A stretch of DNA of 64,000 nucleotides from Streptomyces sp. NBS 14/10 (GTDB lineage Bacteria; Actinomycetota; Actinomycetes; Streptomycetales; Streptomycetaceae), in assembly GCF_002224125.1 (NCBI RefSeq), contig NZ_NCSM01000020.1, forward strand, positions 1-64,000. Direction: 5' to 3'. The position numbers and the translations under genes are program-made. Of the stretch, positions 1 through 64,000 are shown in pieces; the stretch's first letter is position 1; each line of letters opens with the position of its first letter. Below the pieces are notes generated by a model, which had not been told where the DNA came from, ran no database searches, and worked only from the letters and a program-made list of their open reading frames with translations.

Positions 1-188
1 TTCAACCGGAACGTCCTCTTAGGTGTCCAACAGCCGCTCGCCTCCCCCGTTCCGCGGTGCTGAGGCACCATGGCAGACACCGCTCTCCCGGTCAGTTCGT
101 GCTCCTCTCCGTCATCGCAACCGGTCACGGTCCTGTTCCGGGCGTGCTTGACTGGGCAGACGAGCTGACATGACGGGGAGACGAGGTA

Positions 189-2225
189 ATGAGCGCGGAG
201 CAGGTTCTGCTCATGGGCGTCGCGCGGTTCGCCTCCGCAGCCGCAACACAGCGTGAACCGGAACCGGGCCACACCGTCTGGGGGCAGCTCCCGTTCGTTC
301 CCGCGCTGATGTCACGCCTCGACCTCGCCTACAAGAGCATCGGCTACGACGTGCGAGGGGTTGCCGACCCCGACCGCCGAGCGGTGCTCATCGAGAGCGA
401 CGAGGCCATCATGTCCGTCTCCACACGGATCGTGCACGTCATCTCGCACGGCAGCGTGGCGGAGGACCTGAACCGCTCGCGGGCAGCCGCGAACGTCGAG
501 CACATCCATATGGTTCCGGCATGCGGGCAGGTCGGCAACGGCACCAACGTGAGTCACTGGGTCAGCACGGCCCACCAGCAGTCCGAACCCACCTTGCTCA
601 TCCTCGATCTGTGCCGGGCCGGCCGCGCCGCTCGTCTGTCGGAACTCGCCCGCGTCCCTGACGGCGACCGGAACGCGTGGGTGATCGCGGCAACCAGCCC
701 CGACCGGCCAGCCTACGACGGCCGCTTCAGCGAGGCGGTGGCCGAGGTACTCGAACAGATCGCCCTCCACGGCCTCGACACCTCACCCTCGCTGCGCTTC
801 GTGCGCTGGGACCGTGTCACGCGCGCCATCCAGCAGAGCCTGCAGACACTCGGCAGCACCCAGCGTCTTCACACCACGCCGGTGGACGTCTCCCAAGAGC
901 TGCCCGAGCTTCCCTTCTTCCCCAACCCGCGCTGGCGCCACGACGCACGCCTGGAGAAACTCCATGCCGTGGAGGCGCCGGTGCGGGCCTTCGTCGCCGA
1001 TCTTGGCGCCGAGCACTTCATCGACCGGGTGGGGGACCATTTTGTCGGCCGCCGATCCCAACTGGAGTGGCTGGCGATCTGGCTGGACGACCACCGTACC
1101 GGCGGGCTGCGGGTGGTGACCGGCGCACCGGGATCGGGGAAGTCCGCTCTGCTGGGTGCCCTGGTGTGCGCCGGACACGAAGCCATCATCAGCGCGGCCC
1201 CAGACATCCGCACGTATCTGACGGCACAGGACCCGGACAGCGTGTGCTCTCCCAACCCGCTGCTCGCCGCCATCCACGCCCGCGGCAGGGATCTGGACGC
1301 GATCCTGGCCTCACTTGCCGCTCAGTGGGTTCTGCCCGCCGATCCGGACCGCCGCTGGACAGTTGCCGACCTCCTTGCCGAGATCAGTGCCCTGCCCGCG
1401 GTGCCGGCCCTGGTCTTCGACGCTCTGGATGAAGCAGAGGACCCTCACGGGCTGCTGCGGTCGCTCCTGCTACCCCTGTCCAAGGCCCTCCGCCCCGACG
1501 GGCAGCCGGCCGTCCGACTGCTGGTCGGCACCCGTCGGTGGGGATTCGGGCCGCTCCTCGACATGGCAGGACGGCAAGCAGGTCTCCTCGACCTGGACGA
1601 TGTGGCCCCCGAAGAGATCCGCGAGGACCTGCGCATCCACATGCTGCGCAGACTCGCCGCGCTGCCGCGGTACAGCGGACCCGCGCAGAGAGCCGTCCGC
1701 ACGGCACTCGCTGGCTCGGCGGCCGAATCACTCACCCGGAATCCCGACCGCATGCACGAGTGGGGGCCATTCCTGGTCGCCCGGATCTTCGGCCAGGTGC
1801 TGGAGACCCTGCCGCCAGCCGAGGAACCGGAGGCGGCCGCGGCGCTGGGCGCCTCCGTCCCACGGAGCCTGCCCGCCGTCCTCGAACTCGACATCAGCAC
1901 CCGCCCTGACAGCCGGGCCCTGCGGGCGGTGCTGGCCGCAGTGGCGTTCGCCAAGGGCGATGGTTTCCCCACCGAGGCGATCGCCGCCGTCGCCCCCGAG
2001 TTCGCCCCCGGACTGCTGGCGGAGACGGCCGGCCGTGAGCCGGGGGAGGACCAGGACCGCCTGCAGCGAATCCGGGCACTGCTGGATGCCGGCTCCTTCT
2101 ACCTGCGCACGGGCGTCGAGAGCGACGGCGCGACCTTGTACCGCCTGTTCCACCAAGGCCTTGCCGACTACCTCCAGGACCAGCCCTGTCCCATCGACGG
2201 CACTGTGAGAAACGAGGACGTATGA
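189..2225 (+). CDS. Caspase-like peptidase fused to a STAND/AAA NTPase
   Basis: The protein has 678 residues. The N-terminal ~240 residues carry a caspase-fold dyad: His87-Gly88 in VISHGS and Cys142 in LILDLCRAG. A P-loop NTPase follows, with Walker A GAPGSGKS (312-319) and Walker B VFDALDEAED (D411, E415), then a helical C-terminus. Known bacterial caspase-NTPase proteins are conflict or defence effectors in which the NTPase gates proteolysis; that role is inferred here. The ATG at 189 follows a GAGG-containing purine run. The stop overlaps the next start by 4 bp (ATGA), so translation is probably coupled to the hydrolase and WD40 genes downstream. The caspase substrate cannot be predicted. 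Confidence 0.85.
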   Translation: MSAEQVLLMGVARFASAAATQREPEPGHTVWGQLPFVPALMSRLDLAYKSIGYDVRGVADPDRRAVLIESDEAIMSVSTRIVHVISHGSVAEDLNRSRAAANVEHIHMVPACGQVGNGTNVSHWVSTAHQQSEPTLLILDLCRAGRAARLSELARVPDGDRNAWVIAATSPDRPAYDGRFSEAVAEVLEQIALHGLDTSPSLRFVRWDRVTRAIQQSLQTLGSTQRLHTTPVDVSQELPELPFFPNPRWRHDARLEKLHAVEAPVRAFVADLGAEHFIDRVGDHFVGRRSQLEWLAIWLDDHRTGGLRVVTGAPGSGKSALLGALVCAGHEAIISAAPDIRTYLTAQDPDSVCSPNPLLAAIHARGRDLDAILASLAAQWVLPADPDRRWTVADLLAEISALPAVPALVFDALDEAEDPHGLLRSLLLPLSKALRPDGQPAVRLLVGTRRWGFGPLLDMAGRQAGLLDLDDVAPEEIREDLRIHMLRRLAALPRYSGPAQRAVRTALAGSAAESLTRNPDRMHEWGPFLVARIFGQVLETLPPAEEPEAAAALGASVPRSLPAVLELDISTRPDSRALRAVLAAVAFAKGDGFPTEAIAAVAPEFAPGLLAETAGREPGEDQDRLQRIRALLDAGSFYLRTGVESDGATLYRLFHQGLADYLQDQPCPIDGTVRNEDV

Positions 2226-3067
2226 AGGTCGTGGGCATTCACGGCATCGGTAACCTGCGTGATGGTGAAGAGCCCGAGGTCGCAGCGCAGATGTCCGCGC
2301 TGTGGGCGCAATACCTCACCGAAGGCGGGACACCGAGCAGTGACGTGCGGGTCGCCTACTATGCAGACCTGCTCCAGGAGGAGGGCCACCAGGGCGAGGA
2401 CGGCCGCCTGGAAGATCTCAGCGACGCGGAAGCACAGGTGCTGGCGGATGTGTTCGCCCAGCATGAGTTCCCCGAACCGGCCGGCGTGGCCCAGGGCTGG
2501 CTCACCTTCCTGCTGCGGGCGCAGCTGCAGGACATCGTCGCGTCCAAGTCCTGCTCGCCCGGTGTCATGGAATGGTTCATGGTCCGCTTCGCCAGGGAAG
2601 TGTACCGCTACTTGCAGCCAGTGTCCGCGCGAGAGGCGGTGCAGGAGCGCGTGCGGGAGGCCATCGTCACCCACCGGCCCGATGTCGTCATCGCCCACTC
2701 GTTGGGCAGCGTCGTCGCCTACGAGGTCCTCCATGACTGCCGCGACGCGAAGGTGCCGTTGCTGGTCACGCTGGGATCGCCGCTGGCCCTGCCCAAGGCG
2801 GTGTTTCACCGGCTGACGCCCGGCCCTGACCGGGGGCGCGGACGGAAGCCCCAGGCAGTCGACCGCTGGGCCAATCTCGCCGACCCCGGCGACCTCGTCG
2901 CCCTGCCCGTCAAAGGCATCTCACGCCTGTTCGACGGAGTGGAGAGCGACCAGCACTGCTCCGCCCACCAGACCTATCGTTTCCACCATGTCGAGCAGTA
3001 TCTGAAAACCTCCAAGCTGGCCCGCCTCCTGGCTGGCCTGCCCACCGGCGACGAGCAGCCGGCGTGA
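2222..3067 (+). CDS. Alpha/beta-hydrolase of the caspase-NTPase operon
   Basis: The protein has 281 residues. It opens with GIHGIGN, the usual oxyanion-loop strand of alpha/beta hydrolases. The nucleophile elbow is AHSLGS with Ser160, followed by strand LVTLGSPLAL. A DPGD segment and late histidines in AHQTY or FHHVEQY can supply the acid and base. No signal peptide is seen, so it is probably cytosolic. It overlaps the preceding gene (ATGA) and the following one (GTGA), which places it firmly in a three-gene operon. Hydrolases with this GIHGIG start occur beside NTPases and WD40 proteins in conflict operons. Lipase, esterase or peptidase activity cannot be told apart from sequence alone. Confidence 0.8.
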   Translation: MKVVGIHGIGNLRDGEEPEVAAQMSALWAQYLTEGGTPSSDVRVAYYADLLQEEGHQGEDGRLEDLSDAEAQVLADVFAQHEFPEPAGVAQGWLTFLLRAQLQDIVASKSCSPGVMEWFMVRFAREVYRYLQPVSAREAVQERVREAIVTHRPDVVIAHSLGSVVAYEVLHDCRDAKVPLLVTLGSPLALPKAVFHRLTPGPDRGRGRKPQAVDRWANLADPGDLVALPVKGISRLFDGVESDQHCSAHQTYRFHHVEQYLKTSKLARLLAGLPTGDEQPA

Positions 3068-6000
3068 CCATCCCGCCCACCGGTTTCCAGAGCGTCGACG
3101 ACCATCCCGGCGACGCACCGGATTCACCTGCCGCGTCCGCGGACCACGCCGCCGAACGCACCGCCGCCCGCAGACGGACAGCACAGCGTGTCCTCGACCT
3201 GCTGACCGCCGAAGTGCGGGACGGAGACACCCTGCGCTGGGACAGGGCCACGCCGTATCTGCTGAGGCACGCCGCCGAACACGCCGCCGACGCCGGAAGC
3301 CTGCCCACACTCTTCGACGACCTCGAGTTCCTCGTCCACGGCGACCCACGCTCCATCCTGACCACCGCCGACGAGGCGGAGCACCGCACGGCACTCACCA
3401 TCTACCGCACCTCCCTGCCACGCCACGTCACCGCCCCGGCCATCGAGCGCCGCCACATCTTGGCCGTGGACGCCGTACGTCACCAGCGGCCCGACCTCAG
3501 CCACCGGCTGTACGACCCACCGGGCCAAGACGACCTCCCCTGGCACTGCGCATGGTCCACAGCCGCCAACATCTCGCCCGCGCTGCGGTCCTCCCTGAGC
3601 GGACACCGCCAATCCGTCCACCACCTGGCCGTCGGCACGGTGGACGGCGAACCCGTCGCCGCTACCGCGGGTCCGGACGAATCGGTCCGCCTCTTCCACG
3701 CGGCCACCGGCACTCTCCTACACGCATGGAACGGTCACACCGGCGGCGTCACCGCCCTCGCCTTCCATAGCGGATACGAAGACGCAGACGTGATCACCGC
3801 CGATACCGCCGGTCGACTGCGCCGGTGGGACGCGCGCACCGGCCGTCTCCGGGCCGTCATCGACGCCCACCACGGTCCCGTCACAGGCCTGCGGGCACTG
3901 AGCCACGCAGACCACCTGTGTGCCGTGAGCACCGGCCGGGACGGAGCCGTCCACTGGACGGACCTCGACGAGCACCGAACCCGGCTCCTGTTCGACTCAT
4001 CCCTAGGCGACCTCCCCGGTCTTCTGGCGCTCTCACCTCCTCCCGACCCGCCCGTGGCGCTCGTCGCCATCGGCGGCCACCCCGCCGAACCGGGGTATGC
4101 GGTAGCCCTCGACCTGCCTGCCGGCCGGGTCCGCCACCGGCTCTCCTTCCCCACGAACCTGACCGCCCTGGAGTACATCGACGTCGACGGCAGGCCCACC
4201 GCCGTGGCCACCGCAGCCGACGGAACAGGACGGATCTGGGACGTCACCAGCGGTGAAGTGCTCCACGACCTCAACCGCAACGGGCGCCCAGGAGATCTGG
4301 AGGTGCTCCACCTGACCTCCGTGGACACGCCGGGCGGCCCTCACCATTTGGCCATCACCGGCGCATGCGATGGCCTGATCCGCGTCTGGGATCTGAACAC
4401 CGCCCGGCTGCTACACCGCATGGATGGCCACCACGCAGCCGTTCTGGGCCTCAGCACGGTCCACGATCCCTACCTGGAGCAGCGGGACAACAGCCCGGAA
4501 CTGGGCGAGAACGTCCTCGCCCAGAACGATCTGCGACTGCTCACCCGAGCCGCAGCGGACCACCACGGGTTCCAACAGCGCAACGCTCTGGCTGGGCTGG
4601 TCGTGCTGTCAGCGTCCGCCGACGAGACCGTACGTGGCTGGCACGCCCTCGACGGCAAGGAGATTCGCACCTACACCGGCCACACTGGGCCCGTGCGCCG
4701 AGTGGCGGCGTTCGAACCGACAGCGGACTCCGATCGCCTGTGGGCCGTCAGTTGCAGCGACGACGCCACCGGCCGCGTATGGGACTTGGCCGACCGTACC
4801 GGTCACATCACCGGAGCCGCCCACCCCGGACGTATCGACGCGCTGGCCACCGCCACCCCGCACAGCCAGACCTTGACCGTCACCACTAGCCGTGACAACC
4901 GGCTCCGCGTCCTGGACACGCGTACCGGTAGTCTGCTCAGCGCCCGCATCACCGGTGACGACCCCGTGCGGGCGGTCGCCCTGGGAGCCACTCGGGAGGG
5001 GCCCGTATGCGCCACCGCTAGCCCCGACAAAGGCCTTGTGGTCCGCCTGGTCGAAACCGGCGCCGTGCTATGGCAGCACCAGACAGACGTCCCCGTCGTC
5101 GCCGTGCAAGCAGGAGGGTCCATGCGACGGCCCGTACTGCTGACCCTTGACGAGAACGGTCATACCCATACATGGGAGCTTGCCACCGGACGGCCTCGCA
5201 CCGGCCCCCTCGACCGGCAGGAAGGAGTGACTGCCATCGCCACAGGCCGTATCCGTACCACTCCTGTGGCCGTCACCGGTCATCCGACCGGCGAGATCCT
5301 CCTGTGGAACTTGCCGTCCGGCACCCTCCGCCGCACCTTGTGCCCGGTCACCTCCTCGGCGCCTGGCGTTCGGGCCCTGTCCTTCGCTGCCGGACCCACC
5401 GGCCCTCGCGTCGCGTCACAGCACACGCGTCTCAACCACCACAGCATCCGTGTCACGAACGCCGACACTGGCCGCGTATGCAGCATCGTTCACCTGGATG
5501 CGGACGATCACAAAGCCTCTACCGCGACCGTGTTCGGACTCGGCAGCATGCAGGAAGCCGCTGTCGTCGCCGTCGGCGGCCCCGGCAATGCAGTGCGTTT
5601 GTGGAATGCAGACACCGGCGACAGCCACACCGCGCTGTGGCTGCCCGATACCGTTCACGGGCTCACTTTCGACGACAACCTGCTCACCGTCGCTTATGGC
5701 CGCGAGCTGGCCGTCTTCGCTCCTGCAGCACTTTGTGACACCCTCGGCGAAGAAGACGCAGGGCGCAGCGCGGAGAAACAGAACAGGCCTGTCAGCCGCC
5801 GTAGCCCCAGCAGGTCTCTCCTCCAGACAACCCTCCTGACGCTGCTGCTGGAATGGGAAGGTCATAATGTCAGCCCCCTCGCGTCACTGCTCTGCCGTCA
5901 CGTTCCCACGAGGGCTGTGAAGGCAGCAGTTCGTACTCTGATCCGAGACGGCATGATCATTCCCTCGTCCAAGGACGCTCTCGGGTACGCGCTGGAGCCC

Positions 6001-6126
6001 AAAGGTCGGGCTCTCGCACGGCCGGCGCGGCCCTCGAAGACGGGCACCGGGAGAACGCCCCCACTGAAACTGCGCGGATGGCACGGCAAGCCCTGCGGTC
6101 TATGCACCCACCGTAAATTTCGTTGA
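3064..6126 (+). CDS. WD40 beta-propeller protein with C-terminal winged helix
   Basis: The protein has 1020 residues. After a helical N-terminus (~1-165) it shows many WD40-like blades with GH...V...(I/V)W(D/N) signatures such as GRIWDVTSGE, IRVWDLNT and GRVWDLADR, enough for about two propellers. Residues ~910-980 look like a winged helix (LLTLLLEWEG...VKAAVRTLIRDGMI) and the tail is basic. It starts at a GTG overlapping the hydrolase stop. It is the third member of the operon. In comparable conflict systems the propeller is the likely sensor or scaffold that recognises an invader signal and controls the caspase-NTPase; that role is inference. Confidence 0.8.
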   Translation: MTIPPTGFQSVDDHPGDAPDSPAASADHAAERTAARRRTAQRVLDLLTAEVRDGDTLRWDRATPYLLRHAAEHAADAGSLPTLFDDLEFLVHGDPRSILTTADEAEHRTALTIYRTSLPRHVTAPAIERRHILAVDAVRHQRPDLSHRLYDPPGQDDLPWHCAWSTAANISPALRSSLSGHRQSVHHLAVGTVDGEPVAATAGPDESVRLFHAATGTLLHAWNGHTGGVTALAFHSGYEDADVITADTAGRLRRWDARTGRLRAVIDAHHGPVTGLRALSHADHLCAVSTGRDGAVHWTDLDEHRTRLLFDSSLGDLPGLLALSPPPDPPVALVAIGGHPAEPGYAVALDLPAGRVRHRLSFPTNLTALEYIDVDGRPTAVATAADGTGRIWDVTSGEVLHDLNRNGRPGDLEVLHLTSVDTPGGPHHLAITGACDGLIRVWDLNTARLLHRMDGHHAAVLGLSTVHDPYLEQRDNSPELGENVLAQNDLRLLTRAAADHHGFQQRNALAGLVVLSASADETVRGWHALDGKEIRTYTGHTGPVRRVAAFEPTADSDRLWAVSCSDDATGRVWDLADRTGHITGAAHPGRIDALATATPHSQTLTVTTSRDNRLRVLDTRTGSLLSARITGDDPVRAVALGATREGPVCATASPDKGLVVRLVETGAVLWQHQTDVPVVAVQAGGSMRRPVLLTLDENGHTHTWELATGRPRTGPLDRQEGVTAIATGRIRTTPVAVTGHPTGEILLWNLPSGTLRRTLCPVTSSAPGVRALSFAAGPTGPRVASQHTRLNHHSIRVTNADTGRVCSIVHLDADDHKASTATVFGLGSMQEAAVVAVGGPGNAVRLWNADTGDSHTALWLPDTVHGLTFDDNLLTVAYGRELAVFAPAALCDTLGEEDAGRSAEKQNRPVSRRSPSRSLLQTTLLTLLLEWEGHNVSPLASLLCRHVPTRAVKAAVRTLIRDGMIIPSSKDALGYALEPKGRALARPARPSKTGTGRTPPLKLRGWHGKPCGLCTHRKFR

Positions 6127-6149
6127 CTACTTGGCGGTTGAACCGACTC

Positions 6150-6182
6150 GGTACAGTCCGGAGCTGAAAACTCCGACGTACC
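6150..6182 (+). terminator. Hairpin after the caspase/hydrolase/WD40 operon
   Basis: GGTAC (6150-6154) pairs with GTACC (6178-6182), and CGGAG (6159-6163) pairs with CTCCG (6171-6175) around an A-rich loop. It lies 24 bp after the WD40 stop and before the converging tniB end. There is no U-tract, so a terminator role is tentative; it could also belong to a transposon end. Confidence 0.35.
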
Positions 6183-6362
6183 GGGCCAGCGACAGCTCCA
6201 GCCGCACTTCCGGCGGTTCGGTGCCTATGCGGCAGGATGCAGATGAAGAGGGTACGCGCTGCGAGGCGCCTGCCCTGGTATGGCTAGCCACCCTGATAAG
6301 TGCTGTGCAGGAACACATCGGCCCGGCCTGCTGCCAGCATCCGCCGAGCGGCACGGGGCGGT

Positions 6363-7490
6363 TCAGCCGAGTTGGGCGGTGGCGGCGTCGATTTCTTTCA
6401 TGGTGATGTTCTCGCTGCCGCTGCGGATCGCGATGACGGCGGCGGTGGAGATGACGTAGGCGAGGGCTTTGAAGTAGCCGCCGGTGCGCCGGTGCAGTTC
6501 GACGGCGTGCTGGCTCAGGGCGTGTTCCTCCAGCCGGTACAGGCTCAGATCGGCCTCGAAGCCTGCCAGTACGCGCCGGAAGACCTCCTGTTCCTCGATC
6601 TTGGTGCCCAGGGGCAGGGGGTGCAGCCAGGTCACTGGCAGCAGCTCGGTGGGTGAGGGGGAGACAGGCGCCGCTGGCCGTCCCGCCTGTTCGAGCCGTA
6701 CCCGGTTCTCCTCGCTGACCCGGGTCAGGTCCTGGGCCAGGATGCGGGCCTGGTGCAGGCGGTGGCTGGCGCCGGTGCCGCAGAAGATGAGTGAGATGCC
6801 CAGCTTGTCGCGCAAGTAGTCGAAGTAGGGCAGCACGTTCCCCAGTTGCTGCGGCGAGGCGCGGTGGATGTCGTCGACGAGCAGCAGACGGGTCTGCGCC
6901 GTCTCCAGGACGTAGTTGACCGGTAGGGTCACGTCCTGGTGCTTGCGCATCTCCAGGACTTCCGCGAGGTTCTTCGGCTCGGGGTTGAGCCCCAGGTAGG
7001 AGCCGATCTCCCAGACCCAGTTCACCCTCGGCTCCGGGTCCGCGGGGGTGGTGATGTGCACCACCGGGATCGTGTTCTGCTGCCTGCCGTTCGTGGCGGC
7101 TTCGATCTCCTTTTGGGCGGTGCGTCCCATCGCCCGCAGCAGGCAGGTCTTGCCGGTGCCCGAGGGCCCGTCGATGACATGGTCCATCAGCCCGTCACGG
7201 CACCCGCCGTTGCGGTGGACTGCCTCGACGACCGTCTCCTGCATGTGGGTCATCGCGTCGGTGGGCACCATCCGCAGATGCCGGTGGTAGGCGATGGCCT
7301 GTTCGTCTTTCTTCCTGCCGGTAGCGGGACTGCTGCCCGTCGCCAGGACGGGCGGCTTCACTTCCTCGTCGACGAAGTGGGTCCATCCGGTGAGCTGGAA
7401 CAGCGGCAGAGGCCGCATCGGGGTGTCCTTCAGCTGCTGACGCAGACGGGCTTCACGTTTGGCACGCAGTTCGACGGATGCCTTCATCAC
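6363..7490 (-). CDS. tniB: TniB/TnsC-type AAA+ transposition ATPase
   Basis: The protein has 375 residues. It has Walker A GPSGTGKT (108-115), Walker B LLLVDDIHR and a sensor-like stretch ISLIFCGTGA, as expected of TniB/TnsC ATPases that assemble on DNA and link the target-selection protein to the transposase. The first codon is GTG at 7490 with an ATG immediately after; only a weak GAGAGAAG lies upstream. It sits 117 bp downstream of the DDE transposase gene on the same strand. It is the last gene of the module and converges on the WD40 gene. Confidence 0.85.
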   Translation of the reverse strand: MMKASVELRAKREARLRQQLKDTPMRPLPLFQLTGWTHFVDEEVKPPVLATGSSPATGRKKDEQAIAYHRHLRMVPTDAMTHMQETVVEAVHRNGGCRDGLMDHVIDGPSGTGKTCLLRAMGRTAQKEIEAATNGRQQNTIPVVHITTPADPEPRVNWVWEIGSYLGLNPEPKNLAEVLEMRKHQDVTLPVNYVLETAQTRLLLVDDIHRASPQQLGNVLPYFDYLRDKLGISLIFCGTGASHRLHQARILAQDLTRVSEENRVRLEQAGRPAAPVSPSPTELLPVTWLHPLPLGTKIEEQEVFRRVLAGFEADLSLYRLEEHALSQHAVELHRRTGGYFKALAYVISTAAVIAIRSGSENITMKEIDAATAQLG

Positions 7491-7607
7491 GCTTCTCTCT
7501 CGTCACGGTCCTGCCTCACACCGACAGGCCGGCTCCGGACCGGAAAACCTGTCTGCCACCGGGGCCGCCCTGAGGCTGCGTCGTTCACGGCCCCTGTCCG
7601 CGATCGT

Positions 7608-9971
7608 CTACATCTCCCATACGTCGTCTTCGTCCTCGTCACCGTCATCACCGTCCGGATCGGGGTCGGCGAGGAGCTCTGCCTCGACGACCTCGTAGGC
7701 AGCTGCCGATACTCCGGCTGCGGAGGCCTCCGGCGGGCTGCCGTCGCCGTCGTCGGGGAAGAGCGCTGCCAGCGGATGCGGAGCCTGCCCGTTGTCCGAC
7801 AGCTCCGCGCCGCCCGTGCCTGCGGGCAGCGTCGGCGGGGCGGCTACGGGCGGAGGAGCCAGAGGAGAGATGGGCTGCGCCGGGTAGGGCCGCAGCGTCG
7901 ACAGGTCGAACTCCTCCAGACCCGCGTAGGGGTCCTGGGACGGCTGCTCGGTCTCCAACTCGAGTCCCTGGAAGGGTGGTTCGGTGCCAGTGCGTTTCGG
8001 CGGCGGCCTGCGACTGCGCCGCCTGCGGTCGCGCTGGGCCAGGGACAGGGCGATAGCCTCCTCGTCCTCCTCGCTGCCGCCGACTGCACGGTGCCGCTCG
8101 GCGTGCTCCTGCCACATGTCCGCGGTCCACGGGTCGGTGAGCAGGTGCCGCAGCCGGAAGTCGCACGTCACCCAGGTGCCCGCCGTGTGGTCGTAGAGCC
8201 ACACCCGCTCGGGATGGTAGGGGTTGAAGCGGCATTCCCACTGGTCTCCCTGTCCGGGCAGCTTCGAGCCGCCGCGCAGGAGGATCTCGCGGTAGTGTCC
8301 GGCGTCCTGCGCGAGAGGCTGATAGATCCGGTAGTCGATCATGAACCCGCCCTTGCCGGGAGTGACCCATCGCTGCAACAGGAAGAAGCGATTCTGGGCG
8401 GGTGAGAGCGGCACGGGCCGGTAGCCGCTTCGGGCGATCTGGACGGCGTACATGTCGTTGGGGGACAGCATGATGCCCGGACGGAAGGGGTCACGCAGCC
8501 CCGCATCGGGGGTCCGCTGGTACTCCAGCGCCACCCACTCCTGGGCCATCTGCTGGAGCTCGGCAATCGTGTACAGCGGCATCCGCTCGATGCCACGGCC
8601 CCGTTTTTTGTGGCTCCGGCCCTGCCAGCCATGCCGCACGTACTGGCTGAAGCGATGCGCGAGGGTGATGAAGAAGTTCTCGGCGAGCGGCTTGTCCGTC
8701 GGGGTCCTCTTGCGTGCCGGGCGGCGGGCGATGCGCAGCCGGTCGCAGACTTCCTTGAAATGCTCGCTCACATAAGGGCTGCCCTGATCGTAGATGATCA
8801 GCTCAGGGCGGATGACCGGGCGGGCGGCCGTGGCCTCGGTGAAACGCTCGTCCGCCGCCCGCAGCGCCCCGAACGGCAGGCTGGAGGCGACAGCCGCGCT
8901 CAGCGGGTCCCAGCCGGGCATCACGGGCCAGGGCGCGAAGGCTTGCGCCAGCATCAGGGTCAGGTCGATCGCCCGGGTCGCTCGGCCCACCCGTCCGCTC
9001 TGGTCATCCTTGGCATGGCTGGGGGTGATCATCAGGGCGCACATGCTGTGGCTGGCCACGTCGATCAGGCTGGTCATCTCCGCGGCGGTGGGCCGGCCGT
9101 CGTCGCCGCGAGCCAAGATCCGCAGGGGCGTGGTGTCGGTCTGGGTCACCTGCCCCGGGCGCAGAACGGACTCGCGCCCGCCGTGGGGGAGGGGCGGGAT
9201 GGAGGCCAAGGCGGCACGGGCCCGCGTCGGCCCGGCCAGGACCTCGGCCAGGCCGGATTCCTTCATCCGCAGGTAGAAGGTGGACCGGGAGGGCAGCAGA
9301 GCCGCCGCGGCAGCCGGGTCGTCGAGTTCCGCTGCGTACCGCGAGCGCAGGAGGTCCTCGACCTCCTCGCGGATCAGCTCAATGGTCACGTCCGACTCGT
9401 GCGCGCGCCGGGCCACCACCTCCTGCATGGCGGCCAGGCACCGCGGATCGGTGAAGCCTCCCGGCCGTTTGTCCTGCTGCCCGGGCAGCAGGACCACAGG
9501 GTTCTCTCCGGCCGCTTTCCACTTGCGCCGCTTGTCGGCGAGGGTGTGGGCGGAGCAGCGGATGCCGTCGGCGGCCAGCCGAGCCGACATCGCGGCACAC
9601 CGCTGGGCCAGAGTCGTCTCCGGCCCGAACCCTTGCTCATGCTCGCTTCGGCCCGGTGCCAGACCGGTGTCAATCTCCACCATGCGCGCCTGCCACAGCG
9701 CGGCCTCCTCCTCCCGGCCCTCCTGCCACCCCCACCTGCCAAGGGCCGCGCCGTTCGCGGCTGGCGCTCCGACGTTGTCGAGGACAGCGAAGTCTTCCCC
9801 GCTCACCAGCCACCGGTACGACACCGCCCGGGGCGCCTCTCCGCCTTCCCGCGGCACCAGAGTGACCTGTGGCCCCTGCCACTCCACCACGTCCCACTCG
9901 CGCTCCTGCCAGCGCACCCGCCCCCCGATGGACAGCGACTCCGAAGGCCGTCCCCCACGTGTTCCCGCCAT
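7608..9971 (-). CDS. tniA: TniA/TnsB-type DDE transposase
   Basis: The protein has 787 residues. The N-terminal half carries DNA-binding HTH segments. The central rve/RNase H-like core shows the acidic triad: the Asp in QTDTTPL, the Asp in LIIYDQGSPYV and the Glu in DKPLAENFF. A Mu-type beta-barrel-like domain follows, then an acidic, low-complexity tail rich in D and E, suited to contacting the AAA partner. The ATG at 9971 is preceded by AGGGGGG. It performs strand transfer and, with TnsA, donor cleavage. All three catalytic residues are present, so the enzyme may be active. Confidence 0.87.
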   Translation of the reverse strand: MAGTRGGRPSESLSIGGRVRWQEREWDVVEWQGPQVTLVPREGGEAPRAVSYRWLVSGEDFAVLDNVGAPAANGAALGRWGWQEGREEEAALWQARMVEIDTGLAPGRSEHEQGFGPETTLAQRCAAMSARLAADGIRCSAHTLADKRRKWKAAGENPVVLLPGQQDKRPGGFTDPRCLAAMQEVVARRAHESDVTIELIREEVEDLLRSRYAAELDDPAAAAALLPSRSTFYLRMKESGLAEVLAGPTRARAALASIPPLPHGGRESVLRPGQVTQTDTTPLRILARGDDGRPTAAEMTSLIDVASHSMCALMITPSHAKDDQSGRVGRATRAIDLTLMLAQAFAPWPVMPGWDPLSAAVASSLPFGALRAADERFTEATAARPVIRPELIIYDQGSPYVSEHFKEVCDRLRIARRPARKRTPTDKPLAENFFITLAHRFSQYVRHGWQGRSHKKRGRGIERMPLYTIAELQQMAQEWVALEYQRTPDAGLRDPFRPGIMLSPNDMYAVQIARSGYRPVPLSPAQNRFFLLQRWVTPGKGGFMIDYRIYQPLAQDAGHYREILLRGGSKLPGQGDQWECRFNPYHPERVWLYDHTAGTWVTCDFRLRHLLTDPWTADMWQEHAERHRAVGGSEEDEEAIALSLAQRDRRRRSRRPPPKRTGTEPPFQGLELETEQPSQDPYAGLEEFDLSTLRPYPAQPISPLAPPPVAAPPTLPAGTGGAELSDNGQAPHPLAALFPDDGDGSPPEASAAGVSAAAYEVVEAELLADPDPDGDDGDEDEDDVWEM

Positions 9972-9989
9972 GCGCCCCCCCCTTGTCCT

Positions 9990-10748
9990 TTAAGCCGTCC
10001 AGGCCACGGCGTCGGGCAGCAGCGGCTGTGCGAAGTCGAACAGCAGCCGCCGCTGCCAGAGCATCCGGTAGGCGAGGTCCAAACCCGTCAGCTCATCCAG
10101 CCCGCTCGCCGCTACCCCCGCCCGCAGGCCCGTCGGCTCCCTGAACGCCTCCAGCAGGGCCCGCCCCCGCCCGTCCTCGTCGCCCGCGGGGAACCGGTAG
10201 CCGGCCAGCCATCCCAGATTCCGCCCGCGCAGCCCCGACGGCTCACGCACCTGCCGCACCCGCCACCCGGCCGCCCGCGCCACCGCCTCAAGCACCTGAA
10301 GCCTCAACGGCGGCAGGCTCTCCTGGCCGGGCGGCTTCAGAACCAGCACCTCACGTACGCCATCGGCCGTGCGCGCCACGAAATCCGGGCACCAGCGGCG
10401 CCTCCGGCCTCCCGCCCGCCACCGCAGCTCCACCGGGCCAGCGCTGAACGCCACCCAGGCAGGCTCGAAGTCCAGCTCCAGTGCCAGCCGCCACTGCCGC
10501 AGGCTGCCGCACACCACCGTCTGCTCCCGGGTCGCCACCGGCCAGTAGGTGATGATGCCCCTGCGACCCCGATACGGCACCGGCTCGCTCACCGGCCCGA
10601 ACTCCTCCAGCGTCATCCCCCGCAGCCCCGCCGCACTGCACGAGAGCACCGGCCCGTACGGCTCGCGGTACAGGGCCACGATGTCCTGCCCTGCGCTCGC
10701 CACCGCCTCGCCTTCCAACAGGTCGCCGACACTCTCCACCGTGCTCAT
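9990..10748 (-). CDS. tnsA: TnsA-like PD-(D/E)xK endonuclease
   Basis: The protein has about 252 residues. A nuclease core is visible: Glu91 in LALELDFEP, Asp122 in CPDFVAR and Lys138 in VLVLKPPG, matching the E-D-xxK order of TnsA, which cuts the 5' strands at Tn7 ends. I chose the ATG at 10748, which has AGGGG eight bases upstream, over an earlier in-frame start that would run into the 3' end of tniQ. It sits between tniQ and the DDE transposase gene, the expected partner. The protein is near the usual TnsA size. Confidence 0.75.
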   Translation of the reverse strand: MSTVESVGDLLEGEAVASAGQDIVALYREPYGPVLSCSAAGLRGMTLEEFGPVSEPVPYRGRRGIITYWPVATREQTVVCGSLRQWRLALELDFEPAWVAFSAGPVELRWRAGGRRRRWCPDFVARTADGVREVLVLKPPGQESLPPLRLQVLEAVARAAGWRVRQVREPSGLRGRNLGWLAGYRFPAGDEDGRGRALLEAFREPTGLRAGVAASGLDELTGLDLAYRMLWQRRLLFDFAQPLLPDAVAWTA

Positions 10749-10860
10749 GCCGACCGCCCCTGCTCTGACGCCGCGCCGCCCCATATACCAACACAACCGC
10801 CCACCTCGGCATCTCCCGTACGGGCGTCGCCTACAGGCCACAGCGCCCCGCCGCCGGGCG

Positions 10861-11922
10861 TCACATCTCGCATGCTGGCTGTCCCAGTTGCCAGGGCAGA
10901 CAGGACAACTCACCCAAGTCCCATACGGGTTGAGCATGATGCTCGTGGCTGCCGGGCAGCCGCACCGGGCCGGCAGCATGTCCGGCGTGACTGTTCTGCG
11001 GGTCAAGCTGAGCTGGCTGCTCGCGGTGGTGGCTCAGCCAGTGGCGTAACGGCTCGATGCCCACGTCGGCGTCCACGCCCCATGCGGCCATGTCGTGCCG
11101 CACGCCCGCCAGCCACTTCTCCCGCGTGGAGCGGCCCCGTTCACCGAGCCGCTCGAAGTCCAGCATCCGTTTGGCCAACTGCGCAGCCTCGGGCAGAACC
11201 ACCAACGGCGCAGCCCGCACGCTGAATGCCTCCAGCTCCACACTCCGCGCTCGCTGCACCCAGCGCTCGGCATCCGGCAGACACGTCCAGCAATACACAG
11301 CAACCTGGAAAGCGTCCGCGAACAACTGTCCACCCACAGCACCGAATTGATGTCGCAGTGTTTCCCGCTGCTGCTGCGCCGATACCGTCTCCGGAAGCCC
11401 CGCCAGTGAGACCGTCGCAGGTTCGCTGCTGCGATGGTCATCTGTCCATTCCAGGTGACGGGCACACATCCGCCAACGGCCTGGAGAGATCATCCATACC
11501 GACTCCGTCACCCCGCGCAAGAGCCCGCACCCGGAGCACAACGGAACCAGATGCCCCTCCCGCGGAGCCCACGGCCACTTCCAGACCGCTTCCTCTCCCT
11601 CGGGAAGCAGATGCCGCTGCTCCAGGCTCGGCAGCGCCTCTTGCAATGTCTGCACGGAAACCCCGCACAGCGTGGCCAGATACCGAAGCCCCAACGGGTT
11701 CACGTACATCTCGGTGACCTGCGGATAGGCCCGCACACGCTGTGGGTCACGGGAAGCCTGTCCGAATCCCACCCGCGTGAGCAGCTGATCCAGGTGCAGG
11801 CCCTGCCCGTGCGCCAAGCGGTTGACGAATGAACCTGTTGACTCGCCGCTGAGCGGCTCGACGAGAACCGGAAGCGGCTGCTTAGGACCGTACAACCCGC
11901 GTAACGCAGGCCTGTCACCCAA
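10861..11922 (-). CDS. tniQ: TniQ-family target-site adaptor
   Basis: The protein has about 353 residues. The N-terminus LPVLVEPLSGESTGSFVNRL is characteristic of TniQ/TnsD, followed by a zinc-binding stretch (CSGCGLLRG ... CARH). These proteins pick the target and recruit the TnsC ATPase. The frame stays open to 12165, but residues before the TniQ fold look unrelated. The TTG at 11922 is preceded by GGGAGG with seven bases of spacing, so I start there. That also frees about 230 bp for a divergent promoter region shared with the helicase gene. The length is intermediate between short TniQ and full TnsD proteins. Confidence 0.8.
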   Translation of the reverse strand: MGDRPALRGLYGPKQPLPVLVEPLSGESTGSFVNRLAHGQGLHLDQLLTRVGFGQASRDPQRVRAYPQVTEMYVNPLGLRYLATLCGVSVQTLQEALPSLEQRHLLPEGEEAVWKWPWAPREGHLVPLCSGCGLLRGVTESVWMISPGRWRMCARHLEWTDDHRSSEPATVSLAGLPETVSAQQQRETLRHQFGAVGGQLFADAFQVAVYCWTCLPDAERWVQRARSVELEAFSVRAAPLVVLPEAAQLAKRMLDFERLGERGRSTREKWLAGVRHDMAAWGVDADVGIEPLRHWLSHHREQPAQLDPQNSHAGHAAGPVRLPGSHEHHAQPVWDLGELSCLPWQLGQPACEM

Positions 11923-12155
11923 CGCGACACCTCCCGTGAACTCGTCGCCTCCCTGGCCGCAGCACTCGCACGAAATGGCGAAGGCCCCGGGGCACCACGA
12001 GAGTTCAGCGTCCCGCTGGCTCAGCCATTCCGCCCCGGCAAGAGCCGTCGCTTCACTCGAAGGGATGAAATCCGGCCCGGATCGCACCCGCGTCCGGGCG
12101 GAATTCTCACGATGAACATCGGTAGGGCTCGCCGCAGACACCGACCGGAGGGGCA

Positions 12156-14528
12156 GTGCCCGCAACGCTGACCGAAACTCTGAAGACCCCGCTGCGCGGT
12201 CACCAAGTCATCGCCACTCGAAACTGCCTCAACAGCATCCGCGAGGGGTTTCCCCGCATGACCGTGACGATGCCGACCGGCAGCGGCAAGACACTCGTCG
12301 CCATCCAAGTCGCCCATCAGGCAGCCCCGGTCGGCAACGTCCTGGTCGTCGTCCCCACTATTGACCTGCTCTACCAGACCGCCAACGCATGGCACGCAGA
12401 AGGACGCCCAGGCACCTATCTGAGCCTGTGCTGCGAGGACCCCGATCCCCTCCTGCCGGCCTACGACGCCCTCACCCGCGCCCGCAACGCACAAGAACTG
12501 GCTGCGCTGATCACGGCTGCACCGGGGCCGGTGACCGTCTTTTGCACGTACCAGTCGCTCAAGAAGGTCCAAGACGCGCACCAGGCACATCACCTCGCCG
12601 GGTGGGACCTGATCATCAGTGACGAAGCCCATCGCACCGCCGGCGATGCCGACAAAGCATGGGCACGATTCCACGACAACCACGCCATACCTGCCCGCCA
12701 CCGGCTCTACATGACCGCAACCCCGCGCGTCGTCGATCCGGAAGCCGCTGAAGGCATCCTGGCGGACAGCATCGTCGCGTCCATGGATGACCCCCGCCTG
12801 TATGGCCCCGTTGTCTACCGCCTCTCCCTGGCCGAGGCCATCCAAGAGGGACTACTGGCCGACTATGAGATCGTCGCGGTCGAGGTTACGGACGAGGACA
12901 CACGTGAGGCCCTGAGGAACCTTCGGGGCTACAGCGTCACCGAGGAATCTTTGCGCCTGGCAGCCGCTCAGGTCGCCCTTCTCCGCGCCCAGCACACCTA
13001 CGATCTGCGGCGCACCCTTACCTTCCACACGTTCATCGCCGACGCCACAGTCTTCGCCCAGACCCTCCGCGAAACGGCGGCCTACATGCCGGCCCACATG
13101 CGCTGCACGTTATCTGCCGGCGCCGTCCACTCCAAGCAAGGAGTCGTCGAACGCCGACAAGTGGTCCAAGACTTCGTCGACACTCCACAGATAGGTCCAG
13201 GCGGTGAGCAGACCCCACGGCGAGCCGTTCTCAGCAACTGCCGCTGCTTTTGCGAGGGGGTCGACATCCCCTCCATCGATTCAATTCTGTTCGCCGACCC
13301 CAAGACCAGCTCCATCCAGATCGTGCAGGCCGTCGGACGCGCCCTTCGCCAAACGCCCGGCCAGGGCAAAATCTCCCGCATCATCATCCCCGTCTACCTC
13401 GCCCCCGGCCAGTCGATCGCAGACGGAGTGGAGAACACCCGCTTCGACCTCCTGCATCAAATCCTGATCTCCCTCAGCGTCTGGGACGAGCACGTCTTCC
13501 ACCGCGTACGGTTCCTCCGCGGCGAACTCACCAGGCGCCCCTACATCCCCGCACGTCCCGAACGCGCGGACGAGCTCATCGACATCTTCGATCTGCGGCA
13601 CGTCTCAAGCCCCAACCAGATCTGGGACATGGCCTTCGAACAGGCGGGAGCCTTCTACGAGCAGAAACGGCACCTGGACGTCCCCAGCAGGTACCTCACC
13701 GAAGACGGCTTCTACCTGGGGTGGTGGATCGGCCGACAACGCTCACTGAAGCAGTGCAACATGCTCCTGCCCGAGCGCGCCGCCGCCCTCGACGGCATCG
13801 GCATGCTGTGGGAACACCCACGCCACAGCATCGAATACCACATGGAAGTCGCCAGCGACTACGTTCACCAGCACGGCCATCTCGTCCCTACCGGTAACGA
13901 ATCCCACCGCAACGTAAAACTGGGCCGCTGGATCGCCGCACGACGCCACGAAGACCTCGAAGGCAACCTCCCGTACTGCTTTCACCGAGCCCTCAACGAA
14001 ATCTACCCCTGGTGGAACAGCCGTTGGGATAAATCAGGACGCTGGCGTCGCACTTACGCCAAGGCCCTGAAAGCCGCCCGAGAAGGGCAACTGTCCTTCC
14101 CCGATCCCGCCTCCGACTCAAGCTCTGCTCTCACACACTGGCTCGAGGAACAGATCACCCGACTCTTCCAACTGACACGCACCCAATGGGACCTGCTGGG
14201 AGCACTGCCCTTGAACCACCCCCTCGCCTACCTGCTGCGCCGTCCCCGCGGGGCGTCGCAACGGGCCTTCAGCAGGGGCTTGCACGGTGCCTACCTCTTC
14301 TGGCGACGCCACGAACACCTTGACGTCCCCTACGGTTACATGCACGAGGAGGGCGGCCACAGCCTCCACCTGGGGCGCTGGATCGCAGCACGACGCCGAC
14401 AGGTAACCCAGCTCAGAGCTGAGGAGCTCGCCGCCCTCGAAGCCCTCGACATGCGCTGGATCCCTCGCCCCAGCTCACCAGGCCCGTTCCTGGCCAACTA
14501 CTCGGCCGTAAACGACCGAGCTTGTTGA
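12156..14528 (+). CDS. DEAD/DEAH helicase with helicase-associated repeats
   Basis: The protein has 790 residues. It is a superfamily 2 helicase with Walker A MPTGSGKT (~40-46), motif II SDEAHRT, motif III-like MTATPR and motif VI QAVGRALRQ. The C-terminal ~300 residues contain several helicase-associated (HA) repeats recognisable by LGWWIGRQR, LGRWIAARR and YMHEEGGHSLHLG. The GTG at 12156 follows GGAGG. The gene is divergent from tniQ and could be cargo of the Tn7-like element. Such helicases are frequent in Streptomyces accessory DNA and their substrate is unknown. The 3' end abuts an IS701-type remnant, so the last residues may not be original. Confidence 0.82.
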   Translation: MPATLTETLKTPLRGHQVIATRNCLNSIREGFPRMTVTMPTGSGKTLVAIQVAHQAAPVGNVLVVVPTIDLLYQTANAWHAEGRPGTYLSLCCEDPDPLLPAYDALTRARNAQELAALITAAPGPVTVFCTYQSLKKVQDAHQAHHLAGWDLIISDEAHRTAGDADKAWARFHDNHAIPARHRLYMTATPRVVDPEAAEGILADSIVASMDDPRLYGPVVYRLSLAEAIQEGLLADYEIVAVEVTDEDTREALRNLRGYSVTEESLRLAAAQVALLRAQHTYDLRRTLTFHTFIADATVFAQTLRETAAYMPAHMRCTLSAGAVHSKQGVVERRQVVQDFVDTPQIGPGGEQTPRRAVLSNCRCFCEGVDIPSIDSILFADPKTSSIQIVQAVGRALRQTPGQGKISRIIIPVYLAPGQSIADGVENTRFDLLHQILISLSVWDEHVFHRVRFLRGELTRRPYIPARPERADELIDIFDLRHVSSPNQIWDMAFEQAGAFYEQKRHLDVPSRYLTEDGFYLGWWIGRQRSLKQCNMLLPERAAALDGIGMLWEHPRHSIEYHMEVASDYVHQHGHLVPTGNESHRNVKLGRWIAARRHEDLEGNLPYCFHRALNEIYPWWNSRWDKSGRWRRTYAKALKAAREGQLSFPDPASDSSSALTHWLEEQITRLFQLTRTQWDLLGALPLNHPLAYLLRRPRGASQRAFSRGLHGAYLFWRRHEHLDVPYGYMHEEGGHSLHLGRWIAARRRQVTQLRAEELAALEALDMRWIPRPSSPGPFLANYSAVNDRAC

Positions 14529-14645
14529 CCAGCCGCTGCATCCCCTGAGGGCCTGTGCTTCCGGCGGCCTCTGCCAGGGCCCAGCCGTTCTCGCGTTCCG
14601 CCTCGCTGAGCAGCCCCCACAGGCAGGACAACTGCCCATATGGCA
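14522..14645 (-). pseudogene. IS701-type transposase N-terminal fragment
   Basis: On the minus strand the frame reads LWGLLSEAERENGWALAEAAG and then GPQGMQRL, which matches the start of IS701/IS4-type DDE transposases (LLxxLERKNGW...GxQRLL). Only about 40 codons remain and no catalytic region is present. The fragment touches the stop of the helicase gene and probably marks an old insertion or deletion junction. Confidence 0.6.
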
Positions 14646-14855
14646 GCTACCTCTATTTCTTCCACCACGAAGTGATCAACGACCCGCACGCGCCACGTCC
14701 CGGAGTGTCCATGCAGTACTGGGCCCGTCACCGCCCGGAGACGCTGGCGGTAACTCAACAAAGCCGCCAACACGGTTACACGGTGACGCGCCGCCGGGCC
14801 TCTCAACATGTGCCGAGCTGCGGTGGTCCGGCACATTCCTGGGAGGGCAACCGGG

Positions 14856-15101
14856 TTGGATACAGCAACCGTCATCCTGACGATCGCCTCGATCGTCACC
14901 GGCAAGGTCTGTCTGCTCGCCGGGCTGTGGCTGCGTCTGCGGTGGCGGACTCGGCACGAGCATGTACAACGCGAGCACCTCACCTCGTTGACCCGGTCGA
15001 TCGTGCAAAGTGGTCAAGGGGAGGTCGTGGAGCAGCGGCCCGACGGACACAGCGTCCGCATCAAGATCACCAGGAGCTCGGGAGAGAAGAACGCGGCGTG
15101 A
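14856..15101 (+). CDS. Small membrane protein upstream of the sigma factor
   Basis: The protein has about 81 residues. A single N-terminal membrane segment (VILTIASIVTGKVCLLAGLW) is followed by a basic stretch and a hydrophilic tail. I chose the TTG at 14856 because GGGAGGG lies eight bases upstream, better than the longer open frame from 14808. Its TGA overlaps the GTG of the sigma gene (GTGA), so the two are coupled. The function is unknown; a membrane partner of the sigma factor is one possibility from context only. Confidence 0.6.
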   Translation: MDTATVILTIASIVTGKVCLLAGLWLRLRWRTRHEHVQREHLTSLTRSIVQSGQGEVVEQRPDGHSVRIKITRSSGEKNAA

Positions 15102-15613
15102 GTATCCATGACCGTGCCGCTGAGCGGGCAGCGGCCACCCGAGCCTTTTCTGCGTTCTACCGTGACACCACCAAGCCGTTGATCGCGTATGTGATCGTCA
15201 GCGGCGCGCCTGCGGCGATCGCTGCGGAAATCGCCCAGGACTGCATGATCGAGCTGTTCAAACGGTGGGAGCACGTCAGCCATCCGCGGGCCTACGTCTA
15301 CAAGGCTGCAGCACGGATGTGGGGCCGTCGGGCCCCGAAGGTGCGGATGGAAGCACCTGTCGACGCGATACCCGAGCCGACGTCCCTGGCGCCCAAGCCC
15401 GATGCGCTGGCGGATTTCGAAGCCCGGCACGAGATGCTGCAGGTGCTGAAATCCTTGCCTCCACGGCAACGGCAGGTCCTGCTCTTGACCCTTCAAGAAT
15501 TCACTCCGGCCGAGATCGCAGAGCAACTGGAGCTGGAAGCAGGAACGGTCCGCGCCCACCTGATGAGAGCCCGCCGAGCCGCTGCTGCCCGTTTCGAGGA
15601 GGGGGAGCAGTGA
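15098..15613 (+). CDS. Sigma-70 family (ECF-like) RNA polymerase sigma factor
   Basis: The protein has 171 residues. Region 2 reads IAQDCMIELFKRWEHVSHPRA and the tyrosine-rich continuation AYVYKAAARM. After a linker, region 4 shows LKSLPPRQRQVLLL followed by an HTH (FTPAEIAEQL...GTVRAHLMRARR). This is the two-domain layout of small ECF-type sigma factors. It starts at a GTG overlapping the upstream small membrane protein, and its TGA overlaps the GTG of the DUF742-like gene, so the three genes form one transcript. No anti-sigma with a recognisable zinc motif is seen nearby. Confidence 0.82.
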   Translation: MSIHDRAAERAAATRAFSAFYRDTTKPLIAYVIVSGAPAAIAAEIAQDCMIELFKRWEHVSHPRAYVYKAAARMWGRRAPKVRMEAPVDAIPEPTSLAPKPDALADFEARHEMLQVLKSLPPRQRQVLLLTLQEFTPAEIAEQLELEAGTVRAHLMRARRAAAARFEEGEQ

Positions 15614-16197
15614 CCGACAACCAGCGCGTCTACCTGCACGCGGAGCTCCAGGGCCAAGGCAATCAACCGCTGGCACATCCGAAGACGAGGACCAGCGGCC
15701 GGACCCGACGACGCTACCAGGTCGCTATCGAGGCCCTGGTGAGTACAACGGCCGACCCTGCTCACGTCGCAGATCTGCCTCCCGGCCAGCAGCGCATCTG
15801 CGACCTGTGCCGGGAGGTCAAGTCGGTGGCCGAGGTGTCGGCGCTCCTGTCGATTCCGCTCGGAGCCACCCGCCTCCTCGTCGCCGAACTCGCTGCAGCT
15901 GGCCTGGTGGCCGTCCACCAGGCGGGCAACGGCAACGCCAGCGGCCCACCAGAGCCGACGCTACTCGAACGAGTGCTCAACGGGCTCCGCAACGACGAAG
16001 CAGTGGAGCGGTGGCTCGCGGATAGCTGCCAAGCGGTGGTCGACGACCTCGGCCACGCCCTGGACACCGAGGCAGGCCTTCGTGAGGTGCTGCTTCAGCA
16101 GCACCACGACGCCGCCGTTGACAGTCTCGACGATGTTCTGGACGTCGAGGCCGGCCTGCGCGAGGCCATGGGAAAACAAGCCGATCTCGACACCTGA
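15610..16197 (+). CDS. DUF742-like winged-helix protein
   Basis: The protein has 195 residues. The middle matches DUF742 proteins: LPPGQQRICDLC, SVAEVSALLSIPLGATR, LVAELAAAGLVAVH and the tail motif LLERVLNGLR. In Streptomyces these proteins usually accompany GTPase-linked (conservon) systems; here the neighbour is a sigma factor instead. The C-terminus adds a duplicated acidic motif, LDTEAGLRE and LDVEAGLRE, 35-40 residues apart. It starts at a GTG within the sigma gene's stop (GTGA overlap). A regulatory role is inferred. Confidence 0.65.
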   Translation: MTDNQRVYLHAELQGQGNQPLAHPKTRTSGRTRRRYQVAIEALVSTTADPAHVADLPPGQQRICDLCREVKSVAEVSALLSIPLGATRLLVAELAAAGLVAVHQAGNGNASGPPEPTLLERVLNGLRNDEAVERWLADSCQAVVDDLGHALDTEAGLREVLLQQHHDAAVDSLDDVLDVEAGLREAMGKQADLDT

Positions 16198-17014
16198 GAG
16201 ACCCTGACCCGGTCAGCAGCGGTCCATGAAGTGAAGGCGATCTGGGACGTGGTGCGTCAGCTCCACGTCTACCGCCGTCTACCGGGGGAGCAGCATCTGA
16301 GCGGGCGGTGGTTGACGGTGGAACCGGCTGCCGTGGGTTGTCATGGTAGCGAGGCGCGTGGAGCAGCATTCGCACGACGCCGTCAGACCACGTAGCGGGC
16401 GCGCATCACGTCGGCCCACTGCTGGGACGGACGCCCTCGCAGCCGGCTCAGCGGTACCCGGCGATCCAGACACGGGCCGGGTGGTCCTGCTGGGCAGAGG
16501 GGCGGGTGCGGCCGTACTCGATCCGGAGCGGTCGGCGGCACAGCGGGCAGAGGTCGCCTCCGTAGAGCGGTTCGTGGTTCATGCGGCGGACTATGCACAT
16601 GGCGGCTGCTTACCGTCGCGGGCTGGCGGGTCGGCCCGCCTGGCGGACGCTCCAGGCCGCCGAACCACAGCTCCGCGAGGACCGCCCCTCGCGCACTAAC
16701 CGCCGCCGTCGCTCTGAGCTCAGCGTGGCCCGCGCCGTCACCACCCCTGCTTCAGGCTCTTCTCGTCGCCCGCAGGAGGGAACCACGAAGCGGCTCATTG
16801 ACGGACAGCGAGCCACCCGGTCGCAGACTGCCGCCCGGGGCCCGACCGTCGGTGGCCTGTGACCAGCATCGATGCTGCTACGGCCGCTCCAGCCGTCGGG
16901 CGGCAGGGATCACCAGCGCACTGAGTGCCCTGTCAGACCTGCTCCGTACGTTTCTGCCCCCAGCGCGCCACACACCCTGACGCGCCACCGCATCGAGCAA
17001 GGAAAGAGATCACT
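16198..17014. other. Mostly non-coding gap with one possible small gene
   Basis: About 800 bp separate the sigma operon from the next convincing gene. Open frames here are arginine/proline-rich shadows in all phases. The only candidate is a 44-codon minus-strand frame (16448-16582), listed separately. The AAGGAAAGAG ribosome site of the next gene lies at its end. Confidence 0.5.
16448..16582 (-). CDS. Possible small CxxC protein, 44 residues
   Basis: A short minus-strand frame starts with ATG at 16582 and reads MNHEPLYGGDLCPLCRRPLR, with a CPLC knuckle, and ends at TGA (16448-16450). Tiny proteins with one or two CxxC knuckles are common in Streptomyces. No clear ribosome site was seen, and a second cysteine pair is absent, so expression is uncertain. 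Confidence 0.3.
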   Translation of the reverse strand: MNHEPLYGGDLCPLCRRPLRIEYGRTRPSAQQDHPARVWIAGYR

Positions 17015-17980
17015 GTGGATGAGCCGACCGTCACCGTGGACAATCTGCCGGATTTCATCAAGCAATGGGCCGCAGACCACGACATGTTCCTGCTACCCGC
17101 GTTGTCGGCGTCGGATAGCCAGCACGTAGTGCAGCTTGATGCGCAGGACATGGGCATCGAAGCCTTCTGCCACCTGGCATCCACTCTCGGAGCACGTGTC
17201 CTCTACCGGGACATCGACCGCTTCGACGTCGGCGAACACGTCGACTGCTACACCGTTGCCGGCGCACACACCGACCGCGAGAAGCCGGCGGACAAGCCCT
17301 TGGACGACGCTGCCCAGCAGGCTCTGACTGACATCCAGACCAAGGCCCGCCCATACGACGGCAAGACCGCCCGCGTCGAAGTGAGTTTCGTGCACAACGC
17401 CGTCGCCCACACTTGGGAAGCGGTAGCCCCCTGGTACACCGCATTAGTCGCCGAGTGTGACGACGTCCACGAGCTGCAGCACGGCGCCCGACAGAAACAG
17501 TACGAGGACCACTACCAGGCCAGGGAAGCAGAGCGGCAGGCAGACGAAGAGCAGCAGGCAACCATGGCCGCGCAGCTGGCTGAACGCCCTGATTTCCGCT
17601 CGGCCAAGAACGCAGGAGCACGCCGCGAGATTGCGGAACGCGTCTTCCCTGAGCCGCAGGACAGCGCAGATTACCGTCACTCTTTCCGGCTCAACCGTGC
17701 TCTCGCGACCGCACACGCCACCGTCCAGGCAGCAGCCCGGGCTGTCTACGCGGAATATGAGCGTCGCCTCGATGAGCTGGCCGAGGACCTGCTGGCCAGC
17801 AAAAAGCTTGATCAGGCAACAGGTGCAGGGCCTCGCAGGATCCTGGCAGCCGACTTCCTCACCGAGCGCTCTGGGGGATACCCGCCCCCCGGCCGCACAC
17901 TGACGCTCTTGCTCGCCCGGCCACAGCTGAAGCCGGGCAAGGCCCTGTCCTCCAGTGCTCTCTCGCTGCCGCCGGCCTGA
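17015..17980 (+). CDS. Hypothetical protein, charged and partly coiled-coil
   Basis: The protein has 321 residues and is not recognised. The GTG at 17015 is preceded by AAGGAAAGAG, better than an earlier ATG at 16925. The first ~140 residues look globular (DNLPDFIKQWAADHDMF...). Residues ~145-200 are rich in Glu, Gln and Arg (ARQKQYEDHYQAREAERQ) and likely form a long helix or coiled coil. A second helical part follows (ATAHATVQAAARAVYAEYE). No signal peptide or membrane segment is seen. The last ~30 residues are proline- and leucine-rich and could reflect a late frameshift. Confidence 0.6.
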   Translation: MDEPTVTVDNLPDFIKQWAADHDMFLLPALSASDSQHVVQLDAQDMGIEAFCHLASTLGARVLYRDIDRFDVGEHVDCYTVAGAHTDREKPADKPLDDAAQQALTDIQTKARPYDGKTARVEVSFVHNAVAHTWEAVAPWYTALVAECDDVHELQHGARQKQYEDHYQAREAERQADEEQQATMAAQLAERPDFRSAKNAGARREIAERVFPEPQDSADYRHSFRLNRALATAHATVQAAARAVYAEYERRLDELAEDLLASKKLDQATGAGPRRILAADFLTERSGGYPPPGRTLTLLLARPQLKPGKALSSSALSLPPA

Positions 17981-18497
17981 GACAGGGAACAGCTTGCGAT
18001 GGCCGCCGCCGGAAAACGCAGCTACGTGGACCGGCGGCGCCCTCCAACCGCCGGCGGCCGTGGCTTGCCGGGCTGGCATGCATGTATGTCGCGCGTACCG
18101 TGCCTCGGACGGTGTGCGGCGATGCCGATGAGGGCACCGGGACCGACAATGCCGTGTCGCTGGTGGTACCGGCCCCGGTGTGGACGTAGCGCATCCGGCC
18201 GGGGCCCTGAGCGCCGCTGCCCTGATGGATGGAAGGGACCGGGAGGAACGGCCTCTGGAGGGCTCGGACCCAGAGATCCGGGCGCTGGGGTGCCTGCGGC
18301 ATATCCCTGCCATCAAGCCCACACGCTGCGAGATATGCACCGTGAGGTGCGGGAGGTGGTCGCAAGTGTGCCCGCCGTGTGCGGGCCTCTGACGGCGATG
18401 TCCATCACCGTCAGGGTGTATGTGCCGCGCCCGTATTCCCCGCCATGACGGGAAGCCACACCGCCTCCGGCTCGTTCACGTGCCGGACCCGGCGATG
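17981..18497. other. Gap without a supportable gene
   Basis: About 500 bp between the hypothetical protein and the converging EF-hand gene. Frames on both strands are low-complexity and lack ribosome sites. No repeat or RNA gene was recognised. Confidence 0.5.
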
Positions 18498-18716
18498 TCA
18501 GCCGTTTATGGCTGCCCAGAACTCCTCGAAGGACATCTGGCGATCGCCGTTGGCGTCAACCGAGTCGATCAGCTCCTGGGCCTCCGACTCGGATATCTCC
18601 GAGCCCTCCAACTCCGCCACGACCTTCCGGTATTCGTCCGCGGTGACCAAGCCGTCCCCGTCGATGTCGTAGCGCTCGAAGACCTTCCGTGCTGCCGTCT
18701 CCATGATCTCTGCCAT
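18498..18716 (-). CDS. EF-hand calcium-binding protein
   Basis: The protein has 72 residues and two EF-hand loops: DIDGDGLVTADE and DANGDRQMSFEE. The first fits the 12-residue calcium loop well, with Asp at 1, 3 and 5 and Glu at 12. The second has Arg at loop position 6 where Gly is usual, so it may bind calcium more weakly. The ATG at 18716 has AAGGG eight bases upstream; an upstream GTG at 18725 is less well placed. Small calmodulin-like proteins of this size are known in Streptomyces as calcium buffers or signalling proteins. It is monocistronic and cytosolic. Confidence 0.8.
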   Translation of the reverse strand: MAEIMETAARKVFERYDIDGDGLVTADEYRKVVAELEGSEISESEAQELIDSVDANGDRQMSFEEFWAAING

Positions 18717-18920
18717 GTGCTCCACCCTTCTGTGATCTTCGCTGACGGGCCCAGATTATCCGTCTGCCCGGAGCAACGCGGGAACGGCTCAACTTGCCTG
18801 GTGCTGAGGAAAGTCAGCCCTGGAGGCGATCACGCCAGTCACCGGCGCGACGGTGTCTGCGAGCGGCTTCGGGTTGTCGCAGCGGGCGTTTCTGGCCGTG
18901 GCGGACCGCGCTGAGACGTC

Positions 18921-19310
18921 GTGGCGCTGATCGCCCGCCGCCTCGCTGCTCTGACCGTCAGCGGCGCTCGGGACGTGAAACAGGGTGCCGTCCGCGCCAT
19001 CGTTCACCAGGCCGTCCACGACATCTGTGTCGCCCCTGAACTGCCGACGGACCCAGCCGCCGCGGACGGGCGCCGCGGCGTCGGCCAGCTCGCCGGCGAC
19101 GTCCTCGCCATCGGCGAGCTGATGCTCGAAGCCGCCCCCGGCTCCCTCTCCGAGGACCAGGCTGCCTCCCGCCTGGCCCTGCTGTGCGAGGAGATCGGCG
19201 AACCTTTCGACCGCGGACTGGCCGCCCGCCGCTTCGCCCTCACCGGGCCCGCCACGCCTCGAGGGGAACCGTCTTGCGACCCCGACTGGGCGCATCGCGC
19301 GCGCAAATAG
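18921..19310 (+). CDS. Hypothetical protein, possibly truncated
   Basis: The protein has 129 residues and is not recognised. It is helical and alanine-rich (QLAGDVLAIGELMLEAAPG, ASRLALLCEEIGEPFDRGL). The frame is closed by a stop just upstream, so the GTG at 18921 is the only likely start, yet no ribosome site precedes it. It may be the 3' part of a longer gene that lost its start. An antisense frame (18789-19295) is less protein-like. Confidence 0.35.
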   Translation: MALIARRLAALTVSGARDVKQGAVRAIVHQAVHDICVAPELPTDPAAADGRRGVGQLAGDVLAIGELMLEAAPGSLSEDQAASRLALLCEEIGEPFDRGLAARRFALTGPATPRGEPSCDPDWAHRARK

Positions 19311-19370
19311 ATGCCCAATGATTGCCTAATCAATTTCCATTCTGTGCCTAGCAAGGTGTAGTGTCGTGTT
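19311..19370 (+). promoter_or_regulatory. AT-rich promoter region of the HTH-polymerase-like gene
   Basis: The 60 bp before the ATG at 19371 are much more AT-rich than their surroundings and contain ATTGCCTAATCAAT, an imperfect palindrome, followed by a possible -35 TTGCCT. The downstream product has its own HTH and could bind here. No box was matched strictly. Confidence 0.35.
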
Positions 19371-20918
19371 ATGAGCGGTGAACAATTCGACAGCGTGGAA
19401 GCGTTGTTGGAAGAGGCGCGATTGACGGCGCGGATGCCGGAGCCGGCCGAGCGTCTGCGGCTGCGGCAGGCGGCCGGTCTCTCGCGCGCTCAGGTGGCGG
19501 CGGCGGTGGGTGTCGGTCGGCAGACGGTCGCCAACTGGGAGGACGGCAGTACTGACCCCCAACCGCCGGGGCGCTTTAAGTACCTGCGGCTACTGGAGGG
19601 CCTGGCCCAGATCCACCCCGCCGCCGCCCCGGCCCAAGGACCCGCCGAGACAGCCGCCCCGAGCGGCGCCCCGGCCGCAGGGTCCGCTGTTCCCGAGACC
19701 GCGTGGGCCCCCAACGGACTGGCCGTCCAAGGCGAGCCCGCCCCCTGTGTCCGCTGCGGCGTCGCGACGCCCTACAAGGCCACGGATGGCCGTTCCCTGC
19801 ACCCCGGCGCCATGTGCCAGCCCCCTGCTGCCACGCCTCAGGCTGCCGGCCGCTCCGCCCCGGCCACCACACCCTCACCCGGCCCGGCCGCGGTGCCGGT
19901 GCCCTCGCGGCCGCAGCGCCGGGCGAAGTCCGCGGCCCGCGCGCAGGCGGAGACCACCGGCTTCATCGGCCAGGCCGTGCACGAAGAGCTCGAGCGCGCC
20001 CAGGGCGACGCCGAGGCTGCGGTGAAGGCCCTGGTCAAGCGTGCCATCCCGGACGTCATGCGCCTGTTCGAGGAGACCCGTGCAACCGCCCGCTACACCT
20101 ACACCGCCTACCCCGCCCTGCCCGACATCCTCACGAAGCCCTCGAAGAAGGAGCCGGACCAGATCTGGGAGGCCCGCCCCAACTTCCACCACCCCCACTA
20201 CTCCCTCAAAAGCCCTGGGAGCATCGAGGTCACCGCACTGGACGTCAACGCCGCCTACCTCTCCGCCCTCAAGACCTGGCTCCCGATCGGGAAACTGGAA
20301 CACTCCACCGGCACGGACGGCGTGGACCCCAAACGCTCCGGAGTCCACCTGATCACCCCCGCCCCCTGGCACCACCCCCACCTCCCCGACCCCCTCGGCG
20401 ACCGCGACCAACCCGGCCCCCTATGGGTCACCAACGCCACCCTCCGCCTCCTGCTGCGCCTCTCCACGCCGAAATACGGCCTCCTCGACCCGCCGGTGGT
20501 GCACGAATCGTGGACGTCCGGCGCGACAGAGAATTTCCTGGACGCACTGCGGAAGACGCTCACCGCCGCACGGGAGACGGCCATCGCCGAGGACGACACC
20601 ATCACCCTCGAGTACATCAAGGCGATGTATTCGAAGTTCATCTCCACCATGGGCGAGTCGATCCACAACCGCGAAATCATGCGCCCGGACTGGATGCACA
20701 TCATCCACAGCCAGGCGTACGCCAACCTCTGGGGCAAGGCATACAAGGCCCACCAGGCCGGTCTGGACGTAATCGCCATGATGGGCACCGACGAGCTCCA
20801 CGTCACCGGCGACTGGCGGCAGGTCTTCCCCCAAGGACGAGGCGTCGCCCAGATGAAGATCAAACACAGCGACGCCAAGGCGTCCGGTGAGTACACCATC
20901 GGCACGGCGGCCCGCTGA
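19371..20918 (+). CDS. Tap-like protein: HTH plus protein-primed PolB-like domain
   Basis: The protein has 515 residues. The N-terminus carries an XRE-type HTH (LSRAQVAAAVGVGRQTVANW), then a CVRCG...GAMC possible zinc site in a Pro/Ala linker. From ~200 on it resembles protein-primed family B DNA polymerases: motif A DVNAAYLSAL (D291, Y296) followed by LPIGK, then LWVTNATLRLL, motif B-like KAMYSKFIS (Y420) and motif C-like MMGTDELHVTG (D474). Both metal-binding Asp positions are kept; the first Asp of the DTD triplet is Gly and the motif B Lys is not aligned, so activity is uncertain. The gene is coupled (TGATG) to a terminal-protein-like gene, the order of Tap-Tpg telomere operons in Streptomyces. 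No exonuclease domain is seen. Confidence 0.65.
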   Translation: MSGEQFDSVEALLEEARLTARMPEPAERLRLRQAAGLSRAQVAAAVGVGRQTVANWEDGSTDPQPPGRFKYLRLLEGLAQIHPAAAPAQGPAETAAPSGAPAAGSAVPETAWAPNGLAVQGEPAPCVRCGVATPYKATDGRSLHPGAMCQPPAATPQAAGRSAPATTPSPGPAAVPVPSRPQRRAKSAARAQAETTGFIGQAVHEELERAQGDAEAAVKALVKRAIPDVMRLFEETRATARYTYTAYPALPDILTKPSKKEPDQIWEARPNFHHPHYSLKSPGSIEVTALDVNAAYLSALKTWLPIGKLEHSTGTDGVDPKRSGVHLITPAPWHHPHLPDPLGDRDQPGPLWVTNATLRLLLRLSTPKYGLLDPPVVHESWTSGATENFLDALRKTLTAARETAIAEDDTITLEYIKAMYSKFISTMGESIHNREIMRPDWMHIIHSQAYANLWGKAYKAHQAGLDVIAMMGTDELHVTGDWRQVFPQGRGVAQMKIKHSDAKASGEYTIGTAAR

Positions 20919-21508
20919 TGGCCGGCACCAGCGGCCGGTGGAGGGACCTGGGCGCCTTCCGCGCCCGAGGCGTCCACGGGGGAGTGGCCCTGGCCGAAGA
21001 CATCGACCGAATGGTCACCGGCATCGAGTCCCCTGTCGACTCCGAGCGCGGTCTGGCCGCCCGCCTGCGCTACCTCACCGCCAGCGACGCCGGCTACGAA
21101 GCCATGGACCGCGCGGGCATCCACGTCAGACCCCGCACCCTCATCGCCTGGCTCGCCGGAGAACAGAACCCCAGCAAGGCCAACCTCACCCGACTGGACG
21201 CCGCGTACTGGGACCTGCGCCGCCGCAACGTCGCCGCCGACCTCAAACGCCGGCTCAACAACCGCGGCCGCGGAACCCGCATCGAGATCGACCCCGTCGA
21301 CCAGTCCCACGTCCAACACAGACACCAGCGCGACCTGCAGACCCGCAACATCAACGTACGCGGCGCCGTATGGGACCGCGCCGTCGACGCCTGGATCGCC
21401 GAAGACACGCAGGAACTCGAAGCCATCTGGGACGACATCATCCAAAGCACCCTCGGCACCGACTGGGACGCCTACACCCACGTCTCCTCCATCGGCTGGG
21501 CCGCCTGA
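20918..21508 (+). CDS. Tpg-like terminal protein candidate
   Basis: The protein has 196 residues. It has an HTH-like segment (AGIHVRPRTLIAWLAGEQ), an Arg-rich helix (YWDLRRRNVAADLKRRL), a strand GTRIEIDPVD and a helical acidic C-terminus ending in AYTHVSSIGWAA. Size, domain order and position right after the Tap/PolB-like gene match terminal proteins that cap and prime the 5' ends of linear Streptomyces replicons. The ATG overlaps the upstream TGA by one base. Proteins of this family are often named only as transcriptional regulators, so DNA-binding regulator is the alternative. The priming Tyr/Ser/Thr cannot be picked by eye. Confidence 0.6.
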   Translation: MAGTSGRWRDLGAFRARGVHGGVALAEDIDRMVTGIESPVDSERGLAARLRYLTASDAGYEAMDRAGIHVRPRTLIAWLAGEQNPSKANLTRLDAAYWDLRRRNVAADLKRRLNNRGRGTRIEIDPVDQSHVQHRHQRDLQTRNINVRGAVWDRAVDAWIAEDTQELEAIWDDIIQSTLGTDWDAYTHVSSIGWAA

Positions 21509-21694
21509 AAGCCCCCACACGAAGGGCCCGCAGGCACCGAAATTGACTCCGGGCCGAACGCCGTCGCCGTATCCCGAGCCGCGCGCAGCATGTGCACGCC
21601 CCCAGAGGCAAACGGCTACCGCTCGTGCAGCAAGCTGGCATCGGGCCCGCAGCAGATGGACGCACGCCGAGTCCGGCTGAGCCGAAGCACGATA

Positions 21695-21795
21695 GTTGTC
21701 ACATAGGCAGGCTTGTTGTCACCGGCGGGGTCGGGGGCCATGGTCGGTGCTGTGCCGAGCCACGATAGCTGGCACCCGGCCACGCTGGTTGGCAT
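21695..21795 (+). repeat. Paired octamer repeats upstream of the APH-RAMA gene
   Basis: GTTGTCAC occurs at 21695-21702 and 21715-21722; variants GCTGGCAC (21768-21775) and GTTGGCAT (21788-21795) follow. Within each pair the copies start exactly 20 bp apart, two helical turns. Each pair begins with CACGATAG, so the two blocks look like diverged tandem copies 73 bp apart. They end 37 bp before the chosen ATG, suggesting regulator binding sites. Confidence 0.5.
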
Positions 21796-21832
21796 CGCCC
21801 TCGCTCATCTATGCCAAGATTCGAGGGTGGAG

Positions 21833-22786
21833 ATGACCGACGTCACGCGTGCGATCGCGGCTGCGACTTCGGTCGCCGCAGCGCTCGACCTGCCAGCCAA
21901 CGGCGCAGTCGTTCTCCACAACTCGAACAAGCTGGCACTGCGGCTGACGCCATGCGACGTCCTTGCCCGGGTCGCCCCTGTGGGACAAGAGGTTGCACAG
22001 TTCGAAGTCGAGCTCGCTCAGCGGCTCGCCGAGGTCGGATGCCCGGTGTGTCCTTTGGAGCCTCGGGTGGACCCGCGTGTGTACACGCGCGATGGCTTCG
22101 CAGTGACGCTGTGGACCTACTACGAGCCCGTGACACCTCACACCTCACCAGTCGACTACGCCAAGGCGCTGGAGCAGCTGCACGCCGGCATGCGCAAGGC
22201 CGATGTACCGAGCCCGAGGTTCACGGACCGGATCACGGAGGCGGAAGAAGTTGTCGCCGACCCGGACCGCTCGCCGGAGCTCGCCGACGCGGACCGCGTG
22301 TTCCTCAGCGGCAGGCTGGCAAGCCTGCGACGAGCGATCGACGACCGCGGCGCCGTGGAGCAGCTGCTCCACGGCGAGCCGCATCCAGGCAATGTGCTCG
22401 GCTTCCCCACTCCGACACCGCAAGACACCCCGCAGCCCGACCAGACCCCTGTCCCACAGCCACGCGCCAACCCAGCCCCACGCAAGACCGCCCGCCGCCG
22501 TACAGACGTGGCGAAGATGCTCGACGCCCGCATCCTCACAGCCGGAACCCGCATAGTCCTCACCCACCGCTCCATCGACCACTGGGCAACGATCAACGAT
22601 GACGGTGGCGTTGTGCTCAACGCCACCGGAGGAACACCCTACGGACGAGTGGACGAAGCCGGCGCCGTCGTCCGGGGCACCAAAACCTGCCAGGGCATGA
22701 AGGAATGGCACATCGAGGACGAGACAGGCACGCGACTCAGCCTGCGCACCCTGCGAGACCAGGCAGTAGCGGCTGGCCTCATGTAG
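21833..22786 (+). CDS. Phosphotransferase-like domain fused to RAMA domain
   Basis: The protein has 317 residues. Residues 1-190 resemble aminoglycoside/choline phosphotransferases: an N-lobe (NKLALRLTPCDVLARV), a hinge region (TLWTYYEPV) and a catalytic-loop-like HGEPHPGNVL in which the usual HGDxHxxN Asp is Glu. Immediately after this loop the kinase fold stops: the expected C-terminal D-x-D/E metal motif is missing and a Pro-rich linker follows. The last ~90 residues (LTAGTRIVLTHRS...GGVVLNATGG...GMKEWHIEDE) look like a RAMA domain, usually attached to restriction-modification or modified-base recognition proteins. The ATG at 21833 has GAGGG five bases upstream. The kinase is probably inactive; two Mrr-type genes follow. 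Confidence 0.6.
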   Translation: MTDVTRAIAAATSVAAALDLPANGAVVLHNSNKLALRLTPCDVLARVAPVGQEVAQFEVELAQRLAEVGCPVCPLEPRVDPRVYTRDGFAVTLWTYYEPVTPHTSPVDYAKALEQLHAGMRKADVPSPRFTDRITEAEEVVADPDRSPELADADRVFLSGRLASLRRAIDDRGAVEQLLHGEPHPGNVLGFPTPTPQDTPQPDQTPVPQPRANPAPRKTARRRTDVAKMLDARILTAGTRIVLTHRSIDHWATINDDGGVVLNATGGTPYGRVDEAGAVVRGTKTCQGMKEWHIEDETGTRLSLRTLRDQAVAAGLM

Positions 22787-23150
22787 AGCAGCGACGCCCC
22801 ATACACGCGAATCGAACACGGCCCTGTTTTCGCCATTCGCGACTAATACTCGATGACGGCTGGTGACGCTGTTCTTGCAGCTCGGAGCAACGACAGGGAC
22901 CCAAGGGTGTGCGTTTCCGATCTTCATGTGAGGCCGAAGTGCCGACCACGAATTTCTCAACCAATGGTCAAGGTGCCTAACCGACAAGAATCGAACGGGA
23001 CGCTGCTTGTCCAGCAAACGATGGCCTGTTCGTGCTTCACATACACCGCATTCCTTGATCATCCAGCGGTCTTTGTCAGTGCCCGTTGCTACACCAACTC
23101 CCAAGGAACTGTGCCGCGCCCAGCGGCCACCCAGGGGAGAGGAAAGCAAC
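22787..23150. other. Less GC-rich gap before the Mrr operon
   Basis: About 360 bp, visibly richer in A/T than its surroundings, with no convincing reading frame. It probably holds the promoter of the 23151-24788 gene group. It ends in a purine-rich ribosome site (GGGGAGAGGAAAG) before the ATG at 23151. Confidence 0.45.
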
Positions 23151-23351
23151 ATGCCACCGCAGGGATACCACGTAGTCCGCAGCCACATACGGCGCAACCC
23201 GCGCCCTGCCGCGAAGAAGATGAGCGGCTGGATGATCGCCGCACTGATCGCGGGAGTCTGGCTATGGGGCCAGGCCTTCGGCTTCGGCGAAGCCAAGTCC
23301 GATGAACCGCCTTCACCCAAGCCCTCGGTGTCCGCCCCGGCGGCACCCTGA
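23151..23351 (+). CDS. Small single-pass membrane protein
   Basis: The protein has 66 residues. A basic N-terminus is followed by one membrane segment (GWMIAALIAGVWLWGQAFGF) and a Pro/Ser/Ala-rich tail (PPSPKPSVSAPAAP). The ATG at 23151 is preceded by GAGAGGAAAG. Its TGA overlaps the ATG of the Mrr-type nuclease gene by one base, so it is the first gene of that operon. The function is unknown; it may help place the nucleases at the membrane. Confidence 0.6.
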   Translation: MPPQGYHVVRSHIRRNPRPAAKKMSGWMIAALIAGVWLWGQAFGFGEAKSDEPPSPKPSVSAPAAP

Positions 23352-24031
23352 TGGCCCGGCGCCGGCTACGACTGCGCAAGCCTCGCGGCACCGGCGAGCA
23401 CATCGCGGCCACAATCGTCGCTCTGGCCGCGGTGACCTTGTTGTTCCAGATGGCTCTCGCGGCACAGAGCGCGGTGGCCCGAGGATGGCCGTTCCTCCTC
23501 GTCCTGACCGCCGGTGGCCTCATCTACGGGCTGTGGCGGCTGCTCCGCTCAGCCCGAGCACAGCGGGCTCGGTCCGACATGCTGGCACGATTGCGGATCA
23601 CGCTGGCCGATATCGACGCCATGAACGACAAGGAGTTCGAGGTCGCACTGCGGGACCTGCTCATCCGTGACGGCTGGCCGGCTCGGAGGGTAGGCGGTGG
23701 CGGAGATCAGGCCGCCGACGTCATCGGCGACCACCCGCAGCGCGGTCGGATCGTCGTGCAGGCCAAGCACACCCGCGTCGGCGGGAAGGTGGGGTCAGCG
23801 GTGATGTACGCGGTGAAAGGGACGGCAGGGCCGGTCCATAAGGCCGATCACGCTGTCGTCGTCACCAACGGGGCCTTCACCCGGGATGCCATGGCGTGGG
23901 GTGACCGGCACGGTGTCCACTGGGTCGACCGAAAGAAGCTCCAGCGCTGGGCCGAGAGTGGCGCCACCCTGCACGAACTTCTCGGAGTGTCCGCGCGCTC
24001 CCGCCCGAGCCGGTTCAAGCGCGCTGCCTGA
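23351..24031 (+). CDS. Membrane-anchored Mrr-type restriction endonuclease
   Basis: The protein has 226 residues. Two N-terminal membrane helices (about 18-38 and 46-65) precede an Mrr catalytic domain. Glu in FEVALRDLL, Asp in GDQAADVIGD and Lys in IVVQAKHT fit the PD-(D/E)xK pattern of restriction-endonuclease-like enzymes. Soluble Mrr proteins cut methylated foreign DNA; a membrane tether suggests action at DNA entry, which is inference. The start ATG overlaps the previous stop (TGATG). A second, diverged copy follows after 43 bp. Confidence 0.75.
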   Translation: MARRRLRLRKPRGTGEHIAATIVALAAVTLLFQMALAAQSAVARGWPFLLVLTAGGLIYGLWRLLRSARAQRARSDMLARLRITLADIDAMNDKEFEVALRDLLIRDGWPARRVGGGGDQAADVIGDHPQRGRIVVQAKHTRVGGKVGSAVMYAVKGTAGPVHKADHAVVVTNGAFTRDAMAWGDRHGVHWVDRKKLQRWAESGATLHELLGVSARSRPSRFKRAA

Positions 24032-24074
24032 CCAGCAGGGTCCCGGATCATCATCCATCACGTCTGGAGGTGTG

Positions 24075-24788
24075 GTGTTCGACGAAGACGGGTCGCTCGA
24101 CCCGACTCTGAAGTTCCTGCTCTACGCGGTCCTCACGCTGGCCGCGGGCAAGATGCTCTGGGAATGGCTCACCGAGGACGTCACCCGGTGGATCACCGTT
24201 GACCTGTGGGGCCCGATAGCCGACCACCCGTGGTGGACCGGCCTCATCGCAGCCAGCGGACTGCTCGTGCTCCTGCTGCTCGGCAAGCTCCTGTCATTCC
24301 TGCTCGAGGCCGGCATCTACGTCGGTCCGGACGACACGTTCGCCGATCTGTCCGACAATTCAGCCGACCCGGATGTGCTGACGTTCAAGATGAAGCAGCT
24401 GTCCGCGATGAGTGCGACGGGCTTCGAGCAGGCATGCGCCGATCTTCTGGCCCGTGACGGATTCCGGAGTCCGCGGCGGGTCGGCGGCGCCGGGGACCTC
24501 GGCGTGGACGTCACCGCCCGCGATGACGAAGACCGTCTCCTGATACTGCAGTGCAAGCAGTACCAGAACCCAGTCGGATCAGGCCACGTGCAGAAATTCA
24601 ACGGGACAGCCCGCCTGCACCACGGAGCCGACCTCCCCATCATGATCGCGCTCAACAGCTTCACCCAGCCGGCAACCGACTTCGCCCAGCACCACCAGCT
24701 CATCCTCATGGGCCGCCCGGAACTCAAGAGATGGGCCCATGGCCAGCACCTCTACGACGTCCTCGGCATCCAGAGCACGACACCGTGA
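24075..24788 (+). CDS. Second membrane-anchored Mrr-type endonuclease
   Basis: The protein has about 237 residues. An N-terminal helix (FLLYAVLTLAAGKMLWEWL) and a strong membrane segment (LIAASGLLVLLLLGKLLSFLL) precede the Mrr domain: Glu in TGFEQACADLL, Asp in GDLGVDVTAR and Lys in LILQCKQY. The GTG at 24075 has GGAGG four bases upstream; another GTG lies at 24072. It shares layout but only limited identity with the preceding nuclease, so the pair may be an old duplication or a heteromeric enzyme. All catalytic residues are present. Confidence 0.75.
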   Translation: MFDEDGSLDPTLKFLLYAVLTLAAGKMLWEWLTEDVTRWITVDLWGPIADHPWWTGLIAASGLLVLLLLGKLLSFLLEAGIYVGPDDTFADLSDNSADPDVLTFKMKQLSAMSATGFEQACADLLARDGFRSPRRVGGAGDLGVDVTARDDEDRLLILQCKQYQNPVGSGHVQKFNGTARLHHGADLPIMIALNSFTQPATDFAQHHQLILMGRPELKRWAHGQHLYDVLGIQSTTP

Positions 24789-24926
24789 TGGCAGTTCGAC
24801 CGCCATCCTGCAGCCGCCTCCGCGACAGCGGTGCACACCGTCCGACCCGTTGACTGCCTCGCGCCGTGCAGGGTGCTACGAGCTGCAGGAGCTCCCAGCC
24901 CAACCCCACCCGAAAGGTAGGACCCC

Positions 24927-25161
24927 ATGACGACCGCGCCCGCCACCTACTGGGAGCGGCTCTGGTCCGACGGCCGCCGGTACCGCCAGGTCACCGGCGC
25001 CGAAACCACGCTCCTGGCCAATCATCTCGGCCCTGGCGGCAGACGCCCGGGCCCTCGACATCGGTAGCGGCGACGGCGCCCTCACCCGTCACCTCCACCA
25101 CCAACTCGGCTACCGCACCACCGGCTGCACGGAGCCGGACCCAGAACGGGGCAGACGATGA
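24927..25161 (+). pseudogene. Frameshifted SAM-methyltransferase N-terminus
   Basis: From the ATG at 24927 the frame reads TYWERLWSDGRRYRQVTG and ends at a TAG. A different frame of the same stretch continues with ARALDIGSGDGALTRHLHH, the SAM-binding motif I, to a TGA at 25159-25161. A frameshift near 25040 splits the two parts, and everything beyond motif I is missing. It is a truncated methyltransferase gene. Confidence 0.65.
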
Positions 25162-25283
25162 ACCGGCCCACACACCAAGCGACGACTCGTCATCGCCTGA
25201 CCGACGCAGCGTTGCGTATGATCCCGCTGCTCGAGGCTGGTCGCTACGTCGCTGGGCCTGGGAGGACTGATCCTCATAGCACG

Positions 25284-25316
25284 GCGCCCCGCTCTCCTAC
25301 TGGGAGGGCGGGGCGC
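25284..25316 (-). terminator. Stem-loop between converging transcripts
   Basis: GCGCCCCGC (25284-25292) pairs perfectly with GCGGGGCGC (25308-25316), with further CTCC/GGAG pairing inside. It lies 15 bp beyond the stop of the minus-strand lipoprotein gene. There is no long U-tract, as is common for Streptomyces terminators. Confidence 0.65.
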
Positions 25317-25330
25317 TTCGTCGTCTGGGA

Positions 25331-25951
25331 CTACTTGGGCAACTTCACGGTGAACCCGCTGCCGTCGATGTAGTTGAGTACTCCGCCGCGTTCTGGCACG
25401 TCCAGGATGAGCTTCCCGGTCACCGCCTGCCCCGGCTTGTACTTCGTGTCCAGTTGGGGACCTTCAGGGATGTTGAGGGTGGTGGCGTCCTGGGCTGCGG
25501 TGTCCGCGTCCTCCCACTCGATCAAGCCGTAGGTCAGGAGGTGGGCCTGGTTCTGCCCAGTGTTCTTGAGGGTGATCCCGAGGCGCACGTACTGGCCCTC
25601 GGCGGGGCTGGTGGTGTCGTCCTCCGCCGACTGGCCAACGTACTTGACCTCGTTGACGGTCACCCTGAATGTCGTCTTCTTCTCCGTGTAGGAGTCGGTG
25701 AAGGTGAACGTGGCGCTGTTGCCGACACCGAGGGGCTGCTTGGACGTCTCCTTCGCGGGCTTGCCGTCCCCCGCCTTAGCCTTCGACTCCTCTGCCTGGC
25801 AGCGCTTCAGCCACTCCATGTGCGTGATCTTCGAGCTGGAGCAGGCGAGTTCCGACTGCGGCGTAGCGGCGGCCTTCGCCTCCCCGCTGCTGCATGCGGT
25901 GAGCGGCAGCGCCGCGGCCAGGATCACGGCCGCGATGATGCGTATACGCAT
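25331..25951 (-). CDS. Lipoprotein with DUF4352-type Ig-like domain
   Basis: The protein has about 206 residues. A signal peptide (RIIAAVILAAALPLT) ends in the lipobox LTACSS, so it is probably lipidated at that Cys and exposed on the outer membrane face. The mature part carries a DUF4352-like beta sandwich: ATFTFTDSYTEKKTTFRVTV, then YVRLGITLKNTGQN and GKLILDVPERG. The ATG at 25951 has a G-rich ribosome site; a longer frame to 26035 adds only unrelated residues. It neighbours a second cell-surface gene that is broken by a stop codon. The ligand is unknown. Confidence 0.75.
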   Translation of the reverse strand: MRIRIIAAVILAAALPLTACSSGEAKAAATPQSELACSSSKITHMEWLKRCQAEESKAKAGDGKPAKETSKQPLGVGNSATFTFTDSYTEKKTTFRVTVNEVKYVGQSAEDDTTSPAEGQYVRLGITLKNTGQNQAHLLTYGLIEWEDADTAAQDATTLNIPEGPQLDTKYKPGQAVTGKLILDVPERGGVLNYIDGSGFTVKLPK

Positions 25952-25995
25952 CGATCCCCCCAGATGTGTGTGATGAGAGAAGCGACCCGGGCTGG

Positions 25996-26712
25996 TCACT
26001 TGTAGAACTCGGCGACGCCGCCGTGGTGCGAGCATGCGCCCTGATGGTGGGCGGCGTAGGACAGGCTGCCGTCTCGGCAGAGGGCTGTTGCTCCATTGCT
26101 CGCGCCACCGGAGGAAGTACCGCCCCCGGAGCTGGACGACGAGGATCTGCCGGATGATGAGCCGCTGCCGCTGCCGCTGCCGCTGCTGGTCGATGAGTCG
26201 TCCGTGTCGCTCGCCCCATCAGTGGAGGCGTCGGCGCGGTACGAGCAGGGCTCGTCATTCTTCACCACGTTGAAGGTGATCGTGCGCTCGGCGCTGAAGC
26301 GGCCAGGCTTCGGGCTCTGGGAGCAAACCTGCCAGTTGCGGTCTCACATCTGAAACCGGTCGAGCCCAGACAGGTCATGGCTCTTGAGCCGGTAGAAGCC
26401 CAGTTCTTGGGCTGCGTCCTGCGCGTCCTGGAGGCCCTGGCCGGTGAAATCGGGCAGGGACACCTTCACTGTGGTCGGCGTGGCGCTCTTCGCGACTGCC
26501 GGAGTAGGCGAAGGGCTGCGCGAGGCGCTGTGCGTTGCGGCAGGCGAGCTGCTCTTCGCTGCGGCGGCCGGCTTGTCGTCCTGCGCTTTGTCGCCGTCGT
26601 CGAGTGCGGCACCGATGCCGCCGATCACAACTAACGCCAGCAGGCCGAGACATCCGCAGCCGAGCGCCGCCTTCTTCTTGTCTCGTCTGTCGCCCGAGGC
26701 AGGCTGACTCAT
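25996..26712 (-). pseudogene. PASTA-DUF3761 membrane protein with in-frame TGA
   Basis: From the ATG at 26712 the frame encodes a short cytosolic basic part, one membrane helix (GCLGLLALVVIGGIGAAL), a Ser/Pro/Ala linker and the first half of a PASTA domain (VSLPDFTGQGLQDAQ). A TGA at 26344-26346 interrupts it. The same frame resumes with NWQVCSQSPKPGRF...ITFNVVK, the second half of the PASTA fold, then a Ser/Gly-rich linker and a DUF3761-like end (LCRDGSLSYAAHHQGACSHH). One base change would restore a ~238-residue protein, so this is a fresh nonsense mutation, a sequencing error or readthrough. Surface or cell-wall binding is the likely original role. Confidence 0.7.
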
Positions 26713-27064
26713 GGTCCCCCCAAGGTCACTCGTGTCACTACTGAGGGCGGTATGTTCGCACACTCCGGACAGGGGTATGACATCCCGATTTGTGGATCAC
26801 GCCTTGTTGTGACCCTTGAGTGACCCTCCTGTTGTTCTCGACCACCTTCTCAGCCGCCCGCGACCGGGTGCCCGGACGAGGAGCTGACGGTGGCCCTCGC
26901 CCGCTGACTGGTAACTCATGGCCCTATGGTCGATATTGTGCCTTGTGTCGGAGTGAGGTGCGTGCCACCCACCAACCGGTGCGCCCGTCGCTAAGAGTGC
27001 ATGAAATATCACTTGGGGCGCGTCTCAAGGGGGATGCATCTCGCTGCGTGGGTGCGTTCGACGT

Positions 27065-27430
27065 GAGCGCCCGGCGACCTCGCCGCCGGGAGCTTTGGTG
27101 ATGGAGCCGTCGATGGCGATCTCGTCGAGCATGAGCCCGACGATCCGGTCGTAGGACTCCAGCGCGATCCGCCTGAACCGGGCGAACACGCCGAGCCGGA
27201 TCCACCCGTCGCGGCGGTTGCGGATGGTGGTAGCCGAGCAGGTCGTGCCGGAGATCGCCTGGTAGGAGCAGCCGAACCGCAGGAGCTGCAGCAGCTTGTC
27301 GAACACGATCCGGTCGCTGATGCGGGGCCGGTGGCACCCCAGCGGGTGGGACGGATCGACCGCCGGGGCGTTCGGGCAGCAAGGCAGCGAATTGGTCCCA
27401 GAGCGGGTCAGTCAGCCATGATGGAAGAAC
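27065..27430 (-). pseudogene. Degenerate IS5-type transposase remnant
   Basis: The minus strand shows LPSWLTDPLWDQFAALLPERP, the usual start of IS5/IS1182-like transposases. After a frameshift it continues with DKLLQLLRFGCSYQAI and RDGWIRLGVFARFRRIALESYDRIVGL to LDEIAIDGSITKAPGGE. That last piece contains the first catalytic-type Asp, but the rest of the transposase is absent. Terminal repeats were not identified. The element is clearly inactive. Confidence 0.7.
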
Positions 27431-27596
27431 GGGCGCAGGTCCCCCAGTGATCACAGAGCGTCGCAACTCCATGACCACGGAGAGCTGTGTCCGCCTCGCT
27501 GCCTGGGAACCCCGCCGGTGATCCCTTGGAGTCTAGCCGTCCAGCGGCGGACACGCCCAGGTCCTCCCGCACGGCCCATGGCTTCCTGGGCTCCGG

Positions 27597-28274
27597 TCAG
27601 GAGTCTTGTACGAGCAACTGACCCTGCTTGGCGTCCGGCGAGACGAATGCGAACGCTGTAGGCGCAGCGCCGAGATTGAGGTAGAACGGCTGGAAGTTCG
27701 GGTTCAGCTGCAACGTCAGCTTCCAGGGGCCGCCGTCAGGCCAGTCATCGCCTTGAAAAAACGCGGGCGTTCCGCCGATCTTGTCGCCGCTGATCTGCTC
27801 CCAGTATTGATCGTGATCGTCGGGCGGCAGCCTCCCGTGGTCGTGCTGAGGACGGAAGTCGGGGTCCTTGTCCGGCTGGAGCCGGACGGTGTACTCGGCG
27901 TCGGACCCATCCTCGATGTGGTACAGGGTGGGCCCGGTGGCCATCGGGAGCGTTGAACCGCCGTAGACACCACCCGGCTGCACGATGACCGCGTTCGCGC
28001 CCTCGTCGGGAAAGGCGATGTCGGGGTCGAAGAATGTCTCGTCGCCGTGCTCCGCGTGAGTCACGAAGACGTACGCCAGCTTGCCTCGCCCCACGTCGCC
28101 GAGCACTGCCCCGAGCTCGATTTGGCAGATGAAGCGCATCGGCTCATCCCAGGCGTCGTTGACCGGCCACTGCGGCTCGGAAAGCCATACCGGCTGGCCC
28201 CCGAACTTGGTGACCGGGGCGGTGATCGGCACTCCGGCGGGAATGAACGCCTCGATCCTCAACGTCGGAACCAT
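27597..28274 (-). CDS. DUF1963-family (YwqG-like) protein
   Basis: The protein has about 225 residues. Hallmarks of the DUF1963 family are visible: KFGGQPVWLSEPQWP near the start, CQIELGAV, YVFVTHAEHGD and FFQGDDWPDGGPWKLTLQL with the terminal beta strands. The family is widespread and soluble; its biochemical role is not established. The ATG at 28274 has AGGAG seven bases upstream. The gene stands alone between an IS remnant and a hydrolase gene on the same strand. Confidence 0.75.
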   Translation of the reverse strand: MVPTLRIEAFIPAGVPITAPVTKFGGQPVWLSEPQWPVNDAWDEPMRFICQIELGAVLGDVGRGKLAYVFVTHAEHGDETFFDPDIAFPDEGANAVIVQPGGVYGGSTLPMATGPTLYHIEDGSDAEYTVRLQPDKDPDFRPQHDHGRLPPDDHDQYWEQISGDKIGGTPAFFQGDDWPDGGPWKLTLQLNPNFQPFYLNLGAAPTAFAFVSPDAKQGQLLVQDS

Positions 28275-28467
28275 GAGCACTCTCCTCGTCGTGACGGCCC
28301 AGGAGACGAGGGTGCCTCGTCAGCCCAGATTGCTGACCTGCCGACACAACCACATTCAAACGCGCGTTCTTAGGTGGGATCAAACCGCCTCGAAAAGCAC
28401 CGCGTGGTCGCTACCCGCTACGAGAAACTCGCCGTCCGCTACGAAGCGATCGTCCTCATCGCAGCCA

Positions 28468-29166
28468 TCAACGAGTGGTTGTGACCCCTTCATCTCGCCT
28501 GCGCGACGTGTTGGTGCCGAGCAGTTCCTGCAGGAGTTCAACGATGAGATCGGGCTGTCCTACGAACGGGGAGTGGCCCGTCTGCCACTCGCGCACGTCG
28601 GTGCAGCGCGAGGCCATCTTCCGCTGCAGGCCCGGGTCGATGGCCCGGTCCTGTGCGCAGACGACGTAGGTGGAGGGAGTGTGCTTCCAGCTGTGGCGCT
28701 CTGGGACTCCTCGCCCGCAGCCCGGGGCTTGCGCACGCAGTAGGCCAACCGCCCAGGCGGCGAGAGGTTCCGGACAGTCGCCATAGAGGGTGCCGACAGC
28801 CCGGTCGGGGTGCAGGCTGGTCGAGCCGTCGGGCTCAGGATTGATCGCGTCCTGGAGCTGCGGGGACGCCCCACCCAGACCGGCCGCGCTCTCGCCGACA
28901 TCCAGCACGAAGGCCGCCAGATAGACCAAGTGTCCCGCCCCGCGCACCCCGGTGATCACTGACCCGCCGTAGGAGTGACCGAGCACAATCGGAGGCTCCT
29001 GAAGCAAGTCGATGGCAGCCTGGACCACGGCTGTGTCAGCGGGCAATGAGCACCGGTGGAGCTCGGGAACGACAACCTCGGTTCCTGCGGTCCGCAAGCG
29101 TTCTGCCACCACGGCGAAGTGCTCGGGACGGTGGTACAGGCCGTGAACAAGCACCACGGCAGCCAA
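28468..29166 (-). CDS. Alpha/beta-fold hydrolase (EstC-like)
   Basis: The protein has 232 residues. AAVVLVHGLYHRPEHF is the oxyanion strand-turn; the nucleophile is Ser65 in LGHSYGGSV and the catalytic His is in QTGHSPFVGQP. The acid may be the Asp in CAQDRAIDP. This is the small esterase-like group without a lid, common in Streptomyces and close to methyl-ketone or salicylate-type esterases. The TTG at 29166 has GGAGG eight bases upstream. The substrate is unknown. Confidence 0.78.
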   Translation of the reverse strand: MAAVVLVHGLYHRPEHFAVVAERLRTAGTEVVVPELHRCSLPADTAVVQAAIDLLQEPPIVLGHSYGGSVITGVRGAGHLVYLAAFVLDVGESAAGLGGASPQLQDAINPEPDGSTSLHPDRAVGTLYGDCPEPLAAWAVGLLRAQAPGCGRGVPERHSWKHTPSTYVVCAQDRAIDPGLQRKMASRCTDVREWQTGHSPFVGQPDLIVELLQELLGTNTSRRRDEGVTTTR

Positions 29167-29234
29167 TTCGCCCGCCTCCTCAAGTCGGCGTCAGGCCAGT
29201 GATCTTAGTTCCAAAACGTGACTGGCCATCACTC

Positions 29235-29396
29235 ACCACCTTGATTCACTTCCGATACACGCCCTCGCCGCACAAGAACGGCAAGGGCGGATCGCTCGCC
29301 GACGCGGGTGCCGAGGGCGGGGAGCAGGAGGCCGCCTCCGCGCTGTTCGCCGGCGCCATGGGTGCGTTCAAGAACCCGTCCAGCCATCGCACCTAG
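29235..29396 (+). pseudogene. Fragment of a TIGR02391/Ymh-type protein
   Basis: The plus frame ends AASALFAGAMGAFKNPSSHRT before a TAG. This matches the (L/F)F(A/M)GAxxxxRNPxxH signature near the end of the TIGR02391 (Ymh) family. No start codon or upstream domain is present and the usual end after the NPxxH motif is missing. It is one of three unrelated gene fragments within 29.2-30.0 kb. Confidence 0.5.
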
Positions 29397-29470
29397 GCCG
29401 CCGCGTCCGGCGGCCGGCTCGGCGGACGCCGCGCGGACGGACTCGGCGGCCCGCAGCTTGGCGACGCGGG

Positions 29471-29506
29471 GGCAGGTGCTCGGCGGTCCGCTGCCGAGCA
29501 CCTGCC
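29471..29506. repeat. Perfect 14-bp inverted repeat
   Basis: GGCAGGTGCTCGGC (29471-29484) and its exact complement (29493-29506) flank an 8-base loop. The stem is GC-rich and lies among gene fragments with no gene ending beside it. It could be a transposon-end relic or an RNA hairpin. Confidence 0.5.
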
Positions 29507-29699
29507 AAGCTGCCTCCGCGGCCTCGGCGCGGGCCTCCACAACAGATACATGCGGCCGCAGCCGCCCCGGGGACCGGTCCCGCCCGGGGTCCTCGGCTGC
29601 GCCCGGAGCACGGGTGAGGGCCCGAGAGGCGGCCAGCCCCTGGGCTCCACCGATCCCGCGTGGCAAGGAACCCAGGGGCGTGGTAGGGACGGGCCTTCG

Positions 29700-29850
29700 T
29701 CAAGGTCGACGGGTCAGGTCCCACTCTTGGTTCTTCACCCGCTTGCACTTCCACTGGATGACGGGGGCGTTGTCGGCCTTGCTGGCGCCCTGCACATCGA
29801 CACACTTGTTCCCAGAGAGCGGCCGAGTGTACAAGGGCGTCCTTCCCCAG
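29700..29850 (-). pseudogene. Ricin-type beta-trefoil lectin fragment
   Basis: The minus strand reads SGNKCVDVQGASKADNAPV, then IQWKCKRVKNQEWDLTR and a stop at 29700-29702. Cys-Val-Asp-Val and the Q-x-W motif are the signature of ricin B lectin repeats, usually attached to secreted glycosidases. Only the last repeat remains, without signal peptide or enzyme domain. Confidence 0.55.
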
Positions 29851-29989
29851 CGCCCTCGCCCCGTACCAGCTCAACACCCTCACGGCCGACAGCTTCACTG
29901 CCACGCCAGTGACCCCTGTCTTCGATCCCCAGACCCAAGACCGCCTCTATCAGCGTATCGCCGCGGCCCTGGGCTCCTCTGAGGTCTGA
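29837..29989 (+). pseudogene. C-terminal fragment of an unidentified protein
   Basis: A plus-strand frame gives LNTLTADSFTATPVTPVFDP and then QTQDRLYQRIAAALGSSEV before TGA. It looks like real protein but has no start. It overlaps the lectin remnant on the opposite strand. The family is not recognised. Confidence 0.35.
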
Positions 29990-30201
29990 CGGCAACCCGG
30001 CATCCCGCTGCGGCAGCACAGTGCACAGACGCGACAGCCGCCGGCGGTTGCCTCCGTTCGCCTGGCGGATGCCGCGCGGCCCGGCAACTGCGCAACACCC
30101 CGCCGGGACGACGTAGCATCACCCGGGGAGCAGAGGGGAGGCCCGGTCGGTGGTCCGTGGTGTGCTCCGGGCGGACACGCGGGCGGGGGAGAGCACGGCA
30201 C

Positions 30202-33200
30202 ATGCACGCAGCCAGACGAGGCGCACTCGGCGGAGCAAGCAACGAAGCGGGAGCCAACCACCGCGCCGGCGTCGCAGCCCTGATTGCCGCCTACGGGCTG
30301 CTGGGGGAGAGCGTGCCCTGGCTGCATTCCGCCGCACGTCCGGTCCTCCTGCACCTGGAGGCAGACCTGCATGTCGACGATGTCGTCGTCGAGCTTGCCG
30401 ATGGCACCCGCACCTTCCTGCAGGCCAAACTGACCGCTGGCGACAAAGCCTTCAAGGACACCGTCGACCAGTGGTGCAGGGCGATCACCTTCGGAGAGTG
30501 CCGGCCCGGCGATGAACTGCTGTTCGTCGTCACCAAGGCCACCTCGTCCCTTGACCGCCTGGCCAGGGCCCTGGCAATGCACCGCAGTGGGGCATCCCTG
30601 ACACTCTCGGCCTCCCGGGAACTCGGCAGACTGCGGCAGCTGGCCACCGAACACGGGCTCGACGACGCGGCCACGGCGAGGCTGCTGCACGCGGCGAAGG
30701 TCTACGCACTGGACGCGCGCAACGATGGGCCGGACGAGGCGCTGGGCGCCGCGTGCCTGAACGCGGCAGTCGTCCCGGCGGGACACGGCCAAGCAGCCTT
30801 CCGCGCCCTGAAAGCCGAAGCACGCACCCAAGCCGAACACCGGACCACATCGGACCTGGAAGTGTGGCGCGGCTGGCTTATCCGCGCACAGCTGCCACTG
30901 GTCGCCGATGCCGCAGGCACCCCCGCGGCACGGCTGGAAGCCCTGCACCAGAGCGTCGTCCGCTACCGCGAGCAGTGGGCGGCCGAACAGGATGTCCTTC
31001 CCCTTGCCGACCTTGGTCTGGGACTGACATCGCTGACCGTGCCCGGCGCGGCCACGGACCTCAGAGCAACGGCACCGGGCCAGCACGTGGGACGCGACAA
31101 GCTCACGGACGCAGTACGCCGAGAGGGTCGCCTGTTTCTCGTGGGCCGGCCCGGCTCCGGGAAAACGGTGGCCTCACGCCTGCTCGCCGCGCACTGGGCG
31201 GCCAACGGCCTGGCGCCCGTGCCCGTATGGCTGCGCTTGCGCGATCTGGTTCCCCTGCTTCCCACAGCAGGCCCCTACCGGCTGGAGGCCGCCGATCTCG
31301 TGCAGGCCGCCGTCGGCAGCGCGGCGCCGCTTCTGCAGCAGGCCCTGCTCGCCCACATCCAGCGCGGCCAGGCCCTGCTCCTGCTGGACGCACTGGATGA
31401 GGTGCCGCATCACAAGGACGCCGTGGTGGAAGCCGTCGCCGACATCCTCGGCCGGCTGCCCGCCGACCTCGACGTGGTGGTCACCTCCCGGCACTCCAGC
31501 GCCCAGGCCGCCTCACTGCTGCGGCTTCCCGTCTACGAACTCAAAGATCCTCCACGTCTGGCAGACACCCTCGACCAACTCCTGGGCGCCGTCGCCCGGC
31601 GGTTTGCCGGCAGCGAGGACCCGGACGCATGGACGGCAGGGCGCAGACGGCGCATCGAGCACTCTCGGCGAGCCGAACCCGACCTGTGGCGCGTGCCGTT
31701 GCTGGCCACCTTGATGGTGCTGCTCATCGCCCAGCGGCCGGCGACCGCCATGCCAGGCAGCAGAGCCAGCCTGCTCACCGAGGTGATCGACAACAGCGTC
31801 CGCCAATGGGAACTGCGCCGCACCGCGCTGGCCGTCCCGGACACGGACCCCCTGCTGACCGCTGACGTCCTGCTCGACTGCTTCGACGACATCGCCCATC
31901 TCACCGCCACCGGCGCCAGCGCATCCTGGCACGAGGCGCACCGTGCGGTCGCCACCCGCCTGCAGCACCACTGGGGAAAGCCACCCGGCACGGCAGCCGC
32001 CGCGGCGCGGCACATCCTGGAGTACTGGGACGCCACCGCAGGGGTCTTCATCACCAACATGCCGCACGGCACCCTCACGGCGCGCACCCGCCTCTTCGCC
32101 GAGATCGGTGAGGCCTGCTGGGCTGTACGAGACCCCGACTCCATCACAGCCTGGATGGACACCGTCCTGAGCGACGCCGACCACGCAGAAAGCGGCCGAC
32201 TCGCTGCGAGCCTGTCATCCATCGCGGCCCAGGCACTCATCGATCGCGCCGTCCACGACGGCGGGCCCCTCCTGGATCTGGTTCATGGCGCCCTCGCCGA
32301 TGGAGCCGTCTTCGACGCTGCCCCGCTCCACGCCTACCGCCAAGCCCAGCTGGCACGCCTGGACACGCTCGCTGACCGATACCCAGACCCCCCGCCCGGC
32401 ACCGCCATCAACCTCGACCGCGGACGCTCCCCTTGCGCGGAACTCGCCGTACGCCTGGCCGACGACGACCTCACCCCGGAACAGACCGACCAACTGCTCA
32501 CTCTCGCGGGCGGGATGGGGGACAGACAGCACGCCGTGATCGCCGCCCTGTGCGCACAGGCGCAAGCCCGCCGACGCGGCACAGCGCTGACCGACAGGGA
32601 ACTGGACGCTCTCCAAGCGGCACTTACGGCCACCACGACAGCCCCCGACGGGCACCTGGTAGTCCTCGCGGGCACCGACGAAGTCGTTCGATCCGCCGTC
32701 ACTCACCTCCTCCCGCACCGTCCGCACACTCTTCCCACCTTGGTAGACACCGCCTACGAAGCCACTCTCGACACCCTGGAGTGGCTCGAGACGGAACTCC
32801 CGCGACTGGGCCACCCGAGCGCCTACAAGGCCATCGCCGCACGTATCACAACGCCCGACAGCCTGGCGTCGTTCGCCCAGTCGCTGAAAGCCATCGGAGC
32901 GCCCTTCGAGATGCTCACCGAACTCCACCACACCTCCGTCGACCTCACGGCAGCGCAAGCCTGGCACTTGGATGCCGCCGCCGCGTTCGCCGCTGCTCTG
33001 GGCACACGCGACCACACGGCGATGGCTCCCGCGATCGCGGTACGGCAGCAGCCAGAGCTGACCAGACGCGTCCTTCGCCTCGTGCTCGAGGCCAGTGGCC
33101 AAGACGGCGCCCTCATCAGTGCCCAACTGCGCAGCCTGCGCGACGAGCGCGGCACGCATCCCGACTGGGGGCTGCTCTACCTGCCCAGCACCCGCACTCC

Positions 33201-33723
33201 CGCCATCGAGCTCAGCACCGACACCGTCGACGTCGACCTCACCCTGCAGACCCTCGCCTACGGCAACCCATGGCTCGTCGGCCTGGTCCTGACCCTGGCG
33301 GCCAGCGCCTCTTCAGCGGACACGCACTTCGCCCAGCAGCTACGCGCGGCACTACCCGCCCTCGCGGCGCACACACGCATGAGCGCCGCCAGCTTTCTCG
33401 CCCACCGCTGGCCCGACCTCGGCCTGCCCGATGAGGACGCAGCAGTCAGAGCCGGAGCCGGCGGAATCCGGGCCTCCCACCTCACTGGCACCCTGCGCCA
33501 TCGCGACGCCCAAGACCTGCTCTCCGACCCCGACCTCCTCGTGCGGGAGCACGCGGCGCGCTGCCTGCACGGCATTCCACCCGCCGACCGGATCGTGCTC
33601 GACACCGCCCTGGCCACCCCGGCGCGGCAATGGACATGCCTTCACTGCGGAAAGACCATGCCGGTAGACGCAGAGCGCTGCGCACAGCAGCATCCACGCC
33701 CCACGCCGCGCCTGGCACGCTAG
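30202..33723 (+). CDS. PD-(D/E)xK nuclease - NACHT - helical repeat STAND protein
   Basis: The protein has 1173 residues. The N-terminus looks like a restriction-type nuclease: Asp60 in LHVDDVVVEL and the Q-x-K motif FLQAKLT (Lys76). A NACHT/STAND NTPase follows with Walker A GRPGSGKT (315-322) and Walker B LLLLDALDEV (D396, E400). About 650 residues of alpha-helical repeats form the likely sensor, ending in a zinc-ribbon-like CLHCGKTM...C...H. Single-gene STAND proteins with N-terminal nucleases are known anti-phage sensors in which ligand binding triggers oligomerisation and DNA cutting; that role here is inferred. The ATG at 30202 has GGGAGAG eight bases upstream; upstream GTGs are less likely. 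No co-transcribed gene is seen. Confidence 0.8.
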   Translation: MHAARRGALGGASNEAGANHRAGVAALIAAYGLLGESVPWLHSAARPVLLHLEADLHVDDVVVELADGTRTFLQAKLTAGDKAFKDTVDQWCRAITFGECRPGDELLFVVTKATSSLDRLARALAMHRSGASLTLSASRELGRLRQLATEHGLDDAATARLLHAAKVYALDARNDGPDEALGAACLNAAVVPAGHGQAAFRALKAEARTQAEHRTTSDLEVWRGWLIRAQLPLVADAAGTPAARLEALHQSVVRYREQWAAEQDVLPLADLGLGLTSLTVPGAATDLRATAPGQHVGRDKLTDAVRREGRLFLVGRPGSGKTVASRLLAAHWAANGLAPVPVWLRLRDLVPLLPTAGPYRLEAADLVQAAVGSAAPLLQQALLAHIQRGQALLLLDALDEVPHHKDAVVEAVADILGRLPADLDVVVTSRHSSAQAASLLRLPVYELKDPPRLADTLDQLLGAVARRFAGSEDPDAWTAGRRRRIEHSRRAEPDLWRVPLLATLMVLLIAQRPATAMPGSRASLLTEVIDNSVRQWELRRTALAVPDTDPLLTADVLLDCFDDIAHLTATGASASWHEAHRAVATRLQHHWGKPPGTAAAAARHILEYWDATAGVFITNMPHGTLTARTRLFAEIGEACWAVRDPDSITAWMDTVLSDADHAESGRLAASLSSIAAQALIDRAVHDGGPLLDLVHGALADGAVFDAAPLHAYRQAQLARLDTLADRYPDPPPGTAINLDRGRSPCAELAVRLADDDLTPEQTDQLLTLAGGMGDRQHAVIAALCAQAQARRRGTALTDRELDALQAALTATTTAPDGHLVVLAGTDEVVRSAVTHLLPHRPHTLPTLVDTAYEATLDTLEWLETELPRLGHPSAYKAIAARITTPDSLASFAQSLKAIGAPFEMLTELHHTSVDLTAAQAWHLDAAAAFAAALGTRDHTAMAPAIAVRQQPELTRRVLRLVLEASGQDGALISAQLRSLRDERGTHPDWGLLYLPSTRTPAIELSTDTVDVDLTLQTLAYGNPWLVGLVLTLAASASSADTHFAQQLRAALPALAAHTRMSAASFLAHRWPDLGLPDEDAAVRAGAGGIRASHLTGTLRHRDAQDLLSDPDLLVREHAARCLHGIPPADRIVLDTALATPARQWTCLHCGKTMPVDAERCAQQHPRPTPRLAR

Positions 33724-33887
33724 GCGTAGTAGCCCCCTCGCTTTGACAGCAGAACAAGCCGCGCAGTGAGCGTGCCGCCACAGCCCCCGCTCTGCTCCGA
33801 GCAGACCTCACCGGTCAGGGCCTTTTGGTACTGGTGGGCTCTCGTATTCAACTGTCACCAGTTCTGCGCGGGGTCCAGCCGGGAGGT

Positions 33888-34095
33888 GACCGCCAGTGGT
33901 CACCAGCGGCGTATCGGCTCCAGGTGCCTCCGGCTTCGGAGGCCAGCTTGGCTGTCGTGACTCGGTGGTAGTCAAGAGCCTCAGCGACGACCGGTGCGGG
34001 CATTTCCAGAACGTGTTGTCGGATCGCAGCCGTGCGGCTCGCGGTGGTGGGAATGCCGATGTCGTTGATAGCCAGTTGAAGAGGAGAGCCCACCA
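33888..34095 (-). pseudogene. Integrase C-terminal fragment (copy A)
   Basis: The minus strand encodes INDIGIPTTASRTAAIRQHV, then LEMPAPVVAEALDYHRVTT and WSRYAAGDH. This matches the 3' end of the larger integrase-like remnant at 36883-37800 (GIPIAAARGAAIRQQLLELPAPV...). No start or recombinase core is present. With copy B it brackets the LGFP-protein gene. The rest of 33724-34309 holds nothing else recognisable. Confidence 0.6.
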
Positions 34096-34309
34096 GTCTC
34101 GGACCCCGCTTTCGTGTTAAGCGGCCCGGCCCGCCCCACGTTCCGTGGCGCGGGCCGGGCCGTTGGATCGACAGCCGGGACAACATGAACACCGCGACGG
34201 GTGGAGCGTTGAACAGGGCTGTCCCCAGGCCGACGATTGCGCACGCCCATCTTGAGGGACGCGGGCACAGGGTCTTGCCATCGGGACTGTTCATCTCGCT
34301 ACTGGTGGG

Positions 34310-36490
34310 ATGACAAGAAGAAGACAACCACCCCATACGGTGCCGCTGTTGAAAGCCGCAGCTGCTGCCCTGGTGTTAGCGCTACTGATCACCGTGACGA
34401 CGACCACCGCGACCGCCGACAGCGGCAGCCCAGGGGCGCAGAGGTGGAAGCCGACCGTACGGCCGCACGCCACGATCACCCCAGGACAGATGCGGTCCGA
34501 CAGCGACCGGATACCCAAGGGGTTCAGCAAGGAGCAGGCCGACAAGGCGGAGACGATGGAAGCCCGCGCCACGGACGGATGCCAGGTGTACTGGCCTGCC
34601 CCTTACGAGGTCTGTGGCGCGATCCGCGACAAGTACAACGAGCTCGGCGGCCCGGGCAGCTTCCTGTCGTTCCCGAACTCCAACGAACTGACAAACCCCG
34701 ACGGGGTCGGCAAGCGCACCGAGTTCATCAACGGGCCGATCTACTGGTCCCCTCAGGGCGGCGCGCACCCGGTCGTCAACCACTTCTTCGCGGCGTGGGC
34801 CCGTAACGGCTGGGAGGCCGGACCGATCGGCTACCCCACATCGGATGAGATCGTGAACCCTGACGGTGTCGGCCGCCGCCAGCACTTCGAATCCGGCGAC
34901 ATCTACTGGAAGCTGAACGAGGCGTACGCCGTGCGCGGCGCGATCCGCGACAAGTGGGCCGAAGCTGGAGGGGAGGCCGGCTACCTGGGCTACCCCACAT
35001 CCGACGAGTTCGCCACGCCGGACGGGATCGGCAGCGGCGCCAGGTTCGAGCACGGAATGATCTACTGGACTGCCGCGTACGGGGCGCATCCGGTCAGCGG
35101 CGGGCTGCTGACCAAGTGGGAACTGTCCGGCTACGAGAAGGGCCCGTACGGGTATCCGGTCGCTGACCAGCAGCCGCGTGGATCATCGTGGGATCAGGAC
35201 TTTCAGTTCGGGACGATGGGGTTCCCGACTGATCCGGTCGCGGCCGTCGACCCCGACGACGGGGACGCGGACCCGACCGTGGGCGACCAAGTCCCGGTGA
35301 CTTGGGCGGACTTCGCCGCCGACGCCAACACCGAAGGTGCTGGCAGACCGGTGATCCAGGACAAGCCCGGCGCGCTGGAGCCCTGCACCGCGGGCGAGTC
35401 CTGTATGCACGACGGCGCGACGACGGTCGCCGACGATGACCCACCGGACGATCCGATCATCGACGGCCCCGACACACAGGGGACGTTCATCTCTCCGCTG
35501 TGCCTTGACCAGCAGTGGGATGGGCAGTGGCGTACGGGGCGTAAGCACGCGTGCATGATCTGGAAAAACCTGGACGTCGATGTGATCGACACCAAGGGCG
35601 CCGATGTCGGGTCGATCCCCTTCACCGTGAAGACCGGCGTCCTGACATCGCACAAGTCGGGCGAGTTCCAGCAGGAGTTCCGCGTCGACTTCCACGGCCT
35701 GACGGGTAAGACGGGCAAGCCGACGTTCCGGTACAAGCTGACGTACAACAACACGCCTGCCGGGTCGTACAGCGTCGACGGAGCCGACGACGGGTCACTG
35801 ATCAAGTCGGGCCAGTCGAAAGTCATCGTCGTGAAGTGGAAGCAACAGGCGATGGCCGACGAGGCGCTGAAGTACCCGGTCGTCAACATCGCGTGGAACT
35901 TCGGGAACCTCGACCCCGAGATCGTCCCCAGCCAGCAGTGGGGCAACATCCGAGTCGCCAACGTGCGGTGCGATTCCACGATGAAGCTGTCCAACGGGAC
36001 GTTCCGTCAGGGGTGCGTGTTCTACGGTGTGAAACCCGAGTTCAAGCTGACGTCCCTCACCCCCGAGCAGACCTGGCACGTCGCCGAGGCGATCGCATCC
36101 GGCCTTCCTGGTTCGGCCGGCAGGCCTCTTCACCGGCAGGCCGACAAGTCCAAGCGAGACATCAACCGTCAGTACTCCTGCCCCCGTAAGGGCCCGGTCG
36201 CTAACGCCCGACGCCTGACCGGCCGGTCCTGCGACGAATACCCGTTCGCGTCCAGCAACGAAGGCGCAGCCGCCCATCCCGACCTGGGCCGCACCGTTCA
36301 CGACAACTGCAACGTCAAGGATCTGACGATCACCACCGGCCCTGACGGATACAGCGTCTGCATGATCGACGCGAAGCAGAACTCGCACAGCGGTAGTCTG
36401 CTAGGCAAGTTCTACGGCGAGGAACGCGTCATCGACCAGGACGCGTTCAGCCTGGCGACATCAGGCGGCGCACCGCCCGGCATCCCGTAG
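34310..36490 (+). CDS. Secreted LGFP-repeat protein with NucA/NucB-like domain
   Basis: The protein has 726 residues. A signal peptide (LLKAAAAALVLALLITVTTTTATA) precedes about four or five LGFP-type repeats between ~100 and 305, seen as GPIGYPTSDE, GYLGYPTSDEF and KGPYGYPVAD; LGFP repeats bind cell-wall or mycolyl layers. A beta-rich middle part follows. The C-terminus carries the NucA/NucB-type deoxyribonuclease signature SCDEYPFASSNEGA after SCPRKGP. It is probably exported and may be a DNA-degrading toxin or nutrient nuclease; either is inference. Only a poor ribosome site precedes the ATG. Its 3' end overlaps a converging Nudix remnant. Confidence 0.75.
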   Translation: MTRRRQPPHTVPLLKAAAAALVLALLITVTTTTATADSGSPGAQRWKPTVRPHATITPGQMRSDSDRIPKGFSKEQADKAETMEARATDGCQVYWPAPYEVCGAIRDKYNELGGPGSFLSFPNSNELTNPDGVGKRTEFINGPIYWSPQGGAHPVVNHFFAAWARNGWEAGPIGYPTSDEIVNPDGVGRRQHFESGDIYWKLNEAYAVRGAIRDKWAEAGGEAGYLGYPTSDEFATPDGIGSGARFEHGMIYWTAAYGAHPVSGGLLTKWELSGYEKGPYGYPVADQQPRGSSWDQDFQFGTMGFPTDPVAAVDPDDGDADPTVGDQVPVTWADFAADANTEGAGRPVIQDKPGALEPCTAGESCMHDGATTVADDDPPDDPIIDGPDTQGTFISPLCLDQQWDGQWRTGRKHACMIWKNLDVDVIDTKGADVGSIPFTVKTGVLTSHKSGEFQQEFRVDFHGLTGKTGKPTFRYKLTYNNTPAGSYSVDGADDGSLIKSGQSKVIVVKWKQQAMADEALKYPVVNIAWNFGNLDPEIVPSQQWGNIRVANVRCDSTMKLSNGTFRQGCVFYGVKPEFKLTSLTPEQTWHVAEAIASGLPGSAGRPLHRQADKSKRDINRQYSCPRKGPVANARRLTGRSCDEYPFASSNEGAAAHPDLGRTVHDNCNVKDLTITTGPDGYSVCMIDAKQNSHSGSLLGKFYGEERVIDQDAFSLATSGGAPPGIP

Positions 36491-36833
36491 CGTTCGGGTA
36501 TAGCCGCTGCGTCAGTGCGGCGGCCAGCTGGTCGCGCCGCCCGGCGGACACGATCTGACCCACGGGCAGCCAGCAGGCGTCAGCGACTTCCTCGACCTGG
36601 AGGCGGGTGATGTCCTCGACGTCGGTCGTGAACACGTACCGGAAGTCGACGTGCGTGTGGGGGGCCTCGCCCTTGGCGGGGATCGGGTGGATGTCCACAT
36701 GGACCGGCACGTCCGATACCAGGCGCACCGACCGGGCGGCGATACGCCGGTCTCCTCGGTCATCTCGCGCAGGGCCGCGTCGTGCAGGGTGTGGTCCTCG
36801 AGCTCGGTGCGACCAGGGGGCTGATACTGGTGA
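36447..36833 (-). pseudogene. Frameshifted Nudix hydrolase remnant
   Basis: One minus frame gives HTLHDAALREMTEETGV, the core of the Nudix box (REMTEE). After a single-base shift near 36735 another frame continues with VHVDIHPIPAKG, HTHVDFRYVFTT and ACWLPVGQI, the second half of a Nudix fold. The beginning is lost at the junction with the integrase remnant. Confidence 0.65.
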
Positions 36834-36882
36834 ACACTCCTATTCAACTGGCGCCGGTTCCCCGGGGAATCCAGCCTGCTGG

Positions 36883-37800
36883 TCACCTTGCGTGATCCCC
36901 TGGGGCGTATCGGCTCCAGGGTCCGCCGGTCTCGTTGCGGAGGCGGCTGGTGGTCCTGTCGTGGTAGCCGAGAGCGTCTGCGACGACGGGTGCGGGAAGT
37001 TCGAGGAGTTGCTGCCGAATGGCGGCGCCGCGAGCGGCGGCGATCGGGATTCCGACCTTGTTCAGGAGCGCGGACAGGTGGTTGGGGCCGAGCGGCTGGC
37101 CGGTCCGGCGGCCGGGGAAGAGCCACCGGGACGCCGGGTTGGTGGGGGTGTCCATGTTGCCGCGATTCGTGATGTGCTCCAGCAGCAGGGCGGCGACCGG
37201 CGCGGGAACGGGCGAGGGTGGCTCGCCGAGTCGTAGCAGCACGGCGTCGTCATCGCGGATGACGCCGTCGATGGTGAGCCGGACGACGCGGCTCAGCGGT
37301 TGTGCGTAGAGGAGAACGATGACTTGGGCGACGCGGAGTCGCATCGGTACTTCCGTATCGGTCAGAAGCCTGCCCAGGGTGGCGAGGCGTTCGTCTTCGC
37401 TCAGTGCAGGCCGACGGGAGATCTCCATGCCGGGGATGGCCAGGGAACGTTGGCAGTGACGGCCCTGTATGGCCCAGGTGAGGAAGCCCCTCAGGCGAGT
37501 GCGGGCGTGTTCGGCGTTTGCGGCGAACCAGGCGTGGATGTCGACCTGGCCGCATGACGCGAGGGTGGTGTTCCGATCGCCGAGCCATAGCAGGAAGGCC
37601 GTCGCGTACTTGATCTGTTCGCTGGTGAAGCGGCGGACGCTGGGTGTGGTGTGGCTTCGCTTGGCCCGGGCCCGCAGCCCGGGGAGGACGTGCCAGGTAG
37701 CGAAGAGCCTGGTCGTCTTGGGGTGCTCGGGTTTGGCGATGTCGGTCAGGTGTCCGGGAAGCCAGCGCTGAAAGGAACAGAGGTGCTTGTCGACCGCGGG
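36883..37800 (-). pseudogene. 5'-truncated integrase/recombinase-like gene (copy B)
   Basis: A continuous minus-strand frame of about 300 codons ends at 36883 and runs back to ~37800, but no start codon exists in its upstream part. It contains FQRWLPGHLTDIAKPEHPKT, FLTWAIQGRHCQR, then MRLRVAQVIVLLYAQPLSRV and a C-terminal LGYHDRTTSRL. This resembles site-specific integrase-like proteins common in Streptomyces, with a tyrosine-recombinase-type C-terminal layout. An internal ATG (37428) could express the last 181 residues. Sequence upstream of ~37800 changes character, so the N-terminal part was lost. Confidence 0.55.
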
Positions 37801-38076
37801 CAGGGCTCGGCCAGCCCGACCGCCTCCGGCGTGGTCACGGCTGTCGGCGGTGTCGGGAGCCTGGTCGGCGCGCGCTGTTCGCCCCGAAGATCGCGCGCCA
37901 GTTCGGCGTGGGACGGAAGGTCACCATCGGGCTCGCGGTCAGCCCGCGGGCCCAGGTTCCCCCTCCTCCTCTCCGGTCTCGGCGGCAGGAGATAGATCGC
38001 ACTGGCCGCCACACTGGCCGTAGGTACGTACGCCGGGCCGGCTGCCGCCGCCGCGGCAGCCTGCTCCCCAGCGGTC

Positions 38077-38718
38077 TTACTCAGCCTTCTCGGACTGCGG
38101 CTCGTCCTGGGCCGGTGCGGCCGTGTGGGGGGCGGTGTAGAAGACGGACGCGCCCTGCTTGCTGCGCTGGGCCTGGTTCTTGGCGACGAGCGCTTCGAGG
38201 GTGGTGCGCACGACTGTGGTCTTGATGCCGCGTTCGGGATGGGCCTGGCCGAGGGCGGTGGCGACTTCCGCCGCGGAGCGCGGTTCGCCCTGTTCGGTGA
38301 GGTGGCTGCGGACGAGTTCGACGAGCGTGGGTTGGGCCGCCTTCGGGGCTGTGGCCTTGCCCGCGGGCTTCTTGGCGTCCGACTTCTTGGCTGCCGTGCC
38401 GACCTGTCCGGCATCGGCCTTCGTCGCGCGTTTCCGCTGCCCGGCACCGGGCTCATCAGAGGTCTTCTTACGGGGAGCGGGCACGGTGGGGCTGCTCGGG
38501 GCGGCCGCAGGCTGAACCGGCGTGGGTGTAACGCCAAGTGCCTGCTGCACGTTGACCAGCACGGAGTGGTCATGCTGCAGGGCGGCCAGCTGCTCCTGCA
38601 GTGCGACGATGTCCGCGCTGATGCGCTCCTGCTCCTTGGCATTGCGTTCGAGGTCGCCGGCCACCTGGGCTGCGTACTGCGACGCCAGCTCGGTGGAGGC
38701 CGTTGTGCTCTCCGACAT
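38077..38718 (-). CDS. Coiled-coil and winged-helix protein with Lys/Ala linker
   Basis: The protein has about 213 residues. Residues ~10-70 form a predicted coiled coil (LERNAKEQERISADIVALQE). A Lys/Ala/Pro-rich, DNA-binding-like linker follows (KKSDAKKPAGKATAPKAAQ). The C-terminus reads as a winged helix (LVELVRSHLTEQGEPRSAAE, then VRTTLEALVAKNQ). The ATG at 38718 has AAAGG nine bases upstream. A nucleoid or regulatory role is plausible; proteins with this layout are frequent in Streptomyces without assigned function. Confidence 0.65.
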   Translation of the reverse strand: MSESTTASTELASQYAAQVAGDLERNAKEQERISADIVALQEQLAALQHDHSVLVNVQQALGVTPTPVQPAAAPSSPTVPAPRKKTSDEPGAGQRKRATKADAGQVGTAAKKSDAKKPAGKATAPKAAQPTLVELVRSHLTEQGEPRSAAEVATALGQAHPERGIKTTVVRTTLEALVAKNQAQRSKQGASVFYTAPHTAAPAQDEPQSEKAE

Positions 38719-38914
38719 GAGGTTGACCTTTCTCTGTTCCCTGGCTGGGCGTGCCAGGCCTTTGGCGCAGACGTAGAGCGCCACGCGCGTGTGTTCTCAG
38801 GCTGGTGTCTGAAAGCAGCGGCGGTCACTGCTGCGAACAGCCCAGCACAGAGATAGTACGGATGAGTGAAGGGTGTTGTTTCCCTTGAGTGATGTCTTTT
38901 GCTCGAGCTGAGCT

Positions 38915-39120
38915 TCAAGACCGGCGCACATGATGCTCCTCGGGGCATAGCGCAGAGCGGATTGGAGGGCACTCGTGGGGGAGCTGCCACAGGACGTTGT
39001 CGGTGTCCTGGTGGTGGCGCCAGGCGGTCAGGATGCGGGTGGTCGTCGCCAGCCCGTCGAGCAACTCTACGGTCTAGTGGTGGGAGTGCCCGCACAGGCG
39101 GGCGAGGAGGTCCATGTCGG
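38915..39120 (-). pseudogene. Possible broken gene of unknown family
   Basis: A minus frame reads LLARLCGHSHH, a TAG, then TVELLDGLATTTRILTAWRH and HQDTDNVLWQLPHE to a TGA. The composition on both sides of the TAG looks like one protein. No family is recognised. The rest of 38785-39460 contains no convincing gene. Confidence 0.25.
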
Positions 39121-39533
39121 TGACCGGAGTGTCGGGGCAGGACGCAGGCCGCAGCGCTCTGAGACGAAGCCTGCTGCTCGACCGGGCCGACCGACAGACC
39201 CCACTGGAAGATCTTTCTCCAGAAGAAGGCCGAGGCTGCCGGTGCCAGGTCGACGAGGGCAGCGCCTTGGTACTCACACAGCCCAGGACAGGATCACCGG
39301 CGCGCCCTGCTCGAGGCGTGACATCAACCTCGGCCAGCTGAACGGGAGCCACAGTCCGGTCAATCGGCCTGATGCCGTTCCTCCTCGATCCGCTCACGGA
39401 AGGGCAATAGCCGCTCCGCGAGGGTGGGCATAGCATCCGCCAATTCCTCCAGATCCCTCACTGAGCTGTACTGAGATTTGTGGAGTCCCTGATGCCAGGG
39501 TTACGGTCCTGGCGAAGGAGAACCACCAGAACC

Positions 39534-39845
39534 ATGGCAGCACCCCGTAAATACCCGGACGAGCTCCGCGAGCGCGCGGTCCGCGAGGTCCGCACCAGTG
39601 GTCGGCCGATCGCCCACGTAGCGAAGGATCTCGGCATCCACAAGGAGGCCCTGCGCGGCTGGGTCCGCCAGGCCGAGGCCGACCACGGCGAGCGTGACGA
39701 CCGGCTCTCGACCGCCGAGCGTGACGAGCTCAGGCAACTCCGCAAGGAGAACGCCGAGTTGAAGCGGGCGAACGAGATCCTGAAAGCTGCCAGCGTGTTT
39801 TTTGCCCAGGAGATCGACCGTCCCCGGACGAGGCCGAGCAGGTGA
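39534..39845 (+). CDS. IS3-family transposase OrfA
   Basis: The protein has 103 residues. An HTH for inverted-repeat binding (VAKDLGIHKEALRGWVRQAE) is followed by a leucine-zipper-like coil (ELRQLRKENAELKRANEILK). The run GTTTTTTGCC near 39795-39805 is a suitable -1 slippage site for making the OrfAB fusion: the -1 frame after it leads towards OrfB. The ATG at 39534 was chosen over upstream in-frame codons as the conserved IS3 OrfA start. Confidence 0.8.
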   Translation: MAAPRKYPDELRERAVREVRTSGRPIAHVAKDLGIHKEALRGWVRQAEADHGERDDRLSTAERDELRQLRKENAELKRANEILKAASVFFAQEIDRPRTRPSR

Positions 39846-40725
39846 TCGACCACCTGCGTGAGAGGGGCCTCGGGGCGATCCCGTCTGCCGGGTTCTGGAG
39901 CTGTCGCCATCGACGTACTTCGCCCGCAAGAAGCGGCCGAAGTCGGCCCGCCGGCTCCGCGATGAGCAGTTGATGCCACTGGTCGAGGAGGTCCACGCGG
40001 AGTCGGGCGGCACCTATGGTGCCCGGCGGATCACCCGGGCCCTCAGACGCAAAGGCCACGACGTGGCCCGCTGCACCGTCGAGCGGCTGATGGCCGAGCT
40101 GAGCCTGGAGGGCGTCATCCGCGGGCAGCGCCGGCGGACCACCGTCCCGGAGCCGTCGGCGCCCCGCCCGCCGGACCTGGTCGACCGTGATTTCACCGCC
40201 TCGCGGCCGGATCAGCTGTGGGTGGCGGACATGACGTATGTACGCACCTGGTCTGGGTGGGCATACGTGGCGTTCGTCCTGGACGTGTACTCGCGGATGA
40301 TCGTCGGCTGGCAGGTCGCGAACCACATGCGGACCGAACTTCCGCTGGACGCATTGGAGATGGCGCTGTGGAGACGGAGGATCAAGAAGGACTCCGGCCT
40401 CATTCACCACAGCGACCGCGGGTCGCAATACGTGTCGATTCGGTATACCGACCGGCTCGCCGACATCGGCGCCTCCGCGTCGGTCGGCTCTGTCGCGGAC
40501 AGCTATGACAACGCGATGGCCGAGGCCCTGAACGGCACCTTCAAGGCCGAGCTGATCGAGATGCAGGGCCCATGGAGGGACGTCGACCAGGTCGAGCGTG
40601 CGATCTTCCAGTGGGTCACGTGGTACAACGAAGAACGCCTCCACTCTGCTCTCGACTACGTACCGCCAGCCGAGTACGAGGAAGCCTTCTGGCGCAGCCA
40701 GGAGCAAACCCCGCAGTCCGCCTGA
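39845..40725 (+). pseudogene. IS3-family transposase OrfB with N-terminal frameshift
   Basis: From ~39930 the frame is intact and contains the HTH_21 part (GGTYGARRITRALRRKG) and the DDE integrase core: Asp in LWVADMTYV, Asp in IHHSDRGSQYV and Glu in NAMAEALNGTFK. Upstream, the -1 frame from orfA reads VIDHLRERGLG and then loses phase where GGGGCGATCC lacks one base relative to the expected Gly-x-Asp-Pro; PVCRVLELSPSTYFA resumes in the next frame. All catalytic residues remain, but the OrfAB fusion is interrupted unless the base is a sequencing error. Confidence 0.65.
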
Positions 40726-40764
40726 AACAAGATCGCCGGACTCTACGAAACTCGGGGCAGCTCA

Positions 40765-41100
40765 TTGTGGAGTGAGTATCTCCAGTCGTGTGCGAGTTCG
40801 CTGATGATGAAGGAGCCCCCGGCCGCGCGTGTCCTGGACGGTGGCTGTGTTGGGGAGGGGTTTGTCGGGGCTGGGATCCTGCACGGCGCAGATGACGGTG
40901 CTGGCAGTGTTCATCAACCCCAGCCATCCGTGGCAGCCGGTGTGCGGGGCGAGGGCGTGGCGTACGGTAGTGGCGACGATCGTGCCGACCACGGTCGTGA
41001 AGTCGGCGGTGCAGGAACGCCGGCCCCACAGGGCCAGGGTGCGGTGGGTGAAGCGCCGGATCCGGCCCAGGCTGGCGGAGTTCGTGTACGCCGCCGTCAC
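40765..41100 (-). pseudogene. Broken RsbW-like ATPase gene, cut by the IS3 element
   Basis: The minus frame begins NSASLGRIRRFTHRTLALW and continues through NTASTVICAVQDPSPDKPL and DTRGRGLL, nearly identical to the intact ATPase gene at 46008-46547. After GRG the phase shifts (IISELAHDW appears in another frame) and the gene ends at the IS3 right end. The N-box Glu-Asn of the ATP site is altered (GTIVATTVRHA against GELVANAVRHA), so it was already degenerate. A short protein-like plus-strand frame without a start (RFVYRWVDDEPAVLDRV) fills 41098-41275. Confidence 0.7.
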
Positions 41101-41271
41101 CTGCCGCTTTGTCTACCGGTGGGTGGACGACGAACCGGCCGTCCTCGACCGTGTCCGCCACGTCCTTGCACAGTTCCGCTTCCGCGCCATGACAGATCCC
41201 GGAATCGACCCTCTACTTCATCCGTCAAAACTCACGCAAGGAGTGCCGAACCCTCCAAACGAGATGAATTG

Positions 41272-44200
41272 TTAGCGGGACACTGGGTAGTTAGGGCAGA
41301 TCCGCGCGTTCTGCTGCTCGCGTAAATACATGGATTGTTCCACCTGTGTGAAATTCCGACGAACGGCCTCACAGATCCGTTCCTCGGCTTGGTGCGGGAC
41401 TGAAAGCCTGTCCCACAATTTCACCGTGCCGTCATTGCTTCCGGAGGCCAGGGTTCTCCCGCTCGGGCTGAACGCGACCGAGTTCACCGGGCCAGCGTGG
41501 CTGGTAAGGGTACGGCGAGACTTGCCGGTGCTCACATTCCACAACCGAACCGTGCTGTCGTCGCTTCCGGTGGCCAGGGTTTTCCCGTCCCGACTGAACG
41601 CCGCCGAATTCAGAGAGTCGCTGTCGCTATAGAGGGTGCGATAGAGCTTTCCTGTGTTCACGTTGGAAAGACTTGTTGTCTTGTCGTTGCTGCTGGTAGC
41701 TAGGGTTTCTCCGTTCGGGCTGAACGCGACCGAGTTCACCGGGCCAGTGTGGTCTTTAAGGATTAGGCGGGGCTTGAGGGTGTCTGTGTCCCACAGTCGC
41801 ACCGTACTGTCGTTGCTTCCGGTGGCTAAGGTTCTCCCGTTCGGGCTGAACACGACCGAGTTCACCGGGCCCATATATCCAAAGGCCTCGTGGAGTTTTC
41901 CGGTGCCTATGTCCCACAGCACCATGCCATCGAAGCCGCCAGCGGCTAGGGTTTTCCCGTCAGGGTTGAACGCTACAGAATATACAGTGCTGATGTTGCC
42001 AGTGAGGGTGCGGCGGAGTTTACCGGTGTTCGTATTCCATAGTCGCAGCGTGCCGTTGTAGTCGCCTGTGGCTAGGGTTTTTCCGTTGGGGCTGAACGCC
42101 AACGAATATATTGGATTGCTGTTCTTGAAGACGCGGCGGGGTTTGTTGGTGTTCAGATCCCACAGCCGCACCGTGGAGTCGAAGCTTCCTGTGGCTAGGG
42201 TTTTTCCGTCGGGGCTGAATGCGACTGAGTGGACTGGGCCGGTGTGGCTGGTGAGGGTGTGCCGGGATTTACTGGCGTTCGGATCCCACAGGCGTACTGT
42301 CTTGTCGAAGCTTCCTGTGCCTAGGGTTTTCCCGTCGGGGCTGAACACTATCGAGTACACCGCGCCAGTGTGGCCGGTGAGGGTACGGCGGAGTTTACCG
42401 GTGTTCGTATTCCACAGTCGCAGCATGCTGTTATGGTCACCTGTGGCTAGGGTTTTTCCGTCGGGGCTGAATGCGACTGAGTGCACTGGGCCGGTGTGGC
42501 TGGTGAGGGTGTGCCGGGATTTACCGGTGTTCGGATCCCACAGGCGTACTGTCTTGTCGAAGCTTCCTGTGGCTAGGGTTTTCCCGTCGGGGCTGAATGC
42601 TATCGAGTACACCGTTCCGGTGTGGCTGGTGAGGGTGTGCCGGGATTTACCGGTGTTCGGATCCCACAGACGTGCTGTCTTGTCGAAGCTTCCTGTGGCT
42701 AGGGTTTTCCCGTCGGGGCTGAATGCTATCGAATACACCGTGCCAGTGTGGCCGGTGAGGGTGCGGCGGAGTTCACCGGTGTTCGTATTCCATAGTCGCA
42801 GCGTGCCGTTGTAGTCGCCTGTGGCTAGGGTTTTTCCGTTGGGGCTGAACGCCAACGAATATATTGGATTGCTGTTCTTGAAGACGCGGCGGGGTTTGTT
42901 GGTGTTCAGATCCCACAGCCGCACCGTGGAGTCGAATCCTCCGGTGGCCAGGGTTCTTCCATCAGGACTGAACGCGACTGAGCGCACTGGGCCGGTATGG
43001 CCGGCAAGGATACGGCGCACCTTACCGGTGTCAACGTCCCACAGCCGCACGGTCTTGTCATCGCTAGCGGTGGCCAGCGTCTTTCCGTCGGGACTGTACG
43101 CCAGCGAGTTCACCGGGCCGGTATGGTCGGCAAGGCGTCGGCGCGTGGGTAGGTCGGCTGCGGCGTAGAGGCTGGTGAGGGACTCGTCTATGGGGCTGGT
43201 TTGGTAGGCCAGGACGGCCAGAAGGGAAGCAAGATCAGGATTCTCGTCTATCAAGTCAGCGGACAAAGAAGCCAATTGGCGTGATTGGCTCTCGTGCTGC
43301 GCGAGGGTAGCGGCGTGCCGTGCGGTGTTGGCCTTGTGCTGTTGCCAGATGGCTACTGCTGTGGTGATCAGAGCGAGGACGAGCATGCTGGCCAGGATCG
43401 TGTTGATACGCCGGGTACGGCGAGCTGTGGCTTGTTGGCGGTCCCGGCTGGTCTCCAGAAACGTGGCGATGTCCGGCGGAAGGGGACGTTGGCGGGCCCA
43501 GTCGATGCCTTCAGCGAGCGCACTCCCATCTAGGAGGTCCCCATGAAGGCCGCTGTCGACATGGTGTGCGTGCTGCTCGGTAGTGCGATGGAGCCAGAGC
43601 TGGAACTTGCGGTCGTCGGCCGCCCAGTCACGCAGGTCGTTCCAGTCGCGGATGAGAGCGTCGTGTACGAGTTCGGCCATTGGCTCGCCCGGGGCCTGTC
43701 CGGGGCGTGTCGTAGTACCGGTGGTGATGATGCGGTAGCCAGTCAGCCCGGCCATGACCGTCTCGAAGGCCGCGTCAGTAGCCAGCCCTGTGTCCGCGGG
43801 GTCAGTGACTAAGGAGCGCAGGCGTGCGAGGGGAACCTGCTGTCGAGCGGCCGGGACCGCACGGGCGTCGTCGGCAGGCCGAACCAAAGCGGTGAGAATT
43901 CTCTTCGCGATCGGGCGCCGGCAGGTGGGCAGCTGGCTGACCGCACGGTTGCACCACGTCGCCAGGCTGCCGGTGATCCCGCCGATCCGCTGGTACGCCT
44001 GGTGGGTGAGACAGCCGTCCTCGCGCCGCTCCCACAACTGCCGCAGCGTCAGCTCCAAGGGCGGGAGCAGGGTGACTGCCGCATGCCGGCCGGGACCGGC
44101 GACAAGAATGTCGCTGATGATCCTCTCCGACAGGCCGCCCTCGATCCGCACACCAGCAGTCTGAGCGGGGCGGGTGATGATGGCACGCAGTTCGGCCGGG

Positions 44201-45480
44201 CTCAGGGTCGGGGGAACATTGAGGAGCCCAGGCAGGGAGACTTTCATCAGCTCCGGGGCCAGGGCATCCAGCGGGGCGTAGAAGTCGTTGCGCATGATTA
44301 GGACAACGATGAGGCCGATAGGGGCGTCGATGGCCGCCACCAGATGTTCCACGGCCGCTGCGCGCCGGTCGGAGGCCGTACCGGGAGCGGCAGGTGCGCA
44401 CTGGGTGAGCAACTCCTCGAACTGGTCGATGACCAAAATCAGGCGATCGTGGCCGGGCTCGCTGACCAAGCGGCGTTCCACTGCGGCCAGGACGCCGTCG
44501 TCGGCGGCGCCGGGCAGGCCCGCCGCCTCCAACTCGGCGAGCAGATCCTGTCCGGGCCGGGCGGTAATGGACAGCCAGCGGTCGCTGCCCGGGACAGCGC
44601 CCTGGGCCAGCGCGGGCAGGACACCAGCCTGTACCAGAGACGACTTGCCCGCCCCGGAAGGGCCCAGTAAGAGTAGTGCCCGCTGATCAGCCAGGGCTTC
44701 CAGGACGTTCTCGACAGCTGCTTCCCGGCCGTGGAACCAAGCGGCGTGCTGCGCGGTGAACGGTTCCAGCCCCAGATACGGACACACCTGACTCTCTGCG
44801 AGTTCTGGTCGCACCTCACGCAACACCTCGGTCGGGGTGGCGTAGGCGATGCCCAACCCCTTCAGATGAGTGTCGGGAGAGGCGACGGCGGTGACCATGC
44901 CGATCACTAGCCCGGTCACCTCATCTACGACCGGTCCACCACTGAACCCGGTGGTTAGGTCATTGGCCGCAGAGAGCTGAAGCAGGCGATTCGTCCTGTT
45001 GCCTGCGGCGAGCAGGCTACCGGCTCTGCCATAGCCGAAATGTCCACCGCGCGGCGCCTGCGCGGGAAACCCGAACGATGCCACCCTGTGCCCCCGGCAC
45101 CCCGCCGCAGCCCCCAGCGCCACGCCCCGGACCCCGGCCGGAACGCCGTCCAGCCGCAGCACGGCCACGTCGTCGCCCTCCGGGACCCGCCATCCCTCGA
45201 CCAGCACCCGACCGGTACCGCGGGGCACCTCCGGCAGGTTCGGAAAGACCACATCCACCTCTCCACCAGGGCCCTGCCCCGCAGCGCACACCACATGCGC
45301 GCAAGTGAAGGCAGTGTCCTCACCGATCAGGAAACCCGCCCCGGCCACACCACCGTCCGCCGTCAGAACCTGGAAGACTGACGGGGACACCGCCAAGCCG
45401 TCAGCTGCGGCCGCCTCGGCCCCGGAGCCCGATGCAAACACCCGGCCGGAATCGGACGAAAGCCCGCCCTCCATGGTCAC
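41272..45480 (-). CDS. Trypsin-like protease - STAND NTPase - 14-blade WD40 protein
   Basis: The protein has about 1402 residues. The N-terminal serine protease has His62 in FTCAHVV, Asp103/104 in GDDVAVL and Ser180 in TTGFSGGPVV. The STAND domain has Walker A GPSGAGKS (273-280) and Walker B LILVIDQFEELL. A membrane helix (ILASMLVLALITTAVAIW) and short coil precede 14 WD40 blades of ~42 residues, enough for two seven-blade propellers. The GTG at 45480 overlaps the stop of the Trypco1-type gene (GTGA). Related trypsin-STAND proteins are proposed conflict systems in which the propeller senses and the protease executes; this is inferred. All catalytic residues are intact. Confidence 0.85.
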   Translation of the reverse strand: MTMEGGLSSDSGRVFASGSGAEAAAADGLAVSPSVFQVLTADGGVAGAGFLIGEDTAFTCAHVVCAAGQGPGGEVDVVFPNLPEVPRGTGRVLVEGWRVPEGDDVAVLRLDGVPAGVRGVALGAAAGCRGHRVASFGFPAQAPRGGHFGYGRAGSLLAAGNRTNRLLQLSAANDLTTGFSGGPVVDEVTGLVIGMVTAVASPDTHLKGLGIAYATPTEVLREVRPELAESQVCPYLGLEPFTAQHAAWFHGREAAVENVLEALADQRALLLLGPSGAGKSSLVQAGVLPALAQGAVPGSDRWLSITARPGQDLLAELEAAGLPGAADDGVLAAVERRLVSEPGHDRLILVIDQFEELLTQCAPAAPGTASDRRAAAVEHLVAAIDAPIGLIVVLIMRNDFYAPLDALAPELMKVSLPGLLNVPPTLSPAELRAIITRPAQTAGVRIEGGLSERIISDILVAGPGRHAAVTLLPPLELTLRQLWERREDGCLTHQAYQRIGGITGSLATWCNRAVSQLPTCRRPIAKRILTALVRPADDARAVPAARQQVPLARLRSLVTDPADTGLATDAAFETVMAGLTGYRIITTGTTTRPGQAPGEPMAELVHDALIRDWNDLRDWAADDRKFQLWLHRTTEQHAHHVDSGLHGDLLDGSALAEGIDWARQRPLPPDIATFLETSRDRQQATARRTRRINTILASMLVLALITTAVAIWQQHKANTARHAATLAQHESQSRQLASLSADLIDENPDLASLLAVLAYQTSPIDESLTSLYAAADLPTRRRLADHTGPVNSLAYSPDGKTLATASDDKTVRLWDVDTGKVRRILAGHTGPVRSVAFSPDGRTLATGGFDSTVRLWDLNTNKPRRVFKNSNPIYSLAFSPNGKTLATGDYNGTLRLWNTNTGELRRTLTGHTGTVYSIAFSPDGKTLATGSFDKTARLWDPNTGKSRHTLTSHTGTVYSIAFSPDGKTLATGSFDKTVRLWDPNTGKSRHTLTSHTGPVHSVAFSPDGKTLATGDHNSMLRLWNTNTGKLRRTLTGHTGAVYSIVFSPDGKTLGTGSFDKTVRLWDPNASKSRHTLTSHTGPVHSVAFSPDGKTLATGSFDSTVRLWDLNTNKPRRVFKNSNPIYSLAFSPNGKTLATGDYNGTLRLWNTNTGKLRRTLTGNISTVYSVAFNPDGKTLAAGGFDGMVLWDIGTGKLHEAFGYMGPVNSVVFSPNGRTLATGSNDSTVRLWDTDTLKPRLILKDHTGPVNSVAFSPNGETLATSSNDKTTSLSNVNTGKLYRTLYSDSDSLNSAAFSRDGKTLATGSDDSTVRLWNVSTGKSRRTLTSHAGPVNSVAFSPSGRTLASGSNDGTVKLWDRLSVPHQAEERICEAVRRNFTQVEQSMYLREQQNARICPNYPVSR
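42002..42936 (-). repeat. Near-identical 182-bp repeat inside the WD40 region
   Basis: Segments 42002-42183 and 42755-42936 are almost identical at DNA level, differing at about one base near 42020. They lie 753 bp apart, which is 251 codons or about six blades. This implies recent duplication or gene conversion of a multi-blade block, keeping the reading frame. Confidence 0.8.
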
Positions 45481-45833
45481 GCCTCTGCGCTCTCCGGAGT
45501 TGGCGGCATGCGGTCGCCGCCACTCCATACCAGGCGGACCTTCAGATGGACCGCCGCCTCACCACTGGTGATGACCGCCCCCGCTTTCGCCGACAGATTG
45601 ACTCCAAACTCCACCTCGACCTCCTGCGGACCGGCTGCCCTCAGCTGCTCCAGCACAGCCCGCGCCGTCTCCCGCACCGGGATCAGTGATTCCTGCACCG
45701 TCCGCGGCAACTCACGAACCGCGTCACCCAACCGTCCCGCCTTCACCGGCCCATCGGACTCCGGCACGCCCTCAACGTCCTCGAAAAGGATCGCCCCACC
45801 GTCTTCAAGCGGCATCCGTACAGAACCAGGCAT
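45477..45833 (-). CDS. Trypsin-co-occurring domain 1 (CU044_2847-like) protein
   Basis: The protein has about 118 residues. It shows the usual order of this small family: a beta-rich start (MPLEDGGAILFEDVEG), a helix with GRLGDAVRELPRTVQESL, then VEVEFGVNLSAKAGAVI and a terminal strand VHLKVRLVW. Family members are encoded beside trypsin-STAND proteins, as here: the stop overlaps the GTG of the protease gene. The ATG at 45833 is preceded by AAGGGGGAG. It may inhibit, target or be cleaved by the protease; the role is inferred from context only. Confidence 0.75.
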   Translation of the reverse strand: MPGSVRMPLEDGGAILFEDVEGVPESDGPVKAGRLGDAVRELPRTVQESLIPVRETARAVLEQLRAAGPQEVEVEFGVNLSAKAGAVITSGEAAVHLKVRLVWSGGDRMPPTPESAEA

Positions 45834-46007
45834 CAGCTCCCCCTTCAGAACGCGCAGCCGTCTGTATCTCAGTCTCCCAACCAACCAACAAGGTCAACTA
45901 GCCCGCATCAAGGCCAACCTCCCCCGCACGCCACTACCCCATCAGCACCACGTATGGACCGGACGACTCCGCCTATCAGGGACACGGGAATCAGCACCAC
46001 CCGCTCG

Positions 46008-46547
46008 TCATGCCCGATGAGAAGACTCCTTAGTTGTGCCGCATCCAATTCCTGTCCACATGGTGAGCCGGGCGGTGGTGGTGTGCATGACTGCCCAGAC
46101 GGTCTTGCCGGCGTTGCTGTGAACCGAGTACCCCCAGTCGTGGGCGAGTTCGCTGATGATGAGGAGCCCTCTGCCCCGTGTGTCCTGGGCGGTGGCTGTG
46201 CGGGGGAGGGGCTTATCGGGGCTGGGGTCCTGCACGGCGCAGATGACCGTGCTGGCGGTGTTCATCAACGCCAGCCACCCGTGACGGTCCGGGTATGCCG
46301 TGAGGGCGTGGCGTACGGCGTTGGCGACAAGCTCGCCGACCACGATCGTGACCTCATCGGCGCAGGAACGCCGGTCCCACCGGGTCAGTGTGCGGTGGGT
46401 GAAGCGCCGGATCCGGGCCAGGCTGGCGGAGTTCGCACTGAAACGACAGGCTGAGAAGTCGGGCATGCCAAGGCCCATGGCTAGCCCCCAGTCGAAGGGA
46501 GCGGAACGGGGCTGCGGGGGGTGTTGAACGTTGCTGCGAGAAGCCAC
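46008..46547 (-). CDS. RsbW-like anti-sigma factor ATPase
   Basis: The protein has about 179 residues. A GHKL/HATPase_c_2 fold is seen: N-box GELVANAVRHA (Glu and Asn binding Mg-ATP), G1-type CAVQDPSP and G2-type DTRGRGLLII, then WGYSVHSNAGKTVWAVM. Streptomyces has many of these solo serine-kinase-like anti-sigma proteins, often beside XRE/DUF397 genes as here. The GTG at 46547 has AAGGA upstream; ATGs further in would give a shorter N-terminus. It is the intact paralogue of the broken gene at 40765-41100, and the two bracket the trypsin-STAND locus. Confidence 0.8.
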   Translation of the reverse strand: MASRSNVQHPPQPRSAPFDWGLAMGLGMPDFSACRFSANSASLARIRRFTHRTLTRWDRRSCADEVTIVVGELVANAVRHALTAYPDRHGWLALMNTASTVICAVQDPSPDKPLPRTATAQDTRGRGLLIISELAHDWGYSVHSNAGKTVWAVMHTTTARLTMWTGIGCGTTKESSHRA

Positions 46548-46774
46548 GGTGTCCTTTTCGGCGTTGGACTGGCCGCGCCTGCGGCCGTAAACGGGAACAC
46601 TCTTTCGGGGGACTTTTTGAGGGGCTTGGTGAAGCTAGTATTCCCACCATCCCGCCCTCCGTGCAATTGCATGTGGGTTATCACGCATACTCGAACGTAT
46701 TGTTGATACTCCTCGGCCTCGGCGGTGCGTGCCCGGCAGGCGGGTATTCGAACAGCACGGCGAAAGAGGTCACG

Positions 46775-47011
46775 ATGGAGCGCTTCGTCAACGGCATCCC
46801 GGCCAGCGCGATCACCGGCGCGAAATGGATCAAGAGTGCCTGTAGCAACGCTCAGGGTGCGTGCGTTGAGCTGGCAAAATTGCCTGACGGGGAGGTTGCG
46901 ATGCGTAACTCGCGGCATCCCGAGGGGCCAGCACTGGTCTACACACAAGCCGAAATCGCGGCGTTCGTAGCGGGTGCCAAGAGCGGCGACTTCGACCATA
47001 TGACCGCCTGA
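46775..47011 (+). CDS. DUF397 protein
   Basis: The protein has 78 residues. It shows the DUF397 pattern: AKWIKSACSNAQGACVELA, the strand GEVAMRNSRHPEGPALVYT and the acidic helix AEIAAFVAGAKSGDFD. The ATG at 46775 has AGAGG upstream. DUF397 proteins work with XRE-DUF5753 regulators (BldB/WhiJ-type groups); the partner regulator follows 96 bp downstream. The order is reversed from the more usual regulator-then-DUF397. Confidence 0.82.
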   Translation: MERFVNGIPASAITGAKWIKSACSNAQGACVELAKLPDGEVAMRNSRHPEGPALVYTQAEIAAFVAGAKSGDFDHMTA

Positions 47012-47107
47012 ACCAGGGTAAAGAAGAAGGAACATTGCGGCGGACATGCGGGCCTCGTCTTGAGATAGTGATGGGCACCGCCAGCGCACCAGGAGCAGGA
47101 GTTCTGC

Positions 47108-48043
47108 ATGTCCGCCGAACACCGGGACCGACCGTTGACCGTGAACACTCTCCCCATGCCGCGCGAGGGAGAGAAACCGGTCGCCGCCGGAAAGGTGCTG
47201 GGCGCGTATCTACGCAGGCTGCGCAGGGAGCAGGGACTGACGATCAAGGACGCGGCACCGGTGATCCGAGCATCCGTCTCCAAGATCAGCCGCATGGAAC
47301 GCGGGGAAAATCCACCCCGGGAACGGGACGTCCTCGACCTCGTCGACCACTACGGAGTGCGCGACCCCCATCAGGTCGAGGCGGTCCGGGAACTGCTGAA
47401 GCAAGCCACGGCCAAAGCTTGGTACGACGAGTACGCCGATGTGACACCAGGCTGGCTCAAGCGCCTGATCGGGCTTGAAGACTCGGCCATCGAGATCCGC
47501 ACCTACGAAGTCCACGTTGTCCCCGGACTGCTGCAGACTCCCGGCTACGCGAAGGCGATTGTGACATCTGGCCTTCCGAACGCGGATGAAACCGAAATCA
47601 GACGGCGCGTGGACCTGCGGATGGCCCGTCAGAGACTGCTGCACGGTCCCGGCAGGCCCCAACTGGTGGCCCTGCTCGACGAAGCCATCCTGCGTCGCCC
47701 CGTGGGCGGCCCGGATGTCATGGTCGAACAGCTTGAGTACCTGCTGGATGCCGCAGAGGGCAGCGGGATCACGATCCGGGTGGTGCAGTTTATGACGGGT
47801 GCCAAGATCGCCCCCAGCACCCCGGTGACGTACCTGAAATTCGCTCCGGGAGGCCCGGCAGAGCTCGTCTACCTTGAGCAGGCTGCCGGTGCCACGTACA
47901 TCAGCAGCAAGGGCGGCGTGGAGAGTTACCGTTACGTGCTCTCCGAGTTGTGGGGGGCGGCGGCGTCGCGGAAGAAGACCATGGAGCTTCTCCGGGGAGC
48001 GATAAAGGACTACGCGGAGCACCCTTCTCGGCGGCGGCGTTGA
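47108..48043 (+). CDS. XRE-family regulator with DUF5753 (WhiJ-like)
   Basis: The protein has 311 residues. The N-terminal HTH reads LGAYLRRLRREQGLTIKDAA, then SVSKISRMERGENPP; the C-terminal DUF5753 begins after IEIRTYEVHVVPGLLQTPGY and includes a segment TIRVVQFMTGA. The ATG at 47108 has CAGGAG upstream. In Streptomyces such regulators pair with DUF397 proteins and an RsbW-like ATPase in developmental or antibiotic control; all three are present here. Confidence 0.85.
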   Translation: MSAEHRDRPLTVNTLPMPREGEKPVAAGKVLGAYLRRLRREQGLTIKDAAPVIRASVSKISRMERGENPPRERDVLDLVDHYGVRDPHQVEAVRELLKQATAKAWYDEYADVTPGWLKRLIGLEDSAIEIRTYEVHVVPGLLQTPGYAKAIVTSGLPNADETEIRRRVDLRMARQRLLHGPGRPQLVALLDEAILRRPVGGPDVMVEQLEYLLDAAEGSGITIRVVQFMTGAKIAPSTPVTYLKFAPGGPAELVYLEQAAGATYISSKGGVESYRYVLSELWGAAASRKKTMELLRGAIKDYAEHPSRRRR

Positions 48044-48062
48044 GTACACCGCCGCCCAGGGG

Positions 48063-48878
48063 TCAGGGGAGGCAGACAACTCCTCCGTACTCCTGCCACC
48101 TGCGGGTGTGCTGCTGCGGCGTGACATGGGAGTCCGGCCGCCAGGCGGAGACCTCGACCAGGCCGGGAGCGAGCAGCTTCATGCCGCTGACATAGCCATC
48201 CACGTCGCTCCTCTCCCGGACGCGGCCCCAGTTGCGGCCCGTGGTCCGCAGCATGAAATCCGTAGCCGCCTGCCGGACGGCCGCGCTGTCGCTGACGAGG
48301 TGGCAGAACACTAGGAAGCTGCCCGGGGCCAGCCGGCCGGCAACGCGCTGGATCACGCTCTGGGGCCCAGGAGGGTCAGGGACGCGGTGCAGTCCTGAGA
48401 CGAACAGGGCGGCCACAGGGGCGTCGCGGTCGATGAAATCGGTGACATCGGGATGGTCGAGGGTGCCGTCGATGTCCGTCATCTCTGCTCGCACGATGGT
48501 CGTCTCGTCGTTCTCGTCCAGCAGGGTGCGGCCATGCGCGAGAACGATCGGATCGTTGTCGATGTAGACGACCCGTGAGCTGCGGTCAACGCTCTGGGCG
48601 ACCTGGTGGACGTTGTTGCGCACCGGCAGCCCGGATCCGAAGTCGAGGAACTGGCGCACCCCGTACTCCCGAGCCAGGACACGCACCACCCGCTCGAGGA
48701 ACAGCCTGTTGGCCCGGACCAGGGCACGGGTACAGGGTGCGATGTTTAACAGGGCCCGGCAGGCCCTGCGATCGGAAGGAAAATTGTCCGTACCCCCCAG
48801 GTACCAGTCGTACATGCGGGCGATACTTGGGGTGTTGATGTCAATAGAGTGAGCAATGGGATTCTCCCCGTGATCCAT
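48063..48878 (-). CDS. SAM-dependent methyltransferase (DUF574 type)
   Basis: The protein has about 271 residues. The start HSIDINTPSIARMYDWYLGG and the following NF are hallmarks of the Streptomyces DUF574/Methyltransf_19 group. SAM-binding motif I is FLDFGSGLPVRNNVHQ and motif II YIDNDPIVLAHG. The ATG at 48878 follows AAGGGGGTCG; the longer frame to 49151 is not supported. The group is often beside XRE-DUF397 regulators, with unknown substrates. Confidence 0.82.
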   Translation of the reverse strand: MDHGENPIAHSIDINTPSIARMYDWYLGGTDNFPSDRRACRALLNIAPCTRALVRANRLFLERVVRVLAREYGVRQFLDFGSGLPVRNNVHQVAQSVDRSSRVVYIDNDPIVLAHGRTLLDENDETTIVRAEMTDIDGTLDHPDVTDFIDRDAPVAALFVSGLHRVPDPPGPQSVIQRVAGRLAPGSFLVFCHLVSDSAAVRQAATDFMLRTTGRNWGRVRERSDVDGYVSGMKLLAPGLVEVSAWRPDSHVTPQQHTRRWQEYGGVVCLP

Positions 48879-49041
48879 TCGACCCCCTTGCCTCCCCAGT
48901 GCGGAGGCACGTCGGCAGCAGGAGGCCATGCTAGAGAGGGGTAGCAGCCCGGCACCCGCTCTCTGAGAGAAGGACCCCCCAAAGGCTGACGCGAACTGGA
49001 CACGGAGGGGGAGTAATTGCTGTCCTGTCTTCCTTAACTCG

Positions 49042-49518
49042 TCAGCCGCGCGGCGCACCCCCTGTCCCGGGCGAGCGCAGAATGCCGGAAAGACGCCGCG
49101 GGATACGCCGCTCGGCCATGAGCAGATGCGACGCCAGGGCTGATGGATCAATCCCCATGAGATCGGCGGCCTCGGTCAGCGTCATGCCCAACTGGTAGTG
49201 CAGCACCACCGCGTCAGCCTGCTCCGCCGGCAGCACACCGTAGAGCCCGCTCGCCGCGTCCACCGAGCCTGGTCCGCCCTTGTCGGCGATGGCAACGCAC
49301 CGGCCCAGCAGCCACCAGGAATACGCCGCAGGGCGCATCCCGCTGCCCAGGACCATGGGCCACTGGCTCGCCAGATGCCTGAACGCGGTACCCACAGCGC
49401 CGACTGCTCCGTCACCGACGCGGAGGCGGGCGTAACGCAGATAGCGGTCCCGATACAGCTGGCGGAATCCGTCGTAGCCCTGGGCAAGGGCATCCGCGGT
49501 CCCTCCCGGCTGAGCCAT
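49042..49518 (-). CDS. Sigma-70 region-4-like protein
   Basis: The protein has about 158 residues. The N-terminal half (YDGFRQLYRDRYLRYARLRV) and middle (AFRHLASQWPMVLGSG) resemble a reduced sigma region 2; the C-terminus has a region 4 HTH (LPAEQADAVVLHYQLGMTLT, then DPSALASHLLMAERRI). The promoter-melting residues of region 2 are not obvious, so it may be a sigma-like regulator rather than a working sigma factor. The ATG at 49518 has GGGAGG six bases upstream. Confidence 0.7.
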   Translation of the reverse strand: MAQPGGTADALAQGYDGFRQLYRDRYLRYARLRVGDGAVGAVGTAFRHLASQWPMVLGSGMRPAAYSWWLLGRCVAIADKGGPGSVDAASGLYGVLPAEQADAVVLHYQLGMTLTEAADLMGIDPSALASHLLMAERRIPRRLSGILRSPGTGGAPRG

Positions 49519-49571
49519 GGCAGCCTCCCCTCCGGCGCAACAACGTCCCACTGTCTTCCACTGACCGAGCC

Positions 49572-50684
49572 CTACGAGGGCGTCCCGACATCGCCGGTAC
49601 CGGCCTCGGTTCCGGGCAGATCCGAACGGGGGAGTCCCCCTTGGGGGAAGACATCCCGGGAGGTGAGAAACGCGTAGTGAAGGTCCTCCCACAACGGCCT
49701 GATGGACGCCGCGTCCCCGCCCATCCGCACCACCAGCTCCTCGACCGTCCACCAGTCAGGAATGAGGTCGCCATTGAGTACCTCCCGGACGGTCTCCGCA
49801 GTCAAAGACGCTCCCCCTTCCTTGGCTAAACGCCGCAGGTCAGGCCTGCCTGCCGCCAGATACAGCCCACGCAGCGCCGACTGGAGCCGCGTCGCGGCGC
49901 CGGCCACCGACTGGCGCACCGGGGGACAGACCCCCTGAGCCCGCTCCCACAGAAACTTCAGATCCCCAGCGCTGCCCCCGAAGATCGTGCCCAGCATGTA
50001 CACCACCGGCCAGGCCGGCAGCCGCGACCCGGCAAGAACCCGCGACACATAGGAAGCAGACAACTCGGCCTGACGAGCGGCCTCCTGGAGGCTCACCGAA
50101 CTCGTCCGCTGCAGGTCCGAGAGCGCAGCGGCCAGCTGACGCCGCGCCCCCACAGCGCCGGCGCCCTCCGGAACAGGAGACTGCGGGCTGGCCCCTCCCG
50201 GCGCACTCCGCGGCGGCTCCGTGCGCTTGAGCGGCGCGGGCCGGCGCTGATCGCGGCGGGCGAGCAGACGCTTCACCTTCCGCTCATTCCACCTGACCCT
50301 CGCCGTCTCGACACTGACCCCCGCAGCCCGGGCCACCGCAGCCCACCCAGTTCCCTCCGCCCGCGCATCCTGCACCGCCGCCGCCACGTAACAGGCCACG
50401 TTCGCCGACAACCGGTCCGCATGCGCCAGCAACTCAGCCAGCGGCACCTTCTCCCGCTCGGCATCGGCCAACCGGGCAGCCAGAACCAGACCATCGTCCG
50501 CCACCTGCCGCCCCCACCCACAAGACCCTGCCGGCGCTGCCGCCGCGGCCTCACCGTCACGCAGCCGCTGCGCCCGCCGGCGGCAGGACTTTTCGCAGTA
50601 GTCCTTCTTCCGGCCCGGGCCCGTCCGCTGGCGGAAACGGCGTCCGCACTGCGCACAGCGCGCGTAGATGGCCGACGTACCCAT
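49572..50684 (-). CDS. Zinc-finger and HTH protein beside the tnpB element
   Basis: The protein has about 370 residues. A zinc site opens it (CAQCGRRFRQRTG ... DYCEKSCRRR), then an HTH of the ARAAGVSVETARVRWNERK type, a proline-rich linker, and a second HTH of XRE character (SLQEAARQAELSASYVSRVL). The rest is helical. The ATG at 50684 has AAGG upstream; a much longer open frame crossing the tnpB element on the other strand is a shadow. The start lies ~20 bp from the left hairpin of the tnpB element, so the insertion lies in its promoter region. Function: DNA-binding regulator, otherwise unknown. Confidence 0.6.
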   Translation of the reverse strand: MGTSAIYARCAQCGRRFRQRTGPGRKKDYCEKSCRRRAQRLRDGEAAAAAPAGSCGWGRQVADDGLVLAARLADAEREKVPLAELLAHADRLSANVACYVAAAVQDARAEGTGWAAVARAAGVSVETARVRWNERKVKRLLARRDQRRPAPLKRTEPPRSAPGGASPQSPVPEGAGAVGARRQLAAALSDLQRTSSVSLQEAARQAELSASYVSRVLAGSRLPAWPVVYMLGTIFGGSAGDLKFLWERAQGVCPPVRQSVAGAATRLQSALRGLYLAAGRPDLRRLAKEGGASLTAETVREVLNGDLIPDWWTVEELVVRMGGDAASIRPLWEDLHYAFLTSRDVFPQGGLPRSDLPGTEAGTGDVGTPS

Positions 50685-50704
50685 CAGACCTTCTTTCGAG
50701 GGGA

Positions 50705-50724
50705 CCACCGGCTTTAGCCGGTGG
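50705..50724. repeat. Left-end hairpin of the tnpB element
   Basis: CCACCGGC and GCCGGTGG flank a TTTA loop, a perfect 8-bp stem. IS200/IS605-type elements carry such subterminal hairpins instead of inverted repeats. A similar stem lies just after the tnpB stop. Confidence 0.7.
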
Positions 50725-50843
50725 GGGAATCGAGTCCTTGAAGCGGAGCCGCGAAGCGGCGGAGCACGCTGCGCTGTCAGTGGTGGCCGGTAGAGTGATG
50801 GCACCGGCTTTGACCAGGGAAGACGCATTGGGGGTGGGCTGCG

Positions 50844-52064
50844 TTGCTGCGTGCGTACAAGTTCCTGCTGCGGCCTACCGTTCGGCAGGCGCAGGCCCTG
50901 ACGGAGATGCTGCGGGACCACTGTTCGCTCTATAACGGGGCCCTCCAGGAACGCCGCGACGCCTGGCGGCACACGTCGAAGACCAGCATCAGGTATGGCG
51001 ACCAGTCTGCGCAGCTGAGGGAGATTCGGGCGTTCGACGCGGAGCGTCAGGGCCGCTGGTCCTTCTCGAGCCAGCAGGCCACGCTCAGGCGGCTGGACAA
51101 GGCGTTCCAGGCGTTCTTCCGCCGGGTCAGGAGCGGCGGGAAGCCCGGATACCCCAGGTTCAAGGGCATGGGCCACTTCGACACGGTCGTCTTCCCGAGG
51201 GACGGGGACGGCTGCCGCTGGGACTCCACCCCCAACGATGCCCACACCCGGGTACGTCTCCAGGGCGTGGGGCACGTGCGTGTGCATCAGCACCGGTCCG
51301 TGAAGGGCCGGGTCAAGACGGTGTCGGTGAAGCGCGAGGGCGACCGCTGGTATGTGGTCCTCGCCTGTGACGAGGTGCCCGCAGAGCCGCTTTGCGGCAC
51401 GGGCAGCATCGTCGGCATCGATATGGGCACGGTGCACTTCTTCACTGGCTCGGGCGGGGAGCGCAAGGAGAACCCGCGATTCCTGGAGTCGATGGCGGAA
51501 GAGCTGGCCGCTGCCCAGCAGCGCCTTGCGACGTTCCCCAAGCGCACCAGGTGCCGGACGAAGAAGCACCGGACTGCGGCCCGGAAGGTGGCCAAGCTGC
51601 ACGCCAGGATCCGGCGTCAGCGCCTGGACCACCACCACAAGACCGCCCTCGCGCTCGTGCGGGAGCACGACGTGATCGGGCACGAGAAGCTGAACACGGC
51701 GGGCATGACAAAGGCGCCCGTGCCCAAGCCGGACCCTGAGCGCGACGGAGGGTTTCTCCCGAACGGTGCCGCTGCGAAGGCTGGGCTGAACCGCAGCATC
51801 CTGGACGCGGGTTGGGGGCTGTTCCTGGGAATCCTGGCGGACAAGGCTGAGAGCGCCGGTCGCCGAGTGATCCCGGTGGACGCCCGCAATACCTCCCGCA
51901 CGTGCCCGCCCGAGATAGGCGGATGCGGGCACGTCGCAAAGGAGAACCGCGCCACCCAAGCGAAGTTCGAGTGCGTCAAGTGCGGCCTGGTGGAGAACGC
52001 CGACCGTGTGGGCGCTCTGAACGTCCTGCACAGGGCTGGGCTGGTCCTCTGCGCGGAGGCTTAG
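50844..52064 (+). CDS. tnpB: TnpB RNA-guided nuclease (IS200/IS605-type)
   Basis: The protein has 406 residues. The RuvC triad is visible: Asp in VGIDMGTVHFF, Glu in GHEKLNTAGM and Asp in NADRVGALNV. The zinc ribbon CPPEIGGCG ... FECVKCG sits between the last two RuvC parts as in TnpB. TnpB proteins cut DNA under guidance of an omega-RNA from the element's right end. The TTG at 50844 is the best start before RAYKFLLRPT. No tnpA transposase is present, so the element cannot move alone. All catalytic residues are intact. Confidence 0.85.
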   Translation: MLRAYKFLLRPTVRQAQALTEMLRDHCSLYNGALQERRDAWRHTSKTSIRYGDQSAQLREIRAFDAERQGRWSFSSQQATLRRLDKAFQAFFRRVRSGGKPGYPRFKGMGHFDTVVFPRDGDGCRWDSTPNDAHTRVRLQGVGHVRVHQHRSVKGRVKTVSVKREGDRWYVVLACDEVPAEPLCGTGSIVGIDMGTVHFFTGSGGERKENPRFLESMAEELAAAQQRLATFPKRTRCRTKKHRTAARKVAKLHARIRRQRLDHHHKTALALVREHDVIGHEKLNTAGMTKAPVPKPDPERDGGFLPNGAAAKAGLNRSILDAGWGLFLGILADKAESAGRRVIPVDARNTSRTCPPEIGGCGHVAKENRATQAKFECVKCGLVENADRVGALNVLHRAGLVLCAEA

Positions 52065-52110
52065 CCACCGACGCAGGAAGCCCGCCGCTTCAGCGGTGGG
52101 TGGAGTCACC
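52060..52110 (+). ncRNA. Right end and probable omega-RNA 3' part of the tnpB element
   Basis: Directly after the tnpB stop, CCCGCCGC and GCGGTGGG form a stem with one G-T pair around TTCA (52081-52100), followed by TGGAGTCACC. In TnpB elements the omega-RNA covers the 3' end of tnpB and this hairpin, and the guide is the sequence just outside the element. The exact boundary, and so the guide, is a guess (about 52110 onward). Confidence 0.5.
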
Positions 52111-52250
52111 TTGTTTCTCCCTCCCGCCGGGACGCCTTTTCATCGGAGGCGGAGCAGAAAATCCCTGACGCATCTGGCATGCGACCGTCTGTGCAGGCGG
52201 GTGCCTGCTCCGGCAAGGTTTCGGGCCTTCCGGAACAGGCACCCGGTGTC

Positions 52251-52529
52251 TCAGAGGAGGCGAATCCGCAGGTAGTGGACGCTTGAATAACCGGGGGCAG
52301 CCGCCAAAGCCCCCAGCGGGAGCGCCCATACGGATGGGAGGCTGGATCCGGCCGCGGTCATCCAGATCACGATGACTGCCAACAGCGCGGCCCGCAGCCG
52401 CAGGGTGACACGCCAGGCAACCAGCACACGGCTTTGCCAAGACGATAGCGACGGCCTGCTACGTTCACTTCTCGCCGAGGCATGCTGAACGGCTCCTCGG
52501 AAAATTCGGTCGAGCATTACGCAATCCAA
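52251..52529 (-). CDS. Possible small membrane protein
   Basis: The frame has 92 codons. After a hydrophilic start it has two hydrophobic stretches (LRAALLAVIVIWMTAAGSSL and VWALPLGALAAAPGYSSVHY) and a basic end. There is no strong ribosome site before the TTG at 52529. It could be a two-pass membrane protein or a chance frame. Confidence 0.35.
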   Translation of the reverse strand: MDCVMLDRIFRGAVQHASARSERSRPSLSSWQSRVLVAWRVTLRLRAALLAVIVIWMTAAGSSLPSVWALPLGALAAAPGYSSVHYLRIRLL

Positions 52530-53208
52530 TGTTCGAACGGACGGGCCTCAGGGCGGGCGCATTCCGCCCTGAGGCCACATCATGCGGGTACTCGTGTCCC
52601 GCACAAGAGGTAAACGTACAGCCGGTCACACAACCCCCGAGACCATGCAAACGCCTCGTTGACGCGACGCCCAAACCACCCGTATCGGCGTTCGGCGAGT
52701 CCTCGCATGAAAACGAAAGAACCTGCTCACGAAGCGGTCTTGAATGATCCGGTGAGCGGGTCAACGTGTGCAGCGTGAGCCAACGTTGACTTCGGGTCGC
52801 GGCGGCGCCGCCATTCCTGTAAGGGCCGCGTATAAGCGGTAGATTCACCTGTTAGGAGTCACGCGCTGCACGTGCAGGTGCAATGGAACTGGCATTCGGG
52901 CCCGGCCTTGAGTGGTGGAGCCAGGGCCTGCCGTCCGCCTAAAGGCCCTGGATGTACACGAGTTACTCCTTCCTGCTACCAGCAGCATGCCACTGCGTCG
53001 CGGTCAGGCCTGTCGAACCCGAGAGGCCGCAGAAGCCGGCCTTCAGTAGAGGCTCCAGTGGTGCTCGAGGGAAACGCTCGACATCGGTCGGCAACCTCAG
53101 GCAACTCCTCTTCCCTGTTGGTGGCCATGAGAGGGGAAGTGAAGGAAGCGAAGCCGAGGAGACAGAGCCAAGCCGCAACGCCCCCGCGGAGCTGGTCGGT
53201 AATCACCT
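52530..53208. other. Gap without a supportable gene
   Basis: About 680 bp with only short, overlapping frames of mixed composition on both strands and no ribosome sites. No repeats, tRNA or clear remnants were recognised. Confidence 0.5.
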
Positions 53209-53748
53209 TCAACCGTAGGCCGAGGGGTCCGTCCAGAACAGGACCTCCTCAGGGCCTTGGTCGCACAAGGAATTCTCCTGGGCAAAGAGCGTGCTGGGCT
53301 CCTGGCGGGATGCGGGGGCGGCGGAGTCTGCAGGCGAGAGCCGCTGCGGAGGCCGAGGGGGAGCGGGGGAGTGGTGAAGGGGTTCGGTGACGACCGCCGC
53401 ATGCGTGGTGGCGGCCGAGCAGGTGCGGCAGGCGTCGCTCAGCCGCCATAGGCGCCCGCTGGGGTCGTAGGTGAGGAGCAGGATCAGGGGGCCGCCGCAG
53501 CCGCGGTGCCGGGGGTGCCATCGGCAGCCGTGTTCGCCGCACTGGCAGGTACGCAAGTGGTGGGCGAGGGCTTCGCTGTGTGCATGGTGGGCCAGGTGGG
53601 CCACCACGGAAGCGTGGACACCTTGAGATCCGGTGCCGACGGGGGCCGGGCCGCAGTGGCCGCACAGTAGGGCTGGCCCGGGGGAGTTGGTGCGGATCTC
53701 TACCGTCCAGGTGCGCCGTCCCGGGCGTGTGGTCGTACCGGATCCCAT
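53209..53748 (-). CDS. Cys/His-rich hypothetical protein
   Basis: The protein has 179 residues. A Cys/His-rich centre (LRTCQCGEHGCRWHPRHRGC, then GGPLILLLTYDPSGRLWRLS and CRTCSAAT) suggests one or two zinc sites; an N-terminal LLCGHCGPAP adds another CxxC. The C-terminal third is Pro/Ser-rich. The ATG at 53748 has GGAGG ten bases upstream. It is divergent from an XRE regulator gene across a perfect inverted-repeat operator, so both are probably controlled together. Family not recognised. Confidence 0.6.
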   Translation of the reverse strand: MGSGTTTRPGRRTWTVEIRTNSPGPALLCGHCGPAPVGTGSQGVHASVVAHLAHHAHSEALAHHLRTCQCGEHGCRWHPRHRGCGGPLILLLTYDPSGRLWRLSDACRTCSAATTHAAVVTEPLHHSPAPPRPPQRLSPADSAAPASRQEPSTLFAQENSLCDQGPEEVLFWTDPSAYG

Positions 53749-53840
53749 TGGTCGTTATCCTCCGTGCGTGCTTCGTGTTGCCGGCTCTGCTCCCCGCCCC
53801 GTGTCGGGCGGGGCGGACTGGCGGCGGCACACGGTAGTGA

Positions 53841-53894
53841 AGACGTCTGCCCTAAGTATTGTGCCGACACCCAACAGAAATAGGGCAGACGTCT
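53841..53894. promoter_or_regulatory. Inverted-repeat operator between divergent genes
   Basis: AGACGTCTGCCCTA (53841-53854) is repeated in exact inverse as TAGGGCAGACGTCT (53881-53894). Each arm contains the palindrome AGACGTCT; the two palindromes are 40 bp apart centre to centre, about four helical turns on one face. The site lies between the Cys/His-rich gene and the XRE gene, which suggests autoregulation by the latter through cooperative dimers. Confidence 0.65.
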
Positions 53895-53933
53895 ACACTG
53901 ACGGGGCAGGGGTCTGCACCTTGCGATGGACGG

Positions 53934-54197
53934 GTGACGATCTTCCCGCCCGACGCCAACCTCGACGAGCTCCGTCTGGAGCTCTCCCGGCTGCGGGCCG
54001 CGCGCGGATGGACCTACGACGAACTCGCCGCACGCAGCGGCCTGTCCCGTCGCACCCTCATCGAGATCGAGCAGGGCCGCACCATCGGCACCCTCGCCAC
54101 CTGGCACGCTCTCGCCCACGCCCTCAGTGCCCCCATCGACCAACTCCTGGGCACCCTCTGCGCGGGCCACGAACCCCCCGCCCCGCCGGCAACCTGA
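53934..54197 (+). CDS. XRE-family transcriptional regulator
   Basis: The protein has about 87 residues. Almost the whole is one HTH: LSRLRAARGWTYDELAARSG, then LSRRTLIEIEQGR, TWHALAHALSAPIDQLLG. The frame is open from 53859, but that part would overlap the operator repeat, so I use the GTG at 53934 despite a weak ribosome site. It is the obvious ligand for the inverted repeat just upstream and may control the divergent gene and the DUF6083/SLOG/RecD2 group downstream. Confidence 0.7.
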   Translation: MTIFPPDANLDELRLELSRLRAARGWTYDELAARSGLSRRTLIEIEQGRTIGTLATWHALAHALSAPIDQLLGTLCAGHEPPAPPAT

Positions 54198-54376
54198 CCC
54201 GGCCGTTCGAACACCGTCCCGCCTCAGGCCCGCTTGCCCCGGCCAACCGAACCAGCGACGGCCCTCCGAACGAAAGGCCGTAACAGGAACATGGGCGCGG
54301 TGTATTGAGGCCAGGCGGGGGACATCGGCGGCAGCGTTGCGCTTGATACGGCGTGTCGCCTGCCAGGTTGCCGCGC

Positions 54377-55252
54377 ATGCACGCCACCACCTCTGCCAGC
54401 GACCGAGCCTGGGACGGCAGCTACAAACACCGCCACCCCCCACGCTTCCTGCGCGTAGCCCCGGACAGCCCCACCCGCCTCCTGCGCACCGCCCAGCAAG
54501 GCCAGTGCTCCTCCTGCGGCAACCACATCGAGTGGTACAACCGCACAACCGGCCACAACCCCATCCCACTCCACCCCCACGAACTGCCAGCCGCCGCCGT
54601 ACCTGCCTCCCAGCGGTGGCACATCGACTCCGGCATCGCTCACCCATCCGGCGACGGCTCGCCCTGGTGCCGCGTACGCCACCGCGCCCTGTGCCCCGCC
54701 ACCCCCGCCGAAGCCCACAGCAGCACCATGGACGCCCTGCGGCGCCACCTGGCCCTCACCTCACGACGCCTCCAAGACACCGGCCACTTCACACCACCTC
54801 CACCCCCTCACCCCGATCCACCAACCCCCGACACAGCACCGCAGACGCGGCCGGTCGTGCAATTCCTGTGCCTGCGCTACCTCGCCCCCGGCCCACTCGA
54901 ACACATCCCCTGCGTCGCCCAGACCCGCGCCCGCCGCCGCTGCCCCCACCCCGTCCTCGACCCCGACGCCCTCCCCGGCACCTGGATCCTCACCCCCCTC
55001 CACCCGGCCCACGACCCAGGCCAGCTCCCACTGACCGAACTATGGCTGGCGCTCTACGACCTGAACCACCTGCCCTATAGCGAACAACTCCGGTGGCGCG
55101 CTCAACGCTGCACCGCGCACGCCACCGCCCCAGAGGCCGCAGACATCGCCCGCACCGCCTGGGAACCCCTCAACCCCCGCACGCACCACCAGCACATCCA
55201 GCACCACCTGCCCGACACCGCCCCACCCTCAGGGCCGCGGGGACGCAGGTGA
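54377..55252 (+). CDS. DUF6083-type zinc-binding protein
   Basis: The protein has about 291 residues. The N-terminal ~110 residues match DUF6083: QCSSCGNHIEWYNRTTG, IPLHPHELPAAAVP, RWHIDSGIAHP and CRVRHRALCP, with Cys pairs fit for zinc. The C-terminal part after a Pro-rich linker has ALYDLNHLPYSEQLRWRAQR and is unassigned. The ATG at 54377 has AGGT eight bases upstream. Its stop overlaps the GTG of the SLOG gene (GTGA). Function unknown. Confidence 0.65.
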   Translation: MHATTSASDRAWDGSYKHRHPPRFLRVAPDSPTRLLRTAQQGQCSSCGNHIEWYNRTTGHNPIPLHPHELPAAAVPASQRWHIDSGIAHPSGDGSPWCRVRHRALCPATPAEAHSSTMDALRRHLALTSRRLQDTGHFTPPPPPHPDPPTPDTAPQTRPVVQFLCLRYLAPGPLEHIPCVAQTRARRRCPHPVLDPDALPGTWILTPLHPAHDPGQLPLTELWLALYDLNHLPYSEQLRWRAQRCTAHATAPEAADIARTAWEPLNPRTHHQHIQHHLPDTAPPSGPRGRR

Positions 55253-55773
55253 CGGACTCCGCCTCCCGCGTGCTGATCTGCGGAAGCCGCCGCTGGCCCT
55301 GGCCCGACACCGTCACCACCATCCTGGACCGCGCCGCCACTCGGCACAGCAGCGACCTCGTCATCATCGAAGGAGCCGGCACCGGCGCCGCAAGCGCCGC
55401 CCACCGCTGGTGCACCGACCACGATCTGCCCGCTTGGCGCCACCGCTGCTACCCCCTCGCCCCCACCCCCGGACGCCGCGCACGCACCCGCTGCTGGACC
55501 GAAGCCGAACGCAACCAGCGGATACTCCACGACGAAGGTCCCCGCCTGATCATCGCCTTCCACGAGAACTTCCACCCCCACCACACCGGCAGTACCACCG
55601 ATATGTGCCGCCGCGCACTCGCCCACCAGATCCCCGTCTGGCTCGTGCCCACCGCCGACCCCGACAAAGGCATGTGGCTCAACCCCAGCCACTACACCAC
55701 CCCACAGACCGGCCACCCCGCACCGTGCCAAGACCGGACCGACCCCCAGCCCGATACCGCCGCCCCACCCTAG
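55249..55773 (+). CDS. DUF2493/SLOG-domain protein
   Basis: The protein has 174 residues. It begins RVLICGSRRWPWPDTVTTIL, the nucleotide-binding strand-loop of YspA/DUF2493 SLOG proteins, continues with LVIIEGAGTGAASAAHRW and later RNQRILHDEGPRLIIAFHEN and VWLVPTADPDKG. SLOG domains bind or cleave nucleotides and often act as sensors in conflict systems; DUF2493 is also a common phage and mobile-element protein. It is translationally coupled to the DUF6083 gene. Confidence 0.7.
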   Translation: MTDSASRVLICGSRRWPWPDTVTTILDRAATRHSSDLVIIEGAGTGAASAAHRWCTDHDLPAWRHRCYPLAPTPGRRARTRCWTEAERNQRILHDEGPRLIIAFHENFHPHHTGSTTDMCRRALAHQIPVWLVPTADPDKGMWLNPSHYTTPQTGHPAPCQDRTDPQPDTAAPP

Positions 55774-55914
55774 ACACCGGCCACCAGCACAGCAGAGACA
55801 CCGACATAGCCCGCACCCACCACATCACCGGCACCCCCTGACCTACCCAGGCCGTCCCGGCCCAGGCAAAGACCGCACAACAACCGGATACGCCCCGCAC
55901 GAGAAAACACCCTT

Positions 55915-58230
55915 ATGACCGTGCCGCCCGCCCCGTCACCCGGCGACCGCATCGACGGAGTCGTCGACCACCTCGTCCACGTCACCTACGACCACCACAC
56001 CATCCTGCGCCTGGCCATCGCCGATGACGCACCGACCTCCCGCACGGTCACCGCGGTCGGCAAGGCACTGTTCGGTACACAGCCGGGGGAGAACCTGCGC
56101 CTGACCGGCACATGGATCAACCACCCCCGCTACGGCCGACAGTTCAAGACCGAGACCTGCGAGCGGACCTGGCCGGCCACCGCCCGCGCGATCCGCCTCT
56201 ACCTCGCCTCCGGAATGATCCACGGCATCGGCAAGACCCTGGCCACCGCCATCACCAACCAGTTCGGCGAGCAGACCCTCCACGTCATCGACACCAACCC
56301 CAAGCGCCTCCTGCAGGTCCACGGCATCGGCCCCACCCGCCTGGAACGCATCGCCCAGGCCTGGCGCACCCAGAAGACCATCGCCGAGATCATGGTCTTC
56401 CTCCAAGGCCTCAACATCCCCGCCCACCTGGCCGTGAAGATCTACCAGACCTACAGCAAGGCCGACCAGGACCCCATGGAGGTCGTACGCCACAACCCCT
56501 ACCGGCTATGCCGCGACATCCACGGCATCGGCTTCGAGACCGCCGACCGCATCGCCCTCGCCACCGGCATCCCCAAACACAGCGACCAACGCCTCCAAGC
56601 CGCCCTCCTCCACACCCTCACCCAAGCCCGCAGCCACGGCGACTGCCACCTACCCGAACGCGTCCTCCTCGCCCGCACCCGCCACCTCCTGACCGACGAC
56701 GACCCCACCACCACAGAAATCCTCGAAGACCCCATCCTGCGCCAATCCCTGGAAGTCCTGCGCGCCCGCGGCGAGACGGTCATCGAAGACCTCCCCGCAC
56801 CCGTCCTCGAGGACGGCAGTGTCTTCCACGCGGTCACCGTCGTCAGCCTCGCCTGGATGCACCGCGCCGAGGCAGGACTGGCCGAAGACATCCTGCGCCT
56901 GCACCACGCCCCGCCCACCCTGGCCGACCACGCCGACTGGACCACCCTCCTCACCCACACCGCCCCCAACAACCTGACCAGCGAACAACAACAAGCCATC
57001 CTGACCGCCCTCACCCAGCCACTATCCGTCATCACCGGAGGCCCCGGCTGCGGCAAGACCCACCTGCTCCGCACCCTCGTCACCCTCACCGGCCAGACGG
57101 GCGTCTCCGTCGCGCTGGCGGCCCCGACTGGGAAAGCCGCCAAGCGCATGGAAGAGGCCACGGGACACGCGGCCATGACCGTGCACCGCCTGACCAGACC
57201 CCCACTCGACACGCTGGCCCAGGCTGATCACAGCAGTCTGCTGGAGGACACCGACCTGGTCGTCATCGATGAAGCCTCCATACTGGATGTCCAACTCGCA
57301 GCCCAGCTCACCTCGGCCGTGCGCACCGGCTGCCACCTCCTCCTGGTCGGCGACACCAACCAGCTGCCCAGCGTCGGCCCCGGCCGCGTGCTGCGCGACC
57401 TCCTCGCCGTTCCCGACATCCCCCGCACCCGGCTCACCCACGTCTTCCGCCAGGACAACGACAGCGCAGCCATCATCGACAACGCCCACCGCATCCTGCG
57501 CGGCCAGCCACCCCAGCCCGCCCCCGGCGTCTTCGGCTGCCGCCCCCTCGAAGACCCCGAGGCCATCGTCGAACACGTCGTGGACCTCGTCGCCACCCTC
57601 ATTCCGCAGCACTTCGACGCCGCGCCCGAGGACATCCAGGTTCTGTGCCCTGCCCGGCGCCACGCAGCAGGCGTCCTCGCCCTCAACGCCCGTCTCCAGG
57701 CCAGGCTGAACCCGCCGTCACCGGACAGGCCACAGCATCATCATGAGGGAGTCGTCTTCCGCGTCGGAGACCGCGTCCTGCAGATCCGCAACCAGCCCCA
57801 CCGCGGCCGCACCGGCGTCTTCAACGGATCCACCGGCACCATCACCGCCATCGACACCGAAACCCGAGAACTCGCCGTCACCCTGAGCGACGGCGAAACC
57901 GTGCCCTACGCCTTCAGCGACCTCGATGAACTTCTCCATGCCTATGCGCTGACGGTTCACCGGTCTCAGGGCAGTGAATACCCCTACGTCGTCATCCCTG
58001 TCACGACTTCGGCCGGGCCGCTTCTCCAGCGCAATCTGCTCTACACGGCCGTCACGCGCGCACGCCGCGGCGCCGTGCTCCTCGGCCAGCCCACCGCCGT
58101 ATACAGGGCTATGGCCAACACGCATGGTCGGCGCCGCTTCACTGCACTCGAACACCGCATCCTCCGGCGAGTCGCAGTCATGCCTCGTTCGCTTGGTCTC
58201 GATCGTGCTGGACAACTCAGCTGGAGTTGA
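55915..58230 (+). CDS. RecD2-like superfamily 1B DNA helicase
   Basis: The protein has 771 residues. The N-terminal half has three helix-hairpin-helix turns (IHGIGKTLA, VHGIGPTRLERI, DIHGIGFETADRI), typical of RecD2. The helicase core has Walker A GGPGCGKTH, APTGKAAKRM, motif II VVIDEASILD, VGDTNQLPSVGPG, an SH3-like insert (RVGDRVLQIRNQPHRG) and motifs V/VI (LTVHRSQGSEYPYVV, YTAVTRARRG). RecD2 unwinds 5'-3' in repair, without RecBC. The protein lies 141 bp after the SLOG gene, probably in the same transcript. Only a weak ribosome site was seen. Confidence 0.87.
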   Translation: MTVPPAPSPGDRIDGVVDHLVHVTYDHHTILRLAIADDAPTSRTVTAVGKALFGTQPGENLRLTGTWINHPRYGRQFKTETCERTWPATARAIRLYLASGMIHGIGKTLATAITNQFGEQTLHVIDTNPKRLLQVHGIGPTRLERIAQAWRTQKTIAEIMVFLQGLNIPAHLAVKIYQTYSKADQDPMEVVRHNPYRLCRDIHGIGFETADRIALATGIPKHSDQRLQAALLHTLTQARSHGDCHLPERVLLARTRHLLTDDDPTTTEILEDPILRQSLEVLRARGETVIEDLPAPVLEDGSVFHAVTVVSLAWMHRAEAGLAEDILRLHHAPPTLADHADWTTLLTHTAPNNLTSEQQQAILTALTQPLSVITGGPGCGKTHLLRTLVTLTGQTGVSVALAAPTGKAAKRMEEATGHAAMTVHRLTRPPLDTLAQADHSSLLEDTDLVVIDEASILDVQLAAQLTSAVRTGCHLLLVGDTNQLPSVGPGRVLRDLLAVPDIPRTRLTHVFRQDNDSAAIIDNAHRILRGQPPQPAPGVFGCRPLEDPEAIVEHVVDLVATLIPQHFDAAPEDIQVLCPARRHAAGVLALNARLQARLNPPSPDRPQHHHEGVVFRVGDRVLQIRNQPHRGRTGVFNGSTGTITAIDTETRELAVTLSDGETVPYAFSDLDELLHAYALTVHRSQGSEYPYVVIPVTTSAGPLLQRNLLYTAVTRARRGAVLLGQPTAVYRAMANTHGRRRFTALEHRILRRVAVMPRSLGLDRAGQLSWS

Positions 58231-58614
58231 AGTGCTTCCCACAAGCCAGCTGTGGGCAGGCGGTCCCATCACCCGGTGCCTGCGGATAGTCACTCTTCTT
58301 CTGTTCATAGCTGATGCCAGGACGGATTAAGAAGCCATCGGCGTCGGAGTTGGCCAGGTCGAAGGCAGCGTCGTCCACGGCGACCAGCACCCACTGGCGT
58401 ACCAGGCCCCGTAGAGGTCTCGATCGGCTGCGGCGGCCGGTAATCCTAGGTCTCCTTCAGTGTCCCATCCATGACCGCTCAGTGTACGGAGTCGCAGGCC
58501 CTTCTCGTTCCCCTCTCCGGCGAACAAGCACTGAGCCGCCCTAGCACGGGTGCAAACTCGATTCCAGCGCCGGGAAACGAAGCAATCTCGCTACTTTGGG
58601 CCCTGGCATCGGAC
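58231..58614. other. Gap with a possible minus-strand remnant
   Basis: A minus frame without a start reads LRGLVRQWVLVAVDDAAFDL and then SDADGFLIRPGIS, which looks like former protein; a neighbouring frame gives GLRLRTLSGHGWDTEGDLGL. A frameshift could join them. No family is recognised. Confidence 0.3.
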
Positions 58615-60474
58615 TTACCAGGGGGCCGCTGTATCGCCAGATGGCTCCAGCCCGAAGAGCACAATCAAGCGGGCCTCATCACGTCGGCCAGAGTGTTCAA
58701 GATACTTGGCCAACTCATAGCGCGCGGATGTGTCACCCAGCAGCGCAGCTGCGCGCGCAGCACTCTCGATGTCCGCCGATTGCGGATTCATTCTGGCCAG
58801 CTGGTAGCTCGCAGCCGGCTCGCCTGCCTCGGATGCCCTGCTCAAGCACTGCTCAGCCTCCACGATACGACCGGCCCGCCGATATTCGGTGGCCAGTGCC
58901 ATTATCGCATCGGCGTCATTGGCCTCAGCGGCGTGGTGGAGGAGCTGTTGGGCGTGGGTTGTTTGTCCGTGGTGTTCGAGTCTGCGGGCTAGTTCGAGTG
59001 TGGCGTCGGTGTTGCCGGCGTTGCTGGCTTGTTGGAGGAGTTTGAGTGCTTGTTCGGGCTGGCCGGTGCGTTCGAGCAAGCCGATGAGTTGGTAGGTGGC
59101 GCAGCTGTTGCCACCCTCATCGACGAGGTGGGCTAGTGTCTCCGCCTCGCTGTGTCGCCCTGAACGTTCAAGGAGCCCCACAAGTTCATCCAGCGCGTAC
59201 AAGTCACCTAGAGCCGTTGCACGACGCAGTGCGACTTCGGCTTCTTCGGTACGGTGCACTCGCTCCAGACGGCGGGCGAGTTGGCACATCGCAAACGTAT
59301 CGTCTTGCTCGGCTGCGAGCTCATACAACCGAACGGCGCAGCGGAATAGGCTCCGCTTCTCCGCTGAAACCCCCGCTCTGACCAGGTCGGTAGGGCTGGC
59401 TGTATGCTCAAGAAGTGCTTCCCACATCTCGGTAGGAACTGGTGCTGGCACGCGTGAGTGGCGGGCATGATCGCATAGATGACGAGCAATGATGAATTTA
59501 TCTGATTGGTGCTCTTCCTCCCTGGAGACCAAGGTGAGTGGGCTCATTGCTCCCTTAACGGAAGCGGTTGCCTGTTGGAGAGCTGTTCCGAACCAGTGGT
59601 GCGCAGAAAACGTTCCACCGCGGGAACGTAAGTACCCAACAGCAGCACGTTCGAGTAAAGGGAGAGGTAAGGGGTTCACATGGCCAAGCAGTGTCGCTTC
59701 CACCCCTGCGGTGATGATTGCCTGAGCTCCCGGATTAGCGAAACGCTCGGCGTACTCGATGACCTGGAAGGCGCCGGAGACGAGCTGAAGGACCCTGCTG
59801 TGATCTCCTACGGTGTCGTCGACGTCATCCCAGATAAGGCTAGGGAGGGTACCTTGAGCCATGCTCAGCTCCTTAGCGGTTAATCCTCCGGGGACTTGAA
59901 CCGGTTCGGCCTGTCGCAATAGAACCCGGACATCGTCGTGAATGTCCTGCTGTTTATGCCCCGGTGTGCTGACTAGAGAATTCCACCGCGTTAGCCGCAT
60001 TTCGCCGATCACCGTGGTTCTCTTGGAGGTTTCTAGAAGGTGGCTCAGCATTTTTGCCAGGACTTTTCCGTGCTCGCTGACCAGAACTTCATCGAGTGGT
60101 CCGAGCCACAGGATGACATCGGTATCGACGTCCGCGCTGTCCAGCCATTCGATTAACTTCTCGATGCTGGGTTGATGCACCAGAAGACGCGCCGGGAACC
60201 GGCTACGGATGCACTCGTATGCCGAACGAGACTTTCCAGTCGAACCCTCGCCAAGCATTATTGTGAAGGCGCCGTCGGGATGGCAGCGGTCCAATGCGGC
60301 ATATAAGGATTCATCATGTTCGCGTTCAATGTAATCAGTCATTGATTCGCGCCCGACCGGCTGATGAACGCCCAGCGATAAGGGATCCCATTTCTCGACT
60401 GACTTTATGTAAATGTGCTGTTCTTGATGCGCACAACTTGCGCTTCCGAACGAAGTTTGCTGCCGGTTTTTCAT
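58615..60474 (-). CDS. P-loop NTPase with TPR/Sel1-like repeats
   Basis: The protein has 619 residues. A P-loop sits near residue ~75 (MLGEGSTGKSRSAYE), with an acidic strand ILWLGPLDEVLV and TTVIGEMRLT after it. From ~370 on there are about nine helical repeats of ~30-36 residues (LARRLERVHRTEEAEVALRRA, LLERTGQPEQALKLLQQASN), TPR/Sel1-like. The ATG at 60474 has GGAGG eight bases upstream. The layout (NTPase plus helical repeats) resembles STAND sensors, but no effector domain is visible, so the role is unknown. The DNA is less GC-rich than the window average. Confidence 0.7.
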   Translation of the reverse strand: MKNRQQTSFGSASCAHQEQHIYIKSVEKWDPLSLGVHQPVGRESMTDYIEREHDESLYAALDRCHPDGAFTIMLGEGSTGKSRSAYECIRSRFPARLLVHQPSIEKLIEWLDSADVDTDVILWLGPLDEVLVSEHGKVLAKMLSHLLETSKRTTVIGEMRLTRWNSLVSTPGHKQQDIHDDVRVLLRQAEPVQVPGGLTAKELSMAQGTLPSLIWDDVDDTVGDHSRVLQLVSGAFQVIEYAERFANPGAQAIITAGVEATLLGHVNPLPLPLLERAAVGYLRSRGGTFSAHHWFGTALQQATASVKGAMSPLTLVSREEEHQSDKFIIARHLCDHARHSRVPAPVPTEMWEALLEHTASPTDLVRAGVSAEKRSLFRCAVRLYELAAEQDDTFAMCQLARRLERVHRTEEAEVALRRATALGDLYALDELVGLLERSGRHSEAETLAHLVDEGGNSCATYQLIGLLERTGQPEQALKLLQQASNAGNTDATLELARRLEHHGQTTHAQQLLHHAAEANDADAIMALATEYRRAGRIVEAEQCLSRASEAGEPAASYQLARMNPQSADIESAARAAALLGDTSARYELAKYLEHSGRRDEARLIVLFGLEPSGDTAAPW

Positions 60475-60886
60475 GTCATGAACCTCCGCTAGTCGTGGTG
60501 CGGTCGAGGGCAGCTGGGTGCTGCGCTGGTCGCCTCAAGTATGCTGCCGCCTAAATTGCGGGCGTCACAGTTGACGCAGATCTTCCAGGCCGAAGACGAG
60601 TGGGCCTTGGCGGCTCGGAGAACGTGCGTGCCGTGGTGGCGAGACAGATTTCGACGGTGAGATAACTTCAACTCTGCAGAATGGAATGCCACTTGGCATG
60701 GTAGCAAGATATGGGCTCAGCTGACGGTGTTTCGGACGGTGGGTCTATCATCCGGTTCGCGCGACTTACTAGAGAGCTGCACCCTATGCTGCGAATCGCC
60801 TTGGCAGTCAGAGCAACTCCGCTGGCAACGGTGTGTCCTGCGTGTGTTGGAAGGGGGCGTCTGGCTGCCCAGGCTCTTTACTGACC
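60475..60886. other. Gap with no supportable gene
   Basis: About 410 bp between two minus-strand genes. Short frames on both strands lack ribosome sites and family signatures. The promoter of the P-loop/TPR gene should lie in its first part. Confidence 0.45.
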
Positions 60887-61696
60887 TCATACTTCCGTAT
60901 CCGCCACTCGCACAGTCGTTTGCTCCATAAATTCTCCCAGTAACTGCGTGTCTACCCCGTCGTCCACCACAAGGTAGTCGAAATCCTCTACGGAGCACAG
61001 TCGGTGCAGTGCGGTGCGTTTAATCTTGGTCCCGTCCATCAACAGCACCTTGCGCCTTCCTGCAGTGAGCATTGCCTGCTTCACCAGTACGACCTCCTGT
61101 TCCTGGTGATAGGTGGTGTTGGAGTCCATCGCCATGGTGCTGACGAACACCATGTCCGCCGCTAAGGACTCGATCGCCTCCACGCATAGCACGCCGAAAA
61201 ACGCCTCGTGGGTGTGCGAGTAGTCCCCTCCCAGACCGACAAGCCGAGTCTGCGGGACTCCGGCGAAGATGTCGACGATGCGCCGGGCATTGGTCACTAC
61301 TGTCAGGGGAGCAACTGTCACCAGTAACTTTGCCAGAGCCAGCGCTGTGGTCGAGTCGTCCAGCATCACTGACATGCCGGGCTCGACCAGCTTTGCGGCA
61401 GTCGCCGCCACAGCTTCCTTCTGGGTGCGGTTCTCGCTCATTCGGTACTCGAGGTTGACTTGGAACACCGAGGGTGGCAGTGCAGAGACCCCACCCCGGA
61501 ACTTTCGCACTACGCCGAGTTTGGCCAGCTCACCCAGATCGCGGTGGACGGTCATTGTACTGACCCCTGTCAGCTCAGCTAACTCGGCTACGGTCGCGGT
61601 GCCTTGGTCGAGCACGTACTTGGAGATGATTTGCTTGCGTTCGTTGTGAGAACGGGCCGAGCTGCCCGCTGGGCTGAACTTGATCATATCCTCCAT
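60887..61696 (-). CDS. DeoR/GlpR-family transcriptional regulator
   Basis: The protein has 269 residues. The N-terminal HTH reads RKQIISKYVLDQGTATVAEL and VSTMTVHRDLGELAKLGVVR; the C-terminal DeoR sensor has GMSVMLDDSTTALALAKLL, VVTNARRIVDIF and VLLMDGTKIKR. The sensor binds sugar phosphates in this family. The start is ATG 61696 or 61687. It lies 206 bp downstream of the ABC exporter gene on the same strand and may regulate it or a sugar locus outside the window. Confidence 0.85.
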   Translation of the reverse strand: MEDMIKFSPAGSSARSHNERKQIISKYVLDQGTATVAELAELTGVSTMTVHRDLGELAKLGVVRKFRGGVSALPPSVFQVNLEYRMSENRTQKEAVAATAAKLVEPGMSVMLDDSTTALALAKLLVTVAPLTVVTNARRIVDIFAGVPQTRLVGLGGDYSHTHEAFFGVLCVEAIESLAADMVFVSTMAMDSNTTYHQEQEVVLVKQAMLTAGRRKVLLMDGTKIKRTALHRLCSVEDFDYLVVDDGVDTQLLGEFMEQTTVRVADTEV

Positions 61697-61902
61697 TCTT
61701 CCGTAGTTGACGTGTGGAGGGCGTAATCGGTCGGCGGCAGTCCTAAAACCTCCTAAAGAATGACCGATTGGGCCTGCGCCGCTTCCCTCGGCCGGCCATG
61801 CTCGCTCTGACTATCGAATGTAGCCAAATTGCATGTGGTGCGTATTCCGGAGGCGACAGTCACGCTCTCCGTTGATGAATCCCTGTACATGACATCGTTC
61901 AT

Positions 61903-64000
61903 TCAGTCAAGCTCGGCTCTCCTTTCCGGGTTTGCCAGCCACAAGCGGGCGTAGTGTCCGCCTGCTGCCAGTAGATCTGAGTGCTTACCCTGTTCAACGA
62001 GTCTTCCCCCGTCGAGCACAAGAACGTGGTCTGCGTTAGCTGCTGTCGTAAGCCTGTGTGTCACGGCGATCGTTGTCCGTTGGTGAATCAGTCGTCGATA
62101 TGCTTTGAGTACTAGCTCCTCGGTCATTGGGTCCAGCGCGGAGGTTCCCTCGTCCACGAGCAGTACATCCGGCTCCAGCAGCGCGGAACGGGCAAATGAG
62201 ACAAGCTGGCGTTGCCCTGCTGACAGACCTTGACCGCATTCTCCGACAGGGTGATGAAAACCATCGGGGAGCGAGGCCACCATGGCTAGCGCTCCGATTG
62301 TTCGGACGGCCTCTTCTATCTCGCTCACGCTGGCATGAGGGCGCCCATAGCAGATGTTCTCTGCCACGCTACCGGAGAATAGGTGCGCCTCTTGAGGGAC
62401 AATGCTGATCCGTTTTCGGAAATCAGAAATCAGGTAGTGGCGGATGTCCGTGCCGTCCAGAAGAATAATTCCCTCAGTTGCATTATAGAAGCGCGAAAGC
62501 AGTTTGATCAGGGTTGATTTTCCAGATCCCGAGCGGCCGACGATTGCGACGGTTTCACCGGGGTGGATGGTTAGTGAGATGTTTTTCAGTGCTGGGTCAA
62601 GTGCGCTGGCATAGCGGAAACTGACGTTCCTTAGTTCGATCACTCCGTGCAGCGGCTTTGGGATTGCTGCTGGGCTGACCGTTTCCTGTTCCGGGATTTT
62701 GACTTTTAGTAGATTGCTGATGCGCCCGATGCCGATCCGTGCCTGCTGGTAGGGATCGAAGACCCGAGTCAGTTGTTGTATCGGCTCGAAGAGTAGACGG
62801 CTGTAGAGCCAGACGGCAAGTAAGGTACCGGGGGTGAGAGTCCCGGCCTGTATTCGATATGCGCCGATGACGATGATCGCTGCATTGATCATTTGAGAAG
62901 CGAATGAGATGAACGGGAAGTATATAGCGACGTATTTCTGTGCGTGTAGTCGCGCTTTGCGATATTCATCGCTCTGTCCAGCGAACTTTTTCCATGCGTG
63001 ATTTTCACCTGAACATGCCTGGAGAGACCGGAGGCCTCGGATGTTGTCGCGGAGGGAAGAGTTGACCTGCCCCAAGTTCTCTCGTGCCGCAGTAGAAGCT
63101 CTGTTCATGTATCGGCCAAACAGCCAGGTGGTAGCTGTTAGTAGAGGGAGGCTCGTCAACGCACACAGAGACAAGGGAAAATCGGTTGCGACGAGCGCCA
63201 GCATGATTCCTGCGATACTGAAGATGCTCACAATTGAGACGGATAGACCGACTTGAATGAAACGCGACTGGGAGTCGATGTCTGCTGTCGTTGTCGTCAG
63301 GACGCGGCCGATGAGTTCACGCTCGTAGAAGTCGATACCGAGCCGTTGTAAGTGTGTATAGATATGTATGCGCAGAGAATATAGAAACGTTTCACCAACC
63401 CGTGCTGTGATAATGGATCGAGCCAGTGAAATAAGCCAACCGGCGAATACCATCAGGACGCTGAGCCCTGATATCAAAAGCAGAGGCTCGATTACGCCCG
63501 TGGCCACCGCATGGTCAATTCCTTGGCGCACTAGTTGGGGGAAGGCTAGGGAGACCAGCATCTCGCATGTAGCAAGGAGTACGGCTAGCGTAAGTCCTCG
63601 ACGGACGAGCACCACGGAATCCGCGAGCCGGAAACGACGGCGCGAAGGTGATGTTGACCAGTTCGCAGACAATCTCGGATTTTCCTCGGACGGCGGGGAG
63701 GCTGATGTATGGATCTGGGGAGGTGTGTCTCGCGACACGAGCTGGGATGGTGGGTCTGCTTTCTCCGGCCATAGAAGGAAGGCCGGAGGTTCTGAACCGC
63801 CATGCTGAGGGTTTTTGGTAGTGGAGTTGCTTTCGTGAGTACCGTCCTCTGTATCCCCGACCAAGTAGCGGAACAATGAGCATCGGCACATGAGCTCTGA
63901 TTGAGTTCCGATATCGACCACGGTGCCTTTATCGAGTACCGCTATTTTGTCGGCTAGGGCGAGCACTTCTTGGCTACGGCCGATAATGATGGTGGTGCAC
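61903..64000 (-). CDS. ABC exporter, 3' part of a tandem TMD-NBD protein (partial)
   Basis: The frame runs off the right edge of the window. Its first residues (IIIGRSQEVLALADKIAVLD, then KGTVVDIGTQSEL) are the end of a nucleotide-binding domain, so the full protein is a TMD-NBD-TMD-NBD fusion. After a polar linker come six membrane helices of an ABC exporter (LAVLLATCEMLVSLAFPQLV ... ) and a second NBD: Walker A GRSGSGKST, Q-loop VPQEAHLFSG, signature LSAGQRQL, Walker B VLLVDEGTSALD and switch His in AVTHRL. Fused exporters of this type in Streptomyces secrete peptides or natural products. The DNA here is clearly less GC-rich than most of the window, which suggests transfer. An internal ATG (63966) is not the start. 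Confidence 0.82.
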   Translation of the reverse strand, partial: CTTIIIGRSQEVLALADKIAVLDKGTVVDIGTQSELMCRCSLFRYLVGDTEDGTHESNSTTKNPQHGGSEPPAFLLWPEKADPPSQLVSRDTPPQIHTSASPPSEENPRLSANWSTSPSRRRFRLADSVVLVRRGLTLAVLLATCEMLVSLAFPQLVRQGIDHAVATGVIEPLLLISGLSVLMVFAGWLISLARSIITARVGETFLYSLRIHIYTHLQRLGIDFYERELIGRVLTTTTADIDSQSRFIQVGLSVSIVSIFSIAGIMLALVATDFPLSLCALTSLPLLTATTWLFGRYMNRASTAARENLGQVNSSLRDNIRGLRSLQACSGENHAWKKFAGQSDEYRKARLHAQKYVAIYFPFISFASQMINAAIIVIGAYRIQAGTLTPGTLLAVWLYSRLLFEPIQQLTRVFDPYQQARIGIGRISNLLKVKIPEQETVSPAAIPKPLHGVIELRNVSFRYASALDPALKNISLTIHPGETVAIVGRSGSGKSTLIKLLSRFYNATEGIILLDGTDIRHYLISDFRKRISIVPQEAHLFSGSVAENICYGRPHASVSEIEEAVRTIGALAMVASLPDGFHHPVGECGQGLSAGQRQLVSFARSALLEPDVLLVDEGTSALDPMTEELVLKAYRRLIHQRTTIAVTHRLTTAANADHVLVLDGGRLVEQGKHSDLLAAGGHYARLWLANPERRAELD

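Follow-up and report, generated by a model that had tools for sequence, protein, structure and literature searches.

A predicted family-B polymerase-like domain in a Streptomyces telomere-associated protein coupled to a terminal-protein-like gene

The closest described systems to the locus analysed here are pairs of a telomere-associated protein (TAP) and a terminal protein (TP), namely Tap-Tpg, Tac-Tpc of SCP1 and GtpB-GtpA of S. griseus, together with the protein-primed DNA polymerase of phage phi29. As given in the available part of PMC4513846, Tap and Tpg make 13 nt on Tpg in the absence of any other polymerase, the first step being strongly boosted by Mn, and Tac and Tpc are likewise active alone, with Tac deoxynucleotidylating Tpc; that part of the paper also states that a search for motifs of DNA polymerases was negative, and describes the proteins as polymerases of a new class. 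Priming on Tpg is assigned to T114 (available part of PMC3572947). For the atypical TAP/TP pair GtpB-GtpA, according to the accessible sections of PMC7205883, GGA-loop telomeres occur in strains in which GtpB-GtpA is the only detected system, the pair is also found in strains with other telomeres, and the loops of S. griseus 13350 are given as GCA in the Introduction and as GGA in the Results.

Here we describe a gene pair in the first 64,000 nt of contig NZ_NCSM01000020.1 of Streptomyces sp. NBS 14/10, the whole of which we call the window. We propose, with a probability of about 0.78, that the C-terminal ~300 residues of a 515-residue protein are a reduced protein-primed family-B polymerase of the phi29/tectivirus/adenovirus kind, residing in a telomere-associated protein and acting with the partner in TP-primed end patching. 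We likened GtpB-GtpA to the window pair by context (PMC7205883, accessible sections), and Tac-Tpc by its published activity only (PMC4513846, available part).

The gene pair and its coupling

The features of the pair are the following:

19371..20918, plus strand: telomere-associated protein of 515 aa, with a helix-turn-helix (HTH), a putative zinc finger and a family-B polymerase-like domain
19458..19595, plus strand: XRE-type HTH, residues 30-75 (Pfam HTH_31, 2.1e-8; VIA match to HTH repressors, model 22-80)
19746..19817, plus strand: putative zinc finger C126-C129-H144-C149, proposed from conservation, metal binding being presumed
19992..20912, plus strand: phi29-polymerase-like palm/fingers region, residues ~208-514
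20226..20270, plus strand: motif A EVTALDVNAAYLSAL, D291 codon at 20241-20243, aligning with the phi29 FDVNSLYPAQM stretch
20280..20291, plus strand: LPIG, counterpart of phi29 LPYG (LPIGK is residues 304-308)
20421..20453, plus strand: LWVTNATLRLL, residues 351-361, counterpart of phi29 LWLSNVDLELM and Tap WYATPTVAYA
20571..20573, plus strand: R401, aligned with phi29 K371
20613..20645, plus strand: motif B YIKAMYSKFIS (Y420, K422), aligned with phi29 LNSLYGKFAS
20778..20810, plus strand: motif C MMGTDELHVTG, D474 codon at 20790-20792, G472 in place of the first Asp
20856..20864, plus strand: K496-x-K498, beyond motif C
20918..21508, plus strand: partner terminal-protein-like gene of Tpg/GtpA type, 196 aa, assigned from a profile match to the Tpg family and the coupling
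21305..21307, plus strand: S130 of the partner, candidate priming residue in a [DN]Q-S/T context

The two ORFs overlap by 1 nt, as the TGA at 20916-20918 gives its A to the ATG of the partner. This coupling had been pointed out in an earlier sequence-only reading of the window, and it recurs at most of the relatives' loci. A downstream ORF (120-320 aa, at -40 to +120 nt) accompanies 113 of 136 distinct domain ORFs, and in 102 of those 113 cases it is similar to the partner in the window (phmmer E < 1e-3); the overlap is of the identical 1 nt for 57 of the 136. Among the 23 domain ORFs with no suitable downstream ORF, 12 have less than 400 nt of sequence remaining 3' of their stop. In phi29, too, the terminal protein gene adjoins that of the polymerase.

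When compared with the Tpg family profile, the partner family matched over its HTH half only (E 1.8e-5, Prob 78, score 39.8, the maximum in 60 block shuffles being 27.6), and a scan of the window partner with the Tpg model NF047541 gave no match. The C-terminal half does not align with Tpg, and the alignment stops short of T114. By conservation, S130 or T120 may be the residue that primes, with S130 as the best candidate: the two positions are S/T in 89% and 86%, respectively, of 57 nr85 partners.

Other ORFs lie nearby. Just 3' of the pair, 21713-22786 holds an ORF with an APH-like kinase match (RAMA fell below the cut-off), and the overlapping ORFs at 23351-24031 and 23886-24788 match Mrr-type restriction endonucleases (PF04471, 2.9e-19 and 4.3e-24). 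Toward the right end of the window (58000-64000) the G+C content falls to 61-55%, and there are three minus-strand ORFs of 269-687 aa.

Predicted fold and motifs of the C-terminal domain

Structure prediction and structure search, which the sequence-only reading had suggested as a check, found a family-B palm/fingers fold in the model. The AF2 alignment comprised 144 sequences less than 92% identical, of 240 listed (alignment A4 has 45 rows), and C126, C129, H144 and C149 of the window protein are each present in 105-107 of the 144 aligned homologues. In the predicted structure, the best-matched range pairs residues 223-514 with residues 188-496 of phi29 polymerase. A search of BFVD returned 15 matches at E <= 1e-3, of which 12 carry the name DNA polymerase. 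The viruses with these polymerases include phi29-like podoviruses, Streptomyces phage WheeHeim, Clostridium phage CPS1, a tectivirus and His1, as well as adenoviruses and bidna-, denso- and parvo-like viruses; of the other three matches, two are to poxvirus proteins and one has no name. Most of the polymerase-bearing viruses use protein priming. In the best-matched range, model residues 223-514, there was no match to the phi29 exonuclease or thumb, and the N-terminus of the window protein is an HTH; on our reading, DNA-binding modules would stand where the exonuclease would sit.

The motifs DVNAAYLSAL (motif A, including D291 and Y296), LPIGK, LWVTNATLRLL, KAMYSKFIS and GTDELHVTG were already named, with their residue numbers, in the sequence-only reading, and all are correct in the 515-aa ORF. 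In the best alignment to 55 phi29-like polymerases, D291 falls on D249, LPIG on LPYG, LWVTN on LWLSN, R401 on K371, and Y420 and K422 on Y390 and K392, and a low-confidence extension brings GTDELHVTG into register with phi29 DTDSIHLTG. No counterpart of the phi29 motif-B lysine K383 is kept in place in the window domain (we take the published phi29 numbers, used here throughout, to be those of the record plus three). In phi29, the metal ions are held by D249 and D458, and K371 touches the incoming dNTP. The window domain resembles phi29 gp2 (PF03175) in its palm/fingers fold over phi29 ~188-496, in motif order and in both metal-ligand Asp, and differs in its HTH/zinc-finger N-terminus, in the unmatched exonuclease and thumb, in the loss of the first motif-C Asp, in being encoded by a bacterial chromosomal or plasmid gene, and in its weak sequence similarity.

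To judge conservation we used 73 domain sequences less than 80% identical (that of the window protein is one of them), which differ in having an HTH, a DnaB-helicase or a longer N-terminus, drawn from loci L001-L232 minus the phage set, plus close homologues, and leaving out domain matches of fewer than 180 model positions. D291, R401 and D474 are present in 73/73, and the motifs are not a product of chance. Also at 100% are N293, A299, G324, W333, P339, P341, G343, G349, G489, K496 and K498; of these invariant residues, R401, N293, K496 and K498 had gone unmentioned in the sequence-only reading. Y420 is kept in 93% and K422 in 92%. The first motif-C Asp, correctly read before as Gly in the window protein, is G in 66 sequences, N in 5, H in 1, A in 1 and Asp in none, so that a complete DTD is absent from this family of 73. 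A divergent subgroup, which includes the DnaB_C fusions L053 and L212, has IDRNGS-Y/F-PSA as motif A and LRNVD or LGNTD as motif C. The first Asp of motif C is of lesser importance in RB69 and similar relatives.

Profile comparison with family B, which the sequence-only reading had also suggested as a check, went partly against its proposal: Pfam gave no match, and the profile-profile score was only marginal. The Pfam scan of the window protein returned only HTH families above cut-offs, with neither PF03175 nor another PolB family, no DNA-polymerase-B match appeared in scans of 63 canonical Taps or of one DnaB-fused relative, and PF03175 found nothing in the host genome. With the first, shallow alignments hhalign was uninformative on family B. 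Comparing the 73 sequences with the 55 phi29-like polymerases, it scored 26.0, higher than 60/60 column shuffles, but 3/60 block shuffles were higher still; under other local settings the score ranged from 20.0 to 32.0, and in global mode no alignment was obtained (score 1.1). Canonical Tap against the same polymerases scored 16.4, within the nulls and not significant, and merging Tap with GtpB-type sequences brought no gain (16.4 by default). As sequence profiles are weak or marginal, the family-B assignment stands on the predicted structure and the motif register. A tblastn search with the window protein against 50,697 phage records gave no match, and hence no direct phage ancestor was found.

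Relation to canonical Tap and distribution of the domain

The sequence-only reading took Tap-like proteins to be possible remodelled polymerases of the protein-primed type, and this proposal is backed by the predicted fold, by the homology of the window domain to the C-terminal half of Tap, and by the published polymerase activity of Tap (PMC4513846, available part). The window protein itself matches the Tap model NF047542 (telomere_Tap) partially, over residues 5-167 (E 2.2e-23; 82.9 bits, the cut-off being 600). When 37 Tap C-termini were compared with the 73 domain sequences, hhalign gave a probability of 97.5%, E 5.2e-12 and a score of 91.9 over 236 columns, and the controls reached at most 25.4 with column shuffles and 31.7 with block shuffles (60 each), and 10.9 and 13.8 with reversed profiles. 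Two proteins bridge the families: L324, matched by the canonical Tap query (7.7e-38) and by the window-domain profile (5.9e-13, in a set of 138 ORFs), and L362, from outside the Tap set, which matches both (4e-95 and 5.7e-8, in the same 138 ORFs). Because of the profile comparison and these bridging proteins, we consider the C-terminal half of Tap homologous to the window domain. In the alignment of 37 (which retains L323, a frame-disturbed fragment, and L343, without the motif A Asp), Tap shows D449 (95%), GPAWYATPT, K609-x3-KGG-x-GK618, D677 (97%) and GxxKxEG, and it also lacks the first motif-C Asp. Our structure model of canonical Tap was mostly below pLDDT 50 in the C-terminal half, the alignment being too shallow, and Foldseek with this low-confidence model returned mainly HTH proteins and no significant polymerase match (phi29 polymerase, E 0.44). 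Window pair and Tap-Tpg (NF047542/NF047541) share an N-terminal HTH segment, a homologous C-terminal domain, an operon with a small TP, a position near telomeres and a role there, whereas Tap has a middle part, exceeds the window protein by ~240 aa, and keeps K609, G617 and K618 of motif B.

This homology bears on whether the palm is catalytic. The domain might have kept the family-B fold as a degenerate, non-catalytic platform for terminal protein and overhang, with a host polymerase, DinB1 or DinB2, making the first bond, an idea raised in part by the sequence-only reading. The loss of the first motif-C Asp, the unmatched thumb and exonuclease, and the need of end patching for either DinB1 or DinB2 (PMC4513846, available part) speak for it. 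Against this, D291 and D474 are Asp in 73/73 sequences across distinct N-terminal architectures, and the homologue Tap, likewise devoid of the first Asp, deoxynucleotidylates with Tpg and no added polymerase (same source), so we regard a mere platform as unlikely. A one-Asp motif C with neither thumb nor exonuclease would fit short, Mn-stimulated synthesis. Much less probable is that the terminal protein, or nothing short of the heterodimer, is the polymerase, through a reverse-transcriptase-like site, the palm resemblance of the TAP being incidental: an RT-thumb-like motif has been claimed in Tpg (PMC4513846 and PMC3572947, available parts), but the segment overlaps the HTH of Tpg (PMC3572947, available part), and the palm-like fold and both Asp are located in the TAP.

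Among 296 genomes of the phylum, five, which all belong to the same genus, have matches that extend into the polymerase part; the remaining matches listed are to the N-terminal part. In 197 genomes of the order, Tap-type proteins occur in 128, the window-type domain in 59, both in 18 and neither in 28 (E cut-offs 1e-3 for Tap and 1e-5 for the window domain, two draws being assumed to be the same set); the mutual avoidance has a Fisher p of 9e-11, relatedness being ignored and fragments counted. The host itself carries three systems, a canonical Tap-Tpg on contig C35 (NF047542 1086 bits, NF047541 299 bits), the window pair on C41 and a third pair on C55 that is about half identical to it. C55 (L008, L367) has 21,274 bases, and its TAP/TP pair lies 0.8 kb from the end. 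The two ends of this contig carry the same 22-nt sequence in inverted orientation, which may point to a small linear plasmid or to a repeat produced by assembly.

The N-terminal part varies: proteins of HTH type have ~490-750 aa, those fused to a DnaB_C helicase ~720-1230 aa, and the rest reach 1444 aa. Long N-termini are found in L053, L163, L164, L168, L173, L175, L212 and L216, and Pfam identified a DnaB_C-like helicase in the six scanned (L053, L168, L173, L175, L212, L216), five of which have a Phd/YefM-like N-terminus. A TP-like gene with a 1-nt overlap follows L053, L163, L164, L212 and L216; none was found 3' of L168, L173 and L175. S. griseus NCTC13033 has two relatives, L098 of HTH type and L212, a DnaB-helicase fusion followed by a 185-aa TP-like gene; matches of canonical Tap type in this strain are short, and one of them is interrupted by stops. 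By context, L098 and L212 are candidates for GtpB (SGR_RS00475; partner SGR_RS00470). A 1260-aa protein (L361:3904-7686, minus strand) has a weak but significant domain match (E 6e-14, among the same 138 ORFs) with an altered motif A, QYDKSAAW, and is maybe another TAP class. An 890-aa ORF, helicase-like by eye, stands beside a canonical Tap in L007, and a gene annotated as 'Helicase associated domain protein' adjoins the TAP gene or is close to the telomere in five plasmid stretches (L010, L011, L368, L371, L374).

Telomeres, proposed mechanism and significance

Of ten plasmid records that carry a close copy of the gene, eight share a ~100-nt terminal sequence (one or both ends inspected), which in most of them has tandem hairpins and GTA/GGA loops on the 3' strand; the background for such hairpins is 0.165 per 200 nt, with a maximum of 2, in 200 random stretches. 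The sequence was not seen at the one end inspected in each of pSTRVI01 and CP120984, whose ends may be incomplete. Searched against 72,556 plasmid records, it gave 35 matches, the best place always lying within 50 nt of the record end. To relate it to the gene we took 28 records (H1-H28, at least 60% identity, the best among the 40 rows listed for 324 records), chosen on the TAP gene alone; in the four examined, the partner gene is its neighbour. The telomere sequence is present in 23 of the 28 and absent from 5, 12 of the 35 telomere records fall outside this set, and 17 of the 28 gene copies lie less than 20 kb from the record end (KS p 7e-5). In one relative the gene is 8.6 kb from both ends of a contig of 8.97 Mb. 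In the host, 34 nt of this telomere occur at C119:7509-7542, which leaves 44 nt to the end of the contig, and hairpins with TCC loops, readable in the sequence, come after them; no telomere was seen at the ends of C41, the window's own contig, or of C55. The view implied by current annotations, in which the window protein is a common HTH regulator accompanied by a small accessory gene (most of the source names listed are 'helix-turn-helix ...'), is hardly tenable in view of the fold, the telomere association, the subtelomeric position and the Tap homology.

Fold prediction, conservation, Tap homology, gene coupling and the telomere-class match were all computed for the window pair, and on them we build the following scheme for a reduced protein-primed polymerase. 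Replication forks would leave telomeric 3' overhangs, which would fold into hairpins with GTA/GGA loops and be held by the HTH/zinc-finger and polymerase-like parts of the 515-aa protein. The co-translated 196-aa partner would place a Ser/Thr hydroxyl, most probably that of S130, in the palm, where D291 and D474 would bind two metal ions and the first nucleotide would be joined to it; a short primer would then be extended on the partner before a host polymerase takes over. Catalysis would thus belong to the window protein, and the partner may replace the function of the thumb. We further find it reasonably probable that Tap, the GtpB type and the DnaB-helicase fusions form one superfamily of domesticated protein-primed family-B polymerases without exonuclease or thumb, with varied DNA-binding or helicase modules, catalysis by a one-Asp motif C, and the TP standing in for the thumb.

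In titles and abstract openings from the literature outside subscription papers and preprints, we did not find a link between Tap and family-B polymerases stated. A virus-type polymerase in a TAP could explain how telomere proteins with no recognised polymerase make DNA. Tap would gain a likely active site (D449, D677), an ancestry and residues for mutation, and the same domain is also fused to replicative-helicase modules in other proteins. The catalyst of end patching in linear bacterial chromosomes thereby becomes directly testable, and bacterial telomere maintenance would be linked to protein-primed viral replication. If the superfamily holds, it would be a bacterial counterpart of telomerase built from a virus-type polymerase.
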